A stretch of DNA of 57,677 nucleotides from Bacteroidales bacterium Bact_09 (GTDB lineage: Bacteria > Bacteroidota > Bacteroidia > Bacteroidales > UBA932): contig LUZA01000033.1 in NCBI GenBank assembly GCA_001603455.1, positions 1 to 57,677 on the forward strand, given 5' to 3'. The position numbers and the translations under genes are program-made. Below the pieces are notes generated by a model. It searched no databases, was not told the origin of the DNA, and saw only the letters and a program-made list of their open reading frames with translations. This document shows positions 1 through 57,677 of this stretch, piece by piece. How positions within the stretch are numbered: the first letter of the stretch is position 1; each line of letters begins with the position of its first letter.

Positions 1-440
1 GGCAATTTACGATTATCAGTGAATCGTTGAACAAAACCAATACAAGAGCCATCCTGATAATGCCCGATTTAAATGGTCGTCCCTAAAAAAACAGTTAAGC
101 CATTGAATATCAGCAAAAATAAGCCATAAAACATTTGGAATAATTGATCAAGATGAAGCCCATCCATACCCCTTGATAGCTCGTTTCTTTTCATTGTCCA
201 CCACAGGAAGCGTACTCTCATCTACCTGAATGTAATCACAAGTCAGAACCCGTCGTCAAAGAAGGTCGTAGAGTGGTTTGAGCAGCTCACAGCTCTGGGA
301 GAACCAGTCTCCCATCAACCGGTACTGTTTTTCTTGCCCCGTTCTTTCAATTGTCCCGAGTTTATCATGGCCCCGGTGAAACTGAAACTGCAGGAACTGA
401 AACGACGTGCCAACCTTATGAACAGGGAACCGGTGCAATT
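1..440 (-). pseudogene. Decayed IS66-family transposase fragment
   Basis: Reading the reverse strand, residues from about 438 down to 170 resemble the core of IS66 transposases: a stretch like DWFSQSCELLKPLYDLL, then an in-frame TGA near 255, then CDYIQVDESTLPVVDNEKKR and KGYGW. The reading frame breaks again near 150, and the segment upstream of DWFSQ also looks frame-disturbed. The fragment runs off the window's left edge, so its full extent is unknown. It cannot encode a working transposase. The family call rests on the remembered QVDESTLPV block and the LLKPLYD motif. Confidence 0.72.
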
Positions 441-470
441 TTGGCGTATTGATTAATCGGTTCTTTTTTG

Positions 471-478
471 TACTTTTG
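471..478 (+). promoter_or_regulatory. -7 promoter element of tRNA-Val
   Basis: TACTTTTG matches the Bacteroidota -7 consensus TAnnTTTG and lies 12 bp upstream of the tRNA 5' end. No good TTTG -33 element is seen at the usual spacing. Confidence 0.5.
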
Positions 479-489
479 TTCCCACGATC

Positions 490-564
490 GAGTTGTTAGC
501 TCAGCTGGTTCAGAGCACTACCTTGACAGGGTAGGGGTCACTGGTTCGAATCCAGTACAACTCA
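490..564 (+). tRNA. tRNA-Val (GAC)
   Basis: A full cloverleaf can be folded. The acceptor stem is GAGTTGT (490-496) with ACAACTC (557-563), and A564 is the discriminator. The D stem is GCTC/GAGC. The anticodon stem CTACC/GGTAG encloses loop TTGACAG, which gives anticodon GAC (525-527). The T arm is ACTGG-TTCGAAT-CCAGT. The GAC anticodon reads GUC/GUU valine codons. CCA is not encoded; CTG follows the discriminator. The gene lies directly beside the IS66 relic. Confidence 0.95.
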
Positions 565-591
565 CTGACTATTCTATGATTCGTTTGCCCC

Positions 592-608
592 ACAGGCCAT
601 TGGCCTGT
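592..608. terminator. Perfect hairpin downstream of tRNA-Val
   Basis: ACAGGCCA-T-TGGCCTGT is a perfect palindrome 28 bp after the tRNA, in the gap before the convergent DUF2007 gene. It has no T tract, so it may be a processing or termination hairpin for either transcript. Its role is inferred from position only. Confidence 0.4.
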
Positions 609-660
609 ATCCAGGACTTTTTCAACCGGAAAGGAATTTTACGATACCAAATACTCCCGG

Positions 661-867
661 TCAGCTGTTTTTTAGGTACTTTTTTACCAAATCGTATTCT
701 TCATCGGGCACACGGACATAGATCAGGTTTTTCCCGTAGGTTGTATTTACTGGCAGGAATGAGTTCATGCTGTTGTCAAAAACGACAGGATGAAATCCTT
801 CGTTTTCCAGGTTCCCTTTTATAACTTCAGCCTGGAAAAGCGTGTTGCATTCCGCTATTGTTTTCAT
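661..867 (-). CDS. DUF2007 domain protein (putative signal-transducing protein)
   Basis: This 68-residue protein matches the small DUF2007 family by its pattern. It starts with a strand and helix (TLFQAEVIKGNLENEGF), where family members show a conserved 'xxAxxxKxxLEsxGI' helix, and ends in a 'YVRVPDEEYDLVKKYL' strand-helix. The domain is a ferredoxin-like fold of unknown biochemical role, sometimes fused to signalling domains. No transmembrane segment or catalytic motif is visible. It is transcribed divergently from the DUF362 gene. A weak -7-like TATCTTTA lies at 893-900 on its strand. The family call is fairly secure; the function is unknown. Confidence 0.8.
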   Translation of the reverse strand: MKTIAECNTLFQAEVIKGNLENEGFHPVVFDNSMNSFLPVNTTYGKNLIYVRVPDEEYDLVKKYLKNS

Positions 868-938
868 TGTCAGACAAGTTTTGTATCCTCCCTAAAGATA
901 CATAAAATCTTGTTATCTTAGCCTGAAAACACAACAGT

Positions 939-2054
939 ATGAGCGAAGTCTTTTTTACAAATTTCAGATCGCGCCCCGGCCGGAGCCTACCCAAAAAAAT
1001 GGAACTCCTGGTCAAAGCGGCCGGGATTGGAAAGCTTGACTGTAAAGATAAGTTTACAGCCATCAAGATCCATTTTGGAGAACTGGGGAACATGGCTTTT
1101 TTGCGTCATAATTATGCTGCGAGGATGGCGGAACTGTTGCTTCAGATAGGTGCTAGACCTTTCCTGACAGACACCAACACGCTCTATAGCGGTTCCCGGT
1201 CCAATGCTGTGGATCATTTGCGTACAGCTTACCTGAACGGCTACAATCCCATTAGCGTACCTGGTGCTCCAGTCATAATAGCCGATGGGCTGAAAGGTAC
1301 AGACGAGGCGATTATTCCCATCCCGGACGGGGAGTACTGTGAGGAAGCCCGTATAGCATCCGGAATTGCCAAAGCCGATGTGTTGGTGACCATGACGCAT
1401 TTCAAAGGCCATGAACAGTCGGGTTTTGGAGGGGCATTGAAGAATATTGGGATGGGATGTGCCAGTGTGGGAGGCAAATTGCACTTGCACTCAGATTCCC
1501 AGCCTGTCATTGAACGGGCCAATTGCACAGGATGCCGGCAATGCGTGATCAATTGCCGCCATAAAGCCATTTCACTCGATGTGGATAGGATCGCCGTTAT
1601 AGACTATGATCTTTGTGTCGGTTGCGGGCAATGCGTTGCTGTTTGCCAGTACGATGCAGCCCGTCCGGGAGCCTCTTCCTCGGCACAGGGCTTAACGGCC
1701 AAGATAGCAGAGTACGCCTGGGCAGCTCTTCAGGGAAAAGAACACTTTCATGTGAGCTTCATCATGGATGTATCGCCTCATTGCGATTGCTGGAGCATGA
1801 ATGATATACCCATAATTCCCGATATCGGCATGCTGGCCTCTTTTGATCCGCTGTCGCTGGATCAAGCCTGTTTCGATATGGTCAGATCGGCCCGGGCCGT
1901 ACCGGGCAGTATGGCCGATCCGGAAAGCACCCATTCACATGAGGGAGAGAATAAGTTTGCCTGCGTTCATCCTCGCACAGACGGGGAATTCGGACTCTCC
2001 CATGCCCAAAAAATGAAGATCGGATCGCGCGCCTATACCCTGAAAGAAGTATGA
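939..2054 (+). CDS. DUF362 protein with two 4Fe-4S clusters
   Basis: A 371-residue cytoplasmic protein. The N-terminal two-thirds match the DUF362 family: KIHFGE near residue 47, a SGSR segment and FKGHEQSGFGGALKNIGMG near 150-170, the most conserved block of the family. Two bacterial ferredoxin motifs of form CxxCxxCxxxC follow near residues 196-206 and 226-236, enough ligands for two [4Fe-4S] clusters. Such proteins are presumed electron carriers or redox enzymes, but no reaction is established. Its stop overlaps the start of the next gene (GH92) by ATGA, so the two are translationally coupled, although no functional link is obvious. A -7-like TATCTTAG (914-921) precedes it. Confidence 0.88.
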   Translation: MSEVFFTNFRSRPGRSLPKKMELLVKAAGIGKLDCKDKFTAIKIHFGELGNMAFLRHNYAARMAELLLQIGARPFLTDTNTLYSGSRSNAVDHLRTAYLNGYNPISVPGAPVIIADGLKGTDEAIIPIPDGEYCEEARIASGIAKADVLVTMTHFKGHEQSGFGGALKNIGMGCASVGGKLHLHSDSQPVIERANCTGCRQCVINCRHKAISLDVDRIAVIDYDLCVGCGQCVAVCQYDAARPGASSSAQGLTAKIAEYAWAALQGKEHFHVSFIMDVSPHCDCWSMNDIPIIPDIGMLASFDPLSLDQACFDMVRSARAVPGSMADPESTHSHEGENKFACVHPRTDGEFGLSHAQKMKIGSRAYTLKEV

Positions 2055-4063
2055 TAAAACGTTTGATCTCTATTATAGTGGCCGCTTTTTTACCCGGGTT
2101 GCTGCTCGCTGGCCCTTATACCCGGGGAGTCACCATTCCTTTTGGTTCAGTGAGCGTGTTTGTTGTCTCACCGCTGAATGAGCCTGAAACCATTTCTTCA
2201 TTTGAGCACAGATTCTATAATATGGGCTCTGACAGGAAATACGGCAGGTTATACATTGTTCCTTCAGCCGGGCCGTTGCATATACAGCAAGGAAGTTCCC
2301 TGGAACAGCCTGGGTTCTTCTCGGCCAGAACGGTTGATCCTGCCATAAATATTCAGATCACTGCTACATCAAGGGGATCTATGCACCGATATACCTTTTT
2401 TCAAGAACAGGGTGAACCTCTTAAGGAAGGAAAGATCCTGCTGGATCTGGATGGTAGCAAAGAAGATCCGGGCAGCGAACTTTTATGGACAGAGATCAGG
2501 GTTGTCGACCAATGTACTGTGACGGGTTGCTGTATCCAAGATGGAGAGTGGGATATGGGCCACATGTTCTTTGCCGTACGTTTCTCAAGGCCGGTAAGGC
2601 GGTTTTATGCTGTTGACCGGAAAGACATACCTGAAAACTATCCCCTCTTGCGAGGAAAGGATCTTTCGGCTGTTTTTGAATTTGACCTGGTCAAGGGAGA
2701 AACACAGTATGTTGACGACGGAGTGATAGAGGTTCAGATCGCTTTTTCTTCCGTAGATGCGTTGGGCGCATTGAACAACCTGAAAGCAGAACAGGATGGC
2801 AGGAGTTTTGAAACGCTCCGATGGGATGCTGGTCAGGAATGGGAGAAGGAGATGGCTGTCATCACAATTGATGAACCTATGGGCAATAAGCTGCTGGAAA
2901 AGCGCAGGGCACTTTTTTACCGGGCATTATATGCGACCTTGTTACATCCTTCACTCTCACACGATGTTGATGGAAGATTCCGCGGCAATGATAACAACAT
3001 ACATGCTTCTGTTCATCATGTCAATTACACATCCTTCTTTCCTGCGGGTCCGACGGGCTATTCGTTAATGACTCTTCTCAAACCGGAAAGAAGCCGCCAG
3101 TTTGTAGCTTCCATGCTTGCCTATTACGACAGGAATGTCCTTAAGCTCCTGCCGGGTGGGGATGCACAATATCTGGTCGTAGCACTGCTGACCGATGCTC
3201 ATGCCAAAGGTATTTTACCCTCATCCCTGACCCCCAGGCTTCTGGATGCCCTCAATCATACCGTGACAAGTGCTTATGAACCTGTGGTTCCCGTTTTGAA
3301 CAAATTGGGTTTTGTACCTGCCTCTCATGCGGATTTTTCCATATCCCTTACGCGTAAGCTGTCCTATGAGTACTGGTGCTTAGCAAGAATGGCCGGCAGT
3401 AGCGGAGACTTTAATATGATCAACCAGATACGCCCCATGGTCACTTTGTATCAATGGTTGCTGGATCCGAAAACCGGATATGCACGGCAGCGAAACAGCG
3501 ATCTTTCCTGGCATGATGATCCGGATTCGCTGATGCACCGGGATGATCTGCTGTTCATTCCCCACAATATGGCCGATGTGGTGGAACGTACCGGCGGAAG
3601 GAAGATTTTTGAAAAACGTCTGGATTCCGCTGGCTGCTTTGATGAACTACCATACCTTTATCTGTGGACCGGAGCCCCATGGAAAGGACAGCAACTGATC
3701 AGGGAAATGATGGATGCTTATGACCTGAAAAATGAATCTCCTGCCTGGTTTGTATTCTCGGCAATGGGGCTATATCCTTTATGTCCGGGCACGGATCAGT
3801 ATGTACTGGGGGTGCCCTATTTTAAAAAAATGACCATACAACTGGAAAACGGCAATGTTCTGATTATTGAAGCCTCCCGCCTGACAGACAGGAATATTTA
3901 CGTAAAAGAAGTAAAATGGAACGGGAAAGTACTGGATACGGCATTTATTACACATCAGCAGATCATGCTGGGAGGAGCCTTGGAGTTTATTATGACATCC
4001 GGCCCGGTTCGCGGCAGGACCTTCAGGAAAGAAAAACTACCGTATTCCTATCTAAAAAAGTAG
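2051..4063 (+). CDS. Divergent GH92-family glycosidase (alpha-mannosidase-like), exported
   Basis: A 670-residue protein with an N-terminal signal peptide (MIKRLISIIVAAFLPGLLLAG), so it probably acts in the periplasm or on the surface. The C-terminal half shows the GH92 scaffold: a YTSFFPAGPTGY block, WHDDPD near residue 485, AWFVFSAMGLYPLCPGTDQYVLG near 563-585 and a closing beta-rich ENGN...KEVKWNGK region. Known GH92 enzymes are calcium-dependent exo-alpha-mannosidases of about 750 residues. Here two normally conserved acidic blocks differ. The segment corresponding to TLEYAYDDW reads TRKLSYEYW (about 435), and the block before SAW (usually GN[DE]DxGQM) reads DLKNESP. Catalytic competence is therefore doubtful. 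Unlike many GH92 genes it is not in a SusC/SusD locus. Confidence 0.8.
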   Translation: MIKRLISIIVAAFLPGLLLAGPYTRGVTIPFGSVSVFVVSPLNEPETISSFEHRFYNMGSDRKYGRLYIVPSAGPLHIQQGSSLEQPGFFSARTVDPAINIQITATSRGSMHRYTFFQEQGEPLKEGKILLDLDGSKEDPGSELLWTEIRVVDQCTVTGCCIQDGEWDMGHMFFAVRFSRPVRRFYAVDRKDIPENYPLLRGKDLSAVFEFDLVKGETQYVDDGVIEVQIAFSSVDALGALNNLKAEQDGRSFETLRWDAGQEWEKEMAVITIDEPMGNKLLEKRRALFYRALYATLLHPSLSHDVDGRFRGNDNNIHASVHHVNYTSFFPAGPTGYSLMTLLKPERSRQFVASMLAYYDRNVLKLLPGGDAQYLVVALLTDAHAKGILPSSLTPRLLDALNHTVTSAYEPVVPVLNKLGFVPASHADFSISLTRKLSYEYWCLARMAGSSGDFNMINQIRPMVTLYQWLLDPKTGYARQRNSDLSWHDDPDSLMHRDDLLFIPHNMADVVERTGGRKIFEKRLDSAGCFDELPYLYLWTGAPWKGQQLIREMMDAYDLKNESPAWFVFSAMGLYPLCPGTDQYVLGVPYFKKMTIQLENGNVLIIEASRLTDRNIYVKEVKWNGKVLDTAFITHQQIMLGGALEFIMTSGPVRGRTFRKEKLPYSYLKK

Positions 4064-4084
4064 TATATTTGTTGTTTCCGGAAA

Positions 4085-4633
4085 ATGAGTATAATGCCAT
4101 TAAAGAACACACTGATTGTCAATCTTTTCGGAGGTCCCGCATCGGGCAAGACCACCTGTGCCTGGGAGATTGCGAGTAAATTGAAGAAACAACGTTTGGT
4201 AACAGAATATGTCTCTGAATATGCCAAGGAATTGGTGTGGGATGAAAAGTATTACATTCTGGACGGTAGCGAGCCCCATCAGCATCACATTTTTGAAGTC
4301 CAGACACACCGTGTGGAAAGATTGGTAGGGAAAGTGGATGTTGTGGTGACCGATGCAACTTTATTGAACAGCCTGGTTTTTGGAGTGAATGTATCCGATG
4401 CTTTCCGCAAGGAGATCATCGACAATTTCAACCGTTTCAATAACTTCAACTTGTTTATACAAAGAACTTCCTACTTTGAACAGGAAGGACGAATACACGA
4501 TTTGGAGCAATCCCTTGCCCTGGATGAAAAGATCATCGATCTGCTGGTCGGGAACAAGATCCCTTTTGAAACCTACAGTCACAGGACTCTGGACCTAGTC
4601 ATAATGAAAATTTGTCTACTCATTAAACGATAA
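4085..4633 (+). CDS. P-loop ATPase/kinase-like protein (AAA_28/NadR-like)
   Basis: A 182-residue soluble protein with a Walker A motif GGPASGKTT near residues 16-24 and a probable Walker B segment KVDVVVTDATLL near 83-94. The N-terminal half resembles the small P-loop kinases and ATPases related to the NadR C-terminal domain: FGGPASGKTT, then EYVSEYAKELVW. The substrate cannot be read from the sequence. It lies 21 bp after the GH92 gene and 4 bp before rhaD. A -7-like TATATTTG (4064-4071) just upstream may give it its own promoter. Confidence 0.7.
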   Translation: MSIMPLKNTLIVNLFGGPASGKTTCAWEIASKLKKQRLVTEYVSEYAKELVWDEKYYILDGSEPHQHHIFEVQTHRVERLVGKVDVVVTDATLLNSLVFGVNVSDAFRKEIIDNFNRFNNFNLFIQRTSYFEQEGRIHDLEQSLALDEKIIDLLVGNKIPFETYSHRTLDLVIMKICLLIKR

Positions 4634-4637
4634 TGCA

Positions 4638-5399
4638 ATGATACTGAAATACAACGGACCGCTACAAATGCAGATCAACGACATTGCCCAGGTTGCCGAT
4701 TATATGTGGCACAAGGGCTGGGCAGAAAGAAATGCGGGAAACATAACCGTCAATGTTACTGAATTCATAGGGGATGAGAACAGGAATCTGCCTGCTATCA
4801 CAAAGATCCCCCTGTTTCATACGGTACCTGAACTGGCCGGTCAGTATTATTACGTTACCAGTGCAGGATCGCGTATGCGTGACTTAGCCAGGAATCCCAT
4901 GGATCAGGGGATTATTACACGGGTGGCTGCCGAGGGAAAAAGTATAGATATTCTTGCCGATAAGGACTTGCCACCCACAATTGAGCTGCCTTCCCACCTG
5001 CTTATGCATCAGGTGTTTGCACAGGAAGCGATCCAACAGGGAATGCCGGTATCTGCCTGCAGGCGGGTGGTTTTCCATACACACCCCACAGAATTGATAG
5101 CTCTTTCCCACATAAAGGAATTGCAGAACACAAAGGCGATCACCGAGGCATTGTATGAAATGCATTCCGAGGTCAAAATGTGTGTTCCCCGGGGATTAGC
5201 CTGGGTGCCTTACGAAATGCCTGGTTCTATGGAATTGGCCAAAGCCAGTATTATGGACCTCAAAAATTTTCGTTTCATATTATGGGAACGTCACGGCGTA
5301 CTGGGGACAGGCACAAATATACTGGAAGTGTTCGATACCGTGGATACACTAAACAAAGCCGCAAAGATCTATCTGTACGTTCATTTGCTACGTAGTTAA
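4638..5399 (+). CDS. rhaD: Rhamnulose-1-phosphate aldolase
   Basis: A 253-residue class II (zinc) aldolase that should split L-rhamnulose 1-phosphate into dihydroxyacetone phosphate and L-lactaldehyde. The N terminus WHKGWAERNAGNITVNV is typical of RhaD. The zinc ligands are visible as the HTH pair in VFHTHPTEL (about residues 147-149) and the His of ERHGV (about 219). A SAGSRMRD segment near 76 is the phosphate-binding region. Length fits the family (about 270). No rhamnose isomerase, kinase, permease or regulator is nearby, so in this window it is an orphan of the rhamnose pathway, placed between an ATPase gene and purL. Confidence 0.92.
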   Translation: MILKYNGPLQMQINDIAQVADYMWHKGWAERNAGNITVNVTEFIGDENRNLPAITKIPLFHTVPELAGQYYYVTSAGSRMRDLARNPMDQGIITRVAAEGKSIDILADKDLPPTIELPSHLLMHQVFAQEAIQQGMPVSACRRVVFHTHPTELIALSHIKELQNTKAITEALYEMHSEVKMCVPRGLAWVPYEMPGSMELAKASIMDLKNFRFILWERHGVLGTGTNILEVFDTVDTLNKAAKIYLYVHLLRS

Positions 5400-5409
5400 T
5401 TTTTTTAAT

Positions 5410-8400
5410 ATGATACTTTTTTTTTTGAATAACCGCTCCCGCGTATTGGTACTTCAGACAGAAGAGCCATTACCGGATGTACAGCTGGAGGCCTTGTCAT
5501 GGCTTTTTAACGGAGCTCTTCCGGCCCGTCCTGAGGACCCGTTCCTGAAGGGCTGCTTCATTGGGCCGCGCCGTGAAATGGTAACGCCGTGGAGTACGGT
5601 GGCCGTAGAGATATGTCAGAACATGAATATTCAAGGGCTGATAAGGATTGAGAAATTTTTCCCTGTCCGAGAAAATGAGCCGTACGATGCGATGTTGCAG
5701 GAAATGTACCATGGTCTGAACGAGCATGTTTTCAACACCGGAAAGATACCGGAACCTATCAGGGAAATACACGAGATCCGGGCTTATAACCGTCAGGAAG
5801 GTCTTGCACTTAACCCGGAAGAGATACGTTACCTGGAAGATTTATCGGCACGTCTGGGCAGGCCCCTGACCGATTCGGAAATCTTTGGGTTTTCACAGGT
5901 GAATTCGGAACACTGCCGTCACAAGATATTTAACGGAACTTTTATTCTCGACGGAAAAAAACAACCCTACTCCCTTTTTGATTTGATAAGGAAAACTTCT
6001 GCAGAGAATCCCAATCTGATTGTTTCGGCTTACAAAGATAACTGTGCCTTTATCAAAGGACCGGGGGACCACGTTTTTTTTATTCCCGAATTTCCCGACC
6101 GGCCCGGAAATTTCAGGACTGTCCGGTACGATACTGTGATTAGTCTTAAAGCCGAAACCCACAATTTTCCCACTACAGTTGAACCCTTTAACGGGGCGGC
6201 CACTGGAAGCGGGGGAGAGATCAGGGACCGCATAGCCGGAGGAAAAGCTTCGTTTCCGGTGGCGGGGACTGCCGTGTATATGACCTCTTATCCCAGGCTG
6301 GAGGGTGGTCTTCCGAGGGAACAGGGCAGGAAATGGATGTACCACTCCCCGGAAAATATATTGACAAAAGCCTCGGACGGAGCGAGCGATTTTGGCAACA
6401 AATTCGGGCAACCCCTTATATGCGGATCTCTTTTATGTTTTGAACACATAGGGTCCGGCCACAGTTTTGGGTATGATAAAGTCATCATGCTGGCCGGAGG
6501 GGTTGGTTTTGCCCGGCTGCAGGATGCCTTGAAAGAAAAGCCGCGCAAAGGGGACAAGATCGTTCTTCTGGGTGGTGACAATTACAGGATAGGCATGGGT
6601 GGGGGAGCTGTTTCATCGGTAGCTACGGGCGAGTACGGTCATGCCATAGAACTGAATGCGGTTCAAAGGGCAAATCCCGAGATGCAGAAACGCGTTTACA
6701 ATGCGATCAGGGCACTGGCTGAAAGTGAAGTAAATCCCGTTATTTCCATCCATGACCACGGAGCCGGCGGTCACCTGAACTGCCTGTCAGAACTGGTGAA
6801 CGAGGCAGGCGGCAAAGTGGACATCGATAAACTTCCCATGGGAGACCTTACCCTGAGCACCAAAGAGGTCATAGGGAATGAATCGCAGGAACGCATGGGC
6901 CTTGTTATGGCTCACACCGATATTCCGTTATTGCGGGATACGGCTGCCAGAGAGCGCGCCCCCATGTATGTGATAGGTGAAATCACGGGGGACGGGCGCT
7001 TTACATTTGAAAATTCACGTACCGGGGAAAAACCCATTGACCTGGAACTTGAAGATATGTTTGGTTCTGTACCACGCACACTCATGGAGGATGTAACCGA
7101 TGACCCCGTTTTTGAGCCGCTTTGTTACCAGCAGGGCGATGCAGTCCTGAAGGAGTACACAGAAAAAGTAATGCAATTGGAATCGGTCGCCTGCAAAGAC
7201 TGGCTGACCAACAAGGTGGACCGCTCCGTCACCGGATGGGTTGCCGGCCAGCAATGTACCGGGGAATTGCAATTGCCCTTGAACGATTACGGATTGACAG
7301 CCATAGGGTATGTACCTTCCTCAAAAGGATTTTCGGGCATAGCCACATCCTTGGGTCATGCTCCTGTCCCGGGCCTGATAGATCCGGCTGCCGGAAGCCG
7401 CTTGTCAATCGCGGAAGCTTTGACCAACCTGGTTTTTGTGCTATTAGGGAACGGACTGCGGGATGTCTCCCTGAGTGCAAACTGGATGTGGCCCTGTCGG
7501 AACAGGGGGGAAGATGCCCGGTTGTACCGGGCTGTAGAGGCAGCAAGCGACTTTGCCTGTCAGCTGGGGATCAATATCCCCACCGGGAAAGATTCGCTGT
7601 CCATGACACAAAAGTATCCCGATGGGACCAAAGTTCTTTCCCCTGGAACGGTGATCATATCGACAGTGGCACCGGTGCCCGATGTACGTTGTAAGGTGCA
7701 TCCCGTGATGGACCTGAAAGATTCGGGCTCGGCTTTGCTGTATATCGATCTTTCGGGACGGAAGACAGGCCTGTGTCACCTGGGTGGTTCGGCCCTGGCC
7801 CAGTGCCTGGGAAAAATTGGCACTGGCTGTCCCGATGTGGAGGATCCCCAGGTTTTCAAAAGGGGATTCGAGGCGGTGCAATCATTGATAGCGCAGGGAA
7901 TGGTCCTGTCGGGGCACGACATTTCGGCCGGAGGCTTGCTTACCTGTTTGTTGGAAATGTGCTTTGCCAATGTTAAGGGAGGGATCCGCCTGAGAGAGCA
8001 TGTGCTGGAAGAGATCGCCGGTGCTGACCGTACGGCCGCCTTGTTTGCCGAGTACCCCGGTGTCGTGCTTCAGATCCGTTCCGGTAAGGTCTCAGAAGCC
8101 GTGGGCTTACTATTGCGCGAGAATGTAAAAACATGGATCCTTGGATCGCCTTGCCCGGATAGGAAGATTGTCGTGGACCAGACACTTTCGTTTGATATTG
8201 ATAAGCTCAGGGAGCTCTGGTTCAGAACTTCTTACCTGATGGACATAAGGCAGAGCGGCCCTGTCAAAGCCCGGGAACGTTTTGACCATTTTGGCAAGAC
8301 TCCGTTGCAATTCCAATTCCCCAGCCGGTTCGACGGCAGGATGGAGGTTCGGGACAGGATGCCAGTCAAAGGACCTTTGCCCCAGGCCGCCATTATCCGG

Positions 8401-9126
8401 GAAAAGGGATCCCAATGTGATAGGGAAATGGCCTGGATGCTTTACCTGGCAGGTTTTCAGGTACGCGATGTACATACCACGGACTTGATCTTGGGCAGGG
8501 AGACACTGGATGATGTACGGTTGATCGTTTTTGTTGGAGGCTTTTCCAATGCTGATACCTTGGGATCGGCCAAGGGATGGGCGGGCGCCTTTCTTTACAA
8601 TCCCGGGGCAAAAGAAGCGCTGGATCGTTTTTATGCCCGTAAGGATACACTGAGCCTGGGGATTTGCAACGGATGTCAGCTTATGGCAGAATTGGGGCTC
8701 ATCACACCGTCTGCACCGGAAAAATCCCCCAAAATGCTGCCCAACGAATCGGGCAAATTTGAATGCAATTTTGTGAACGTCACCATAGAAGAAAATCCGT
8801 CCGTGTTTTTGAAAGCTCTGCAGGGGAGCCGTCTGGGCATCTGGGTTGCACACGGAGAAGGACGTTTTCACTTCCCCTCACCTGAGGACGGTTATAAAGT
8901 AGCCATGCGTTACTCATACGATACGTATCCGGCAAATCCGAACGGATCTCCCGGTGCGGTGGCTGCAGTAGTCAGCTCATGCGGCCGTCACCTGGCGATG
9001 ATGCCGCATCCGGAACGTTGTATTTATCCTTGGAACTGGGCATTATATCCGGCAGACAGAAATGCCGACGAAGTTTCTCCGTGGCTTTCCATGTTTATTG
9101 AAGCCCGTCGTTTTTGTATCCAATAA
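5410..9126 (+). CDS. purL: Phosphoribosylformylglycinamidine synthase (single-chain)
   Basis: A 1238-residue large-type FGAM synthase, step four of purine synthesis. It converts FGAR, glutamine and ATP to FGAM. The N-terminal linker domain holds QVNSEHCRHKIFNG near residue 160-175. The two AIR-synthase-like halves follow, with KAETHNFPTTVEPFNGAATGSGGEIRD near 250. The C-terminal glutaminase has the nucleophile Cys in LGICNGCQ (about residue 1086) and the His of MPHPERC (about 1200). It is full length. Its 3' end overlaps the convergent phosphoesterase gene by 32 bp. No other pur gene is next to it. Confidence 0.97.
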   Translation: MILFFLNNRSRVLVLQTEEPLPDVQLEALSWLFNGALPARPEDPFLKGCFIGPRREMVTPWSTVAVEICQNMNIQGLIRIEKFFPVRENEPYDAMLQEMYHGLNEHVFNTGKIPEPIREIHEIRAYNRQEGLALNPEEIRYLEDLSARLGRPLTDSEIFGFSQVNSEHCRHKIFNGTFILDGKKQPYSLFDLIRKTSAENPNLIVSAYKDNCAFIKGPGDHVFFIPEFPDRPGNFRTVRYDTVISLKAETHNFPTTVEPFNGAATGSGGEIRDRIAGGKASFPVAGTAVYMTSYPRLEGGLPREQGRKWMYHSPENILTKASDGASDFGNKFGQPLICGSLLCFEHIGSGHSFGYDKVIMLAGGVGFARLQDALKEKPRKGDKIVLLGGDNYRIGMGGGAVSSVATGEYGHAIELNAVQRANPEMQKRVYNAIRALAESEVNPVISIHDHGAGGHLNCLSELVNEAGGKVDIDKLPMGDLTLSTKEVIGNESQERMGLVMAHTDIPLLRDTAARERAPMYVIGEITGDGRFTFENSRTGEKPIDLELEDMFGSVPRTLMEDVTDDPVFEPLCYQQGDAVLKEYTEKVMQLESVACKDWLTNKVDRSVTGWVAGQQCTGELQLPLNDYGLTAIGYVPSSKGFSGIATSLGHAPVPGLIDPAAGSRLSIAEALTNLVFVLLGNGLRDVSLSANWMWPCRNRGEDARLYRAVEAASDFACQLGINIPTGKDSLSMTQKYPDGTKVLSPGTVIISTVAPVPDVRCKVHPVMDLKDSGSALLYIDLSGRKTGLCHLGGSALAQCLGKIGTGCPDVEDPQVFKRGFEAVQSLIAQGMVLSGHDISAGGLLTCLLEMCFANVKGGIRLREHVLEEIAGADRTAALFAEYPGVVLQIRSGKVSEAVGLLLRENVKTWILGSPCPDRKIVVDQTLSFDIDKLRELWFRTSYLMDIRQSGPVKARERFDHFGKTPLQFQFPSRFDGRMEVRDRMPVKGPLPQAAIIREKGSQCDREMAWMLYLAGFQVRDVHTTDLILGRETLDDVRLIVFVGGFSNADTLGSAKGWAGAFLYNPGAKEALDRFYARKDTLSLGICNGCQLMAELGLITPSAPEKSPKMLPNESGKFECNFVNVTIEENPSVFLKALQGSRLGIWVAHGEGRFHFPSPEDGYKVAMRYSYDTYPANPNGSPGAVAAVVSSCGRHLAMMPHPERCIYPWNWALYPADRNADEVSPWLSMFIEARRFCIQ

Positions 9127-10975
9127 GGTACACTTGTCCGTCCAGGGTAGAGATCAACAATTTTGAGGCTCCTATAGGTTGCGCGTAATTGATAAGCCCG
9201 TCAGAAAGCCGGATATGCCACCGGGCGGATCCGTCGTCCTTGTCGTAAGCGTACAATACCCCCTTGGCCGAAGGGACAAATACCAATCCATCCTGTGATG
9301 TTATAGGCGACGGACCTATTTCATAGCCGAAACCACCTGCAACACGCCATTTGGATATAGCTTTGTCAGGCACCGTATGAAAGGCATACAGGGAATCGAA
9401 CATGGTCTTGACATATACCTGCTGGCCGTCTTCTGACAAGCCGATGCTTTCCCGGCCGCCTTCTGTTTCCCAGACGGTCTTTCCGGTACGAGCATCTATG
9501 GCGTAACACTTTCTTTCGGGGGTGGTAATGAAGATCTTTCCGCCGGCTTTTACGGGCCAGGTGGCTGCAGGGGAATACATACGGCCCCTGTATCTGTTTT
9601 CCCATATCCACTGCAACTCTCCGGTCAGGGGATGGAACGAATACAGTTCATTGCCCCAGGACCCGATCACTACCTGGTACCGGTCAACATATGGTTTTGA
9701 TTCCATAAAGCCCTTAATCCCTGTATATTCCCATAGCAAGTGCCCGTTGTTTGCATCCAAAGCCCGGAAAATACTATCCGATCCACCAATATAAACAACA
9801 CCCTCCATAACAAAGGGGGATGCCACGATGGATTTTCCGGTGGCGTACTTCCAGACGATGCTTCCGTTCGTAAGGTCTAGGCAATAAACGTTCCTGTCTG
9901 TAGAGCCTATGTATACCTTTTGATTTGCTATGCAGGGGGTTGAAAAGATCTTGCCTTTTGCAGGTGTAGACCAGATCGGTTTTCCATTATCAAGGCGAAC
10001 GGCTTTTACGATCCCTTTTGTGTTGGCAAATACTACCGTTCCCGTGGTTGTATCGGCAATGGCGGCAGAGCCTATATCGCTGTCGTCAATGACAGACCAG
10101 AGAATATCCACCAATGGGGAAATTCCCGGAATAGGACCTTCAGGAGCCGTTGATGATGTATCGCTTTTCCATGAGGGTGGGTTGGTGAAAGACAGGGTAT
10201 GCCAAGGCTCTTTTGTGTATGAATCAACGGGATCTGTTTTTGAAATGCGTTCACGGAAGGTAATGTTCCCGCCGCGAATGGTAACCAGGTTGTATCCGGG
10301 TCCGTCATATCCCCTGGATTGCGATGAACGGCATTTTACAGAAGGGATCCCACCTGCGGTAAAGGCTTCATTGATGTGGTAATGTCCGCACAGAGTCATT
10401 TGTATATTTCTGGTTTTTAGCAGGTCAATAACCCGGTAATAATTGCTCATATCTTCTGTCAGCGGATAATGGTTTACAAAAACCACGAGCATATTTTTGG
10501 GGACGGTTTGCAGCAGGCTGTCCAGCCAAACCATGCTTTCACGTGGAACCAATGCCGGAGCCATCCGCATATTGGGGCCGGAGTTGGTGCCTATGAATAC
10601 TATGTTATTATGGATAAAAGAAAACTGCTCATATCCGAATGTTTCTGCAAAAGTGTTGCATCCGCTTTCGGACCATTTTGAATCATGGTTTCCGGAAAGG
10701 ATATACCATGGTTTTTTTAGCAGATCCAGTATTCTGCGAGCCATTTGGATTTCCTGGTCGGAGCCGAATTCGGTAATGTCTCCGGCAAGGATCACGAAAT
10801 CTATGCTATCTTGTGTGTTGATGTCTCGGATGACCGTTGCCAATTCTGTTTGGGATTCCGGGACGTTGATATTAATGTGTGTATCGGCTATAAGGGCAAA
10901 GCAGGTGTCGTGACCGGCACGGCATCCGCAGATCAGGCAGCAAACTGCCAGAAACGATAATAATCTGATCTTCAT
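9095..10975 (-). CDS. Lipoprotein fusing a metallophosphoesterase to a PQQ-like beta-propeller
   Basis: The start at 10975 is preferred to one 13 codons upstream because it gives MKIRLLSFLAVCCLICGC, a lipoprotein signal with Cys in an LICGC lipobox. The 626-residue product has a calcineurin-like phosphoesterase domain first: ADTHIN, AGDITEFGS, SGNHDS and CGHYHIN, the usual metal-binding D/H/N residues. From about residue 300 it carries repeated WxT...G.v.......v.alD...G..lW blades typical of PQQ-binding-like propellers. It probably hydrolyses an unknown phosphoester at the cell envelope. It begins 11 bp after the FAD/Fe-S gene, as the last gene of a four-gene reverse operon. Confidence 0.88.
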   Translation of the reverse strand: MKIRLLSFLAVCCLICGCRAGHDTCFALIADTHININVPESQTELATVIRDINTQDSIDFVILAGDITEFGSDQEIQMARRILDLLKKPWYILSGNHDSKWSESGCNTFAETFGYEQFSFIHNNIVFIGTNSGPNMRMAPALVPRESMVWLDSLLQTVPKNMLVVFVNHYPLTEDMSNYYRVIDLLKTRNIQMTLCGHYHINEAFTAGGIPSVKCRSSQSRGYDGPGYNLVTIRGGNITFRERISKTDPVDSYTKEPWHTLSFTNPPSWKSDTSSTAPEGPIPGISPLVDILWSVIDDSDIGSAAIADTTTGTVVFANTKGIVKAVRLDNGKPIWSTPAKGKIFSTPCIANQKVYIGSTDRNVYCLDLTNGSIVWKYATGKSIVASPFVMEGVVYIGGSDSIFRALDANNGHLLWEYTGIKGFMESKPYVDRYQVVIGSWGNELYSFHPLTGELQWIWENRYRGRMYSPAATWPVKAGGKIFITTPERKCYAIDARTGKTVWETEGGRESIGLSEDGQQVYVKTMFDSLYAFHTVPDKAISKWRVAGGFGYEIGPSPITSQDGLVFVPSAKGVLYAYDKDDGSARWHIRLSDGLINYAQPIGASKLLISTLDGQVYLIGYKNDGLQ

Positions 10976-10986
10976 ATCCTGTTCTT

Positions 10987-13800
10987 TTAGGCAGATCTTT
11001 TTGGGGTCGTACACGAATCCACAAGATATACAAGGGACATATAGGGAACGCCGCCATTTGTCATTAGTCCGATTTCGCAGGTACGGCTATTGGAATAACC
11101 GGTACGTACACCGGCGGCTTCCAGTTGTGGTCTGAGCTTTCTCAGGGCATAGGCATTCACCTCGGGCCGGGTAAAACCCTTATCTCCGGCAAAACCACAG
11201 CAACCAACTTCTTCCGGGATAACCACACGGGTTGAACACCTCTGTGCGAGTCTTATCATTTCATTTTCCAGATGCATTTTACGGGTTGTGCAGGTAACAT
11301 GCAAGGCAACAGGCTGACCAGTCGGGTGGAAATCCAGCCGTGGTACCAGGAACTTTTCTATGAATTCCACCGGTTCATATAAATGCATGTTGCTGATCTT
11401 TTCCCGCATCCTGTACAGACAGGGACTCTGGTCACAAAGTACGGGATATTTGCCTGCTTGGCTGGCGATCCAAAGGGCCCCGTTAAGCTCGGCTGTCTTT
11501 TGATTGGCAATGTGGGGCATTCCTTTACTTTCCCATATGGTTCCGCAGCACAGCTTGTCCATGTTGTCCGGAAAGATCACGTCGAATCCTGCTTTATGGA
11601 GCAGGTTTACCATTTTATCGGTAAGGGGGGTGTTATCCGGTGCGTCACGCGCCACACCCATACTCTGGTTGATGCATGAAGGGAAGTAGACCACCTTGTC
11701 TTTTTCCTCACCGGGAGCCTGTTGCAGAGGTTTCACCCTGTGTGCTCCCGGCATGACCGGAGTCCAGAGGGGGAATCCCATTTTGTGTGCCAGGCGGCAG
11801 ATCCATCCCATCAGGGAGGAGCCCAGCAAGATGTGGGCTGTTCGGGCGATCCGGAGTACCAGGCGCATGATATTTTTCAGCCCCTGGAAATGATCGGCTG
11901 ACAGCCGACCCAGGATTTCGTCCCGGGATCCCGGGGGATGAGCCTGTTCCCTCAGGTAGTGTGTAAGATCTCCGGTGTTGATTTCCATGGGGCAGGAAGT
12001 GGCGCAGAGTCCGTCTCCTGCGCAGGTCGCTCGTCCGGGATAGAAGTAATCCTTATTCAGTTGTTTCAGCAGTTTGGAATTTTCTCCCGTTTCATCCAGC
12101 CGTTTGATCTCACGCCGGATTATGATCCTTTGTCTGGAGCTAAGGGTGTGGCCCCAGGTAAGGCAATTGACCTCGCAGAAACCGCATTCAATGCATTTGT
12201 CCACTACCGGATACATCACCGGCATGGGTTTAAAATCCTTGATATGGCATAGGGGATCGTCATTGAAAATAACTCCCGGGTTGAGTATGTTCTGTGGGTC
12301 AAAGAGGTCTTTTACCCGTTTCATGATGCCAAAAGCTTCTTCTCCCCATTCTATAGCCACAAAGGGAGCCATATTCCGTCCCGTTCCATGTTCGGCCTTG
12401 AGTGATCCTTTGTACCTAACGGCAACCAACGAGATTACCTCCTGCATCAGGGCTTCGTAACGAGCCACTTCATCCGGCGTATCAAAGGATTGATTGAGAA
12501 TAAAATGGAAGTTACCTTCCAGAGCATGCCCGTAGATGGCACTGTCATGGTATCCGTGTTTTACGATAATATCTTGGAGCTCTGCCACAGCACAGGGCAG
12601 GTCTTTCAGGTGGAACGCCACATCCTCGATCAGACAAGTGGAACCCGGAGTCCTCATGCCTCCGATCGAAGGGAAGATCCCGGCACGGATGTTCCACAGT
12701 ACGGCATATTCACTTTTCTTATCGGTAAATGTTACAGGGTGTATTTTTTCAAAACGTTCCAAACCGTTAATAACCACCCTGATATTGTCCTCAAGTTCCT
12801 GTTTTCCCCGGCCGGCCGTTTCTATTAACAGGGCGGTCGTGTTTTCGGGAAAATCCCTTATGTATTCCGGGATCCCTTTTCGTCCTTCGACCGATCTGAG
12901 CGCCATTCTGTCCAGGAGTTCTGTCCCGATTACAGGCATTTTCTTCAGTGCCTGAACGGCACGGCAGGCTTCCTCAATGGAAGTGAAGTAAACCATGGAG
13001 CTGGCACGCAGGGGCCACAGGGGTTCGGTGCTGACTGTAACTTGGGACAGAAAGGCCAGCGTACCTTCCGAGCCTACGATCAGATGTGTTATCAGGTCAA
13101 AAGGATCTTCAAATTCCACAAAGGGCAGCAGATTCAGTCCCGTGACGTTCTTGATGCTGTATTTATACCTGATCTTTTCCACCAGGAAGGGGCTGTTTTT
13201 TACGCAGTCTCTGATACGCATCAGTTCCAGGAGAAATTTGGAATGCGTATGGCGGAATGCATCCCTGGATGTCTGGTCCCCGGTGTCCAGAATTGTTCCG
13301 TCTGCCAATACCAGGCGCATGGAACGTACTATCTTGTGGCTGTTGGCGTGAGTCCCGCAATTCATACCCGAAGCATTATTGGCAATGATTCCTCCGACCA
13401 TGGCCGAAGAGACGGAGGCCGGGTCGGGAGAAAATTTTCTGCCGTAAGGTTTTAGGATCTCATTGACCCGGTCACCTACTATTCCCGGTTGCAGTGTTAT
13501 GGTCTCTGCATTGCCGGACACTTTATATTTATCCCATTTTGTGGCTGCGACCAAAAGGACGCTGTCAGACAGGCTTTGTCCGGAAAGGCTTGTCCCTGCC
13601 GCCCGAAAGGTTATAGCGATCTTTTCTTTGTGGCATCTGGCCATGATCCTGGCAACTTCTTCTTCTGTTTCCGGAAAAAGTACCATGCGGGGGATTTTTC
13701 TGTAAAAACTGGCATCGGTTCCCCAGGCAAGACAATGCAGGTAATCTGTGTTGATGCGTTTAGGTGGCAGAATCCCGGCAAATGGGTTTTTAGATTTCAT
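10987..13800 (-). CDS. FAD-linked oxidase / Fe-S dehydrogenase (D-lactate or D-2-hydroxyacid type)
   Basis: A 937-residue fused flavoprotein. An FAD_binding_4 domain comes first (FRAAGTSLSGQSLSDSVLL near residues 65-85; DPASVSSAMVGGIIANNASGMNCG near 120-145), then an FAD-oxidase C-terminal domain with GHALEGNFHF near 420. A ferredoxin-like part follows, with CIECGFCEVNC near 535 and a less regular CAGDGLCATSCP near 595. The C-terminal third has two CCG-type cysteine blocks (CCGTIWESKG and CCGFAGDKGF), as in GlpC and heterodisulfide-reductase subunits. Known relatives, such as the E. coli YdiJ and Dld families, oxidise D-lactate or D-2-hydroxyglutarate and pass electrons to quinone or another carrier. 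The substrate is not determined here. Its start overlaps the sirtuin stop by 4 bp. Confidence 0.9.
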   Translation of the reverse strand: MKSKNPFAGILPPKRINTDYLHCLAWGTDASFYRKIPRMVLFPETEEEVARIMARCHKEKIAITFRAAGTSLSGQSLSDSVLLVAATKWDKYKVSGNAETITLQPGIVGDRVNEILKPYGRKFSPDPASVSSAMVGGIIANNASGMNCGTHANSHKIVRSMRLVLADGTILDTGDQTSRDAFRHTHSKFLLELMRIRDCVKNSPFLVEKIRYKYSIKNVTGLNLLPFVEFEDPFDLITHLIVGSEGTLAFLSQVTVSTEPLWPLRASSMVYFTSIEEACRAVQALKKMPVIGTELLDRMALRSVEGRKGIPEYIRDFPENTTALLIETAGRGKQELEDNIRVVINGLERFEKIHPVTFTDKKSEYAVLWNIRAGIFPSIGGMRTPGSTCLIEDVAFHLKDLPCAVAELQDIIVKHGYHDSAIYGHALEGNFHFILNQSFDTPDEVARYEALMQEVISLVAVRYKGSLKAEHGTGRNMAPFVAIEWGEEAFGIMKRVKDLFDPQNILNPGVIFNDDPLCHIKDFKPMPVMYPVVDKCIECGFCEVNCLTWGHTLSSRQRIIIRREIKRLDETGENSKLLKQLNKDYFYPGRATCAGDGLCATSCPMEINTGDLTHYLREQAHPPGSRDEILGRLSADHFQGLKNIMRLVLRIARTAHILLGSSLMGWICRLAHKMGFPLWTPVMPGAHRVKPLQQAPGEEKDKVVYFPSCINQSMGVARDAPDNTPLTDKMVNLLHKAGFDVIFPDNMDKLCCGTIWESKGMPHIANQKTAELNGALWIASQAGKYPVLCDQSPCLYRMREKISNMHLYEPVEFIEKFLVPRLDFHPTGQPVALHVTCTTRKMHLENEMIRLAQRCSTRVVIPEEVGCCGFAGDKGFTRPEVNAYALRKLRPQLEAAGVRTGYSNSRTCEIGLMTNGGVPYMSLVYLVDSCTTPKRSA

Positions 13801-14486
13801 AAATACTTAGCGATCAATATCTTTTCCAATTGTTCCAAACCTTCTACGGCTTTTTCGGCAATGATGTGCAGGTTTGTCCTCCTTACAGGGGCCGGTTTTG
13901 GGTCTATCAGGAACAAAGGAACGTTTTCCCTGGTAAAGTCTATCAGGCCGGCAGCAGGATACACCGCCAGCGATGTGCCTACAACGACCATGATCTCTGC
14001 CTGGCGTGTCCATTCTACTGCTCTGGTCATTTCGGGGACTGATTCACCAAACCAGACAACATGAGGGCGGAGTTGTGTTCCGTCCGGGGCTTTATCACCC
14101 CATTTTATAGGATCATACCCGATCTCGATTATCAGGCCGGGATCGTCACTGCTCCGGGCTTTTGTTAATTCACCATGCAGATGCAGGATTTGGGTACTGC
14201 CTGCCCGTTCATGCAGGTCATCTATGTTCTGGGTCACAATTCTTATGTCAAAGTGTTTTTCAAGACTTGCCAGGATCAGATGGCCTTTGTTAGGACGTGT
14301 CTCTTTCAGGCCCGCTCTGCGTTCGTTATAGAATGTAAGCATGATTTCAGGGTTTCTATACCATCCTTCGATGGATGCGACTTCCTGGACCGGGTAGTTT
14401 TCCCAGAGACCACCGCTGTCCCTAAAAGTACTTATACCACTCTGGGCGCTCATTCCGGCACCTGTTAATACTACAATTTTTTTCAT
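13797..14486 (-). CDS. Sir2-family NAD-dependent protein deacylase, zinc-site-less
   Basis: The 229-residue product starts at 14486, giving MKKIVVLTGAGMSAQSGIST; a start 13 codons upstream would only add residues lying inside the neighbouring ATPase gene. Sirtuin motifs are clear: GAGMSAQSGISTFRD (NAD binding), TQNIDDLHERAGS near 100, catalytic His in HLHGEL near 117, RPHVVWFGE near 157 and VGTSLAVYPAAG near 185. The region between HGEL and RPHVVWF contains no cysteine, so the usual structural Cys4 zinc site is missing; related Bacteroidota sirtuins share this, as far as recalled. It overlaps both neighbours by ATGA, placing it in the middle of a coupled operon. Confidence 0.92.
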   Translation of the reverse strand: MKKIVVLTGAGMSAQSGISTFRDSGGLWENYPVQEVASIEGWYRNPEIMLTFYNERRAGLKETRPNKGHLILASLEKHFDIRIVTQNIDDLHERAGSTQILHLHGELTKARSSDDPGLIIEIGYDPIKWGDKAPDGTQLRPHVVWFGESVPEMTRAVEWTRQAEIMVVVGTSLAVYPAAGLIDFTRENVPLFLIDPKPAPVRRTNLHIIAEKAVEGLEQLEKILIAKYL

Positions 14487-15649
14487 GGCAACCAATATGT
14501 TTGACAAAAACGTTCCTTGAACCACAATTTGAAAAGAGGGTCAATGAAACGAGGTTTTTTACGGATAATTTCTATGATAGCCTTTTTCTCGAGTGCGTCC
14601 CTGACCCGATAAACATTGGCTGAAGAATTCAGAAGGTATTTGTGTAGCACTTCCCGTGAGCTAAATTGTTCAACACCGTCCGTCAGGGCATGCAGGAAAA
14701 AGATCTGGGGGTTGGTCAGATCCTGGCATATGCGTTCAAAAGGTTGCTGGAATATATCCAGCAGTTCTTCCATCCCATTGAGGTACATAGCATCGTTCAT
14801 GTAGCCTTTGGTATTGGAAAAGCAAATGTCGGCAAAGTACTGGATGTAATAAGGATGACCTTCCATTTTCCGGTAGATCATTTCTGCATAATCTCTGGAT
14901 ATGACCCTACCCGCCTTAGAAAAGCAACGGATGATGTAATCTGTGAACTCCTTTTCTTCTATGGCGCCCAGTGGAATATGTTCAGCAAAGCCATGAAATG
15001 GCCTGCGGGAGTCGAAAAGTTCGCGGAAAACAGAATACCCCGAAGAAAGAATACTGCCACAGCCGCTAATCAGAAAAGTAACGTTATTCATGCTTTTCCA
15101 CAACATTGCAAGCCGTTGGCACAAAGGGCGCGATGCGATCCCGGATGATTGTATCAGTGTGTGAAAAGATTCGATAACCAGAATAACGGGCCTTTTCATA
15201 TGCAATGCAAGGGAATGGGGGAAACGGGCCAGTTCCCGGGAGGCTTCATCTGTCAATTCCTGCGGAAAGAAGAGTGAAAATCCCTGATCGTGTAAGCGGG
15301 GTACGGATATCTCGGGATTGCCTGCCGGCAACAGGGTGGCCGCAAGCTGTTCCCACTCCCCCAGAGTTCCAGCCACGCAACGGAACAGGGAGTTGGCTAC
15401 TGTTGCGTACAGGGATCGTTCACTTCTGATATTGAAACACGATAGCCGGCAGATTATCGGATCCTCCCCTGATTTTCGGATTTGCATCAGAACTTTGTTT
15501 ATCAGGGAGGATTTTCCTGTTTTTGGGTTGTCCCATATGACCGAATGTTGTCCTTTCAAAAGGTTGGATGCCAGCCAGTCAGCTTCGGCAGTTCTTCCCA
15601 GGACTTCAGATGCCTGAAGGGGACGGTTAAAGAGAAACGGTGAATTCAT
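14483..15649 (-). CDS. STAND/archaeal-type ATPase
   Basis: The start at 15649 (MNSPFLFNRPLQASEVLGRTAEADWL) gives 388 residues and lies 22 bp downstream of a good -7 element. The N-terminal ATPase has a Walker A-like NPKTGKSSLINK near residues 42-53 and a Walker B-like PVILVIESFHTL near 155. The C-terminal part resembles a winged helix (TNPQIFFLHALTDGVEQFSSREVLHKYLL). This arrangement is that of the archaeal ATPase/STAND-like proteins common in Bacteroidota, whose cellular targets are unknown. It is the first gene of the operon with sirtuin, FAD/Fe-S and phosphoesterase genes, overlapping the sirtuin start by 4 bp. Confidence 0.75.
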   Translation of the reverse strand: MNSPFLFNRPLQASEVLGRTAEADWLASNLLKGQHSVIWDNPKTGKSSLINKVLMQIRKSGEDPIICRLSCFNIRSERSLYATVANSLFRCVAGTLGEWEQLAATLLPAGNPEISVPRLHDQGFSLFFPQELTDEASRELARFPHSLALHMKRPVILVIESFHTLIQSSGIASRPLCQRLAMLWKSMNNVTFLISGCGSILSSGYSVFRELFDSRRPFHGFAEHIPLGAIEEKEFTDYIIRCFSKAGRVISRDYAEMIYRKMEGHPYYIQYFADICFSNTKGYMNDAMYLNGMEELLDIFQQPFERICQDLTNPQIFFLHALTDGVEQFSSREVLHKYLLNSSANVYRVRDALEKKAIIEIIRKKPRFIDPLFKLWFKERFCQTYWLP

Positions 15650-15670
15650 AACAAAGTTGTTGTAATTACA

Positions 15671-15678
15671 CAAAGATA
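15671..15678 (-). promoter_or_regulatory. -7 element for the ATPase-sirtuin operon
   Basis: On the reverse strand this is TATCTTTG, a perfect match to TAnnTTTG, 22 bp upstream of the chosen ATPase start at 15649. The -33 side shows only a partial match (TTTCC). Confidence 0.55.
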
Positions 15679-15685
15679 CTTTTTC

Positions 15686-15716
15686 TTTGGTATTCCGGGA
15701 AACTTTTTTACCTTTG
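15686..15716 (+). promoter_or_regulatory. rplU promoter, -33 TTTG and -7 TACCTTTG
   Basis: TTTG (15686-15689), 19 bp spacer, TACCTTTG (15709-15716): an almost ideal Bacteroidota housekeeping promoter. It lies about 100 bp before rplU and implies an mRNA leader of roughly 95 nt. It is back to back with the ATPase operon promoter. Confidence 0.75.
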
Positions 15717-15818
15717 CAGTCCGATTTTGGAGAGAAATTATACGATAATCGTCAAGCTATTGAATAAGAGGTATTTGTAATTACCCGCTTACGGTTGAAA
15801 CAATAAAATGTTTGGTTT

Positions 15819-16127
15819 ATGTACGCAATAGTTGACATTGCAGGACAGCAATTCAGGGTGGAAGAAGGCTGGAAAGTGTTCGTGAACCGTCTTCAGGCAG
15901 AGGAAGGCGCAAGCGTAAGCTTTGACAAGGTACTGCTTAAAGATAGCGACGGAAAGGTCCTTATAGGAAAACCTTATCTGGAAGGTGCTGCCGTGAACGC
16001 TACGGTCCTGAAACACCTTAAAGGTAAAAAAGTACTGGTATTCAAAAAGAAGAGGAGAAAAGGATACCAGAAATGCAATGGACACCGTCAGTATCTGACA
16101 CAGGTCCAGATCGACACAATTTCATAA
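15819..16127 (+). CDS. rplU: 50S ribosomal protein L21
   Basis: This 102-residue protein matches L21 along its length: MYAIVDIAGQQFRVEEGWKVFVNRL at the start, VLLKDSDGKVLIGKPYLEGAAVNATV in the middle and KKKRRKGYQKCNGHRQYLTQVQIDTI at the end, the conserved basic tail that contacts 23S rRNA. It is followed 18 bp later by rpmA in the usual L21-L27 order. A strong promoter and a leader of about 95 nt precede it; ribosomal operon leaders are often autoregulatory, but no specific fold was recognised. Confidence 0.97.
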   Translation: MYAIVDIAGQQFRVEEGWKVFVNRLQAEEGASVSFDKVLLKDSDGKVLIGKPYLEGAAVNATVLKHLKGKKVLVFKKKRRKGYQKCNGHRQYLTQVQIDTIS

Positions 16128-16145
16128 TATCTAAAACGTAGGACT

Positions 16146-16418
16146 ATGGCTCATAAAAAAGGTGTCGGCAGTTCGAAGAACGGCCGCGAATCACACAGCA
16201 AACGTTTAGGCGTAAAGTTATTTGGTGGACAGGTAGCCAAAGCCGGTAACATTTTGGTCCGTCAAAGAGGCACTGTGCACAAACCCGGTCAAAACGTGGG
16301 TATAGGCAAGGATCATACGTTGTACGCCCTGACAGATGGAATTGTGGTTTTTCGCAAGAAAGCCAATAACAAATCATACGTTTCTATTCAGCCTGTGGCT
16401 GAATCTGTCCAGGCATAA
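16146..16418 (+). CDS. rpmA: 50S ribosomal protein L27
   Basis: The 90-residue sequence is typical L27: [28 protein letters not shown], then [25 protein letters not shown]. The N-terminal AHKKG reaches the peptidyl-transferase centre in the ribosome. It begins with mature-type MAHKK, so it needs no N-terminal processing of the kind seen in Firmicutes. It is the second gene of the rplU-rpmA operon and is followed 24 bp later by a long hairpin that probably ends the transcript. Confidence 0.97.
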
Positions 16419-16442
16419 CACAAGGAATGGTTCTGGAATAAT

Positions 16443-16481
16443 AAAGGGGCCGACTAAAAAGTAATTTTTAGCCGGCCCTTT
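16443..16481 (+). terminator. Long hairpin after rpmA
   Basis: AAAGGGGCCGACTAAAAA pairs with TTTTTAGCCGGCCCTTT around a GTAA loop, with one bulged G and one A-C mismatch. No clean T tract follows. Its position 24 bp after the L27 stop supports transcription termination. Confidence 0.7.
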
Positions 16482-16824
16482 CCAATGTATTCTGCGTGGT
16501 CTACGACCACTTGTCTGAGTGTAAGATTTATAGATTCCCTTTGCCATTTACTGTAACCTCGTAGACACAAAAAAAGAAGGTGACTATTTGTCAACTTGAC
16601 TTTTTAGACACCCTCTTTTGATCTTGGGGTTATGCACTTCATCTTTATCAGCCACGCAAGGCGGGGCAGCCCCGGCCCATTACAATTGCGGTGGGGATGG
16701 CAGAAAAACGGCTCTGGAACAGTAAACAATAGGCTGTGAATATTGAGGATGTTCATAATTGATGGTAATTTCTTTACCAAAAGAACAAAAAAACAATGCA
16801 TCTTTGCAGGGAAATTTCCAAGTT
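16482..16824. other. Gene-poor spacer between rpmA and the Na/Pi transporter
   Basis: About 340 bp with no supported gene. It contains an imperfect palindrome at 16572-16619, a G+C-richer patch near 16655-16700 and, close to the transporter, a possible -7 element GCATCTTTGC near 16798-16807. Sequence on both sides of the palindrome looks like non-coding relic DNA. Confidence 0.5.
16572..16619. repeat. 48-bp imperfect palindrome, possible IS terminus relic
   Basis: The left arm AAAAGAAGGTGACTATTTGTCAA is close to the reverse complement of the right arm (16596-16619), differing at a few bases and one length change. It resembles hairpin-bearing ends of insertion sequences in Bacteroidota, possibly IS1182-like, but no transposase reading frame adjoins it. 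It could also be a stray terminator or a small non-autonomous element. Confidence 0.45.
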
Positions 16825-18543
16825 ATGAATACAGTATTGCAAATTCTCAACCTGGCAGGCTCTCTCGGTTTGTTTCTATACGGGATGACGCTTATGAGTG
16901 AATCTTTGCAGAAAGTTGCGGGCGAGGGTCTTCGCAGCTTTCTGGCCTCTATGACGTCAAATTCCTTTAAAAGTGTGCTCTCCGGGCTTTTTATTACTGC
17001 GGTCATTCAGTCTTCCAGCGCAACAACGGTAATGATCGTGAGTTTTGTGAATGCCGGTCTGCTTACACTGGCACAGGCCATAGGTATGATTATGGGCGCC
17101 AACATAGGGACCACCATTACTGCCTGGATCATATCGCTGCTGGGCTTCAAAGCCGATATTTCTATTCTCTCTATTCCGCTGATTGCCGTAGGGTTTATAC
17201 TAACCATGTCCAAACGGCAGAAGAGGAAAAATACCGGCGAGATGATCATCGGGTTTGCCCTGCTGTTCCTGGGACTGACCTTCCTTAAGGAATCCGTGCC
17301 CGATCTAAAATCAAATCCGGAAACACTTGCTTTCCTGCAGTCCTTTACAGACTGGGGCTTTTGGTCTGTTTTGATATTTTTAGGAATAGGAACGCTTATG
17401 ACCATCATTCTCCAGTCCTCTAGCGCCACCATGGCCCTGACCCTTGTTATGGTCAATTATGGTTGGATTCCGTTTGAAATAGCGGCAGCCCTGGTATTGG
17501 GTGAAAATATAGGGACCACCATTACGGCCAATCTGGCGGCGGCGGTCGGTAATGTATCGGCAAAAAGAGCGGCCCTGGCCCACACATTTTTCAACATCAT
17601 AGGTGTCATATGGGCATTGGTGCTTTTCCGGCCCTTTCTCAGGCTCATTGGTGGCATAGTGACCGGATTGGGTGCTGCAGATCCTTTCATTCCTATTGCA
17701 GAAGCCATTGATCACCAGGCTGCATCTACATCGATGTTGTATTCAGTATCCCTGCTGCACACCCTGTTCAATGTGACCAATACCTTACTGTTGGTGGGCT
17801 TTACTCCCTTACTGGTTAAGATTGTTACCTTTGTGATCAAAAGCCCGAAGGAAGAGGAAAAGTACCGGCTCAAATTCATACAAGCAGGTATGCTCAGTAC
17901 TGCGGAATTATCCCTGGACCAGGCGAAACAGGAAGTCATACACTTTGGGGATATAGTGACCAGACAGTACGGATTCATTAAGGAAGCACTTTCCCGGACG
18001 CATGGAGAAGAGTTTGACACCCTGTTCAAGAAAATTTCCTATTATGAAGAGGTGACTGACAGAATAGAGTTTGAAATAGCCGAGTATTTAAACCAGATAG
18101 GGGAAGAAGAGATAAGTTCTGAATCCGGTAACAGGATACAGGCCATGTACAAAATTATAGGGGAAATGGAAAGCATGGGCGATTCCGGCTATAATCTGGC
18201 ACGGATACTCCAACGAAAGCGACTTAACAAAATAGTCTTTGATGAAGAAATGATACGAAATATTCAAGGTATGTTCGAACTGCTGGACAAAGCTTTTGAT
18301 ATTATGATTTCCAACCTGAAAGCCGGCTATACAAAACTGACTAATATCGAGAGTGCTTATGATGCCGAAAAGGACATCAATAAATACCGGGATATGCTCA
18401 GGGAGGGTAATTTACTGAATTTGGGAAAAAATGCATACGATTACCTTACCGGAGTATATTTCATGGACATCATTGCAGAATGTGAGCGCGTTGGGGATTA
18501 TATCATCAACGTTTCTGAATCCATAATGGAAATTAAATCGTGA
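16825..18543 (+). CDS. Na+/Pi cotransporter family protein with PhoU-like tail
   Basis: The start at 16825 (MNTVLQILNLAGSLGLFLYGM) is chosen because a -7-like element near 16798-16805 lies downstream of the alternative start at 16759. The 572-residue membrane protein carries the two inverted NptA/SLC34 repeats: TAVIQSSSATTVMIVSFVNAG near residues 60-80 and TIILQSSSATMALTLVMVNYG near 195-215, each with the QSSSAT sodium/phosphate-binding motif, and GxNIGTT repeats after each. From about 360 on, the protein is helical and PhoU-like. It probably imports phosphate with sodium; the tail may regulate transport. Confidence 0.92.
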   Translation: MNTVLQILNLAGSLGLFLYGMTLMSESLQKVAGEGLRSFLASMTSNSFKSVLSGLFITAVIQSSSATTVMIVSFVNAGLLTLAQAIGMIMGANIGTTITAWIISLLGFKADISILSIPLIAVGFILTMSKRQKRKNTGEMIIGFALLFLGLTFLKESVPDLKSNPETLAFLQSFTDWGFWSVLIFLGIGTLMTIILQSSSATMALTLVMVNYGWIPFEIAAALVLGENIGTTITANLAAAVGNVSAKRAALAHTFFNIIGVIWALVLFRPFLRLIGGIVTGLGAADPFIPIAEAIDHQAASTSMLYSVSLLHTLFNVTNTLLLVGFTPLLVKIVTFVIKSPKEEEKYRLKFIQAGMLSTAELSLDQAKQEVIHFGDIVTRQYGFIKEALSRTHGEEFDTLFKKISYYEEVTDRIEFEIAEYLNQIGEEEISSESGNRIQAMYKIIGEMESMGDSGYNLARILQRKRLNKIVFDEEMIRNIQGMFELLDKAFDIMISNLKAGYTKLTNIESAYDAEKDINKYRDMLREGNLLNLGKNAYDYLTGVYFMDIIAECERVGDYIINVSESIMEIKS

Positions 18544-18547
18544 TAAC

Positions 18548-19816
18548 ATGTTAACAATAAGACTTTTACGGGAGAGACCGGGTTTTGTAGCGGAACGGCT
18601 CGCCATCAGGAATATGGATGCAGGACCTGTCATTGAACGCATTCTGGATATGGATACGCGTAGAAGGGCAGCTCAGACAGAGGCCGATGCCTTAACTGCA
18701 GAACAGAAGAAAATGGCATCCAGCGTCGGGGCCTTGCTCAAGAAGGGGAAAAAAACAGAAGCCGAAGAGATCAAAAACAATGCAACTGAATATAAGAAAA
18801 AGGTTAAAACACTGATCCACGAACAGGAATTACTGGAAAAGGAGCTGAACGATCTGCTGGTCACGCTTCCCAATATCCCATACAGACTGGTAGCCAAAGG
18901 AGAGGGAGCCCAGGACAATGTCCTGGTACGGGAGGGGGGAAACGTTCCTGAACTTTCTTCCAATGCACTTCCGCATTGGGAATTGGCCAAAAAATTCGAC
19001 CTGATAGATTTTGACCTGGGAGTTAAGCTGACCGGTGCCGGTTTTCCTGTATACAAGGGAAAGGGAGCGCGTTTACAGATGGGATTGATCCAGTTTTTTC
19101 TGGACCAGAACACACGAGCCGGTTACAAAGAGATCATGCCCCCCATCATGGTGAATGAAGATTCCGGATACGGTACAGGGCAATTACCCGATAAGGGACA
19201 GCAGATGTATCATGTGGGACTGGATAATTATTACCTGATCCCAACGGCTGAGGTCCCGCTTACGAACATGTACCGCAATACGATACTGGAAGCGGGCGAA
19301 CTTCCCATAAAGCTTACCGCCTACACGCCATGTTTCCGCCGTGAGGCGGGTTCTTACGGAAAAGATGTCAGGGGACTGAACCGTCTGCACCAGTTTGATA
19401 AGGTTGAAATAGTCCAGCTGACACATCCGGATAATTCATACCCTGCATTAGATCAGATGGTCAAGCATGTGGAAAGGCTGGTGCAACTCCTCAAACTGCC
19501 ATACCGCATTCTGCGTTTGTGTGGAGGGGACCTGAGTTTTACCTCGGCCATGACATATGATTTTGAAGTTTACTCTGCTGCCCAGCAGCGATGGCTGGAA
19601 GTGAGTTCCGTCTCCAATTTCGAAACTTTCCAGTCCAACAGGCTGAAAGCACGGTACAGGGGAGAGGACGGGAAGGTGCATCTGGTGCACACATTGAACG
19701 GAAGTTCACTGGCTTTACCCAGGATTGTTGCTGCATTGCTGGAAAACAACCAGATGCCCAAAGGCATCGTGATGCCCGAAGCATTGCATGAGTATTTACA
19801 TTTTTCCAGAATATGA
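18548..19816 (+). CDS. serS: Serine--tRNA ligase
   Basis: This 422-residue class II synthetase charges tRNA-Ser. The N-terminal helical hairpin that grips the long tRNA arm spans about residues 30-105 and is rich in K, E and A. The catalytic core shows motif 2 (YTPCFRREAGSYGKDVRGLNRLHQFDKVE, residues 258-286) and motif 3 (LNGSSLALPRIVAALLENNQ, about 378-397). Length and motifs are normal. It begins 5 bp after the transporter gene and overlaps ruvC by 4 bp (ATGA). Confidence 0.97.
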   Translation: MLTIRLLRERPGFVAERLAIRNMDAGPVIERILDMDTRRRAAQTEADALTAEQKKMASSVGALLKKGKKTEAEEIKNNATEYKKKVKTLIHEQELLEKELNDLLVTLPNIPYRLVAKGEGAQDNVLVREGGNVPELSSNALPHWELAKKFDLIDFDLGVKLTGAGFPVYKGKGARLQMGLIQFFLDQNTRAGYKEIMPPIMVNEDSGYGTGQLPDKGQQMYHVGLDNYYLIPTAEVPLTNMYRNTILEAGELPIKLTAYTPCFRREAGSYGKDVRGLNRLHQFDKVEIVQLTHPDNSYPALDQMVKHVERLVQLLKLPYRILRLCGGDLSFTSAMTYDFEVYSAAQQRWLEVSSVSNFETFQSNRLKARYRGEDGKVHLVHTLNGSSLALPRIVAALLENNQMPKGIVMPEALHEYLHFSRI

Positions 19817-20379
19817 ACAAGATGAGACAGGAAGGGATCATTCTGGGAATAGATCCGGGAACATGTGTGATGGGATATGGTGTCATCAGGACCAGAGGCA
19901 GGGAAATAGAAACCTTGGCACTGGGAGTCGTCAGGATGAGATCGATCAGGGATCCGTACCGGAGGATGAGCCACATCCTAGAAAAGATGTATGAATTACT
20001 GGATGCGTTCCAGCCGGATATCATGGCCATTGAAGCTCCATTTTATAGCAAGAACGTTCAATCCATGCTCAAACTCGGCAGGGCCCAGGGAGTGGCCATA
20101 GCCGCTGCTTTATCCAGAAATGTTCCCGTATGCGAATATGCACCCAGAAAAATTAAAATGGCAGTTACCGGCAGGGGGGCTGCATCTAAAGAACAGGTTG
20201 CCGTCATGTTGAAAAAAACACTTCATTTTACGCAGGAACCTGAATCCTGGGATGCTACAGATGCGCTGGCGGTTGCCGTTTGTCATGCCAACCAGATGGT
20301 TTTTCCCGGCAATCAAGCTTCATCGGGATCGTGGGAAACTTTTATATCGAGAAATCCTCAGAGAATTGTGCGGAGGTAG
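19813..20379 (+). CDS. ruvC: Holliday-junction resolvase RuvC
   Basis: A 188-residue endonuclease that cuts Holliday junctions after RuvAB branch migration. Catalytic acidic residues are visible: Asp in ILGIDPGTCVMGYGV (about residue 14), Glu in MAIEAPFYSKN (about 75) and the Asp pair in WDATDALAVAVCH (about 148-151). It is coupled to serS by a 4-bp overlap. Its 3' end overlaps the convergent rluD-type gene by 38 bp. ruvA and ruvB are not in this window. Confidence 0.95.
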   Translation: MNKMRQEGIILGIDPGTCVMGYGVIRTRGREIETLALGVVRMRSIRDPYRRMSHILEKMYELLDAFQPDIMAIEAPFYSKNVQSMLKLGRAQGVAIAAALSRNVPVCEYAPRKIKMAVTGRGAASKEQVAVMLKKTLHFTQEPESWDATDALAVAVCHANQMVFPGNQASSGSWETFISRNPQRIVRR

Positions 20380-21376
20380 CATATCTGCGCCATTTTATTA
20401 ACACATCACTAAAATCCTGGGGCAAAGGGGCTTCAAAATGTACTTTACGGTCTGTTACAGGGTGGATGAATCCAAGTGTTTTTGCGTGGAGCGCCTGACG
20501 GGGAAGTATTTCCAGGCAATTATCCACAAATTGTTTGTATTTGGAGTAACACGAGCCTTTGCGGATACAGTTCCCGCCGTAGCGGACATCTCCGAAGAGA
20601 GGGTGCCCTATGTGTTCCAGGTGCACGCGAATCTGGTGTGTCCTGCCCGTTTCAAGGCGGCATTCGATAAGTGTTACGTACCCAAACCGTTCCAGAACAT
20701 GATAATGGGTCACCGCATGTTTGCCTTCCTGTCCTGGGGGACATACACGGAAGCGTAATCTGTCCGAAGGATGCCGTGCAATGTCTCCGGTTACCGTTCC
20801 CTGTTCATTCTCCATATCTCCCCACACCAACGCCAGGTACAGTCTTTCGACAGTGTGGTCAAAGAATTGGCGTGCCAGGCGGAATTGTGCCGTTTCTGAT
20901 CTGGCCACAACCAGTAATCCCGAAGTATCCTTGTCTATCCTGTGTACAAGAACTCCCATCCGGGAATCATCTGTGTTGACGGTTCCTCTTTGCCCGAAAT
21001 GCCAGGCCAGTCCGTTAAGCAGTGTTCCTGTATAATTACCATGTCCGGGATGTACGGTAAGTCCTGCTGGTTTGTTTACTACCAGTATATCCTGATCTTC
21101 ATATACAATATCAAGAGGAATATCCTGGGCGATGAGACTGAACTCCCTTTTTTCAAACGGAAGCATTATCCGTATATTGTCCAGGGGTTTTACCTTATAG
21201 TTGTTCTTTACGGATATACCGTTCACAAGGATGTAACCCGATTCGGCGGCAAGCTGAATACGGTTCCTGGATGTGGCTTCAAGTTTTGATGTGAGGAATC
21301 TGTCGATCCTTAAAGGGGATTGTCCCTTGTCAACGACTATATGGAAATGTTCAAAAAGTTCCTGTTCATCTCTCAT
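20342..21376 (-). CDS. rluD: 23S rRNA pseudouridine synthase, RluA/RluD family
   Basis: The 344-residue protein has an N-terminal S4 RNA-binding domain (RIDRFLTSKL...ILVNG, about residues 23-55) and a RluA catalytic domain. The catalytic Asp lies in LVHRIDKDTSGLLVVA (about 146). Supporting motifs are VNKPAGLTVHPG near 100 and ETGRTHQIRVHLEHIGHPLFGD near 245-265. RluD makes pseudouridines in helix 69 of 23S rRNA; the S4 domain plus this layout fit RluD best, though paralogues exist. Its ATG directly follows the TAA of the PASTA gene, with no gap, so they share a transcript. Confidence 0.9.
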   Translation of the reverse strand: MRDEQELFEHFHIVVDKGQSPLRIDRFLTSKLEATSRNRIQLAAESGYILVNGISVKNNYKVKPLDNIRIMLPFEKREFSLIAQDIPLDIVYEDQDILVVNKPAGLTVHPGHGNYTGTLLNGLAWHFGQRGTVNTDDSRMGVLVHRIDKDTSGLLVVARSETAQFRLARQFFDHTVERLYLALVWGDMENEQGTVTGDIARHPSDRLRFRVCPPGQEGKHAVTHYHVLERFGYVTLIECRLETGRTHQIRVHLEHIGHPLFGDVRYGGNCIRKGSCYSKYKQFVDNCLEILPRQALHAKTLGFIHPVTDRKVHFEAPLPQDFSDVLIKWRRYATSAQFSEDFSI

Positions 21377-22192
21377 TTACAGGGCGTCTTCGGTAACGGG
21401 GATCTCTTCTGGTATGAGCAATTGGGGATCGATCGTCAGGGTCAGGTGCACAGGTGTGCCCAATGGCCATTCGGGCCTCTGTGAATAACCGGGTGATTGT
21501 CTGAATATGCGGGCAGCCAGTGTATCTGCAGCGGTGCGCACTGTCTGGTCGTAGCGGATATTACCGACATTAAGCGAATGATCACTGAGTATATCGAGGG
21601 CGGCTTCCAGGCTCTTTCCTTTGAGTAGTGGAATATAAGCCAGCTCGCGGTCAGGTGACACTCCCAGTTCCAGATCGATGGAACTGTAAATATCTATGGA
21701 GGACCCCGGTGTTATGGGACGGCCTTTGTAAAATTGTTCCAGTACGTTATTTGTGGCGATATCGGGGACATAAATCAGACGACCCAGTTTAAGCCCGTGC
21801 GATGATAATTCTGCTTTTGCCTGTCTCAGGGAAAAACCTACAAGCGATGGCATGGATACCTGCCGGGGAAGCAATGAATTTACAGTCAGTTCCACTCTCC
21901 GGTTCTTTTTGACGTGTTGCCCAGCAGGAGGAACTTGTCTGAATATGACACCTTTGGGTAATTCTGGCATATACAGCGAGTCGGTCACTTCCAGACGAAG
22001 ATGTAAAGACTTGGCTTCTTTCTGTGCTTCTTCCACTGTGAGACCAGAGAAATCGGGAAGCAGGAACCCTTTTCCATGGCGTGTGAAAAGGTGTAAAAAA
22101 ATGCAAATGCCCAAAAATAGCACAACAAGAAACACAAAAATCCACAGCAGATTCCTGAGGATGGGCCTCCTTATGGATTTTTTACCAGACAC
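21377..22192 (-). CDS. Membrane-anchored PASTA-domain protein, GTG start
   Basis: A 271-residue protein with a short basic N terminus, one transmembrane helix (LLWIFVFLVVLFLGICIFLHLF, about residues 14-35) and an exported region of about three PASTA repeats (LPDFSGLTVEEAQKEA; MPSLVGFSLRQAKAEL; IPLLKGKSLEAALDIL). PASTA domains bind peptidoglycan fragments or act as spacers; no kinase or penicillin-binding domain is attached. The only workable start is GTG at 22190-22192, two codons after the rpmH TAG and in the same frame. The PASTA-rluD order is recalled as common in Bacteroidales. A role near cell-wall synthesis is inferred. Confidence 0.85.
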   Translation of the reverse strand: MSGKKSIRRPILRNLLWIFVFLVVLFLGICIFLHLFTRHGKGFLLPDFSGLTVEEAQKEAKSLHLRLEVTDSLYMPELPKGVIFRQVPPAGQHVKKNRRVELTVNSLLPRQVSMPSLVGFSLRQAKAELSSHGLKLGRLIYVPDIATNNVLEQFYKGRPITPGSSIDIYSSIDLELGVSPDRELAYIPLLKGKSLEAALDILSDHSLNVGNIRYDQTVRTAADTLAARIFRQSPGYSQRPEWPLGTPVHLTLTIDPQLLIPEEIPVTEDAL

Positions 22193-22195
22193 TTT

Positions 22196-22348
22196 CTAGA
22201 AACGATCTTCGTCGGATACGGTTAATTTTTTGCGTCCGCGCCTGCGGCGGGCGGCCAGAATGCGACGTCCGTTGTGAGTAGACATACGCTCACGAAACCC
22301 GTGTTTGTTACGGCGTTTACGTTGAGAGGGTTGAAATGTCCTTTTCAT
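22196..22348 (-). CDS. rpmH: 50S ribosomal protein L34
   Basis: Translating the reverse strand from ATG at 22348 gives a 50-residue, very basic protein: [20 protein letters not shown] at the start, an [20 protein letters not shown] core and LTVSDEDRF at the end. This is a clear L34, a small late-assembling large-subunit protein. It lies between rsmG (stop 15 bp upstream) and the PASTA gene. In many bacteria rpmH lies near dnaA and the origin; here it sits in the rsmG-rluD group and no dnaA is in the window. Confidence 0.96.
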
Positions 22349-22363
22349 ATTTATTTTTCTGTA

Positions 22364-23050
22364 TTAACTGCTTTTGAACAGGGGAGCGCAAAGGTACGAA
22401 GTTTGTTTGATTTCACAAATTTTTTTTGTTTCAAAAAAATCATCGTTCAGTCCGGGAAACAGGCTTTTCAAATTTGTGACAACAAAACATGATAAAGGAA
22501 TGTGGCACTTGGATGCGGCTTCTTTGATCTCACCTTCAAGATCTCCGCCCTTGAGGAGCATGATCCGGCCCTGATTTCTGAATTTGTTTCTGGTCCATGG
22601 CACGAAACGTGCCATAGTTGTTACAGCCCGGGATACAATAAGGTCAAAGGATCTATCGGGCAGAGCCTCCATTCTTGAAACCACAGGGGTAACGTTACGC
22701 AGCTCAAGCGCTTTCACAACTTCTTCTACCACCTTGATTTTCTTCGCTATTGAATCACACAGAATAAAACGGACTTCAGGATGCAGGATTGCCAGGGGTA
22801 TTCCGGGGAATCCCCCTCCTGTACCTGCATCCAGGACAATCGTTCCTTCATTAAATGGATTGTCTCCTGTTGCGCATGACAGAGCCAGTGAATGGAGTAC
22901 GTGTCTCACATAAAGGTGTTCCATATCTTTTCTGCTGATTACGTTGATGCTTTTGTTCCAGCAGGTGTACAATTCCCTTAACTGTATGAAGCGAGACCTG
23001 GCACTTTGATCCAGATGGGGGAAGAATCTGAAAATGATTTCTGCCTCCAT
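22364..23050 (-). CDS. rsmG: 16S rRNA (guanine-527 N7) methyltransferase
   Basis: The start at 23050 (MEAEIIFRFFPHLDQSARSRFIQL) is preferred over one 12 codons upstream, since it lies one base after the sigma-factor stop. The 228-residue SAM-dependent enzyme shows RHVLHSLAL near residue 60, VLDAGTGGGFPGIPLAILHPEVRFILCDS near 80-105 (SAM-binding loop) and FDLIVSRAVTTM near 145. It methylates N7 of G527 in 16S rRNA; loss in other bacteria gives low-level streptomycin resistance. It is full length for the family. Confidence 0.95.
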   Translation of the reverse strand: MEAEIIFRFFPHLDQSARSRFIQLRELYTCWNKSINVISRKDMEHLYVRHVLHSLALSCATGDNPFNEGTIVLDAGTGGGFPGIPLAILHPEVRFILCDSIAKKIKVVEEVVKALELRNVTPVVSRMEALPDRSFDLIVSRAVTTMARFVPWTRNKFRNQGRIMLLKGGDLEGEIKEAASKCHIPLSCFVVTNLKSLFPGLNDDFFETKKICEIKQTSYLCAPLFKSS

Positions 23051-23051
23051 A

Positions 23052-23606
23052 TTATTCCTTGTTTTCTTCTTCAAAGATCCGGGCAAGCATGACTTTCGCC
23101 CTGTGAAGTCTTGTTTTTACCGTTCCAAGCGGGATATCCAACGTGGCTGCGATTTCCTCGTAGGCGTAATACTGCATGTATCTGAGCCTTATTACCTCTG
23201 CATACTCTGGCTTCAATCTGGATATCATGTTTTCCATAGTCTGTCTTTGCTGCTCTGCTATCAGAACATCTTCCGGATTGATATCTTCAGTTTCCTGGGC
23301 TTCTTCCAGCGATACAAAAAATTGCCTGTTCTTTCTGAAATGATCTATGCACAGGTTTTGAACAATGCTGTAAAGCCATGTGGAAAAGGCATACTTTGGA
23401 TTGTAATGCTTCAGGTTCCTGAAGGCTTTATCAAAACTCATAAGTACAAGGTCTTCAGCCTCGGGAGAGTTGACTATCAACTTGTTGATGAAAGCCTGCA
23501 CCCTGTCCTTATGCCGGACAAGAAGTCTGGTATAAGCTTCCTGCTTGTTCTCAAGAGCCAGCTCAACCAACGCACGGTCGTCCAGATTGTCCAAAGATTG
23601 CGGCAT
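23052..23606 (-). CDS. ECF-type RNA polymerase sigma factor
   Basis: The 184-residue protein has sigma region 2 (LVRHKDRVQAFINKL...AEDLVLMSFDKAFRNLKHYNPKYAFSTWLYSIVQNLCIDHFRK, residues 29-93, which melts the -10 DNA) and region 4 (LKPEYAEVIRLRYMQYYAYEEIAATLDIPLGTVKTRLHRAK, 130-170, a helix-turn-helix for the -35). This is a typical group 4 (ECF) factor. No anti-sigma gene is adjacent; its neighbours are a glycosyltransferase 4 bp upstream and rsmG 1 bp downstream. What it regulates cannot be told from here. Confidence 0.92.
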   Translation of the reverse strand: MPQSLDNLDDRALVELALENKQEAYTRLLVRHKDRVQAFINKLIVNSPEAEDLVLMSFDKAFRNLKHYNPKYAFSTWLYSIVQNLCIDHFRKNRQFFVSLEEAQETEDINPEDVLIAEQQRQTMENMISRLKPEYAEVIRLRYMQYYAYEEIAATLDIPLGTVKTRLHRAKVMLARIFEEENKE

Positions 23607-23610
23607 AATA

Positions 23611-24747
23611 TCAGTTCTTTATTCGTTTGATAAAAAGTGCGGCCAGAAAGTAGAAGTGTATCAGTACAGATGCCGGATCCCATAAAGGTGCTGCAAAAAC
23701 AAGTTCTTTTTCCCTGAAATGGATACGATACCCGGTATGGTATGCCCACAAGGTAACCCATCGGAACAGCAACATGCCTGCAATCGTTGTCAGATCTATT
23801 ATGTTCTGTGTTCCGGCAGAATGCCGAAAAGTCAGTATTAGCAGTATGTAAAACGCTGCTGTACAAGCCTTTTCAAAAGTAAGTATAAGGTAAGGCCAGC
23901 TTTTTATCAAAATCAGCGTCTGCAGGTTTCTGATACGTATCATATGGTATTCCCGCAGGGTCACCCTGCGGTTCAAGGTTACTGTGCCTTCCGGATATAT
24001 GCAGGACCTGGCTTTGCTTTCATCCAGTACATGGGATACAATTGCCTGTTCACACTGGTTGCAGGCTGTTGTCATGGTTTTAAATTCTTTTCCGGATATG
24101 AATCTTTCTTTTAAAAAGAGGGTATTGTTCCCTTCCGATGTGTATGCCAGATTAAGGTCCGCCATTGCCATATAATGGAGTTGTTGTTCCAGCATATCGT
24201 AACGGATCAGGGGATTACTCCCTTTAAAGGAGATATATCCTATAATAGCCCTGGCTGAGGTTTCCAGTGAATTTTTTACCAGCGAGACAAGCCATTTGTT
24301 TGATGCCGGGTGGCTGTCGGGTCTGAAGAAAACGATATAGGGGTTGTGGGCGGCCCGGATACCTATGCCCAGTGCCATCAGATTGTCATAACCGAACCTT
24401 CGATCAGCAGATAATGTTCTGATAATCAGGTTTTTGTGAAGGTGTTCAAGTGATGCCAACAATACTTCTGTATCATCTTCTGAATTTTTATCAACTACAA
24501 TGACCTCAAAATTATTGTATTCCTGTTCCAGCAATGCCGGCAGTAGATGCACCAGACTGTCGTATTCATTCCGTACACAAAGAATGATCGATATGCCCGG
24601 TGGTTCTCCATGGAGTTTCACGGTCTTGTTCCTTTTTGCAAAGGCGGGACGTGTATATTGTATGAAAAGAAGCAGTGTTATCACCGCAAGCGATCCCATC
24701 GTGGCGATGATAAAAAACGGTTCCTGGTATAATACAGTCAGACCCAT
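23611..24747 (-). CDS. Membrane GT2-like glycosyltransferase, DxD motif altered
   Basis: A 378-residue membrane protein. A transmembrane helix (FIIATMGSLAVITLLLFIQY) comes first, then a GT2 fold (ISIILCVRNEYDSLVHLLPALLEQEYNNFEVIVVDKNSEDDT, residues 50-93) and C-terminal membrane helices (about 295-340). GT2 enzymes usually bind metal-nucleotide sugar through a DxD; here the matching segment is FFRPDSHPASNKWL (about 145-158), in which only the second Asp is kept. A QxxRW acceptor motif is not evident. It may be a divergent or inactive transferase. It lies 9 bp after polA in the same operon. Confidence 0.75.
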   Translation of the reverse strand: MGLTVLYQEPFFIIATMGSLAVITLLLFIQYTRPAFAKRNKTVKLHGEPPGISIILCVRNEYDSLVHLLPALLEQEYNNFEVIVVDKNSEDDTEVLLASLEHLHKNLIIRTLSADRRFGYDNLMALGIGIRAAHNPYIVFFRPDSHPASNKWLVSLVKNSLETSARAIIGYISFKGSNPLIRYDMLEQQLHYMAMADLNLAYTSEGNNTLFLKERFISGKEFKTMTTACNQCEQAIVSHVLDESKARSCIYPEGTVTLNRRVTLREYHMIRIRNLQTLILIKSWPYLILTFEKACTAAFYILLILTFRHSAGTQNIIDLTTIAGMLLFRWVTLWAYHTGYRIHFREKELVFAAPLWDPASVLIHFYFLAALFIKRIKN

Positions 24748-24756
24748 AATTATGGT

Positions 24757-27387
24757 TTAGTGTGCCTCCAGCCAGTTAGCTCCGAATCCCAGTCCTACCG
24801 ACAAAGGCACGCTAAGAACAGAGACGTTTTCCATTTGAGAGCGCACCAATTGTTCCATTTGCTCTTTTTCGGGCAGATATATATCAAATAGTAATTCATC
24901 ATGAACCTGCAGGATCATCCGGCTGCGCAGGCCTTTTTCGATTATCGCCCTGTGCACCGAGACCATAGCTTTCTTGATTATGTCGGCGGCTGTTCCCTGA
25001 ATGGGGGCGTTGACCGCATTACGTTCTGCCAAACCCCTGAGTACGGGGTTGACTGCTTTTATATCGGGAGCATAGCGCCTGCGTTTGAAAAGCGTTTCTA
25101 CGTATCCCTTTTCTTTGGCCATAGCGATGGTTTTGTCTATATACTCTTTCACTTTGGGATAATGTTCAAAATACCCGTCTATCAGGTCTTTAGCCTCGGC
25201 TCGGGAAATCTTTAGCCTGGTGGCCAGGCCGTATGCGGATATTCCGTAAATGATCCCGAAATTAGCAGTTTTGGCTTTATTCCTTTGTTCCGGCGTTACT
25301 TCCTCCTGGCTGCAATGGAAGATCCTGGCTGCAGTTGCCGTATGGATATCGGCTCCAGCATGAAAAGCTGCAATGAAATCCTGATCTCCGCTCATATGGG
25401 CCATGATCCGTAACTCGATCTGTGAATAATCAGCCGACATGAGGATGTGTTCTTCATCACGGGGAATGAAAAATTTTCTGATCTCCCGGCCTCTTTCTTC
25501 CCTGACAGGTATGTTTTGCAGGTTGGGTTTCTGCGAACTGAGCCTTCCTGTGGCTGTCACTGTTTGGTTAAATGTTGTGTGGATACGGCCGGTAGCCGGA
25601 TCGATCAGTGACGGTAGACTTTCTATGTAGGAAGACAACAATTTTTTTAGAGACCTATATTCGAGAATCAGGGGAATGATTGGATGACGATCAGCCAGAG
25701 CACTAAGCGTTTCTTCGTCGGTCGTATATTTTTTTCTCCCCTTTTTGGATCGGTCATCTATCCTGAGTTTATCATACAATACAATCCCCAGTTGTTTGGG
25801 AGAGGATATGTTAAGTGTAGGGTCAGAAGCGTATTCCCGTATTTGTTTTTCAATATCCAGCGCCGTGTCGTTCAGTTCCCTGCCGTATTCTTCCAGCTGT
25901 GCGGAATCCACCCTTACCCCTTCTCGCTCCATGGCTACAAGAACTTCCATCAAAGGCATTTCGACGTCAGTATAAAGACGTTCCATGCCATCCCTGAGCA
26001 AAGCCCCATACAGGGGATCCTTCAGATGGAATGCAATGAACGCTTCTGGTGCGATGTTGCTGTCTTCATGACACGCTGCGCTTTCCGTATGGAAAAGATC
26101 CCGGTTTGCTTCTGCTTTTTCTTCTGGGAAATAATTGAGGTATTGTATGGCCAGATCTGCCGGGCGGTGGTTTCTTTCCGGATTGATCAGGTAATGCATC
26201 AATTCGGGGTCCCAAAGCATTCCGGCAAGAGAGATACCCTGTTCCCACAAGGGCATCATGAGATCCTTTAGCCTGAAACCACATTTTTGGATCTTACTGT
26301 CCCCGAGCAAAGATGCTGCCTGAGAGGCAGGAGTGATATATGTATTGTCTCCCGTACAGAAAGCCATGCATGATAAGTTCCCCGCCAGAGCTACCATGCC
26401 TTTTTGGCGGGCTTCTCTGAGGGCTTTTTCCCATATGCCCTGATCGGTTACGATCACGTATGTTTGAGGTGTTGATATTGCAGGAGGAGCTTCATCACGG
26501 AAACAGCAAAAAAGCTCCTCGAGTTTAGGCAGGAGCCTGTTCAGAGAATGGAATTCATATTCCCGTAACAGCTCTTTAAGACGTACAAGATCAGGAGCAC
26601 TGATCCTGAAGGACTCCTCGTTCCAGGGAATGTCAAGTTCTGTGCGGATGGTGACAAGGTCCTTTGAAAGGCTGAGCATGTCCCTTGATTTTTCCAGTTT
26701 TTGCTGCAGGGAAGAAGACAATTCCGGTAAATGCTGCAGTATGTTCTCCACATTTCCATACTGTGAAACCAGGTTTTTGGCGCCCACTTCTCCTATACCC
26801 TTGACACCCGGGATATTGTCCGAAGCATCGCCCCAGATGGCCAGTATGTCAATAATCTGTTCCGGTTCATTGATATGGTATTTTTCGCAAATTTCCCTTT
26901 CACCCAGAATTTCCCAGCCGTTTCCCCTGGACAGGGGCCTGTACATCATGATGTTCTTAGAAACGAGTTGTCCGTAATCTTTATCCGGAGTAACCATGAA
27001 GACCCGGAATCCTTCTTTCTCGGCGCGTTTGGACAGCGTACCTATAACGTCATCGGCTTCGGCGTTAGGTATGGTTATTACGGGTATTTTGCAGGATTCA
27101 AGAAATTCATTTATTACGGGAAGTGATTCGCGTATTACCTGTGGGGTCTCGGGCCTGTTGGCCTTATACTGGGGGAAGGCTTCGTGTCTAAAATTTTTTC
27201 CACCGGGATCAAAGGCAACGAAAAGATGGGTAGGTTTTTCTTTAAGGATGATATCGAAAAGAGAACGGCAGAAACCGTAAACAGCCGATGTGTCCACCCC
27301 TTTGGTATTGATCATGGGGCGGTTAATAAAAGCAAAATACGCCCGGTATAGCAAGGCGTGTCCGTCGATCATGAATATACGCTTCAT
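24757..27387 (-). CDS. polA: DNA polymerase I lacking proofreading residues
   Basis: The start at 27387 (MKRIFMIDGHALLYRAYFAF) overlaps the queD stop by ATGA. The 876-residue protein has an intact 5'-3' nuclease domain (FDPGGKNFRHEAFPQYKANR, AEADDVIGTL, TPDKDYGQ) and an intact polymerase domain: motif A SADYSQIELRIMAHMSGD, motif B RNKAKTANFGIIYGIS, motif C LQVHDELLFD. The middle domain (about residues 310-450) keeps the fold outline (KCGFRLKDL, WDPELMHYLINP) but lacks the DxE of exonuclease motif I and the other expected carboxylates, so 3'-5' proofreading is probably absent. Its cellular job is gap filling and primer removal. Confidence 0.94.
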   Translation of the reverse strand: MKRIFMIDGHALLYRAYFAFINRPMINTKGVDTSAVYGFCRSLFDIILKEKPTHLFVAFDPGGKNFRHEAFPQYKANRPETPQVIRESLPVINEFLESCKIPVITIPNAEADDVIGTLSKRAEKEGFRVFMVTPDKDYGQLVSKNIMMYRPLSRGNGWEILGEREICEKYHINEPEQIIDILAIWGDASDNIPGVKGIGEVGAKNLVSQYGNVENILQHLPELSSSLQQKLEKSRDMLSLSKDLVTIRTELDIPWNEESFRISAPDLVRLKELLREYEFHSLNRLLPKLEELFCCFRDEAPPAISTPQTYVIVTDQGIWEKALREARQKGMVALAGNLSCMAFCTGDNTYITPASQAASLLGDSKIQKCGFRLKDLMMPLWEQGISLAGMLWDPELMHYLINPERNHRPADLAIQYLNYFPEEKAEANRDLFHTESAACHEDSNIAPEAFIAFHLKDPLYGALLRDGMERLYTDVEMPLMEVLVAMEREGVRVDSAQLEEYGRELNDTALDIEKQIREYASDPTLNISSPKQLGIVLYDKLRIDDRSKKGRKKYTTDEETLSALADRHPIIPLILEYRSLKKLLSSYIESLPSLIDPATGRIHTTFNQTVTATGRLSSQKPNLQNIPVREERGREIRKFFIPRDEEHILMSADYSQIELRIMAHMSGDQDFIAAFHAGADIHTATAARIFHCSQEEVTPEQRNKAKTANFGIIYGISAYGLATRLKISRAEAKDLIDGYFEHYPKVKEYIDKTIAMAKEKGYVETLFKRRRYAPDIKAVNPVLRGLAERNAVNAPIQGTAADIIKKAMVSVHRAIIEKGLRSRMILQVHDELLFDIYLPEKEQMEQLVRSQMENVSVLSVPLSVGLGFGANWLEAH

Positions 27388-27815
27388 TTCACCCATTCAG
27401 CAAATGATGTGGGAGTTTCATACAATCGTACGCTATGAAGCCGGTTGGGTGTCGTAATGACCGGATCGAGGATCCTGGCTATATAGAGTGTCAGTTGTTC
27501 GCAGGTTGGCTGGAAATCGAATATCCTTATATTGCTATATTGTTCGGTGAGCTCCTTTGACAGGGGAGCGTCTTTTCGTAACATCAGCGAGTGGTCCAAG
27601 GGGTCCAGAATATAACGGGTAACGATCTTTTTAAGATCGTTGAAATCCATGATCATACCCGATTTAGGGTCTCCGGGAACCATGGAAGGTTCCCCGGTCA
27701 CTGTTACCATGAGCCGGTAAGAGTGTCCGTGTATATGGCGGCATTTCCCGTCATAATCGGTCAACGCATGTGCTCCTTCAAAACGAAATTCTCTGGTAAT
27801 ATGCAGGTGTGACAT
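27384..27815 (-). CDS. queD: 6-carboxy-tetrahydropterin synthase / PTPS family
   Basis: A 143-residue T-fold enzyme. Zinc ligands are visible: His in FEGAHAL (about residue 16) and the two His of CRHIHGHSYRL (about 28-32); the Cys of GKCRHIHGH is the usual catalytic Cys. The end, PTCEQLTLYIARIL...SVRLYETPTSFAEW, carries the conserved PTxE and ETxxxxAxW. QueD acts in 7-deazaguanine (queuosine) synthesis from 7,8-dihydroneopterin triphosphate. Other queuosine genes are not nearby. It is the first gene of the reverse operon that continues into polA. Confidence 0.92.
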   Translation of the reverse strand: MSHLHITREFRFEGAHALTDYDGKCRHIHGHSYRLMVTVTGEPSMVPGDPKSGMIMDFNDLKKIVTRYILDPLDHSLMLRKDAPLSKELTEQYSNIRIFDFQPTCEQLTLYIARILDPVITTPNRLHSVRLYETPTSFAEWVK

Positions 27816-27835
27816 AATTAATGCAATAATTCATA

Positions 27836-27867
27836 CAAATGTAACATATTTATTCGAGTGTGTCCAA
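27836..27867 (-). promoter_or_regulatory. Promoter of the queD-polA operon
   Basis: On the reverse strand TTGG (27867-27864), about 20 bp spacer, TACATTTG (27843-27836), 20 bp before the queD ATG. A good match to the Bacteroidota consensus at both elements. Confidence 0.7.
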
Positions 27868-27920
27868 GGGCTTATGATTTTATCTTTAAAAGCTCCTTCT
27901 GCTATATATTTGACAGATTT

Positions 27921-27952
27921 TTTGCTTTTATGATTAAACTTATTTAGTTTTG
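27921..27952 (+). promoter_or_regulatory. Promoter of the aminotransferase gene
   Basis: TTTG (27921-27924), 20 bp spacer, TAGTTTTG (27945-27952), 22 bp before the ATG at 27975. Both elements fit the Bacteroidota pattern. Confidence 0.75.
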
Positions 27953-27974
27953 CTACATAAAAGAAATAACAATT

Positions 27975-29192
27975 ATGCAAGACGATTATTTGAATTCCAT
28001 CATTTCTGAAAACGCAAAGAATATGAGGCGTTCTGCTATCAGGGACCTTCTTAAAATGGCCGCACGTCCCGAGGTCATATCATTTGGTGGTGGCTTTCCT
28101 GACATTACTGCATTCCCTGTGGATGAACTCAGGACGGTAATCAAAGAAGTACTGGATGAGAACGCACTGCAGGCCTTGCAGTATGGAGAAACTCTGGGGG
28201 TGAAGAGACTGCGCGAAATACTTGCACAGCGTTACCGTGATCAGGGCATAGATGTGACATACGAAAACTTTATAATCACAACTTCGTCACAACAGGCCAT
28301 AGATATGGTGACACAGCTCTTCATAAATCCAGGTGACACAATTATTTGCGGATTGCCCTCGTACCTTGGTGCACTACAGGCTTTCCATGCCCACAGGGCA
28401 AATCCCGTAGGAATTCCAAAGGATGAAGAACTACATACGGTTGTTAATGCACTGGTGACTGCCGGGAAAAAACCAAAGTTCATTTATGCCATCCCTGATT
28501 TCCAGAACCCTTCCGGCGTAACCATGACCATGGAACAAAGAAAAAATGTACTGGAAGTTGCCAGAAGGTTTGATCTGCTGATTGTGGAAGACAGTCCTTA
28601 CCGGGAGATCCGCTTTAGCGGGGAACCCATGCCCCTGATCTATTCCCTGGACAAGGAAGGCCGTACACTATTACTGGGTACGTTCTCCAAAACATTCATT
28701 CCCGGATTCCGTCTGGGATGGATCATGGCACCGGTCAAGATCATAGAAAAACTGGAGATTGTAAAACAATCCCTTGACCTGTGTGCCCCGGTGTTTAATC
28801 AGTATATAGCAGCCCGCTATATAGAGAAGGGATATTTTGACAAGAACATTGAACGGATCAAGATCAATTACCAGAACAAGAGGGACAATATGATCGCTGC
28901 ATTCGAGAAATATATGCCTCAAGGCGTTACCTGGACCAATCCCGAAGGCGGACTTTTCCTGTTTGTCACTATGCCTGAAGGTTACGACGCTTCAGAATTG
29001 TTCAGGATAGCTGTTAAAGAAGATGTGGCCTTTGTGATAGGAGAGGCATTCCATTGTGACGGATCGGGGAAGAATACCCTTCGTATCAATTTCTCCTACA
29101 TGGAAGAAACGCGTGCCGAGGAGGGAGTTCGCCGCCTGGCCAATGCAATCCGTAAAATGATGGAGGAAAAGAAAGTCAAAGATCAACAATAA
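27975..29192 (+). CDS. PLP-dependent aminotransferase, class I (2-aminoadipate/MocR-like)
   Basis: The 405-residue cytoplasmic enzyme has a fold-type I aminotransferase sequence: FGGGFPDITAFPVDEL near residues 36-51, LQYGETLGVKRLREILAQRY near 77-95, YAIPDFQNPSGVTMTMEQR near 172-190 and the PLP lysine in LGTFSKTFIPGFRLGW near 234-250. The pattern is that of the LysN/2-aminoadipate and branched aromatic aminotransferase subgroup. Without a regulator domain it is not a MocR. The exact amino donor and acceptor are unknown. It stands alone with its own promoter and a strong downstream terminator. Confidence 0.88.
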   Translation: MQDDYLNSIISENAKNMRRSAIRDLLKMAARPEVISFGGGFPDITAFPVDELRTVIKEVLDENALQALQYGETLGVKRLREILAQRYRDQGIDVTYENFIITTSSQQAIDMVTQLFINPGDTIICGLPSYLGALQAFHAHRANPVGIPKDEELHTVVNALVTAGKKPKFIYAIPDFQNPSGVTMTMEQRKNVLEVARRFDLLIVEDSPYREIRFSGEPMPLIYSLDKEGRTLLLGTFSKTFIPGFRLGWIMAPVKIIEKLEIVKQSLDLCAPVFNQYIAARYIEKGYFDKNIERIKINYQNKRDNMIAAFEKYMPQGVTWTNPEGGLFLFVTMPEGYDASELFRIAVKEDVAFVIGEAFHCDGSGKNTLRINFSYMEETRAEEGVRRLANAIRKMMEEKKVKDQQ

Positions 29193-29258
29193 GATCTTTC
29201 AGTGGGCGTTTGGGTACGTGATGTATACCATTCGCATCTCTCCAATATTTGATGTTTT

Positions 29259-29289
29259 CCCCGGCCAGGAGGTCGGGGTTTATTTTTTT
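29259..29289. terminator. Bidirectional intrinsic terminator
   Basis: CCCCGGCC-AGGA-GGTCGGGG (29259-29278) forms an 8-bp stem with one G-T pair, followed by a T-rich run. It separates the convergent aminotransferase and ABC-transporter genes; the last codons of the ABC gene adjoin it. Confidence 0.85.
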
Positions 29290-29987
29290 CACAATAAACG
29301 TTTCAGGGTCCCATTTTGTTCCATCTCTGCTGGTGTACCCTGGTGCAACACCCCGTCAGGGGTCATGATCCAGAAAAGATCGCAGTGTTCCATCGCCAGA
29401 GAAAGATCATGTGTGGAAAAGAGGATCCCCTTGTTTTCCTCTGCTGCCAGTTTTCTAAGCAATAAGCCCATAGCACGCTTGTTTGCGATGTCCAGGAAAG
29501 CGGTAGGTTCGTCCAGAAGGATTAGCGGAGTATCCTGAATCAGTGCCCGTGCGATGGCCACGCGTTGAAATTCACCGTCGGACAAACCGGCGCTGTTCCT
29601 GTCTGCCAAGTGGCTGATGCCTGTAAGTTCCATTGCTTCTGATACCATATGTTTGCCTTCCTGATCTTCAATACCCAGCCAGTTCGTATAGCGGTACCTG
29701 CCGGTACTGACGGTATCACGGACCGAAAAATGGGCGGCTCTTGGCGGCTGTGAAGGTACGAAAGCACACAGGTTATCGGTTTTCCCCGTGACGGCAGGCT
29801 GAATGGATCCTTTCAGCGGAGGCATCAGGCCGGCGAGCGTTTTCAGCAGGGTTGATTTGCCGATACCGTTGGGACCGAGCAGTCCGGTCACTTTTTGACC
29901 GTTCAAGCGCGCATTGATTTGCTTAAACAGGGGGGCGCGTTTTGAATAGCCTATAGACAGGTCGTGTATTTCGAGCGTTGTGGTCAT
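29289..29987 (-). CDS. ABC transporter ATP-binding protein, FecE/BtuD type
   Basis: This 232-residue ATPase has Walker A GLLGPNGIGKSTLLK (about residues 36-50), a Q-loop region near 80, signature AGLSDGEFQRVAIARAL (133-149; LSDGE in place of LSGGQ) and Walker B PLILLDEPTAFLD (154-166), then an STHD switch His near 193. Partnered by the overlapping FecCD permease (4 bp, ATGA), it should drive uptake of an iron chelate, haem or cobalamin. No substrate-binding protein or outer-membrane receptor is adjacent, so the ligand is unassigned. Confidence 0.9.
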   Translation of the reverse strand: MTTTLEIHDLSIGYSKRAPLFKQINARLNGQKVTGLLGPNGIGKSTLLKTLAGLMPPLKGSIQPAVTGKTDNLCAFVPSQPPRAAHFSVRDTVSTGRYRYTNWLGIEDQEGKHMVSEAMELTGISHLADRNSAGLSDGEFQRVAIARALIQDTPLILLDEPTAFLDIANKRAMGLLLRKLAAEENKGILFSTHDLSLAMEHCDLFWIMTPDGVLHQGTPAEMEQNGTLKRLL

Positions 29988-30988
29988 AATTCTACAGCCC
30001 TGTTCTTAAAGATCACATAGATTATAACCGGGATGCCCATCAGGGCAGCAACAGTATTGACTGGCAGTACGCTTTGCGATCCGGGTAATTGGGATATGAT
30101 GTCTGCCAGGATCATCATGCAGGACCCTGTCAGAGCCGATGCCGGGATCATAATGCGGTGGTTGGCGTTGTTAAATATCATCCGTGATATGTGGGGTACG
30201 GCTATTCCAATGAAACCGATGGGCCCGCAGAATGCAGTCACACTTCCGGCAAGCAATGTCGTGGCCACGAAGATCTTGTTCCTAACCCACGATAGTTTTA
30301 TCCCAAGGCTCCGGGCATATTGCTCACCCATCAGGAGCACGTTCAGGTCCTTAATATTGAAAACAGAGATGAGTAATCCTGTCAGGCAAAGACCCGACAT
30401 GATCAGCAGCCGGTTTCCCGTTACGTTCCCCAAACTGCCCATTGTCCAAAGTACATAGGATTTCAATGCGGGGGCATCTGAAAAATATTGGATCAAACCA
30501 ATGAGAGCCGATCCGGCAGATCCGATCATGATACCCAGAACGAGCAGTGTCATATTGCTTTTTAGTCTTTTAGAGGCAGCTACTATCAGCAGCATTACGG
30601 CAAGAGCTCCTATCCAAGCAAAAGCGGCGGTGCCCAGGTCCGATAGCCAGGGGAACGGTGTATACGTTCCTAGCGCCGACGTGCCCATAACAAAAAAGGC
30701 AACCCCAAGACCCGCTCCGGAACTGATACCCAGCACATAGGGATCTGCCAAAGGATTCCTGAATAATGTCTGCATCTGGACCCCGCAAACCGACAACGCC
30801 ATACCGGCCAACAGTGCCGTGACCATTTTTGGGACCCTGAAATTCCAAATTATTTTAGACACGAAATCTGAAGATTCGCCGGACAAGAGTGCAGACCACA
30901 CCTCTGCAGCGGGAAGCCGGACAGAACCTAGAAAAACGTCCGCGACTATAAGCAATAATAAGAGAAGCAGCAGCCAAAGCTTTTTCAT
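29984..30988 (-). CDS. FecCD-family ABC transporter permease
   Basis: A 334-residue inner-membrane permease with about ten hydrophobic helices. Typical FecCD/BtuC blocks are present: RVPKMVTALLAGMALSVCGVQMQTLFRNPLADPYVLGISSGAG (residues 50-92) and FCGPIGFIGIAVPHISRM (about 250-267), the latter holding the cytoplasmic coupling region. It should work as a homodimer with the ATPase encoded just downstream. A -7 element, TATCTTTG, lies on its strand at 31001-30994, back to back with the promoter of the M23 gene. Confidence 0.92.
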   Translation of the reverse strand: MKKLWLLLLLLLLIVADVFLGSVRLPAAEVWSALLSGESSDFVSKIIWNFRVPKMVTALLAGMALSVCGVQMQTLFRNPLADPYVLGISSGAGLGVAFFVMGTSALGTYTPFPWLSDLGTAAFAWIGALAVMLLIVAASKRLKSNMTLLVLGIMIGSAGSALIGLIQYFSDAPALKSYVLWTMGSLGNVTGNRLLIMSGLCLTGLLISVFNIKDLNVLLMGEQYARSLGIKLSWVRNKIFVATTLLAGSVTAFCGPIGFIGIAVPHISRMIFNNANHRIMIPASALTGSCMMILADIISQLPGSQSVLPVNTVAALMGIPVIIYVIFKNRAVEL

Positions 30989-30993
30989 CGGAA

Positions 30994-31001
30994 CAAAGAT
31001 A
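30994..31001 (-). promoter_or_regulatory. -7 element of the FecCD/ATPase operon
   Basis: TATCTTTG on the reverse strand, only about 6 bp from the ATG at 30988, so the leader would be almost absent. No clear -33 match. Confidence 0.45.
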
Positions 31002-31031
31002 AATGAAAAATGGTTGGTATTAAAAAACCAT

Positions 31032-31039
31032 TATATTTG
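31032..31039 (+). promoter_or_regulatory. -7 element of the M23 peptidase gene
   Basis: TATATTTG matches TAnnTTTG and ends one base before the ATG at 31041. If it is the promoter, transcription starts at or after that ATG, which bears on the choice of start codon. Confidence 0.55.
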
Positions 31040-31040
31040 C

Positions 31041-32000
31041 ATGGGTAAACCAACACATTTCGTTAATTTGAAAAGAATAGAGCTCTTATCTGTCTGTTTT
31101 TTTGTTTGTTGCTTTTCACTGGCTCAGGGTGGGGACTTTCATATCCCGGATCATGTTGAAAGACCTGCGCCCATTGACACGCTGGCAACTTTGGACAAAT
31201 TCACAAAGATCGTATTGTTCGAAGATTTTACCTGGAAATACCTGGACCTGGGTAAACCTGTTTTTGATCACAAAACTTTATATGAGGGTTGGGATTCCTC
31301 TTCTATCCATGCTTTTAAGGAGGTTTTGCTGGAAGATCTTCCCGATGAAGTAACACTTATTTTGGCCGATTCACTGCAGGGTTTCTGCTGCCCCATATCC
31401 AACAAGGTCAGAAGCCGTTATGCTTTCAGGCGGATCAGGGAACACAGGGGTACGGATATCGCTCTCTCCACAGGGGACTCGATACGGGTCGCATTTGACG
31501 GTGTGGTACGGGTGAAGGAGACGACAAGGAACACGGGAGGTTATGGCAATCTTTTAGTCGTCAGGCATTCAAACGGATTGGAAACGTATTACGGTCATCT
31601 TTCCCGTTTCCTGGCAGATACGGGAGAAGTAGTTAAGGCGGGGGAGGTGATAGGATTGGGAGGTAATACAGGCAGAAGTACGGGCCCCCACCTGCATTTT
31701 GAAGTGCGTTACAAGGGCAAGGCTTTTGACCCGGAACGGATCATAGATTTTGAGAACGGGACTTTACGTGATTCCCTTTTTGTTCTATGGAAACATTATT
31801 TCAGCATATATTCTCATTACGGTCAGACTGACGATGAATCACTGGCAGCTTCCCAACGGATAATCCATACCATAAGATCGGGAGATACGCTGGGTGCCTT
31901 GGCCATGAAATATGGAACCACTGTCAGGCAATTATGCAGTTGGAACGGCATATCATCAGGAACTACCTTGAGAATTGGCCGCAGATTGATCGTAAGATGA
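31041..32000 (+). CDS. M23 peptidase with C-terminal LysM domain, secreted
   Basis: With the ATG at 31041 the product has 319 residues and a signal peptide (LKRIELLSVCFFVCCFSLAQ). The alternative is an in-frame TTG at 31068, which would start directly at that signal peptide and lie downstream of the -7 element. The middle holds a LytM/M23 domain: HRGTDIALSTGDSIRVAFDGVV near residue 137, YGHLSRF near 180 and GPHLHFEVRY near 215-224, covering the HxxxD and HxH zinc ligands. The end is a LysM peptidoglycan-binding repeat (HTIRSGDTLGALAMKYGTTVRQLCSWNG). It likely cuts peptide cross-links in the cell wall. Confidence 0.88.
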   Translation: MGKPTHFVNLKRIELLSVCFFVCCFSLAQGGDFHIPDHVERPAPIDTLATLDKFTKIVLFEDFTWKYLDLGKPVFDHKTLYEGWDSSSIHAFKEVLLEDLPDEVTLILADSLQGFCCPISNKVRSRYAFRRIREHRGTDIALSTGDSIRVAFDGVVRVKETTRNTGGYGNLLVVRHSNGLETYYGHLSRFLADTGEVVKAGEVIGLGGNTGRSTGPHLHFEVRYKGKAFDPERIIDFENGTLRDSLFVLWKHYFSIYSHYGQTDDESLAASQRIIHTIRSGDTLGALAMKYGTTVRQLCSWNGISSGTTLRIGRRLIVR

Positions 32001-32776
32001 AAAAAACGGTATTGATCACCGGAGCGGGATCCGGGATCGGAGCAGCGATGGCTAAAGTTTACGCAGGCCAGGGTGACTCCCTGTTGCTTACAGGATTGGA
32101 CCAGGATTCCCTTGAACAAGTGGCCGGGCAGTGTCGTCAGGAAGGAGCAGTCGCCCGGACTTTCCCGCTGGATCTTGAAGACACCGGGACTATAGACGCA
32201 TTGGCGGGGTTTGTACAAGCAGAACAGATAGTACCCGATATTTACGTGTTGAACGCCGGGATCTCTCAAAGGGCCACGGCTTTTGATAGTATGTTCGAGG
32301 TGGACAGGAAGATCATGAACGTGAATTTTTTTGGTCACGTATACCTGATCAAAAGCTTTGCCCGGCTAATACGAGAGAGCACTGATGTCAAGATCGGCGT
32401 TGTGACATCCATCTCGGGCCTTTTCGGATTTCCGCTCCGCTCGGCATACTGTGCTTCAAAGCATGCCCTTTTCGGATTCTTTGAATCTCTTGATCTGGAG
32501 AATCCGAATATCGGGGTTACTTTCCTTATACCGGGAAGGATCCGTACCCAGATCAGCAAAAGCGCCATCCTTGGACATGGAGGCACCTACGGCAAGATGG
32601 ACCAGGGACAGGAGCAGGGTATGGATGTGGACCGCTGCGCACGAATTGCCGTCAGGGCCATAGAGAAACGAAAATACCGCAAGCTTATAGGGGGCAAAGA
32701 ACTCCTTATGGCGCACATACATAAGTATTCACTCTGGCTGTTTTATAAATTGGCCGGTAAAGTCTCATCAACATAA
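31997..32776 (+). CDS. Short-chain dehydrogenase/reductase
   Basis: The start at 31997 (MKKTVLITGAGSGIG) overlaps the peptidase stop by ATGA; an upstream start would lie inside the LysM domain. The 259-residue protein has the Rossmann glycine motif TGAGSGIG (residues 8-15), NAGIS near 87, catalytic Ser in VTSISGLFG near 138 and the YxxxK pair in YCASKHAL near 151. It should be an NAD(P)-dependent reductase or dehydrogenase of classical type; the substrate is unknown. Its C terminus HIHKYSLWLFYKLAGKV is amphipathic and may touch the membrane. Confidence 0.9.
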   Translation: MKKTVLITGAGSGIGAAMAKVYAGQGDSLLLTGLDQDSLEQVAGQCRQEGAVARTFPLDLEDTGTIDALAGFVQAEQIVPDIYVLNAGISQRATAFDSMFEVDRKIMNVNFFGHVYLIKSFARLIRESTDVKIGVVTSISGLFGFPLRSAYCASKHALFGFFESLDLENPNIGVTFLIPGRIRTQISKSAILGHGGTYGKMDQGQEQGMDVDRCARIAVRAIEKRKYRKLIGGKELLMAHIHKYSLWLFYKLAGKVSST

Positions 32777-32784
32777 AGCTGATA

Positions 32785-33885
32785 ATGAAAGAAAAGATCA
32801 TCTGTGGTATCCAGCAGGTAGGAATAGGGGTGCGCAATGTTGCGGAAGCCTGGTCATGGTATAGGGAACATTTTGGTTTTACTGTAAAAGTCTTTGAAGA
32901 TGAAGGAGTGGCAGAATTGATGCTTCCGTATACCGGAGGCAAACCCCAGCCCCGTTACGCGAACCTGGTGCTGAACATGAGGGGAGGAAGCGGATTTGAG
33001 ATCTGGGAGCCGCGCCAAAGGGAACTGAATTATCCCGAGACGGAACCCAGGCTGGGAGATACCGGTATCTTTGCCTGTAAGATAAAGTGTTCCGATATCA
33101 CGAGTGCTTACAGAACTTTTATGAGAAAAGGATTGAACGTTCTGAATGAGCCTATTACTTCTCCCTGGGGAAAAGAACATTTCTTTGTCAGAGATCCCTG
33201 GGGGAACCTTTTTGACATAGAAGAAGATCACTATGTGTTTGTGCGTGCTTCACATCTGACCGGAGGCGGCAATGGTGTTACACTGGGAGTTACCGAAATG
33301 GACCATTCCCTGGAATTTTACCGTAATTTGCTTGACTACGATACTGTGGTATCGGACACCAGTGGCGTTTTTGAAGACCTTAACGGGATCCCCGGATCGG
33401 AGAATACCTTGCGAAGGGTTCTTCTAAAAAGGTCAAAGCCCCTTCAGGGCCCCATGTCTGAGTTGATGGGGACATCGCATCTGGAACTGATCCAGACCCT
33501 TTCTTCAATACCTTCGGGTATTTATGAAGGCAGGATGTGGGGAGATCCGGGTTTTATTCACTTATGTTTTGATATCCGCAATATGGATACGCTCCAAAAA
33601 GAGGCCGAAACCCTGGGACATCCCTTCGTTTGTGACAGCGGGAGCGGTTTTGATATGGGTGATGCCAACGGTCATTTTTCTTATGTGGAAGATCCGGACG
33701 GAACGCTCATAGAATTTGTGGAAACGTTCCGTATCCCGGTAATCAAACGGTTAGGGCTGTATATAGATCTGAGAAACAAAGATGACAAAAACCCCCTGAG
33801 CCGCTTTATTACAAAATCCCTGAGGCTATTGTCTGCAAAACCAAAACGTAAATCCGACACTACAGGAGATCCTGTTCAGTCCTAA
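32785..33885 (+). CDS. Two-domain VOC (glyoxalase-fold) protein
   Basis: A 366-residue protein made of two vicinal-oxygen-chelate modules, about residues 5-150 and 160-312. Each has the beta-alpha-beta-beta-beta pattern (QVGIGVRNVAEAWSWYREHFGF; VTLGVTEMDHSLEFYRNLLDY) and closing strands with DPWGNLFDIEED and DPDGTLIEFVET. In the first module the usual N-terminal metal His is Gln. The second keeps His in IHLCFD and Glu in LIEFVE, so metal binding there is possible. Lyase, dioxygenase and isomerase activities all occur in this fold; none can be chosen here. It follows the SDR gene by 8 bp and overlaps the convergent glycerate kinase by 26 bp. Confidence 0.85.
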   Translation: MKEKIICGIQQVGIGVRNVAEAWSWYREHFGFTVKVFEDEGVAELMLPYTGGKPQPRYANLVLNMRGGSGFEIWEPRQRELNYPETEPRLGDTGIFACKIKCSDITSAYRTFMRKGLNVLNEPITSPWGKEHFFVRDPWGNLFDIEEDHYVFVRASHLTGGGNGVTLGVTEMDHSLEFYRNLLDYDTVVSDTSGVFEDLNGIPGSENTLRRVLLKRSKPLQGPMSELMGTSHLELIQTLSSIPSGIYEGRMWGDPGFIHLCFDIRNMDTLQKEAETLGHPFVCDSGSGFDMGDANGHFSYVEDPDGTLIEFVETFRIPVIKRLGLYIDLRNKDDKNPLSRFITKSLRLLSAKPKRKSDTTGDPVQS

Positions 33886-35020
33886 AGTGATCAAAGACAG
33901 CTTTCTGAAGCCATTCTGAAGCCAGTGTGAGAGAGGCACTGGGAGGAGTAACCGGTATGCACAAGTTAAAAAAATCCTCTCTGATAGTTGATGCAGAAGG
34001 GGTTACACTGCCACAAAAAGCGATCACCTTTTTTCCGTGTTTCTTAGCCAGGCGTGCCACCCCCATGGGGGCCTTGCCCATAGCCGTTTGATCGTCCATT
34101 CTTCCTTCTCCGGTGATGATCATGTCTGCGTTTCTGATCTCCTCTTCCAGACCAATGGCATCCATGATCACACCGACTCCTGATTCCAGACTTGCATTCA
34201 GGAACTGCACAAATGCATAACCCAATCCGCCGGCTGCCCCGGCTCCGGGAATATCACGATTATCCTTTTTTACCGAAGACCGGGATTCCAACCTGGCTGC
34301 TACATCGGCCAGGTTGGCCAATCCCCTGTCCAGTCTGCGGATATCCTCAGGTGAAGCTCCTTTTTGCGGCCCGAAGATGCAAGCAGCTCCGTTGGGTCCG
34401 CACAGGGGGTTGTTCACATCGCAGGCTATCCGGAAGGTACATTCTTCCAGTAACGGGTGCTTACCCGAGGTACAGATGGAAGCTATACGGTTCAGATCTT
34501 TACCGCATACGCCCGTTTCCCTCCCCAGTTCATCACGAAATTCATAGCCGAGGGCATTCAGCATACCAATACCGCCGTCGTTTGTAGCGCTACCTCCGAT
34601 CCCTATGAGAAAATTCCGGCATCCTTTAGAGATAGCATGAAGAATGAGCTCTCCCACTCCGTAGGTTGTCGTATAGAGCGGATTTCTTTCCTTTTCCGGA
34701 ACCAACCATAGACCCGCTGCTGCAGACATTTCTATCACTGCTAATACTGGTCCGTTATCTGGTGTAATGATCCCATAGATGGCTTCCACCTGTCCTTTGA
34801 GGGGACTCCTGACCTTGATGGTTCTGTATGTACCCCCAAGACCCTGGATCAGTGCAGTCACCGTACCTTCACCTCCATCGGCTATCGGTAATACCCTTAC
34901 CTCTGGAACTTCACCAGGTATGGACTGGAAGGCCTTTTCAATGCCCCGTTGTACGGCATGACCGGCATCGAATGATGTCAGGGTGCCCTTGAACGAGTCC
35001 ATGACCACTACTATTTTCAC
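33860..35020 (-). CDS. Glycerate kinase (type 1, GlxK/GarK family)
   Basis: The 386-residue enzyme phosphorylates D-glycerate, most likely at C2 for this family. Diagnostic segments are MDSFKGTLTSFDAGHAVQRGI at the N terminus, PIADGGEGTVTAL near 46, the glycine-rich GIGGSATNDGGIGMLNALGYEF near 140-162, GAAGGLGYAF near 262 and ITGEGRMDDQTAMGKAP near 300. It would feed glycerate into glycolysis. The DUF308 gene upstream overlaps its start by 4 bp. Confidence 0.93.
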   Translation of the reverse strand: MKIVVVMDSFKGTLTSFDAGHAVQRGIEKAFQSIPGEVPEVRVLPIADGGEGTVTALIQGLGGTYRTIKVRSPLKGQVEAIYGIITPDNGPVLAVIEMSAAAGLWLVPEKERNPLYTTTYGVGELILHAISKGCRNFLIGIGGSATNDGGIGMLNALGYEFRDELGRETGVCGKDLNRIASICTSGKHPLLEECTFRIACDVNNPLCGPNGAACIFGPQKGASPEDIRRLDRGLANLADVAARLESRSSVKKDNRDIPGAGAAGGLGYAFVQFLNASLESGVGVIMDAIGLEEEIRNADMIITGEGRMDDQTAMGKAPMGVARLAKKHGKKVIAFCGSVTPSASTIREDFFNLCIPVTPPSASLTLASEWLQKAVFDHFRTEQDLL

Positions 35021-35613
35021 AATCCAGCTTTTTTGCTTTTTCTGATCAGATTTTGTTCGACAATTGCCTGGATAATTTCGGTCAAAGCATAAGCCAAACA
35101 GATAATTCCTGCAAAAATAGTCAGTGTCATAGCTGCCTGAAACGGATTAATCAGGATTACTATGCTGAGTATACAAATGATAACCGGATTGATATAAATA
35201 TACCAAGGTAGACCTATGGCATGTGTTTTCCGGAACTGTATAATTCCGGTGATCTGTGTAATGGAAGACAACAACAGTACAATCCCTGTCAGGAACATGG
35301 TCAGTCCTGCAAAAAAACCGGGGAATAGGAGTAAAAGCACTGCAAATGCCATAAAGATAAGGGCTGTCATATACAGGAGCCGCTGCAGGCCTTTGTCTGG
35401 GTTTCTCCTGCCAGATGGATGAGTTTCTCCGGGTTGCCGGCTGTCTTTCCAGGCAAAATACAAGGCAAACAATCCGCCTACCAGTAGAATGGCGGCAAGA
35501 AGCCTGATTAGCGTGTGGACGCTTCCTTCAGGGTTAACCAATAAGAAAATACCCAGGGCCATTCCCAGCAGGCCCCTTAGGACAGAATAACGGATGTAGG
35601 ATATGGCTTTCAT
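35017..35613 (-). CDS. DUF308 (HdeD-like) membrane protein
   Basis: A 198-residue integral membrane protein with about six hydrophobic helices, including LGMALGIFLLVNPEGSVHTLIRLLAAILLVGGLFALYFAW, and FMAFAVLLLLFPGFFAGLTMFLTGIVLLLSSI. The repeated LNP...xxxxL..L.G......G pattern and length fit DUF308, the family of E. coli HdeD, an acid-stress membrane protein of unknown mechanism. No catalytic motif is present. It is the first gene of a two-gene reverse operon with glycerate kinase; the pairing has no obvious biochemical reason. Confidence 0.8.
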   Translation of the reverse strand: MKAISYIRYSVLRGLLGMALGIFLLVNPEGSVHTLIRLLAAILLVGGLFALYFAWKDSRQPGETHPSGRRNPDKGLQRLLYMTALIFMAFAVLLLLFPGFFAGLTMFLTGIVLLLSSITQITGIIQFRKTHAIGLPWYIYINPVIICILSIVILINPFQAAMTLTIFAGIICLAYALTEIIQAIVEQNLIRKSKKAGL

Positions 35614-35628
35614 ATTAAAGAAATGTTA

Positions 35629-35659
35629 ATTGTATAAAGATAATAATTTTTTACATTTG
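35629..35659 (+). promoter_or_regulatory. Promoter of the ABC-F gene
   Basis: ATTG (35629-35632), 19 bp spacer, TACATTTG (35652-35659), about 19 bp before the ATG at 35678. It supports that start over an in-frame one at 35630, which would lie upstream of the transcription start. Confidence 0.7.
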
Positions 35660-35677
35660 TCCGTTAGAGGGATCATT

Positions 35678-37540
35678 ATGGCCACTTACCTTCAGGTTGA
35701 AAACCTTACTAAATCATACGGGGACAGAATCTTATTCAGTCAGATATCGTTCCACATCAATCAGGGGGATAAGATTGCCCTGGTAGCTGCCAACGGAAGT
35801 GGAAAGTCATCCCTGCTGAACGTCCTTGCCGGTAAGGAATTGCCTGAAAGCGGAGGGAGCGTGATGTTCATGAAAAATATTGGAGTAGCTTACCTTGAAC
35901 AGGATCCGGTATTCGATCCCGGCATGTCGGTCAGGGAACATCTTCGCCGGGCCAATAAAAAGGTCTTTAAGGCCATAACGGCGTATAACACGGCTTCGGG
36001 ATCCGGAGAAAGGAAAAAGTTGGAAAAGGCGATCAGCGACATGGACCGGTTGGGTGTGTGGAATTATGACCAAAGGATGGACAAGATACTGACCTCGTTA
36101 AAATTTGGGCTTGCCGGAAGATCTATGGGGACATTGTCCGGCGGAGAGGTCAAAAAAGTGGCTATTGCCGCCTTGTTGTTGCAGGATGCAGAGTTTTTGA
36201 TAATGGATGAACCTACCAATCACCTGGATATTGAAGTCATAGAATACCTGGAAGAGTATCTGTCTGCTTCTTCGGCCACCTTGTTCATGGTCACACACGA
36301 CCGCTATTTTCTGGACAGGGTATGTAACTCCATATACGAACTAGAAGATGGGCAATTGTACACCTACCGGGGGAATTACCGGCTGTTCCTTGAAAAAAAG
36401 GAGGAACGCATAGCCAACAGGGCGGCGGAAACGGATAAGGCCAGAAATCTTTACCGCAGGGAACTGGAATGGATACGCAGCACCCCCTGTGCAAGGACAG
36501 GTAAGTCAAAATCCAGGAAAGATGATTTTAACCGGCTCAAAGAAAAGATACAACTTTCAGATAATGAGCGCAAAATACAGATTAATGCCGGCGTTGCCCG
36601 CTTGGGAGGAAAGATCATTCATTGCAAAGACCTGTCTTTCCATTATGGGGCGGAATGTATGCTCAAAGACTTCTCCTACAATTTTCAGAGGTATGAAAAG
36701 ATCGGGATCATAGGCGGTAATGGGGTGGGGAAAACTACTTTTCTTAAATTGATCACCGGAGAACTCACTCCGGATTCAGGAGAGTTACAGCTTGGACAGA
36801 CCGTCCGTTTTGGGTTTTACCGTCAGGAGGGGATACAGTTCAATCCGGGGGACACCGTTTTTGATGTGGTACATGACATTGCCGAGGTAGTAACTCAGGC
36901 CGATGGGGGCCAAGTCCCCGTCGGTACCTTTCTGAACCGCTTTCTGTTTCCCCCGCCTACACATCAGGTCAGGGTGGAAAAGCTGAGCGGGGGTGAAAAA
37001 CGTCGCCTGTATCTGCTTACCATACTTATGCGCAATCCTAACTTTTTAATCCTGGACGAACCCACCAACGATCTGGACATCCTGACCCTGAACGTGCTTG
37101 AGGAATACCTGGAGCATTTTAAAGGTTGTGTGCTGATCGTTTCTCATGACAGGTATTTCATGGACAAACTGGCAGACCATCTTTTCATATTCCAGGGCGA
37201 CGGGATTGTGCGGGATTATCCGGGCAAATGCAGCGAGTATTACAGGACCCTTTCCATCCCGGAAAGTAAGACTTCAGAAAGAAAAAAGGAAATCAGGCAT
37301 ACACCGGTTAAGAAAAAGATCACCTACAGGGAGCAAAAGCGCATGGAAGAGCTTGAACAAATGATCCAGGAGCTTGACCAAGAGAAAGCAGAACTGGAAA
37401 AGGTGCTCTCGGACCCCGCCCGCCCGCTGGAAGAAATCACCGGTGCCTCGGTAAGGATGGGCGAAATACTCGAATCTCTGGAAAAAAACTGGGAAGAACT
37501 GCTCGGTCTGGAAGATCAGCGGGTTTGTTGTAGCCAATAG
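35678..37540 (+). CDS. ABC-F ATPase (Uup/EttA-like translation factor)
   Basis: The start at 35678 gives MATYLQVENLTKSYGDRILF and 620 residues. Two ATPase cassettes are joined by the P-tRNA interaction linker and there are no membrane segments. Walker A sequences are AANGSGKSSLLN (about 41) and GGNGVGKTTFLK (about 350). Signatures are LSGGEVKK and LSGGEKRR, Walker B LIMDEPTNHLD and LILDEPTNDLD. The C terminus (about 550-620) is a charged coiled coil, as in Uup. ABC-F proteins bind ribosomes, relieve stalling or give antibiotic protection. The C-terminal coil favours the Uup subgroup over resistance-type members. Confidence 0.92.
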   Translation: MATYLQVENLTKSYGDRILFSQISFHINQGDKIALVAANGSGKSSLLNVLAGKELPESGGSVMFMKNIGVAYLEQDPVFDPGMSVREHLRRANKKVFKAITAYNTASGSGERKKLEKAISDMDRLGVWNYDQRMDKILTSLKFGLAGRSMGTLSGGEVKKVAIAALLLQDAEFLIMDEPTNHLDIEVIEYLEEYLSASSATLFMVTHDRYFLDRVCNSIYELEDGQLYTYRGNYRLFLEKKEERIANRAAETDKARNLYRRELEWIRSTPCARTGKSKSRKDDFNRLKEKIQLSDNERKIQINAGVARLGGKIIHCKDLSFHYGAECMLKDFSYNFQRYEKIGIIGGNGVGKTTFLKLITGELTPDSGELQLGQTVRFGFYRQEGIQFNPGDTVFDVVHDIAEVVTQADGGQVPVGTFLNRFLFPPPTHQVRVEKLSGGEKRRLYLLTILMRNPNFLILDEPTNDLDILTLNVLEEYLEHFKGCVLIVSHDRYFMDKLADHLFIFQGDGIVRDYPGKCSEYYRTLSIPESKTSERKKEIRHTPVKKKITYREQKRMEELEQMIQELDQEKAELEKVLSDPARPLEEITGASVRMGEILESLEKNWEELLGLEDQRVCCSQ

Positions 37541-37569
37541 GACCAGCTAATTATTGTTTGACCTGGTCC
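37540..37569. terminator. Hairpin between ABC-F and LuxR genes
   Basis: GGACCAG (37540-37546) pairs with CTGGTCC (37563-37569) across a 16-nt loop. It spans the 10-bp gap between the convergent genes and the last codons of the LuxR gene. It has no proper T tract. Its role as a shared terminator is inferred. Confidence 0.4.
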
Positions 37570-38144
37570 AGGTCTACCAGGTTGTTAAGGATGGCGTAAA
37601 TGGTCAGTCCGGAAGGTGAGTGGATCTGAAGCTTGTTGGCAATATTCTTGCGGTGTGTCATAACTGTATGGATTGACAGAAAAAGTTTTTCGGCTATCTG
37701 TTTATTGGTCAGCCCCTTGGCGACTTCCACTATAACTTCCTTTTCCCTATTGCTCAAATCCTTCGAGGTGTCACTTTTTTCTTTCAGATCAAGCAGTTTC
37801 ACAATTTTATTCCTGATCTGCTCTGCAGAATCGTAAATGGATACCGATTCATCGTAATGCTTCAGTGTATGACGATCTGCCAGGGAATGCAGCAGGGCCA
37901 GTGTTTTCATTTTATTGTTCCCTGTCAGTGTCCTGATCTTTCTGATTATCGCCGGATCTGTAGCAACGGGATTTACAATGAGCAAATCGGGGGTGGGATT
38001 GCTAACATTACAATCAAAGCTGTTTACGTCTGCAATCTCTATTACATAGATATCCAGGATGCCAATGCGTTTGAGAACCTCTATCATACCGGCACGTAAT
38101 ATCTCTGATGGTTCTGCCAGGGCTACGTGGATCTTTCTGCTCAT
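37551..38144 (-). CDS. LuxR-family regulator with a degenerate receiver domain
   Basis: A 197-residue transcription factor. The C terminus (about 130-190) is a LuxR/NarL helix-turn-helix: LSNREKEVIVEVAKGLTNKQIAEKLFLSIHTVMTHRKNIANKL. The N terminus looks like a receiver (IHVALAEPSEILRAGMIEVLKRIG), but the site where a phospho-acceptor Asp is expected reads PDLLIVNPV and the acidic pair after the first strand is AEPSE. Phosphorylation is therefore unlikely. No histidine kinase is adjacent. Its ATG overlaps the hemerythrin stop, so both are made from one message, and the hemerythrin protein is the natural candidate for its signal input. Confidence 0.88.
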   Translation of the reverse strand: MSRKIHVALAEPSEILRAGMIEVLKRIGILDIYVIEIADVNSFDCNVSNPTPDLLIVNPVATDPAIIRKIRTLTGNNKMKTLALLHSLADRHTLKHYDESVSIYDSAEQIRNKIVKLLDLKEKSDTSKDLSNREKEVIVEVAKGLTNKQIAEKLFLSIHTVMTHRKNIANKLQIHSPSGLTIYAILNNLVDLDQVKQ

Positions 38145-38827
38145 TGTTTCCTCAAATTGAATTCCATTTGGGATATCATAGGTACGAACAGGTTATCTTC
38201 AATGAAATTATGGGAGGCCAAGTCCTGTGCACAGACAAAAATGTCAAACAGGACAGCGTTTAGCTCATCTGCGTTCCCGGGAGGATAATATTTAATCAGG
38301 ATGTTCTTCAGTTCCGATAGTTTGGACTCAATACTATCGTGCTGCCGGCAAAAAACCCGGATGCTGTAGTCGCCTCGTTTTTTACCGGTCAACAGCGACC
38401 GGACATATGGGAATACGGTTTCTTCTTCGTAATCCATATGGGTGTGAACCTGTTCCACGTATTCGTCATAGAACCTGATGATGGCACTGACTGCTTTGTC
38501 GTCCTGGGTGCCCAGGGCAGCCAGAAGTTTCTGTCTGATAGAAGGGAGGCGAAAATCCAGAAAGTGGCTGTGGGAATTGTGGAGATATTCCAGCAGGCAT
38601 GGAAGGGATGGCTCTGCCGTTTCATCCCTTATTCCGCTAACCAGCAGGTTTACCACAGCCAGAAAAGTGTTTTCATCCACATGATTCATGTGGCACACCT
38701 GTCGGATGGTTTTTTCTCCAAATCCGGGAGATATTCCAAAACGACTCATGACAAAAAGCATGGGAAAATTGTCACAAATCAGTTCGCTCATACTATCCGA
38801 CGATGTATATTTTCCCAATTTGTACAT
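38141..38827 (-). CDS. Hemerythrin-domain protein, ScdA/RIC-like
   Basis: A 228-residue protein. The C-terminal hemerythrin bundle (about 80-220) has plausible di-iron ligands: HSHFLDFRLP near 91, HTHMDYEEETVFPYV near 132-146, RQHDSIE near 165 and HNFIEDNLFVP near 207. The N-terminal part (about 9-65) resembles the small domain that in ScdA/RIC/YtfE iron-sulfur repair proteins carries a conserved Cys-Cys (FGIDYCCGG). Here the same place reads FGISPGFGE, without cysteine. Family members bind iron, oxygen or nitric oxide. Coupling to the LuxR gene by ATGA suggests a sensor role. A -7-like TATCTTTA lies at 38856-38849 on its strand. Confidence 0.86.
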   Translation of the reverse strand: MYKLGKYTSSDSMSELICDNFPMLFVMSRFGISPGFGEKTIRQVCHMNHVDENTFLAVVNLLVSGIRDETAEPSLPCLLEYLHNSHSHFLDFRLPSIRQKLLAALGTQDDKAVSAIIRFYDEYVEQVHTHMDYEEETVFPYVRSLLTGKKRGDYSIRVFCRQHDSIESKLSELKNILIKYYPPGNADELNAVLFDIFVCAQDLASHNFIEDNLFVPMISQMEFNLRKQ

Positions 38828-38866
38828 GATTTTGCCCGGTTTAAAGCATAAAGATAATAAAAAAAG

Positions 38867-39676
38867 TCAGGTGAACAGGATCAGGCTCAAAGCCATTATA
38901 GCCATACCCGAGATCAGGCCATAAATGGCAATGTGGTGTTCTCCATATTCGTGAGCTCCCGGCAACAGTTCGTCAATGGATATGAAAACCATGATGCCGG
39001 CTACTATGGCAAAGACACAGCCCATTACTACGGGAGTAAGAAAGGGCATAAGGATTAAATAGGCCAACAAAGCACCCAGCGGTTCTGCCAAAGCCGAAAG
39101 CAGCGTTATTCCAAAAGCTTTTTTCCTGCTTCCTGTGGCGTAATAGATAGGGATAGATACTGCAATTTCTTCAGGAATGTTGTGAATGGCTATAGCCGTG
39201 GCAATGGCGATGCCCAGTGTGGAATTTTCCAGTGCAGCCATAAAAGTAGCGATCCCTTCTGGAAAGTTGTGCACGGCTATGGCAATGGCTGTCATAACGC
39301 CCATTTTCATCAAGCTTGGCTTTTTCATGCCTGTCACGCCCTCGCCCATCTCTTCTACAGAATGTGCTTCGTGAGGGTTCCCGAAGGAAGGCACAAAACG
39401 GTCGATCAGCGCGATGATGGCCATCCCGGTAAAAAAGAAGATCACAGTCAACAAAAGGCCCTGCTTTTCCCCCATGTTTTCTGCCAGGATGGAACGGGCC
39501 TCGGCAAATATTTCCACAAATGCCACATAAATCATAACCCCGGCGGACAATCCCAGCGAGTATGAAAGCAATTTACGGTTTGTCCTTTTGGCAACAAAAG
39601 TTATAGCAAACCCTATCAGTGTAGCCAGACCTGCGAACAAGGCCAACAGAAAAGGCAGAAGAATTCTTGAATCCAT
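38867..39676 (-). CDS. zupT: ZIP-family metal transporter (ZupT)
   Basis: A 269-residue inner-membrane transporter with about eight helices. ZIP metal-site motifs are clear in helices four and five: HNFPEGIATF (about 137-146) and HNIPEEIAVSIPIYYATGS (about 165-183). A short loop, NPHEAHSVEEM, near 99-109 may bind metal. ZupT proteins import zinc and other divalent cations. It is transcribed away from the His-rich/TonB pair, with a palindrome sitting at the -33 position of both promoters, so both directions probably answer to the same metal-dependent regulator. Confidence 0.92.
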   Translation of the reverse strand: MDSRILLPFLLALFAGLATLIGFAITFVAKRTNRKLLSYSLGLSAGVMIYVAFVEIFAEARSILAENMGEKQGLLLTVIFFFTGMAIIALIDRFVPSFGNPHEAHSVEEMGEGVTGMKKPSLMKMGVMTAIAIAVHNFPEGIATFMAALENSTLGIAIATAIAIHNIPEEIAVSIPIYYATGSRKKAFGITLLSALAEPLGALLAYLILMPFLTPVVMGCVFAIVAGIMVFISIDELLPGAHEYGEHHIAIYGLISGMAIMALSLILFT

Positions 39677-39699
39677 AGGGGGAATTTTTAAATAAAACG

Positions 39700-39707
39700 C
39701 AAAGATA
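39700..39707 (-). promoter_or_regulatory. -7 element of zupT
   Basis: TATCTTTG on the reverse strand, about 24 bp before the zupT ATG. The 20-bp palindrome starts 20 bp further upstream, where the -33 element should be. Confidence 0.7.
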
Positions 39708-39727
39708 CCAAGGATTCATTTCCCGTA

Positions 39728-39747
39728 AATACCCAATTTAGGGTATT
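39728..39747. promoter_or_regulatory. Candidate divergent operator AATACCC-N6-GGGTATT
   Basis: A perfect inverted repeat with 7-bp arms and a 6-bp AT-rich centre. It lies 20 bp from the zupT -7 element on one side and 19 bp from the -7 element of the His-rich gene on the other. Each arm presents TATT at the -33 position of its own promoter. A bound dimer would block both promoters. The geometry suits a Fur-, Zur- or DtxR-type metalloregulator, but no such gene is in the window and the site does not match a consensus I can name. Confidence 0.65.
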
Positions 39748-39766
39748 ATATTTTGTAGAGATGTCT

Positions 39767-39774
39767 TATCTTTG
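39767..39774 (+). promoter_or_regulatory. -7 element of the His-rich/TonB operon
   Basis: TATCTTTG, a perfect TAnnTTTG, 9 bp before the ATG at 39784. The implied leader is very short. Confidence 0.7.
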
Positions 39775-39783
39775 CCGTTCAAT

Positions 39784-40122
39784 ATGATCGCCCCGTCCCG
39801 AAATATTAAGATCACTGCCCTAGTACTGGCGTTCCTCTTTATGGGGTATTATGCAGGCGCAACTTTATTTTATCACAGTCATACCGATAACCGACAGGTT
39901 ATCTCACACTCGCATCCTTATACTTCACGAAATCATACACATACAAGTGAGCAGTTGCAGCTGATTTCTTTTTTATCGGTTGTAATAATGACACTCCCCG
40001 CAGTTATCGTTTTTTGGGGGCTTCTTAACATTTTTACCGGGGTCTTTCTTTTTACCGGTATTCCTTCAATTTATGCTGCAAAGCGTACAGTTCTCAGTCT
40101 GAGAGCTCCTCCCGTAATGTAA
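39784..40122 (+). CDS. Small His-rich membrane protein, probably metal-related
   Basis: The start at 39784 is used because an upstream TTG-initiated frame begins within the -7 element. The 112-residue protein has an N-terminal hydrophobic segment (ITALVLAFLFMGYYAGATLF) and, after it, a His cluster: FYHSHT, VISHSHPY and RNHTHT, about residues 30-55. One or two more hydrophobic stretches follow (ISFLSVVIMTLPAVIVFWGLLNIF). The cluster could bind zinc or another divalent ion on the outer face of the inner membrane. Its place between a ZIP transporter and a TonB receptor supports that. Similar short His-rich proteins before TonB receptors are recalled in other Bacteroidota, but the function is unknown. 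Confidence 0.78.
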   Translation: MIAPSRNIKITALVLAFLFMGYYAGATLFYHSHTDNRQVISHSHPYTSRNHTHTSEQLQLISFLSVVIMTLPAVIVFWGLLNIFTGVFLFTGIPSIYAAKRTVLSLRAPPVM

Positions 40123-40176
40123 TTATTTTCCATTTTTTGAGTTTAAGAAATAATTATCATTACGTAACATAAATCC

Positions 40177-42495
40177 ATGAAAAAAATAGTATTGACTTTA
40201 TTGCTGCTTGTTACTGTATTTACTGTATCCGATGCGCAGCAAAGACAACATAGAAAAAGAGAAAGAAGGGGAGCTATCCTTACAGGATACATAACAGATG
40301 CTTCTACCGGTGACAGCCTGGGATATGCTTCCGTAGTGCTGCACGGTACTACGTTAATGGCCATAGCCAACGATTTCGGCTATTACAGACTGGATCATAT
40401 TCCGGAAGGATTTCACACTATAAGGGTTTCACTGGCAGGGTACAGTCCTGCTTCTTTTTCCGTTGAGCTAAAAGAGGGTGAAATGGCTATACAGGATATA
40501 AAACTGGTTCCCGATGTGGTCGCATTGGACCAGATAGTCATTTCTGCCAGCAGGACAGAAGTTGTCCGGCGTAACAGTCCCGGTTTGGTAAATGTTATGA
40601 CCTCAGGTCTCATAGAACAGACCAATGCCTTTTGCCTTGCCGAGGCACTGCCTTTTCAGCCTGGTGTGCGGGTTGAGAACCAATGCCAAAATTGCGGATT
40701 CAACCAGGTCAGGATCAACGGGCTGGATGGTCATTATTCGCAGATCCTGATAGATTCCCGTCCGGTCTTCTCGGCTTTGGCTGGGGTGTATGGTCTGGAG
40801 CAGATCCCGGCCAATATGATAGACCGTGTGGAGGTCTTGCGTGGGGGAGGCTCGGCTCTGTATGGATCTTCGGCCATCGGGGGTACCATCAATATCATTA
40901 CGCGTGATCCCGTAACAAACGATGCGGAAGTGGCGCATACGATTACTACTATTGGAGGAGGGAAAGCATGGGATAACAACACGACTTTTAATACTTCATT
41001 GGTTACCGGGAACGGAAAAGCAGGTTTTTTGGCATACGGTCAAAAACGTTCACGGCAGGGATATGATCACACTGGAGACGGTTTTACCGAGTTGCCGGAG
41101 ATACGGAGTAATACCATAGGATTTCGCACCAATTTTAAGATGGGTCTAAATGCAAAACTTGCTCTTCAATATCATGGAATAGGAGAATACAGACGGGGAG
41201 GAAATAAGCTGGAGCGTCCGCCTCATGAAGCGGATATCGCTGAACAGCTTGAACATCAGATCCACGGAGGAGGCGTTTCTTATGATCTGTTTTCTTCTGA
41301 TTATAGCAACCGACTGAATCTGTTTACATCTATGCAATATATTGACCGCAAGAGCTATTACGGAGCAGGACAGGATCCCCAGGCTTACGGGACCACAAAA
41401 GATATGACTGTAGTGTCCGGGATACAGTATACACATAAATGGGAGCGTTTATGGTTTATGCCTGCTGAATTTGTTTCGGGCATGGAGTATAATTACAACG
41501 GATTGTATGACCGTTATTTGGGATATGACTCGGAAACACATCAGATCATTCATGATGTCAGTCTTTATGTTCAGAACGAATGGCGTAACGACAGGTGGGG
41601 ATTTCTGGCAGGAGTCAGGGCAGATAAGCATAATCTGATAGATCACGTGATCTTCTCGCCCCGGGTAAATGTGCGATTTAATCCTACACGTAATGTGAAT
41701 TTCAGGACTTCTTATTCCACGGGATTTCGTGCGCCCCAGGCATTCGACGAAGATTTTCACGTTGCGGTTGTTGGAGGAGACCGTGTGGTAACCGTCCTGG
41801 CGGATGATCTGAAAGAAGAAAAATCCGGAAGTTTTAGTTTCTCTGCAGACCTCTACCATTCTTTTGGTAAGGTACAGACCAATCTTATAGTGGAGTTGTT
41901 CCACAACCGGCTGCGGGATGTGTTTGCGTTGAGGATGCTGGATCATAAAGATAAAGACGGGAACAGAGTATTGGAACGTTATAATGGTTCCGGGGCTGTT
42001 GTCAAGGGAATGAATGTGGAGGGGAAAGCTATTTTGTCCAGCAGTTTCCAGGTTCAGGCAGGAATCACTTATCAGAAAAGTACGTATATAGAGCCGGAAC
42101 AGTGGAGTGAGAATCCTTCGGTTGCACCGGTAACGCGTATATTCCGTTGTCCGGATTTATACGGATACCTTACTTCAACTTTGACCTTACCGGGTAATTT
42201 TAACGTATCTGTATCCGGAAAATATACAGGTTCTATGATCGTACAACACTTCGTGGGTTCGGGCACGTCAGTGGATGAAGCGGTGACTACGCCGTCGTTT
42301 TTGGATATGGATCTAAGGCTTGTATATGATATTAGGATCAACAGAAGAACGGGGGCTCAGATCAATGCCGGGATTAAAAACGTGTTCGATTCGTACCAGA
42401 GTGATTTTGACAAGGGACCTGAAAGAGACTCGGGCTATGTCTACGGGCCTATGAAGCCTCGTAATTACTTTGTGGGATTGAAATTCAGTTTTTAG
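40177..42495 (+). CDS. TonB-dependent outer-membrane receptor
   Basis: A 772-residue receptor. It has a signal peptide (MKKIVLTLLLLVTVFTVSDA), a carboxypeptidase-regulatory-like domain (GAILTGYITDASTGDSLGYASVVLHGTTLMAIANDFGYYRL, about 31-71), a plug (about 120-245, with VRINGLDGHYSQILIDSRPVF and VEVLRGGGSALYGSSAIGGTINIITR) and a beta-barrel ending FVGLKFSF with the usual terminal Phe. A CQNC pair sits in the plug near residue 169. There is no SusD partner, so this is not a Sus-type glycan receptor. Lying 54 bp after the His-rich gene and under the same promoter, it more likely takes up a metal or metal complex. Confidence 0.92.
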   Translation: MKKIVLTLLLLVTVFTVSDAQQRQHRKRERRGAILTGYITDASTGDSLGYASVVLHGTTLMAIANDFGYYRLDHIPEGFHTIRVSLAGYSPASFSVELKEGEMAIQDIKLVPDVVALDQIVISASRTEVVRRNSPGLVNVMTSGLIEQTNAFCLAEALPFQPGVRVENQCQNCGFNQVRINGLDGHYSQILIDSRPVFSALAGVYGLEQIPANMIDRVEVLRGGGSALYGSSAIGGTINIITRDPVTNDAEVAHTITTIGGGKAWDNNTTFNTSLVTGNGKAGFLAYGQKRSRQGYDHTGDGFTELPEIRSNTIGFRTNFKMGLNAKLALQYHGIGEYRRGGNKLERPPHEADIAEQLEHQIHGGGVSYDLFSSDYSNRLNLFTSMQYIDRKSYYGAGQDPQAYGTTKDMTVVSGIQYTHKWERLWFMPAEFVSGMEYNYNGLYDRYLGYDSETHQIIHDVSLYVQNEWRNDRWGFLAGVRADKHNLIDHVIFSPRVNVRFNPTRNVNFRTSYSTGFRAPQAFDEDFHVAVVGGDRVVTVLADDLKEEKSGSFSFSADLYHSFGKVQTNLIVELFHNRLRDVFALRMLDHKDKDGNRVLERYNGSGAVVKGMNVEGKAILSSSFQVQAGITYQKSTYIEPEQWSENPSVAPVTRIFRCPDLYGYLTSTLTLPGNFNVSVSGKYTGSMIVQHFVGSGTSVDEAVTTPSFLDMDLRLVYDIRINRRTGAQINAGIKNVFDSYQSDFDKGPERDSGYVYGPMKPRNYFVGLKFSF

Positions 42496-42595
42496 AGGGT
42501 TTTTGGTGCAGTCAAACTCCATTTAAAACGCAGCCTTGCAGTGGAACGGGTTTTCCCTAATCAATCGTGCAAACTGCAAAGCTTTTATTTGTCAG
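42496..42595. other. Spacer between TonB gene and tRNA-Leu
   Basis: About 100 bp with no gene. Only AT-rich sequence and no convincing hairpin terminator were seen. Confidence 0.4.
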
Positions 42596-42677
42596 TGCGG
42601 GTAAAGGGACTCGAACCCCCACGCCTTTCGGCACCAGATCCTAAATCTGGCGCGGCTACCAATTACGCCATACCCGC
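42596..42677 (-). tRNA. tRNA-Leu (TAG)
   Basis: On the reverse strand the acceptor stem GCGGGTA (42677-42671) pairs with TACCCGC (42603-42597), and A is the discriminator. The anticodon stem CCAGA/TCTGG encloses TTTAGGA, giving anticodon TAG. A long variable arm (TGCCGAAAGGCGT) marks it as a class II tRNA, as expected for leucine. The T loop GGTTCGAGTC is normal. CCA is not encoded. Confidence 0.95.
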
Positions 42678-42715
42678 TTTTGCCCGTTAATTTTGAGATT
42701 GGTTTTACGGGAGGG

Positions 42716-42746
42716 CAAAGGTATATTTTTTTTCGGAACTAACAAG
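42716..42746 (-). promoter_or_regulatory. tRNA-Leu promoter
   Basis: On the reverse strand a TTG -33 element (42745-42743), 19 bp spacer and TACCTTTG (42723-42716), 38 bp before the tRNA. A near-consensus Bacteroidota promoter. Confidence 0.7.
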
Positions 42747-42819
42747 AGTGAACAGGTTCCACCTGCTAAAAAAATCGTATCTTGCATACATTCTAAACTA
42801 CAACTAAAAACAGACTTAT

Positions 42820-43332
42820 ATGGGAAAAGAAGCAATTAAAGTATCATCAGTAGATGTTGATAAACTCATTGAAATGTTGAACGCTGCCCTTTCGGAAGAA
42901 TGGCTGGCATATTACCAATACTGGATCGGTGCCAGGTTGATGGAAGGTCCCATGAGGAGTGAGGTGGAACCTGAATTGCTGGTACATGCCGATGAAGAAC
43001 TGGGCCATGCCGTTTTGGTGGTGGATCGGATCATTCAACTGGGTGGTACTCCCGTGATCAATCCAAAGGACTGGACAAAACATGCCCGCTGTGCTTACGA
43101 GGAACCTTCCGATCCTTACATTGAAAGGATCCTGGAACAAAATTTAGCAGGAGAGAGATGTGCCATCAAAAGGTACCAGGAGATCGCAGACTTTACGGCA
43201 GGAAAAGATCACGCTACACACCAGATGGCGGTGCAGATCCTGAACGATGAGCTTGAACACGAAAACGACATCGAAGACTGGATCACAGACCTGGAGCGGA
43301 TGAAGGAAGAATGGAGAAAGATCAGATTGTGA
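42820..43332 (+). CDS. Dps-like ferritin (DPSL/thioferritin)
   Basis: This 170-residue four-helix protein resembles the Dps-like (DPSL) ferritins described from Bacteroides fragilis and archaea. The ferroxidase residues are visible in ALSEEWLAYYQYW (about 25-37), HADEELGH (about 55-62) and ILNDELEHENDIEDW (about 140-154). The two cysteines that mark the thioferritin subgroup are present: Cys91 in HARCAYEEP and Cys114 in GERCAIKRY. Such proteins form 12-subunit cages that use peroxide to oxidise and store iron. A partial -7 element TATCTTG lies at 42778-42784. It is transcribed divergently from tRNA-Leu. Confidence 0.88.
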   Translation: MGKEAIKVSSVDVDKLIEMLNAALSEEWLAYYQYWIGARLMEGPMRSEVEPELLVHADEELGHAVLVVDRIIQLGGTPVINPKDWTKHARCAYEEPSDPYIERILEQNLAGERCAIKRYQEIADFTAGKDHATHQMAVQILNDELEHENDIEDWITDLERMKEEWRKIRL

Positions 43333-43413
43333 TCTTTTTCTTTCAACAGCCCTTTATGACGGTTCAGGCCGCATTTTTTCCGGTTCCGTAACTTTTATTG
43401 AAAGTATTATACC

Positions 43414-43701
43414 ATGAACAACCTGGTAAATTTCAAGACAGGAGATATTTCTGTCACAGGCAGAAGCCATTACTGGGGCGAGATTTACGTATCATTTAAG
43501 GATAAGGAAATCGAATATGCCACGCTTTTTGAGGATGTGATCACACAGGTCGGCATTCCCGAACAGCCCGGTTTTTCAATCTATACAGTCAGGTATATCT
43601 CTCAGACGGGGAATGCCTTACATCCCACCTGGGCGGTAATTTCATACAAACAGTTGGAAAACAGGTTTAATGCAGAACGATCGTTTGCAAGCCTCCCATG
43701 A
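43414..43701 (+). CDS. Small protein of unknown function
   Basis: A 95-residue soluble protein I do not recognise. It has an N-terminal beta-rich stretch (NFKTGDISVTGRSHYWGEIYVSFKDKEIEYATLFEDVITQVGI) and a C-terminal strand-helix part (YTVRYISQTGNALHPTWAVISYKQLENRF). There is no signal peptide, membrane helix or cysteine. Its last 32 bases overlap the start of the Cdd1-like gene in another frame, so translation of the two is probably coupled. It is the first gene of a five-gene forward run. Confidence 0.65.
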   Translation: MNNLVNFKTGDISVTGRSHYWGEIYVSFKDKEIEYATLFEDVITQVGIPEQPGFSIYTVRYISQTGNALHPTWAVISYKQLENRFNAERSFASLP

Positions 43702-43978
43702 TCCGCTGCTGAACATTCCGGGTATCGGAAAAAGTATGGCAGAGGATTTGCGGGTACTGGGGATAGAATCTGTAGCGGACCTTACGGAAAAAGACCCGCA
43801 GCAGATGTATGACCGGTTGTGTGAAATAAGGAATACAAAGCTGGATCCGTGTGTACTGTATGTTTTTCGTTGTGCTGTTTATTATGCAGGCAACAACGTA
43901 CATGATCCGGAAAAGTTAAAATGGTGGAATTGGAAAGACATAAATCATGAAGGAAAAATTTTTGAACAAGGCCGTTGA
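43670..43978 (+). CDS. Helix-hairpin-helix protein, Cdd1 family
   Basis: The 102-residue protein opens with a helix-hairpin-helix motif (LLNIPGIGKSMAEDLRVLGIESVADL, residues 13-38), which in other proteins binds DNA backbone without sequence preference. The rest (YDRLCEIRNTKLDPCVLYVFRCAVYYAGN...KLKWWNWKDI) matches the Cdd1 'pathogenicity locus' family as recalled. Its function is not established. The gene overlaps both the unknown gene before it and guaD after it by exactly 32 bp. Confidence 0.8.
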   Translation: MQNDRLQASHDPLLNIPGIGKSMAEDLRVLGIESVADLTEKDPQQMYDRLCEIRNTKLDPCVLYVFRCAVYYAGNNVHDPEKLKWWNWKDINHEGKIFEQGR

Positions 43979-44414
43979 ACAGGCACTACATGGAATTAGG
44001 AATAATTACGGAGGGCCGTTTGGGGCAGTGATCGTAAAAGACGGTAAGATCATAGGTAAAGGTTGCAACAAGGTAACCTCATCCAACGATCCCACGGCCC
44101 ATGCCGAGATCGTTGCCATCCGCCAGGCCTGTGAGGCAACGAGCAGTTATCATTTACAGGATGCGGTGATCTATACCACTTGTGAACCTTGTCCCATGTG
44201 CATGGCTGCCATATACTGGGCCGGAATCCGCACCGTATACTACAGTGCCGACAGGGAAGATGCCGAACGAATTGGTTTTGGCGACAAATTCATATACGAA
44301 GAATTGAAACTTCCTCCCGGCAGAAGGACTGTTTCCATGAATCGTCTTGACATACCTGCCATAAAGGATCTTTTCCGGGAATGGGAAAACAAGCAGGATA
44401 AGGTGTTGTATTAA
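43947..44414 (+). CDS. guaD: Guanine deaminase-type nucleoside deaminase
   Basis: A 155-residue zinc deaminase of the CDA/TadA fold. Motifs are PFGAVIVKDGKIIGKGCNKV (about 24-43), zinc ligand and catalytic Glu in HAEIVAIR (about 53-60) and the PCxxC-type CEPCPMCMAAIYWAG (about 79-93). The C-terminal IGFGDKFIYEELKLPPGRRTV fits bacterial GuaD, which converts guanine to xanthine, better than tRNA-adenosine deaminase TadA. It begins inside the preceding Cdd1-like gene. The two may form a purine-salvage or nucleic-acid-related pair, but that is only a guess from position. Confidence 0.87.
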   Translation: MKEKFLNKAVEQALHGIRNNYGGPFGAVIVKDGKIIGKGCNKVTSSNDPTAHAEIVAIRQACEATSSYHLQDAVIYTTCEPCPMCMAAIYWAGIRTVYYSADREDAERIGFGDKFIYEELKLPPGRRTVSMNRLDIPAIKDLFREWENKQDKVLY

Positions 44415-44427
44415 TGGACTGAAGCTC

Positions 44428-45375
44428 ATGTATAAATATATTTTCGGACCGGTTCCGTCACGTCGGCTTGGCATGTCGCTGGGAGTGGACATGGTACCAA
44501 AGAAAGTCTGTTCGCTCAATTGTGTGTATTGTGAGGTGGGGCAAACCACATTGCTGACTACACAAAGGAATGAGTATGTTCCGAAGCGGGAGATCATAGA
44601 GGAGTTGAAAGATTTTTTTGCAAACCATCCCGATCCTGATTACATCACTTTTTCAGGATACGGAGAGCCAACATTGAATATAGCCCTGGGGGAAGTGATC
44701 GCTTACCTGAAAAAAGAAAAACCCGGGGTCCCTGTCGCCGTACTAACCAACGGGACATTATTCAGTGATCCTGCAGTCAGGCAATCCCTGTTGCAGGCAG
44801 ATCTGGTGTTACCATCGCTGGATGCTGCGACAACAGAGGTATTTCAAAAGATCAACAGACCGTCCGGAATGCTGGATCTGGAAAAATATCTGGAAGGTCT
44901 GGCAGACTTCAGAAAGGAATTCACCGGCAAAATCTGGCTGGAAGTTTTTATTCTTCCGGGATTCAATGATTCGATCCCTCAATTGGATGGGCTAAAAAAA
45001 GCGATCCTGAAAATTCATCCCGATGCCGTGCAACTTAACACCCTGGACAGACCCGGGACCGAACCCGGTCTGAGGAGTGCCACTCGTAAAGAGCTGGAAA
45101 GCATAAAGGATTATTGGGATATTCAGGGAGTTGAGATCATCTCTTCTTCTACCACAAGAAAAAATACAACAGCATACCGGGAAGACATCCGGGATGCGAT
45201 CCTGGAGACTATAAACCGAAGGCCGTGCACGCTGGATGATATTTCACGCATTACAGGTTTGCATGTGAACGAAATAAACAAATACCTGGATACCCTGGAG
45301 GAAACAGGAGATATCCTTACTGAAAGACAGGAGAGGGGACTGTTCTATATACCTGCCAACAGAAATGAAAAATGA
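44428..45375 (+). CDS. Radical SAM protein with winged-helix tail
   Basis: A 315-residue protein. The radical SAM cluster motif CSLNCVYCEVGQ (Cx3Cx2C, about 31-42) follows a GPVPSRRLGMSLGVD segment. TFSGYGEPTLN near 73 is the GGE-like SAM-binding motif. The C-terminal 65 residues (AYREDIRDAILETINRRPCTLDDISRITGLHVNEINKYLDTLEETGDI) form a winged helix. This composition is found in the family of Fe-S flavoenzyme-like radical SAM proteins with an N-terminal GPVPSRR signature, whose substrates are unknown. It lies 13 bp after guaD. Confidence 0.88.
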   Translation: MYKYIFGPVPSRRLGMSLGVDMVPKKVCSLNCVYCEVGQTTLLTTQRNEYVPKREIIEELKDFFANHPDPDYITFSGYGEPTLNIALGEVIAYLKKEKPGVPVAVLTNGTLFSDPAVRQSLLQADLVLPSLDAATTEVFQKINRPSGMLDLEKYLEGLADFRKEFTGKIWLEVFILPGFNDSIPQLDGLKKAILKIHPDAVQLNTLDRPGTEPGLRSATRKELESIKDYWDIQGVEIISSSTTRKNTTAYREDIRDAILETINRRPCTLDDISRITGLHVNEINKYLDTLEETGDILTERQERGLFYIPANRNEK

Positions 45376-45402
45376 GACATCAAATAAAAATGGGATAATA
45401 TT

Positions 45403-46662
45403 ATGGAAAGTATAGACAAATGGGTTGAAAAAGTGATCATGAGCATGGGTGTTTCAGAAGGAGCTGCTCCCTATCTGAGGCTGCTATCACTGCTGATTGT
45501 TGTAGGGCTCCTGTCCTGTGTTTTTTTCTATATTACCAAAAGGCTGGCCAACGGCATATTATACAAATACATAAAAAGGACACGGGTAAAGTGGGATGAC
45601 CTTCTGTTGGATAATAGGATCTTTTCTACGCTGGCACATATAGTACCTGCCGTTATAGTACGCATCATAGCCCCCATATTGTTCCGGGATTTTGAAAAAA
45701 TACTCCCCCTGGTGGTCAAGCTCACAGACAGTTACCTTATCATAGTCATTCTTATGATCATCACAGCCATGTTACGGGTGGCAGAAAAAATACTCGCAAA
45801 GTCTAAGGCATTCACAGACAAGCCCTTATCTAGCTATTTTCAGCTGATAAGGATCATACTGTATATTGCTGCCGGAATCCTGATTCTTTCAATATTATTG
45901 GGAAAATCACCTGTTTATTTTCTGAGCGCTTTTGGCGCCATGACAGCCCTGATCATGCTGGTTTTTAAGGATACGATTCTGGGATTTGTTGCCAGTGTTC
46001 AAATTTCTGCCAATGATATGGTACGTGTAGGTGACTGGGTAGAAATGCCCAAATTTAATGCCGACGGGGATGTCATAGCTATCAATCTGAATACGGTCAA
46101 AGTGCAAAACTGGGACAAGACGGTTACTACCATTCCCACGTATTACTTTATTACCGACAGCTTTAAAAACTGGCGGGGAATGAAGGAAAGCGGAGGAAGA
46201 CGCATCAAAAGGGCTTTGTATATCAATGCCCGGACGGTTAAGTTCGTGGATTCCTCGACCAGGAACCGTTATGAGCAGTATCATCTGCTGAAAAATTACA
46301 TAGTTGAAAAGCAGAAAGAGATAGAGCTGTTTAACCAGGAGCACGAAGTGGATACTTCTGTGCTGATTAATGGAAGAAGGATGACGAATATGGGTGTCTT
46401 CCGTCATTATATTGAAGCCTATTTACGTAACCACAAGGGCATACGTACGGACATGACGCTGATGGTAAGACAGTTAAGTATTGAAGACAGGGGGATCCCC
46501 CTAGAGATCTATTGTTTTACAACGACAACGGTCTGGGTACAGTATGAGGAGATCCAGGCAGATATTTTCGATCATTTGCTGGCAGCGGTATCTTTCTTTG
46601 ACCTGGAGATATTCCAGCAGCCCGGCGGAAGTGATATAACACGTGCCTTTTCCGGGAAATAA
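45403..46662 (+). CDS. MscS-family mechanosensitive channel (YbdG-like)
   Basis: A 419-residue inner-membrane protein with several N-terminal helices (about residues 20-160) and an MscS core: the pore helix region YFLSAFGAMTALIMLVFKDTILGFVASVQISANDMVRVGDWVEMP (about 170-214), followed by the beta domain VIAINLNTVKVQNWDKTVTTIPTYYFITDSFKNW (225-258). The C-terminal cytoplasmic part (IEDRGIPLEIYCFTTTTVWVQYEEIQADIFDHLLA) resembles YbdG/YnaI-type large MscS proteins. It should release solutes during osmotic down-shock. It converges with mtgA, 5 bp apart. Confidence 0.9.
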   Translation: MESIDKWVEKVIMSMGVSEGAAPYLRLLSLLIVVGLLSCVFFYITKRLANGILYKYIKRTRVKWDDLLLDNRIFSTLAHIVPAVIVRIIAPILFRDFEKILPLVVKLTDSYLIIVILMIITAMLRVAEKILAKSKAFTDKPLSSYFQLIRIILYIAAGILILSILLGKSPVYFLSAFGAMTALIMLVFKDTILGFVASVQISANDMVRVGDWVEMPKFNADGDVIAINLNTVKVQNWDKTVTTIPTYYFITDSFKNWRGMKESGGRRIKRALYINARTVKFVDSSTRNRYEQYHLLKNYIVEKQKEIELFNQEHEVDTSVLINGRRMTNMGVFRHYIEAYLRNHKGIRTDMTLMVRQLSIEDRGIPLEIYCFTTTTVWVQYEEIQADIFDHLLAAVSFFDLEIFQQPGGSDITRAFSGK

Positions 46663-46667
46663 GATGC

Positions 46668-47357
46668 TTATCGGTCCAGATGGGCAGGAAAAGTGATCAG
46701 GTCCATCTGTCTGAGGATTTCCTGCCTGCGCCTTAAAACGTAGGCAGAAGGGTTTCTGGAGCTGAGGCGTAAAGGATTGGGCAACGTGGCGGCGATCAGT
46801 GTGGCCTGCGTTTTGGTCAGTCTGAAGGCCGATGTATTGAAATACCGGCGTGCGACCGCCTCGGCCCCGTAGATTCCTTTTCCCATCTCGATGGAGTTGA
46901 GGTAAACTTCCAGGATCCTTTCTTTGCTCCAGAACAACTCGATCAGGAACGTGAAATAGGCTTCCAGTCCTTTTCGGAACCAGGAAGAGCGTGGCCAGAG
47001 GAAAACGTTTTTGGCGGTTTGCTGAGATATGGTACTGGCGCCCCTTGGCCGGCGACGTGTTTTGTTTTCCTGTCTTGCTTTTTGTATCTGTTCCAGGTCG
47101 AATCCCCTGTGCTCGAAGAAACGTTGGTCCTCAGAAGCAATAACGGCCTTTTTTAGACTGCCGGCAATCGCTTCCAGGGGAACCCAGTGGTGGTAAATAG
47201 CAGCCTTTCCGTCCTCCTTTCTTTGTTCTGCATAACGTATGATCATCAGTGGAGTAACCGGGACGGGGACAAACCGGTATAGAAGCACCATCAGGATGCT
47301 CAAAGTAAATAAACCGGCAATAAGCCATAATATACCACGATATGCCTTTTTCAACAT
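46668..47357 (-). CDS. mtgA: Monofunctional peptidoglycan glycosyltransferase
   Basis: A 229-residue membrane-anchored GT51 enzyme. One N-terminal helix ([21 protein letters not shown]) anchors it in the inner membrane. The catalytic domain has [16 protein letters not shown] (about 77-92, with the first catalytic Glu), [16 protein letters not shown] (about 101-116) and [29 protein letters not shown] (about 146-174). It polymerises lipid II into glycan strands and has no transpeptidase domain. It is the last gene of the tpiA operon. Confidence 0.94.
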
Positions 47358-47378
47358 GACAAAGTATAATGATTATGT

Positions 47379-48479
47379 TCAGAACTCTGTGTTGTAGCTT
47401 GTCTTTTGGCTACGGATACGTTTATCTATATATTTGGAATTCAGCAACCGGAGAATGCCCATGTAGTCGAGTTTAAATTCCAGAACGTCCCCGACCTTAT
47501 ACTTTTTGGGATTATCTCCCAGGTCTACAACTAACATGTCTGAGCTGCCTCCAACTATAGAAATGTCCTTGTCTGCTGGTGTAAGATGCTTTATGTCAAT
47601 GTCCAGCAATCCCACATCTATCAGGGCACGGTAGCTTGTCTTACCCTGTAACGAATTATCAAAGGTTGGCGTTTCTCCTTCCAGGTTGGTACCGAACTCA
47701 CCGGTTGGAACCTGAGGTTTTTCTATCAGTTCTATGATTTCGGAGAACAGAACAAATACATCAGTCCTCATCTGAGGGAGCGAGGTGTCGTTGTAAACAT
47801 CTGTTCCACAGAAAAGGGTTTCCCCTACACGGAAATGGTTGATACCCGCAGGCAACAGACGTTTAAAAATCAGAGGAATGGTTACAGAAGAACCGCCCGA
47901 TACGTATTTGATCTTCTTGTTGAATTTTGTTTCTATGAGTTGCTGGTACAGGCAAAGCTGTATAAGTTTATCCTGGTTTGGAAGGATTCCATAAAGGCAG
48001 CTTAGGTTGGCCCCTATACCTACTACATCTATGTGATCCATGCGAAATACCTTTTCGTAAAATTCAATCACATTATCCCGCATGATTCCTTCTCTGAGTT
48101 CACCCAGTTCTATCATGATAATCACTTTGTGGACCTTGCCCTGCTTTTGTGCCTCGAGGGAAAGCAGATGCAGGGTATCAAGTTCTGTGTTCATGCTTAT
48201 ATCGGCATATTGTACGACGCCTTTGACGGAATGTTTGGCGGGTGGTTTGATATAGATGGTCTCTATATCGGGCCTGATGTTTTTGATCAGTTTAAGATTT
48301 GATACCCTGGAATCGCAAACCTGATTGATCTTGAGTTGTAGCACTTCCTGGATATAATTCTTGTTCCTGCAGAGTAATTTTGTCACAACAGACCACTGGA
48401 TGTTTCTCTTTTTGAAAAGTTTATCCAGATAATCGAAATTGGCTTTCAGTTTAACTGTATCAAGTGATATGTATGCCAT
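47379..48479 (-). CDS. Fold-type III PLP racemase (ornithine/alanine racemase-like)
   Basis: A 366-residue cytoplasmic enzyme of the alanine-racemase fold. The PLP-binding Lys is expected in VVTKLLCRN (residues 32-40). Other family marks are DSRVSNLKLIKNI near 58, MIELGELREGI near 123 and GGSSVTIPL near 198. The C-terminal beta domain ends near 360. The pattern fits the ornithine-racemase/putative amino-acid racemase group (recalled as part of the ornithine degradation route in Clostridium) better than classical Alr. Its start is one base after the GNAT stop. No ornithine aminomutase genes are present, so the substrate is open. Confidence 0.85.
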   Translation of the reverse strand: MAYISLDTVKLKANFDYLDKLFKKRNIQWSVVTKLLCRNKNYIQEVLQLKINQVCDSRVSNLKLIKNIRPDIETIYIKPPAKHSVKGVVQYADISMNTELDTLHLLSLEAQKQGKVHKVIIMIELGELREGIMRDNVIEFYEKVFRMDHIDVVGIGANLSCLYGILPNQDKLIQLCLYQQLIETKFNKKIKYVSGGSSVTIPLIFKRLLPAGINHFRVGETLFCGTDVYNDTSLPQMRTDVFVLFSEIIELIEKPQVPTGEFGTNLEGETPTFDNSLQGKTSYRALIDVGLLDIDIKHLTPADKDISIVGGSSDMLVVDLGDNPKKYKVGDVLEFKLDYMGILRLLNSKYIDKRIRSQKTSYNTEF

Positions 48480-48480
48480 T

Positions 48481-48924
48481 TTATTGTGATTTTATGTATC
48501 TCATTTCAAGGTATTTGTTTGTGAAACCAAGTTTTTCATACAACAATTTGGCGGGATTGTGGGGCTCAACGTGAAGCGCCACATTGCCCTGAGCAGTTTT
48601 CAGGGCAAGTTGCATCATTTTTTTCCCGATCCCCTGGCCTCTGTAGGCATTGTTGGTGGCAATATATACCAGCAGGTTTTCGGGTACAAACCCGGACATG
48701 CCGGTTTTTGTGACTACAACCACACAGGTCATGGTTTCATTCTGTAAAGATTTCAGGATGAAGCCTCCAGGAGAGGCAGTTTCCTTTAGGGCATAAGCGA
48801 TGGCTTTTTCAATATCGGTCCTGGCATCGCCGAAATTTTCCAGGTGAAGGAATAAAAATTCCACCATGGCTTTTTTTTCTGCTGCACAGGGCCTGTTGTT
48901 TTCGTCGTAACATATGATGTTCAT
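48481..48924 (-). CDS. GNAT-family N-acetyltransferase
   Basis: This 147-residue protein has the GNAT core: VVTKTGMSGFVPENLLVYIATNNAYRGQGIGKKMMQLAL (about 71-109), where RGQGIG is the acetyl-CoA-binding motif A, and NPAKLLYEKLGFTNKYLEMRYI (about 123-144) is motif B. The target amine is unknown. It lies between prmA (12 bp upstream) and the racemase (1 bp downstream), so it may act on the same amino acid that the racemase handles. Confidence 0.88.
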   Translation of the reverse strand: MNIICYDENNRPCAAEKKAMVEFLFLHLENFGDARTDIEKAIAYALKETASPGGFILKSLQNETMTCVVVVTKTGMSGFVPENLLVYIATNNAYRGQGIGKKMMQLALKTAQGNVALHVEPHNPAKLLYEKLGFTNKYLEMRYIKSQ

Positions 48925-48936
48925 AATGATTCAATT

Positions 48937-49812
48937 TTATGATTTAGTAGATTTGATGAGGTGAAGCAGAGCCCAGCCTTCCTTTTCCTTAAGGGAAAAT
49001 ACGCTCAATCCATTCCTTTGGGCTGCCTGGGAAAGTGCACTCACATCGGCTGTATAAAATCCACTCAATAAAAGATGTCCCGGTTCAGGACACAGGCCGC
49101 GTGCCAATGTATCCATTTCATCTATGAGAATATTGCGGTGAATGTTGGCCAATATTAATCCGTACCTGTTGATTTGAACAAGGGATGCATCGCCGTATTT
49201 TACCACTATTTTATGAGTTATCCTGTTTCTCCGGACATTTTCCCTGCATGCATACACGGCCCTTCTGTCGTTATCTACTGCATGTACAGGCACTGCAGCA
49301 TCCATTTTTGCTGTCAGAATGGCCAGTATCCCGGTCCCGCAACCCAGATCCAATATATACCTGTTTTTGATCAACCCTTCCTGCTCAAGTTCCAGTAAGG
49401 ATTCCATCATCATATAAGTGGTGGGGTGGTGCCCTGTTCCAAAAGACAATTCTGGCCGTATTACCAGGCGCCATTTAACAGGGGGCCAGATAGGCACCAT
49501 GGTTTCTTTTCCCGGAGCCCTTACACTGCATCCCTTCCCGGTTTTGATTATTATTGGGCTAAACCGGGACTCCCAGTCTGCATTCCAGTTCTTTTCTGCA
49601 ACAAATTCTTTAGAATAATCTGTTATATCATAAGATTCCAGAATGATCCTCAGATGTGATTCCCGGAATTCTGCTGCCGGTATGTAAGCCTTGAGGATAG
49701 GTGTTTCAGAGAGAAATCCTTCGTAACCGATTGCGGAAAGTTCTGCCGTAAGGATCTCTTCTGTCTCCTCCTTGTATGGTTCAATGACTATACTGACAGC
49801 TATATGGTCCAT
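48937..49812 (-). CDS. prmA: Ribosomal protein L11 methyltransferase
   Basis: The start at 49812 (MDHIAVSIVIEPYKEETEEIL) is chosen because its ATG overlaps the tpiA TGA by one base (TGATG); a longer frame would run through tpiA. The 291-residue enzyme has an N-terminal substrate-recognition domain and a SAM-dependent methyltransferase with LSFGTGHHPTTYMMMESLLEL near 120-140, ILDLGCGTGILAILTAKM near 152-169 (SAM-binding) and a VKYGDASLV...LILANIHRNILID stretch near 215-240, in which ANI matches the NPPY-like site of this family. It trimethylates L11. Confidence 0.93.
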   Translation of the reverse strand: MDHIAVSIVIEPYKEETEEILTAELSAIGYEGFLSETPILKAYIPAAEFRESHLRIILESYDITDYSKEFVAEKNWNADWESRFSPIIIKTGKGCSVRAPGKETMVPIWPPVKWRLVIRPELSFGTGHHPTTYMMMESLLELEQEGLIKNRYILDLGCGTGILAILTAKMDAAVPVHAVDNDRRAVYACRENVRRNRITHKIVVKYGDASLVQINRYGLILANIHRNILIDEMDTLARGLCPEPGHLLLSGFYTADVSALSQAAQRNGLSVFSLKEKEGWALLHLIKSTKS

Positions 49813-50576
49813 CACGGTCTGGCAAACGATCCGGCAATGGCCAAAAAATCGTCTGCTTTGAGCGAAGCACCCCCTATCAATCCTCCGTCCACATCTCTTT
49901 GGGCAAAGATCTCGGCCGCATTGGATGGTTTGCAACTTCCCCCGTATAAAATGGGAGTGGATTCTGCCAATTCTCCAAACGATTCTGCCAGAAAAGCACG
50001 AATGAAAGCATGCATCTCCTGCGCTTGCCCGGAGGTGGCTGTTTTTCCCGTACCTATAGCCCACACGGGTTCATAGGCAACGATCACCTTTCTGAACTCA
50101 TCGGGATCAAGCTGGCAGAGAACCTCCCTTAATTGTGAAGAAACAATCTGAAAATGCAAGTTCGATTCACGCTTAGAGAGAACTTCCCCTACACAGAAGA
50201 TGGGTCTTAGTCCGCCGTCCAGGGCCAGTTTTATTTTATCCAAAAGGATCTGATTTGTTTCTCCATAGTATTGCCTTCTTTCGGAGTGTCCCAGGATCAC
50301 ATATTGACAGGGAACCGATGCCAGCATAGATGACGAGACTTCGCCTGTAAAGGCCCCGTTGTTCCTGTCGGCACAATTTTGGGCTGCAAGCCCCGGATTT
50401 TTACGGGCTCCAATCAGACAGGCTATCGGGAACAGATGTGTGAAGGGTGGGGCTACTATCAGGGTCACTCCTTCCGGAACACGGTCCAGACCTGAAAGAA
50501 TGTCTTCCGCCAGATGTTTACCCTCCTGGATGGAAGTGTTCATCTTCCAGTTTCCGGCTACGATCTTTTCTCTCAT
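49812..50576 (-). CDS. tpiA: Triosephosphate isomerase
   Basis: The 254-residue TIM barrel interconverts glyceraldehyde-3-phosphate and dihydroxyacetone phosphate. The start reads MREKIVAGNWKMNTS, with catalytic Asn and Lys (about 9-11). The electrophilic His is in ILGHSERR (about 95-102). The catalytic Glu is in VAYEPVWAIGTGKTATSGQ (about 167-185), followed by the phosphate-gripping loop. ILYGGSCKPSNA and GGLIGGASL near 213-237 complete the phosphate site. A -7 element TACCTTTG lies at 50618-50611 on its strand. It heads a five-gene reverse operon. Confidence 0.97.
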   Translation of the reverse strand: MREKIVAGNWKMNTSIQEGKHLAEDILSGLDRVPEGVTLIVAPPFTHLFPIACLIGARKNPGLAAQNCADRNNGAFTGEVSSSMLASVPCQYVILGHSERRQYYGETNQILLDKIKLALDGGLRPIFCVGEVLSKRESNLHFQIVSSQLREVLCQLDPDEFRKVIVAYEPVWAIGTGKTATSGQAQEMHAFIRAFLAESFGELAESTPILYGGSCKPSNAAEIFAQRDVDGGLIGGASLKADDFLAIAGSFARP

Positions 50577-50610
50577 ATTTTTGATGTTATTTGATGATGT
50601 ATCTACCCTG

Positions 50611-50618
50611 CAAAGGTA
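50611..50618 (-). promoter_or_regulatory. -7 element of tpiA
   Basis: On the reverse strand TACCTTTG, about 35 bp before the tpiA ATG. No clear -33 partner was found. Confidence 0.55.
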
Positions 50619-50627
50619 AGAATTTGA

Positions 50628-50658
50628 TTGGTTTTTTGACGATTAATACCTACTTTTG
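50628..50658 (+). promoter_or_regulatory. tig promoter
   Basis: TTGG (50628-50631), about 20 bp spacer, TACTTTTG (50651-50658), 23 bp before the tig ATG. Back to back with the tpiA promoter. Confidence 0.6.
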
Positions 50659-50681
50659 CAGCCCCTTATAAGATTAATAAT

Positions 50682-51977
50682 ATGAATATCACTAAGAAAC
50701 AAATTGATGACCTTTCCCTGCAGGTAACCGTTGCAGTTCAAGAGAGCGATTACAGCGAGAAAGTGAAAAAAGCCCTGAATGATGTCCGTAGAAAGCTGGA
50801 AATCAAGGGTTTTAGAAAAGGAATGGTCCCAATGGGTATCGTTCAGAAGATGTATGGACGCTCCACATTGCTTGAACAGGTCAATACAATTATGTCGGAG
50901 GCTCTGAACGATTATATGAAAAAAGAAGAGATACATGTAATCGGAGAACCTCTGGCCTCTGAAGAACAGTCCAAAACTGACTGGGACAATGATACGGACT
51001 TCTCGTTTTCTTTTGACTTGATGCTTGCTCCCAAGGTAGATATTCCCATAGACAATAACCTGCATATCTCATATATCAGGAAAGAGATCAAAGAAAAGGA
51101 CGTCGAAGAGTATATCGACGGCCTTTTAAAGCAACACGGCACTATGAAGGTGGCTGAGAAGGCAGAAAAGGAAGACTTCCTGAGGGCAGATATGAAACAG
51201 GGAGACCTCTTGATCAGCGATTCATACCTAAACCTCAAAACAGTCGCGAAACTTAAGGACAAGAAAGTTTTCATTGGCAAAGCAGTGGGGGACGAGGTAG
51301 AGGCTGATATTACAATTCTCTTACCCAAAGAAGCAGATCGTTCGGCCCTTTTACAGGTCAAACCGGAAGAATTGGAACGATTCACCAATCCTGTATTCAC
51401 TTTTGTGATCAAAGAGATCAAGCGCTTTGAACCTGCAGAGGAAAACCAGGATCTGTACGACAAGCTGTATGGTCTCGGAAATGTTACCACCCGGGAAGCT
51501 TTTGTGGAAAAAGTAAGAGAACAAATGGAAAGAAACAACGAAGGAGAAAGCAATTACCTTTTTGGACAGGAAGTCCGGAAGGTGCTTGTGGAAAAGGCTG
51601 CTATACGGCTCCCCGAGAAACTCCTCAAGCGATGGCTGTATGAGGGGAATGACGGCAAGTTCACAATGGAGCAGATAGAGAAGGATTTTCCTGCATTCCT
51701 GGAAGATTTCCGCTGGCAACTTGTCAGGGAATACATTATGAAAACAGCCGGGATCAAGGTAGAAAAGGACGACATGGTACAGAGTGCCGTGGCTATGGCA
51801 CGATACCAGTTTGCTATGTACGGATTGAACAACGTTCCAGACGAGCACCTGGTTAAATATGCGGAAAGCATGCTGGCTAATGAAAAGGAGGCAAGGAATC
51901 TCTACGAGAGAGCAGAAGAAAACAAAGTTATTTCGTATATTCGCGAAAACGTTACAGTCAATATCAAAGAAGAATAA
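50682..51977 (+). CDS. tig: Trigger factor chaperone
   Basis: A 431-residue ribosome-bound chaperone. The N-terminal ribosome-binding domain carries the signature GFRKGMVP (about 46-53, GFRxGxxP). A FKBP-like middle region (about 155-245) is diverged, as usual in Bacteroidota, so isomerase activity is uncertain. The helical C-terminal chaperone part (about 255-431) is normal. It lies just before clpP and clpX in the widely conserved tig-clpP-clpX order, with only a 3-bp gap to clpP. Confidence 0.94.
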   Translation: MNITKKQIDDLSLQVTVAVQESDYSEKVKKALNDVRRKLEIKGFRKGMVPMGIVQKMYGRSTLLEQVNTIMSEALNDYMKKEEIHVIGEPLASEEQSKTDWDNDTDFSFSFDLMLAPKVDIPIDNNLHISYIRKEIKEKDVEEYIDGLLKQHGTMKVAEKAEKEDFLRADMKQGDLLISDSYLNLKTVAKLKDKKVFIGKAVGDEVEADITILLPKEADRSALLQVKPEELERFTNPVFTFVIKEIKRFEPAEENQDLYDKLYGLGNVTTREAFVEKVREQMERNNEGESNYLFGQEVRKVLVEKAAIRLPEKLLKRWLYEGNDGKFTMEQIEKDFPAFLEDFRWQLVREYIMKTAGIKVEKDDMVQSAVAMARYQFAMYGLNNVPDEHLVKYAESMLANEKEARNLYERAEENKVISYIRENVTVNIKEE

Positions 51978-51980
51978 GAA

Positions 51981-52658
51981 ATGACTGAATTTGAAAAATA
52001 TGCTATCAGGCATAAAGGTATCAGCAGTATGAGTTTGCACAGGTACCAGTCTTTGTATGGGAATCCTCAGGGATCCATAACTCCTTATATCATTGAGGAG
52101 CGTCAGCTGAATGTTGCCCAAATGGACGTGTTCAGCCGTCTGATGATGGATAGGATCCTTTTCCTTGGTGTTCCCATTCTGGACGAGGTGGCCAACATTG
52201 TGCAGGCCCAGCTTCTTTTTCTGGATTCGCTGGATCCGGGAAAAGACATACAAATGTATATCAATTCTCCCGGTGGTGCAGTTACTGCAGGACTTGGGAT
52301 ATACGACACCATGCAGTTGGTCCATTCAGACGTGGCAACCATTTGTACCGGCCAGGCCGCTTCTATGGCCGCTGTGTTGCTGGCTGCCGGCAATACGGGC
52401 AAACGCTCTGCCCTGCCCCATGCCCGTGTGATGATCCATCAACCGGTAGGAGGGGTGGAAGGACAGGCAGCCGACATGGCGATAGCTGTCAAGGAGATAC
52501 TTGAGCTTCAGAAACAGCTTTATCAAATACTTGCTGACCATACCAGGAAATCCTTGGAACAGATTACAAAAGATGCCGACAGGGATTTCTGGATGCGTGC
52601 CCAGGATGCTGTTCAATACGGGATCATTGACGAGGTGTTGAGGAAAGCCAAAAAATAA
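51981..52658 (+). CDS. clpP: ATP-dependent Clp protease proteolytic subunit
   Basis: The 225-residue serine peptidase has its nucleophile Ser in [16 protein letters not shown] (about residue 119) and catalytic His in [11 protein letters not shown] (about 144); the Asp lies near DRDFWM (about 195). It forms a double heptameric ring fed by ClpX or ClpA. The start has a longer N-terminal extension (about 20 residues before SLHRYQS), a likely propeptide. Its TAA overlaps the clpX ATG by one base (TAATG). Confidence 0.95.
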
Positions 52659-53893
52659 TGCAGAAAAAACCCCTGGACATTGATCATTGTTCTTTCTGCG
52701 GAAAGTCAAGTAAAGAAACTGGCATGCTCATTTCCGGGCTCCACGCTTCCATTTGTGAAGATTGTCTTCACGATGCTACACTGGTACTGGAAGAAATGTA
52801 CGGTCACAAGGTCAGGGAATCTGTCTCTCCCGACCCTGTACCTAATGGCAAATTAATGACCCCAAAAGAGATAAGTAACTTTCTTGATCAATACGTCATA
52901 GGACAGGATCAGGCCAAAAAGTTCCTCTCAGTAGCCGTATATAATCATTACAAACGAATACGTTCCAGCAAAAAGGAAGATGTTGACGTAGAAAAATCCA
53001 ATATCCTTCTGGTAGGGCCCACGGGGACAGGTAAAACATTACTAGCTAACACCATAGCCAGGATGCTCAACGTTCCTTTTGCTATAGTCGATGCCACGGT
53101 CCTTACCGAGGCCGGGTATGTGGGGGAAGATGTGGAAAGCATCCTTACACGGCTGCTTCAGGCCTCGGACTACAATGTAGCGAAGGCAGAGCAGGGGATC
53201 GTTTTTATAGACGAAATAGATAAGATAGCGCGTAAAAGCGACAATCCTTCCATTACCAGAGATGTTTCGGGGGAAGGGGTGCAACAGGCTTTGCTTAAAC
53301 TGTTGGAAGGAACCATCGTTAATGTACCTCCTCAGGGAGGCCGGAAACACCCGGAACAACATCTGATACCTGTTAATACCCGCAATATTTTGTTCATATG
53401 TGGCGGCGCTTTTGAAGGTATTGAAAGAAAGATCGCCCAGCGTCTCAATACCAGTGTGGTAGGGTACGGTATGGCTGAAAAAAAATCTTATATAGACAAA
53501 GACAATCTGATCCAGTATGTTGCGCCACAGGACCTGCGGGCATACGGGCTCATACCCGAGATTGTCGGCCGTGTACCAGTGATTACTTACCTTAACAAAC
53601 TTGACAAGGAAGCTTTGAGGGATATTCTGACAAAACCAAAAAATGCCCTGGTCAAACAATACAAGCACTTGTTCGCACTGGATGGCATAAGGTTGTCGAT
53701 AGACGGAGAAACACTCGGATATATTGTAGATACGGCTATTGACTTCAAGCTGGGTGCCAGGGGATTGCGTTCTATATGTGAGGCGATTATGGTAGATGCC
53801 ATGTATGATGCACCCTCGTCTGGACGGAAATCCCTGCGTATTACTTTGCCTTACGCAAAAAAACGTGTGGAAAGACTGACAAAAATCATATAA
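52658..53893 (+). CDS. clpX: ATP-dependent Clp protease ATP-binding subunit ClpX
   Basis: A 411-residue AAA+ unfoldase. The N-terminal zinc-binding domain is intact ([26 protein letters not shown], residues 9-34). The ATPase shows Walker [13 protein letters not shown] (about 117-128), Walker [12 protein letters not shown] (about 180-190), the [27 protein letters not shown] block and sensor residues. The ClpP-binding IGF loop is not obviously IGF-like in this reading (candidate near residues 255-275). It unfolds tagged proteins, including ssrA-tagged ones, and feeds ClpP. Confidence 0.95.
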
Positions 53894-53904
53894 ATCAAGA
53901 TATT

Positions 53905-55272
53905 ATGAGTGATATAAAAGATTTTATTGTTAAAAATTCCCCACGTTTTCTGGACGAACTTTTCATCCTGCTAAGAATTCCTTCGATCAGTTCCCAGAAG
54001 GAGCACAAGGACGATATGCACCGGTGTGCCCGGCAGTATGTTGTGTCATTGATGGAAGCCGGAACCGACAGGGCAGAGATATATTCCACCCAGGGTCATC
54101 CCGTCATATATGCCGAGAAAATCATTGATCCCCAAAAACCCACGGTTCTTGTTTATGGTCATTATGACGTACAACCGGTCGATCCCGTTGAATTGTGGAA
54201 ATCTTCCCCGTTTGAACCTGTGATCCGTGACGGAGCCATCTACGCTCGAGGGGCCAACGATGATAAGGGACAGTCATTTATGCATGTCAAAGCCTTTGAA
54301 TACCTGGTCTCTAAGAATGAACTTCCCTGCAATGTAAAATTCCTTATTGAAGGAGAGGAAGAAATCGGGTCCCCTTCTTTAGGGGAATGGGCCAGGCAGA
54401 ACAGGGATATGTTGGCCTGTGACGTGATCCTGGTATCGGATACTACCATGATCAGTGAAGCGGTCCCATCCATCAATACAGGGATGCGTGGACTGGCCTA
54501 TCTGGAGGTTAAGGTTACCGGACCCGATAAAGATTTACACTCGGGACATTATGGAGGTGCCATTGCCAATCCCATCAATGTCCTTTGCGGGATGATCGCT
54601 CAATTGATAGACAATAAAGGCAGGATCACCATCAAAGGCTTCTATGACGATGTGGTTGAACTTTCCACTGAGGACAGGGCTATGCTTGCACGTGCCCCGT
54701 TTGACCTGGAACATTACAAGAGATCGATAGGGATAAATGACATCGCCGGAGAAGAAGGATATACCACACTGGAAAGGACCGGCATCCGTCCATGTCTGGA
54801 TGTAAACGGGATATGGGGCGGTTATACGGGAGAAGGAGCTAAAACAGTGATTCCTTCTTTCGCTAGGGCCAAAATATCTATGCGTCTGGTACCCAACCAG
54901 GACCACAAAAAAATCGCACATTTGTTCGCCAAACATTTTAAATCTATTGCTCCTGCGGGAGTTTCGGTAGAAGTAGTTGAACACCACGGAGGACAAGGTT
55001 TTCTTGCGCCTATATCATCACCTATGTACCAGGCCGCTGCTAAAGCAGTAGGACAGGTCTATGGAATTGAGCCTGTGCCCAGTCGCGGGGGAGGCAGTAT
55101 CCCTGTGCTTGCCGAGCTGGAGGGAATTCTGGGAGCTCCGCCACTGCTGATGGGATTCGGACTGGAACGGGATACCATCCATTCTCCCAATGAAAGTTAC
55201 CTGTTAAGCCAGTTCCATAAGGGGATTGAATCCATCATTTTGTTTTACAAGTATTCAGGTTATTTGGCGTAA
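53905..55272 (+). CDS. M20-family dipeptidase
   Basis: A 455-residue zinc peptidase of the M20 family, subgroup of carnosinase-like dipeptidases. Metal ligands and catalytic residues are visible: [14 protein letters not shown] (about 73-86, His and Asp), GANDDKGQ (about 112-119), [15 protein letters not shown] (about 148-162, catalytic Glu) and [12 protein letters not shown] near 212. The dimerisation lid lies in the middle. No signal peptide is seen, so it is probably cytoplasmic. It lies 11 bp after clpX, which suits breakdown of small peptides left by Clp proteolysis. Its end overlaps rny by 13 bp. Confidence 0.92.
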
Positions 55273-56798
55273 TTGACTGCCCTGGTTTCCCTGATAACGG
55301 TGATTTTCACTTGTCCCGGATATACCATCTCGTCCTGGATCTTCTGGGCTATGTCATGGGACAGCTTTTCGGCGTCCTGATCGCTTACCTTTTCGGATCC
55401 CACGATAACGCGTAATTCGCGGCCGGCCTGAATGGCGTATGTTTTGGTAACGCCGGGATAGGACAAAGCCAGGTCTTCCATACCTTTGAGGCGTTTGACG
55501 TACGATTCGATTACCTCGCGCCGGGCACCCGGGCGGGCACCCGATATAGCATCCCCTACCAGAACAAGCGGAGCTATAAGTGAATTCATTTCCGTTTCTT
55601 CATGATGTGCTCCAATGGCATTGCAAACCTCGGGTCTTTCCTTGTATTTTTCTGCCAGATGCATACCAAGTATAGCGTGAGGGAGTTCGGGATCTTCATC
55701 GGATACTTTCCCAATATCATGCAACAATCCGGCCCTTTTTGCCAGTTTTGAGTTAAGACCGAGTTCTGCGGCCATAATGGAACAGAAATTAGCCACTTCG
55801 CGGGAGTGCTGCAACAGGTTCTGTCCGTATGAAGAGCGGTATTTCATCTTTCCCACCAGTCTGACAAGTTCTGCATGCAGCCCGTGGATGCCCAGGTCGA
55901 TGCATGTTCTTTTCCCCGTTTCCACGATCTCTTCCTCTACCTGTTTCTGGATCTTGGCCACGACTTCCTCTATGCGTGCCGGGTGGATGCGGCCATCAGT
56001 CACCAGCTGGTGGAGCGCCAGACGGGCCACTTCGCGACGGACAGGATCAAATGCCGAGAGTAAGATAGCCTCGGGGGTGTCATCCACAACGATTTCGACA
56101 CCCGTAGCGGCTTCAAGCGCCCTGATGTTCCGGCCTTCTCGACCGATGATGCGGCCTTTGATCTCATCATTGTCAATATTAAATACTGTAACGGCATTTT
56201 CGATGGCTGTTTCGGTAGCAACGCGCTGAATGGTATTCACCACTATACGTTTAGCTTCTTTTCCGGCTGTCAGTCTGGCTTCGTCCATGACTTCGCTGAT
56301 ATAGGACATAGCCTGGCTCTTGGCTTCTTCTTTCATGTTCTCCATGAGCAGGGCCTTTGCCTCTTCTGCCGACATGCTGGCCATACTTTCGATCTTTTCA
56401 ATTTGTTGCAGACGCAGTTTCTCATATTCTTCGACCTTTTTTTCGGCCAGCTCCATCTGGGTGGCGAGGGTCTCTTTCATAGACGTTATCTCTTTGGTCT
56501 TCCTTTGTATCTCTGCATTTTGCTGATTCATGGTGATTTCCCTTTGTTTCAGCTTGTTCTCTGCCTGTGAGATCTTATTGTTTCTTTCTGTTATGAGTTG
56601 TTCGTGTTCTGTTTTTAATTGAAGAAATTTCTCTTTTGCCTGGAGGATTTTTTCCCTCTTTATGTTTTCTCCTTCCTGTTCAGCTTCCTTTAGGAGGGTT
56701 TTTGCTCTTTTTTTCAGGATCACCGTTCTGAAAAAGGTGTAACCCAGTGCAAAACCAGCTGCGAAACAGATTGCGGATATAATATATATGTTATTCAT
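55260..56798 (-). CDS. rny: Ribonuclease Y
   Basis: The start at 56798 ([23 protein letters not shown]) gives a membrane anchor at residues 4-25; longer frames run into the 6S RNA. The 512-residue protein then has a coiled coil (about 30-165), a KH domain ([28 protein letters not shown], about 208-235) and an HD domain (GLLHDIGKV near 360; [32 protein letters not shown], about 412-443). Rny is an endonuclease that starts mRNA decay. Its 3' end overlaps the convergent dipeptidase gene. Confidence 0.95.
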
Positions 56799-56843
56799 AG
56801 TTGTTGGTATATATGTTTTGATATTGTCTTCATTCTGGTGTAC

Positions 56844-57045
56844 AAAAAACCCGTTAACATACCGCTGTTTAGCAAAAACCCTGATTAGCAAGGTTTGGAG
56901 GATCTGATTCTTGTTGCAAACTTCCCATGTCCCGAAACCGGAATTCCCCGAAGGGTTACAAAGGGGCCTGTTTTTAACAGTCAAGACACTCCATTTAGTT
57001 TAAAGTGTTGAGTTTCGCAAAGAGCTGGTATGTAACGGGTCTGAT
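56844..57045 (-). ncRNA. ssrS: 6S RNA
   Basis: On the reverse strand, the 5' segment CCCGTTACATACC (57039-57027) pairs with GGTATGTTAACGGG (56863-56850), closing a long imperfect hairpin of about 190 nt. A T run (56849-56844) follows, which would end transcription. The interior includes further stems and a central, weakly paired region, as in 6S RNAs that mimic an open promoter and trap sigma-70 holoenzyme. The place just downstream of zapA and before rny is recalled as the normal location in Bacteroidota. Exact ends are estimated. Confidence 0.8.
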
Positions 57046-57048
57046 TTA

Positions 57049-57339
57049 TTATCTTTCCAGGTATTCTCCTAAAAAATTATCCAGTGATGCAATTTCTGTA
57101 ATTATTTGGTTTACTTCGTCATCCTTTTCGTATTTCAGTAAACTAAGGACAAATTGAAGGGCAGCCATCGCCAGGGCATCCTGTGTATCCTGGCCCGAGT
57201 ATTTTACGTTGAACTGCTCTATTTTCTGGTTGATGCGTTGAGCAGCAGAACGGACCATCTCTTCATCTTCAGACGCTATACGTAAAGGATAATAACGGTC
57301 TGCTATACTTATTTTTATGGATAATTTGCCTTCACTCAT
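57049..57339 (-). CDS. zapA: Cell division protein ZapA
   Basis: A 96-residue cytoplasmic protein. The N-terminal globular part (KLSIKISIADRYYPLRIASEDEEMVRSAAQRINQKIEQF) is the ZapA signature, and the C terminus (ALQFVLSLLKYEKDDEVNQIITEIASLDNFLGEYL) forms the coiled-coil dimer. It links and stabilises FtsZ filaments at mid-cell. It is preceded, 10 bp away, by a small coiled-coil gene and followed by the 6S RNA, the same zapA-6S neighbourhood found in many bacteria. Confidence 0.92.
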   Translation of the reverse strand: MSEGKLSIKISIADRYYPLRIASEDEEMVRSAAQRINQKIEQFNVKYSGQDTQDALAMAALQFVLSLLKYEKDDEVNQIITEIASLDNFLGEYLER

Positions 57340-57349
57340 TTTTTGGGGG

Positions 57350-57643
57350 TTATCGGTTTAGCATGGTTAAACATTTATCGATTTCCCTGATCAATTTCCC
57401 GATTCTCTGCTTTGCTTCCTTCGCATCCTCGCTTGATGTCTGTAAGGCACCGGCCATCTGGAGTTTTTCTACTTTTTGTTCTAATTCTTCTTTTTCTTTT
57501 TTATATATATTCAGTTCTTCACTTAAGGTTTGTAATTTGTTGTTCAATTCACTGTTTTCGGTCAACGCCCTTTCATGCAGAGAAATAAATGCCTCGATCT
57601 TCTGCTTTAACGGGTTGATAATGGCTGCGTGTTGAGGTTTCAT
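57350..57643 (-). CDS. Small coiled-coil protein upstream of zapA
   Basis: A 97-residue protein, largely a charged coiled coil (about residues 20-65; SLHERALTENSELNNKL...EELNIYKKEKEELEQKVEKL), with a short basic C terminus (KQRIGKLIREIDKCLTMLNR). No signal peptide or membrane helix is seen. Being cotranscribed with zapA and of ZapB-like make-up, it may be a division-ring partner, but it is not clearly homologous to ZapB. The function is not established. Its start lies near the right edge of the window. Confidence 0.72.
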   Translation of the reverse strand: MKPQHAAIINPLKQKIEAFISLHERALTENSELNNKLQTLSEELNIYKKEKEELEQKVEKLQMAGALQTSSEDAKEAKQRIGKLIREIDKCLTMLNR

Positions 57644-57677
57644 ATGTATGATCCGTTAAGCAAAGATAAAGCATTTT

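Follow-up and report, generated by a model that had tools for sequence, protein, structure and literature searches.

A conserved palindrome between divergent zupT and TonB-receptor operons is a predicted operator of a CdhR-type regulator in Bacteroidales

The window, a stretch of 57,677 nucleotides from Bacteroidales bacterium Bact_09 (contig LUZA01000033.1), contains two divergent operons with a 20-bp palindrome between their promoters (Table 1). The leftward operon begins with zupT, which is followed after 39 bp by a gene for a hemerythrin-domain protein; the stop of this second gene is overlapped by 4 bp by the gene of a LuxR-type protein. The zupT product scores above the NCBIfam cut-off for ZupT equivalogs, a match that does not tell which metal is transported. 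The rightward operon consists of a gene for a small His-rich membrane protein and a TonB-dependent receptor gene. The listed open reading frame of the His-rich protein begins with a TTG at 39772, within the promoter, and the ATG at 39784 is the likelier start. Just downstream of the TonB operon lies a Dps/ferritin-like gene (42820-43332), so that a gene for iron storage is found close to the uptake genes.

Table 1. Features of the divergent zupT and His-rich/TonB operons in the window
Feature	Coordinates	Strand	Remarks
CdhR-like LuxR/NarL-type regulator	37551..38144	-	Receiver-like fold and GerE domain; PF00196, 3.9e-18
YtfE-like hemerythrin-domain protein, putative di-iron sensor	38141..38827	-	PF01814; YtfE in PDB, E ~0.007
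zupT, metal importer of the ZIP family; opens the operon	38867..39676	-	NF003243, 358.2 bits (cut-off 252); PF02535
-7 element TATCTTTG of the zupT operon	39700..39707	-	20 bp from the palindrome; read as reverse complement
Palindrome AATACCC-N6-GGGTATT (AATACCCAATTTAGGGTATT)	39728..39747		20 bp; predicted CdhR-type operator (direct reading, conservation, motif recurrence)
-7 element TATCTTTG of the His-rich/TonB operon	39767..39774	+	19 bp from the palindrome
Small His-rich membrane protein	39784..40122	+	Without match in Pfam and NCBIfam
TonB-dependent receptor; CarboxypepD_reg domain, CQNC plug motif	40177..42495	+	PF00593, PF07715, PF13715; orthologues in the family

Bacteroidota promoters use TAnnTTTG as -7 element. 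If the two elements in Table 1 are taken as such, the centre of the palindrome would be located near position -41 of both promoters and the near arm would cover -33 in each direction. The first-pass annotation had described the palindrome together with both -7 elements and their distances, and direct reading of the window confirmed this description. A second divergent pair of TAnnTTTG elements, 61 bp apart, is present at position 27836 of the window, and no match to the palindrome was found near it even when three mismatches were allowed.

The palindrome alone is not beyond chance. The window contains 59 inverted repeats with 7-bp arms and a spacer of 0-10 nucleotides, and AATACCC-N6-GGGTATT is one of six perfect 7-6-7 inverted repeats; it is set apart by its position and its conservation. 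The exact sequence occurs once in the 1.93-Mb genome. A search of the genome for the same 20-bp pattern before other metal genes had been suggested: nine of the ten listed matches with one mismatch are located within open reading frames, and the tenth (L043) is intergenic with no TANNTTTG within 40 bp. The palindrome can alternatively be laid out as two heptamers separated by 2 bp (TACCCAA-TT-TAGGGTA).

Conservation among relatives had been named as a check for this site, and the palindrome was indeed found to be kept. The genus comprises 13 genomes, and the start of the zupT operon could be tested in nine of them (in G095 and G128 it is cut by contig ends). A matrix scan identified a site before the cdhR-linked zupT operon of all nine genomes with a readable operon start, and TATCTTTG or TACCTTTG is located 20-21 bp beyond the 20-mer at every one of these loci. 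The exact pattern AATACC-N8-GGTATT is present in nine of the 13 genomes, seven of which carry a copy upstream of zupT (the genome of the window, G148, G083, G057, G021, G106 and G138); the other five matches to this pattern in the genus lie within open reading frames (four) or between two unrelated ones (L035). Neither a match to the CdhR-type hemerythrin nor a site was found in G071 and G149.

The divergent arrangement is kept as well. In G106, a divergent His-rich/TonB operon and the complete double-promoter layout are found as in the window, in support of the earlier proposal of one shared site at divergent promoters of inner- and outer-membrane metal-uptake operons. The double promoter is also kept in G021, where no His-rich/TonB operon was found in the ~1.3 kb examined beyond the site; TATCTTTG is present in both genomes at the place equivalent to the forward -7 element of the window. 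In G040, a gene that was named by reading as cation-diffusion-facilitator-like (CDF) is located between the site and zupT. Across the family, 22 of 25 loci were read as having a small open reading frame like the His-rich gene in front of the TonB receptor (seen in the window and L002-L026), and a site above 12 bits is found upstream of five of the 25 (the window, G106, L004, L014 and L026) and not of the other 20. A different arrangement in a genome of another genus (G037:C26:71743-75266), in which the receptor orthologue lies directly upstream of the hemerythrin and cdhR genes on the same strand, is an independent link of this TonB receptor to a CdhR-type regulator.

Contrary to the earlier statement that no regulator gene is nearby and that control is exerted in trans, the zupT operon includes a gene for a LuxR/NarL-type regulator, which is its third and stands behind the hemerythrin gene. 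The CdhR-type hemerythrin was found in 11 of the 13 genomes of the genus, and in seven of these 11 it is fused to a GerE domain in frames of 316-333 amino acids. The same fusion occurs in L272 and in L313, L316 and L325 of another genus. Six residues at di-iron ligand positions (H86, H130, E134, H163, H206 and E210) do not vary among the 13 hemerythrins compared; five of them were aligned to YtfE in the PDB, and H86, which lies outside this alignment, was placed by eye. For YtfE, the available text of the structural report gives H84, H129, E133, H160, H204 and E208 as di-iron ligands (PMC9268430).

The LuxR-type protein was predicted to combine a receiver-like fold with a GerE domain (pLDDT 83), and Foldseek matched it to VraR, LiaR and NarL (4gvp, 5hev and 1rnl) with E values of 1e-9 to 3e-7 and a TM score of ~0.44-0.48 over the whole chain. 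The phospho-acceptor aspartate is missing: its place at the end of strand 3 is occupied by N58-P59, which is nearly invariant in 12 sequences. This Asn-Pro does not fit a phosphorylated two-component response regulator, and the hemerythrin partner may take over the role of the kinase for this protein.

Named genome records were scanned with a CdhR alignment and the best 80 of 509 relatives were taken as loci; among these 80, 77 contain a hemerythrin match, mostly starting ~680-750 bp upstream. Motif matches were scored with a matrix that had been trained on 37 distinct sites, none of them from the tested loci, and 78 of the 80 loci could be scored (L117 and L189 were left out because of too little upstream DNA). 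In 43 of these 78 the best match of the locus fell 640-1150 bp before the cdhR match, which is where the hemerythrin gene begins, compared to 3.3 expected and 2-8 obtained with ten column-shuffled matrices. Within this sample of the best 80, all 43 belong to the 76 scored loci with a hemerythrin match and none to the two without, and the best match of the remaining 35 lies elsewhere than upstream of the pair. The 43 include two Bacteroides fragilis genomes (L137 and L142). No TAnnTTTG is present within 70 bp of the site in 20 of the 43 loci; the other 23 carry 26 such elements, 17 of which are located 20-22 bp beyond the site.

The heptamer consensus of NarL is TACYYMT. In 11 of 34 cdhR-upstream sites one arm or both agree with it, and the arms of the window palindrome, TACCCAA and TACCCTA, are one and two letters off. 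The HmuY loci, which served as a test with a known target, showed a site with promoter before the operon in one of 30 cases (L201); this is a weak test, the gene being operon-internal in most of them.

A wider search with the pattern ATACC-N8-GGTAT-N18..23-TANNTTTG matched 101 of the 398 family genomes, some genera having several matches per genome, whereas the reversed-pattern control gave one match each in two of the 398 (G050 and G143). This pattern turned out to cover two motif classes. Among the matches listed, 92 sites were read in 90 loci (L087-L116 and L273-L332), and after removal of ten without a downstream open reading frame, 82 remained. Class A, defined as all sites that do not belong to the second class and including the kind found in the window, accounts for 57 of the 82 among the matches listed. 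The first gene after these 57 sites is FeoB in 20 cases, FeoA in 19, a TonB plug protein in ten and hemerythrin-GerE in five; the feoAB sites of genus g6 are near copies and thus not independent. Cys/Met enzymes (2), P-type ATPases (2) and integrases (2) are among the other first genes. Two class A sites of genus g4 (L320 and L324) stand before a P-type metal ATPase whose N-terminus is rich in His, possibly an efflux member of the regulon.

The second class, ATACCAY-N4-RTGGTAT, accounts for 25 of the 82 first genes among the matches listed, in a split that was made after seeing the data. It has the same promoter spacing and is found at L276-L312 and others in genera g14, g20, g21 and g25. Domain scans, which covered 21 of the 25 proteins (the short open reading frames L296, L305, L307 and L308 were left out), showed that it precedes genes for cysteine synthase, Cys/Met PLP-enzymes, thioredoxin-like proteins and TonB proteins, among others. 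It probably belongs to another regulator, as if a sulfur/redox regulon used a look-alike operator, and the reading of the family-wide motif as one single regulon was partly rejected because this class sits before cysteine, methionine and redox genes. In individual species, sites were found before TonB-receptor-like and other envelope-protein genes in B. fragilis (with one control match in the same genome), before feoAB-like and cysK-like genes in Parabacteroides massiliensis, and before a pyruvate-formate-lyase-like gene and a TetR-type gene in B. caecigallinarum; the gene names in all three were taken from the translations. In the available part of a study on B. thetaiotaomicron, pflA/pflB appear in an iron-dependent table with ratios of 2.6-8.3 (PMC10434189).

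The transporter most often found behind the motif elsewhere, FeoB, was not found in most of the genus, and the site-bearing operon there contains a ZIP transporter. A true FeoB match (E 2e-62) was detected in G040 only. The remaining 12 of the 13 genomes gave no FeoB match; their best matches had E values of 4e-19 to 5e-17, and the three that were read (in G000, G117 and G021) proved to be Der-like GTPases that contain two G domains. Eight of these 12 genomes are at least 92% complete and four 79-86%. In G040, a TonB receptor gene precedes feoAB; within this 9-kb stretch the motif scores best where that operon starts, with a degenerate match of 8.4 bits. Since no FeoB match was found in 12 of the 13 genomes, the ZIP transporter may replace FeoB, importing ferrous iron in its place.

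Taken together, we consider it likely that the palindrome is an autoregulated CdhR-type operator through which both operons are switched on in low iron, probably by activation. A GerE dimer of the CdhR-like protein would occupy the 20-bp site, whose centre lies near -41 in either promoter; low iron would be sensed, probably via the di-iron site of the hemerythrin. Binding would then turn on the zupT-hemerythrin-cdhR operon, which amounts to autoregulation, and from the same operator the His-rich/TonB-receptor operon. With iron as both signal and presumed substrate, the two operons together would carry the metal across the outer and inner membranes, with the ZIP protein in the place of FeoB.

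The earlier proposal was that one binding event shuts both operons. Its shared site stands; shut-off is less likely, since the position of the site suits a class-II activator and the homologue CdhR is a reported activator of the hmu genes, according to the available text of the report (PMC10101095). The narrow distance to the -7 element would also favour contact with the polymerase over simple blocking. CdhR suppresses mfa1 and luxS, as stated in the accessible part of another study (PMC5329018), and with activation of hmu on the one hand and suppression of these genes on the other it may act both ways. A repressor bound at the same place is the less likely option.

Going further, we tentatively suggest, with somewhat less than even confidence, that a Bacteroidales-wide class of regulators senses iron with the di-iron centre of the hemerythrin and switches on iron uptake through a defined 20-bp operator. 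The genus would have lost FeoB, after which a ZIP transporter would have been recruited to the operon of the regulator as new ferrous-iron importer, with one operator in common with the outer-membrane TonB system.

A Fur-like or other iron-responsive regulator might instead bind the palindrome and repress both operons, with cdhR as a target and not as the reader of the site. Sites upstream of cdhR would be expected in either case, since cdhR operons are induced by low iron. The distribution of the hemerythrin argues for the CdhR-like protein: a CdhR-type hemerythrin is present in 95 of the 101 site-positive family genomes versus 192 of the 297 site-negative ones (Fisher p 6e-10), in a comparison of tables by eye that pools the two motif classes, treats genomes that are not phylogenetically independent and uses a profile covering the hemerythrin part only. 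Six of the 101 are without a detected CdhR-type hemerythrin, which would fit a different reader; G068, G126, G212 and G248 among them are 72-83% complete, G191 88% and G074 96%. In genus g22 most genomes have the CdhR-type hemerythrin and no site was found by the strict pattern. The regulator gene furthermore sits inside the operon it would control, and the motif can be arranged as a 7-2-7 dimer site of GerE-type proteins, with a partial fit to the heptamer consensus. On this evidence we regard a Fur-like reader as unlikely.

That a trans-acting repressor responding to zinc or another divalent metal controls ZupT and the TonB receptor jointly, along the lines of the trans-acting metalloregulator of the first-pass annotation, is highly improbable. 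ZupT and the receptor are plausible as zinc genes, and deletion of zntR in Riemerella raises the expression of one ZIP gene together with several genes for TonB-dependent transporters, zupT being named as inhibited by ZntR in the available text (PMC11960050). The motif, however, does not track zupT, and zinc regulation tied to zupT itself was rejected as main reading. A zupT match is present in 107 of 149 family genomes, and the best 30 loci were taken, nine from the genus and 21 from other genera. None of these 21 loci among the best 30 reaches 12 bits anywhere (seven of them are cut by a contig end). The genus also has 11 second copies of zupT, ten with at most 9.3 bits and one (L265) that is a fair match with 14.6 bits. 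Iron fits better than zinc because the motif is absent from these 21 loci and from ten of the 11 second copies and precedes feoAB elsewhere. Of the proposed metal switch, the shared site before uptake operons remains and zinc becomes less likely, the motif going with feoAB and cdhR.

An origin of the palindrome by chance, or its explanation as no more than a shape of the two -33 regions, can practically be dismissed in spite of the other perfect repeats in the window, given its conservation in the genus, its occurrence in the family relative to the reversed-pattern control (101 versus two of 398 genomes) and its recurrence before cdhR pairs relative to shuffled matrices (43 versus 2-8 of 78 loci).

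In the accessible part of a recent study, knowledge on the iron stimulon of Bacteroidetes is called sparse and the mechanism of regulation by CdhR unclear (PMC10434189). A CdhR binding motif was not found in the open-access literature searched; the original CdhR papers may contain one. The concrete 20-bp predicted operator for the hemerythrin-CdhR pair makes this regulator directly testable in gut Bacteroides. If a ZIP transporter has indeed taken over from FeoB while the regulator stayed the same, this would clearly exemplify a regulon that is the same in its role and changed in its transporter.

The predicted system resembles several known ones in part. The regulator shares the receiver-like fold and the GerE domain with NarL/FixJ-type regulators such as NarL, VraR and LiaR, and the palindrome can be laid out as heptamers 2 bp apart; it differs from them by the missing phospho-acceptor aspartate, and TACYYMT fits only part of the sites. 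Like YtfE/RIC, the hemerythrin domain of the window has six residues at di-iron ligand positions; unlike YtfE/RIC, it scores 50.5 bits against an NCBIfam RIC cut-off of 204.7 bits and is genetically tied to a DNA-binding protein. The closest parallels are the hemerythrin-CdhR pairs PG1236-PG1237 of Porphyromonas gingivalis and BT0519-0520 of Bacteroides thetaiotaomicron, both induced by low iron, and the fused pair of Prevotella intermedia, as far as they are described in the available text (PMC10434189). By domain order and this published description, the pair of the window is likened to PG1236-1237 and BT0519-0520: a hemerythrin gene stands directly before, or is fused to, that of a LuxR-type regulator. 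The published pairs are tied to iron and to a TonB-receptor operon, and in the window a comparable tie would be given by the shared site in front of a TonB operon. In contrast to these pairs, the pair of the window is part of a zupT operon and faces the His-rich/TonB operon across one single site.
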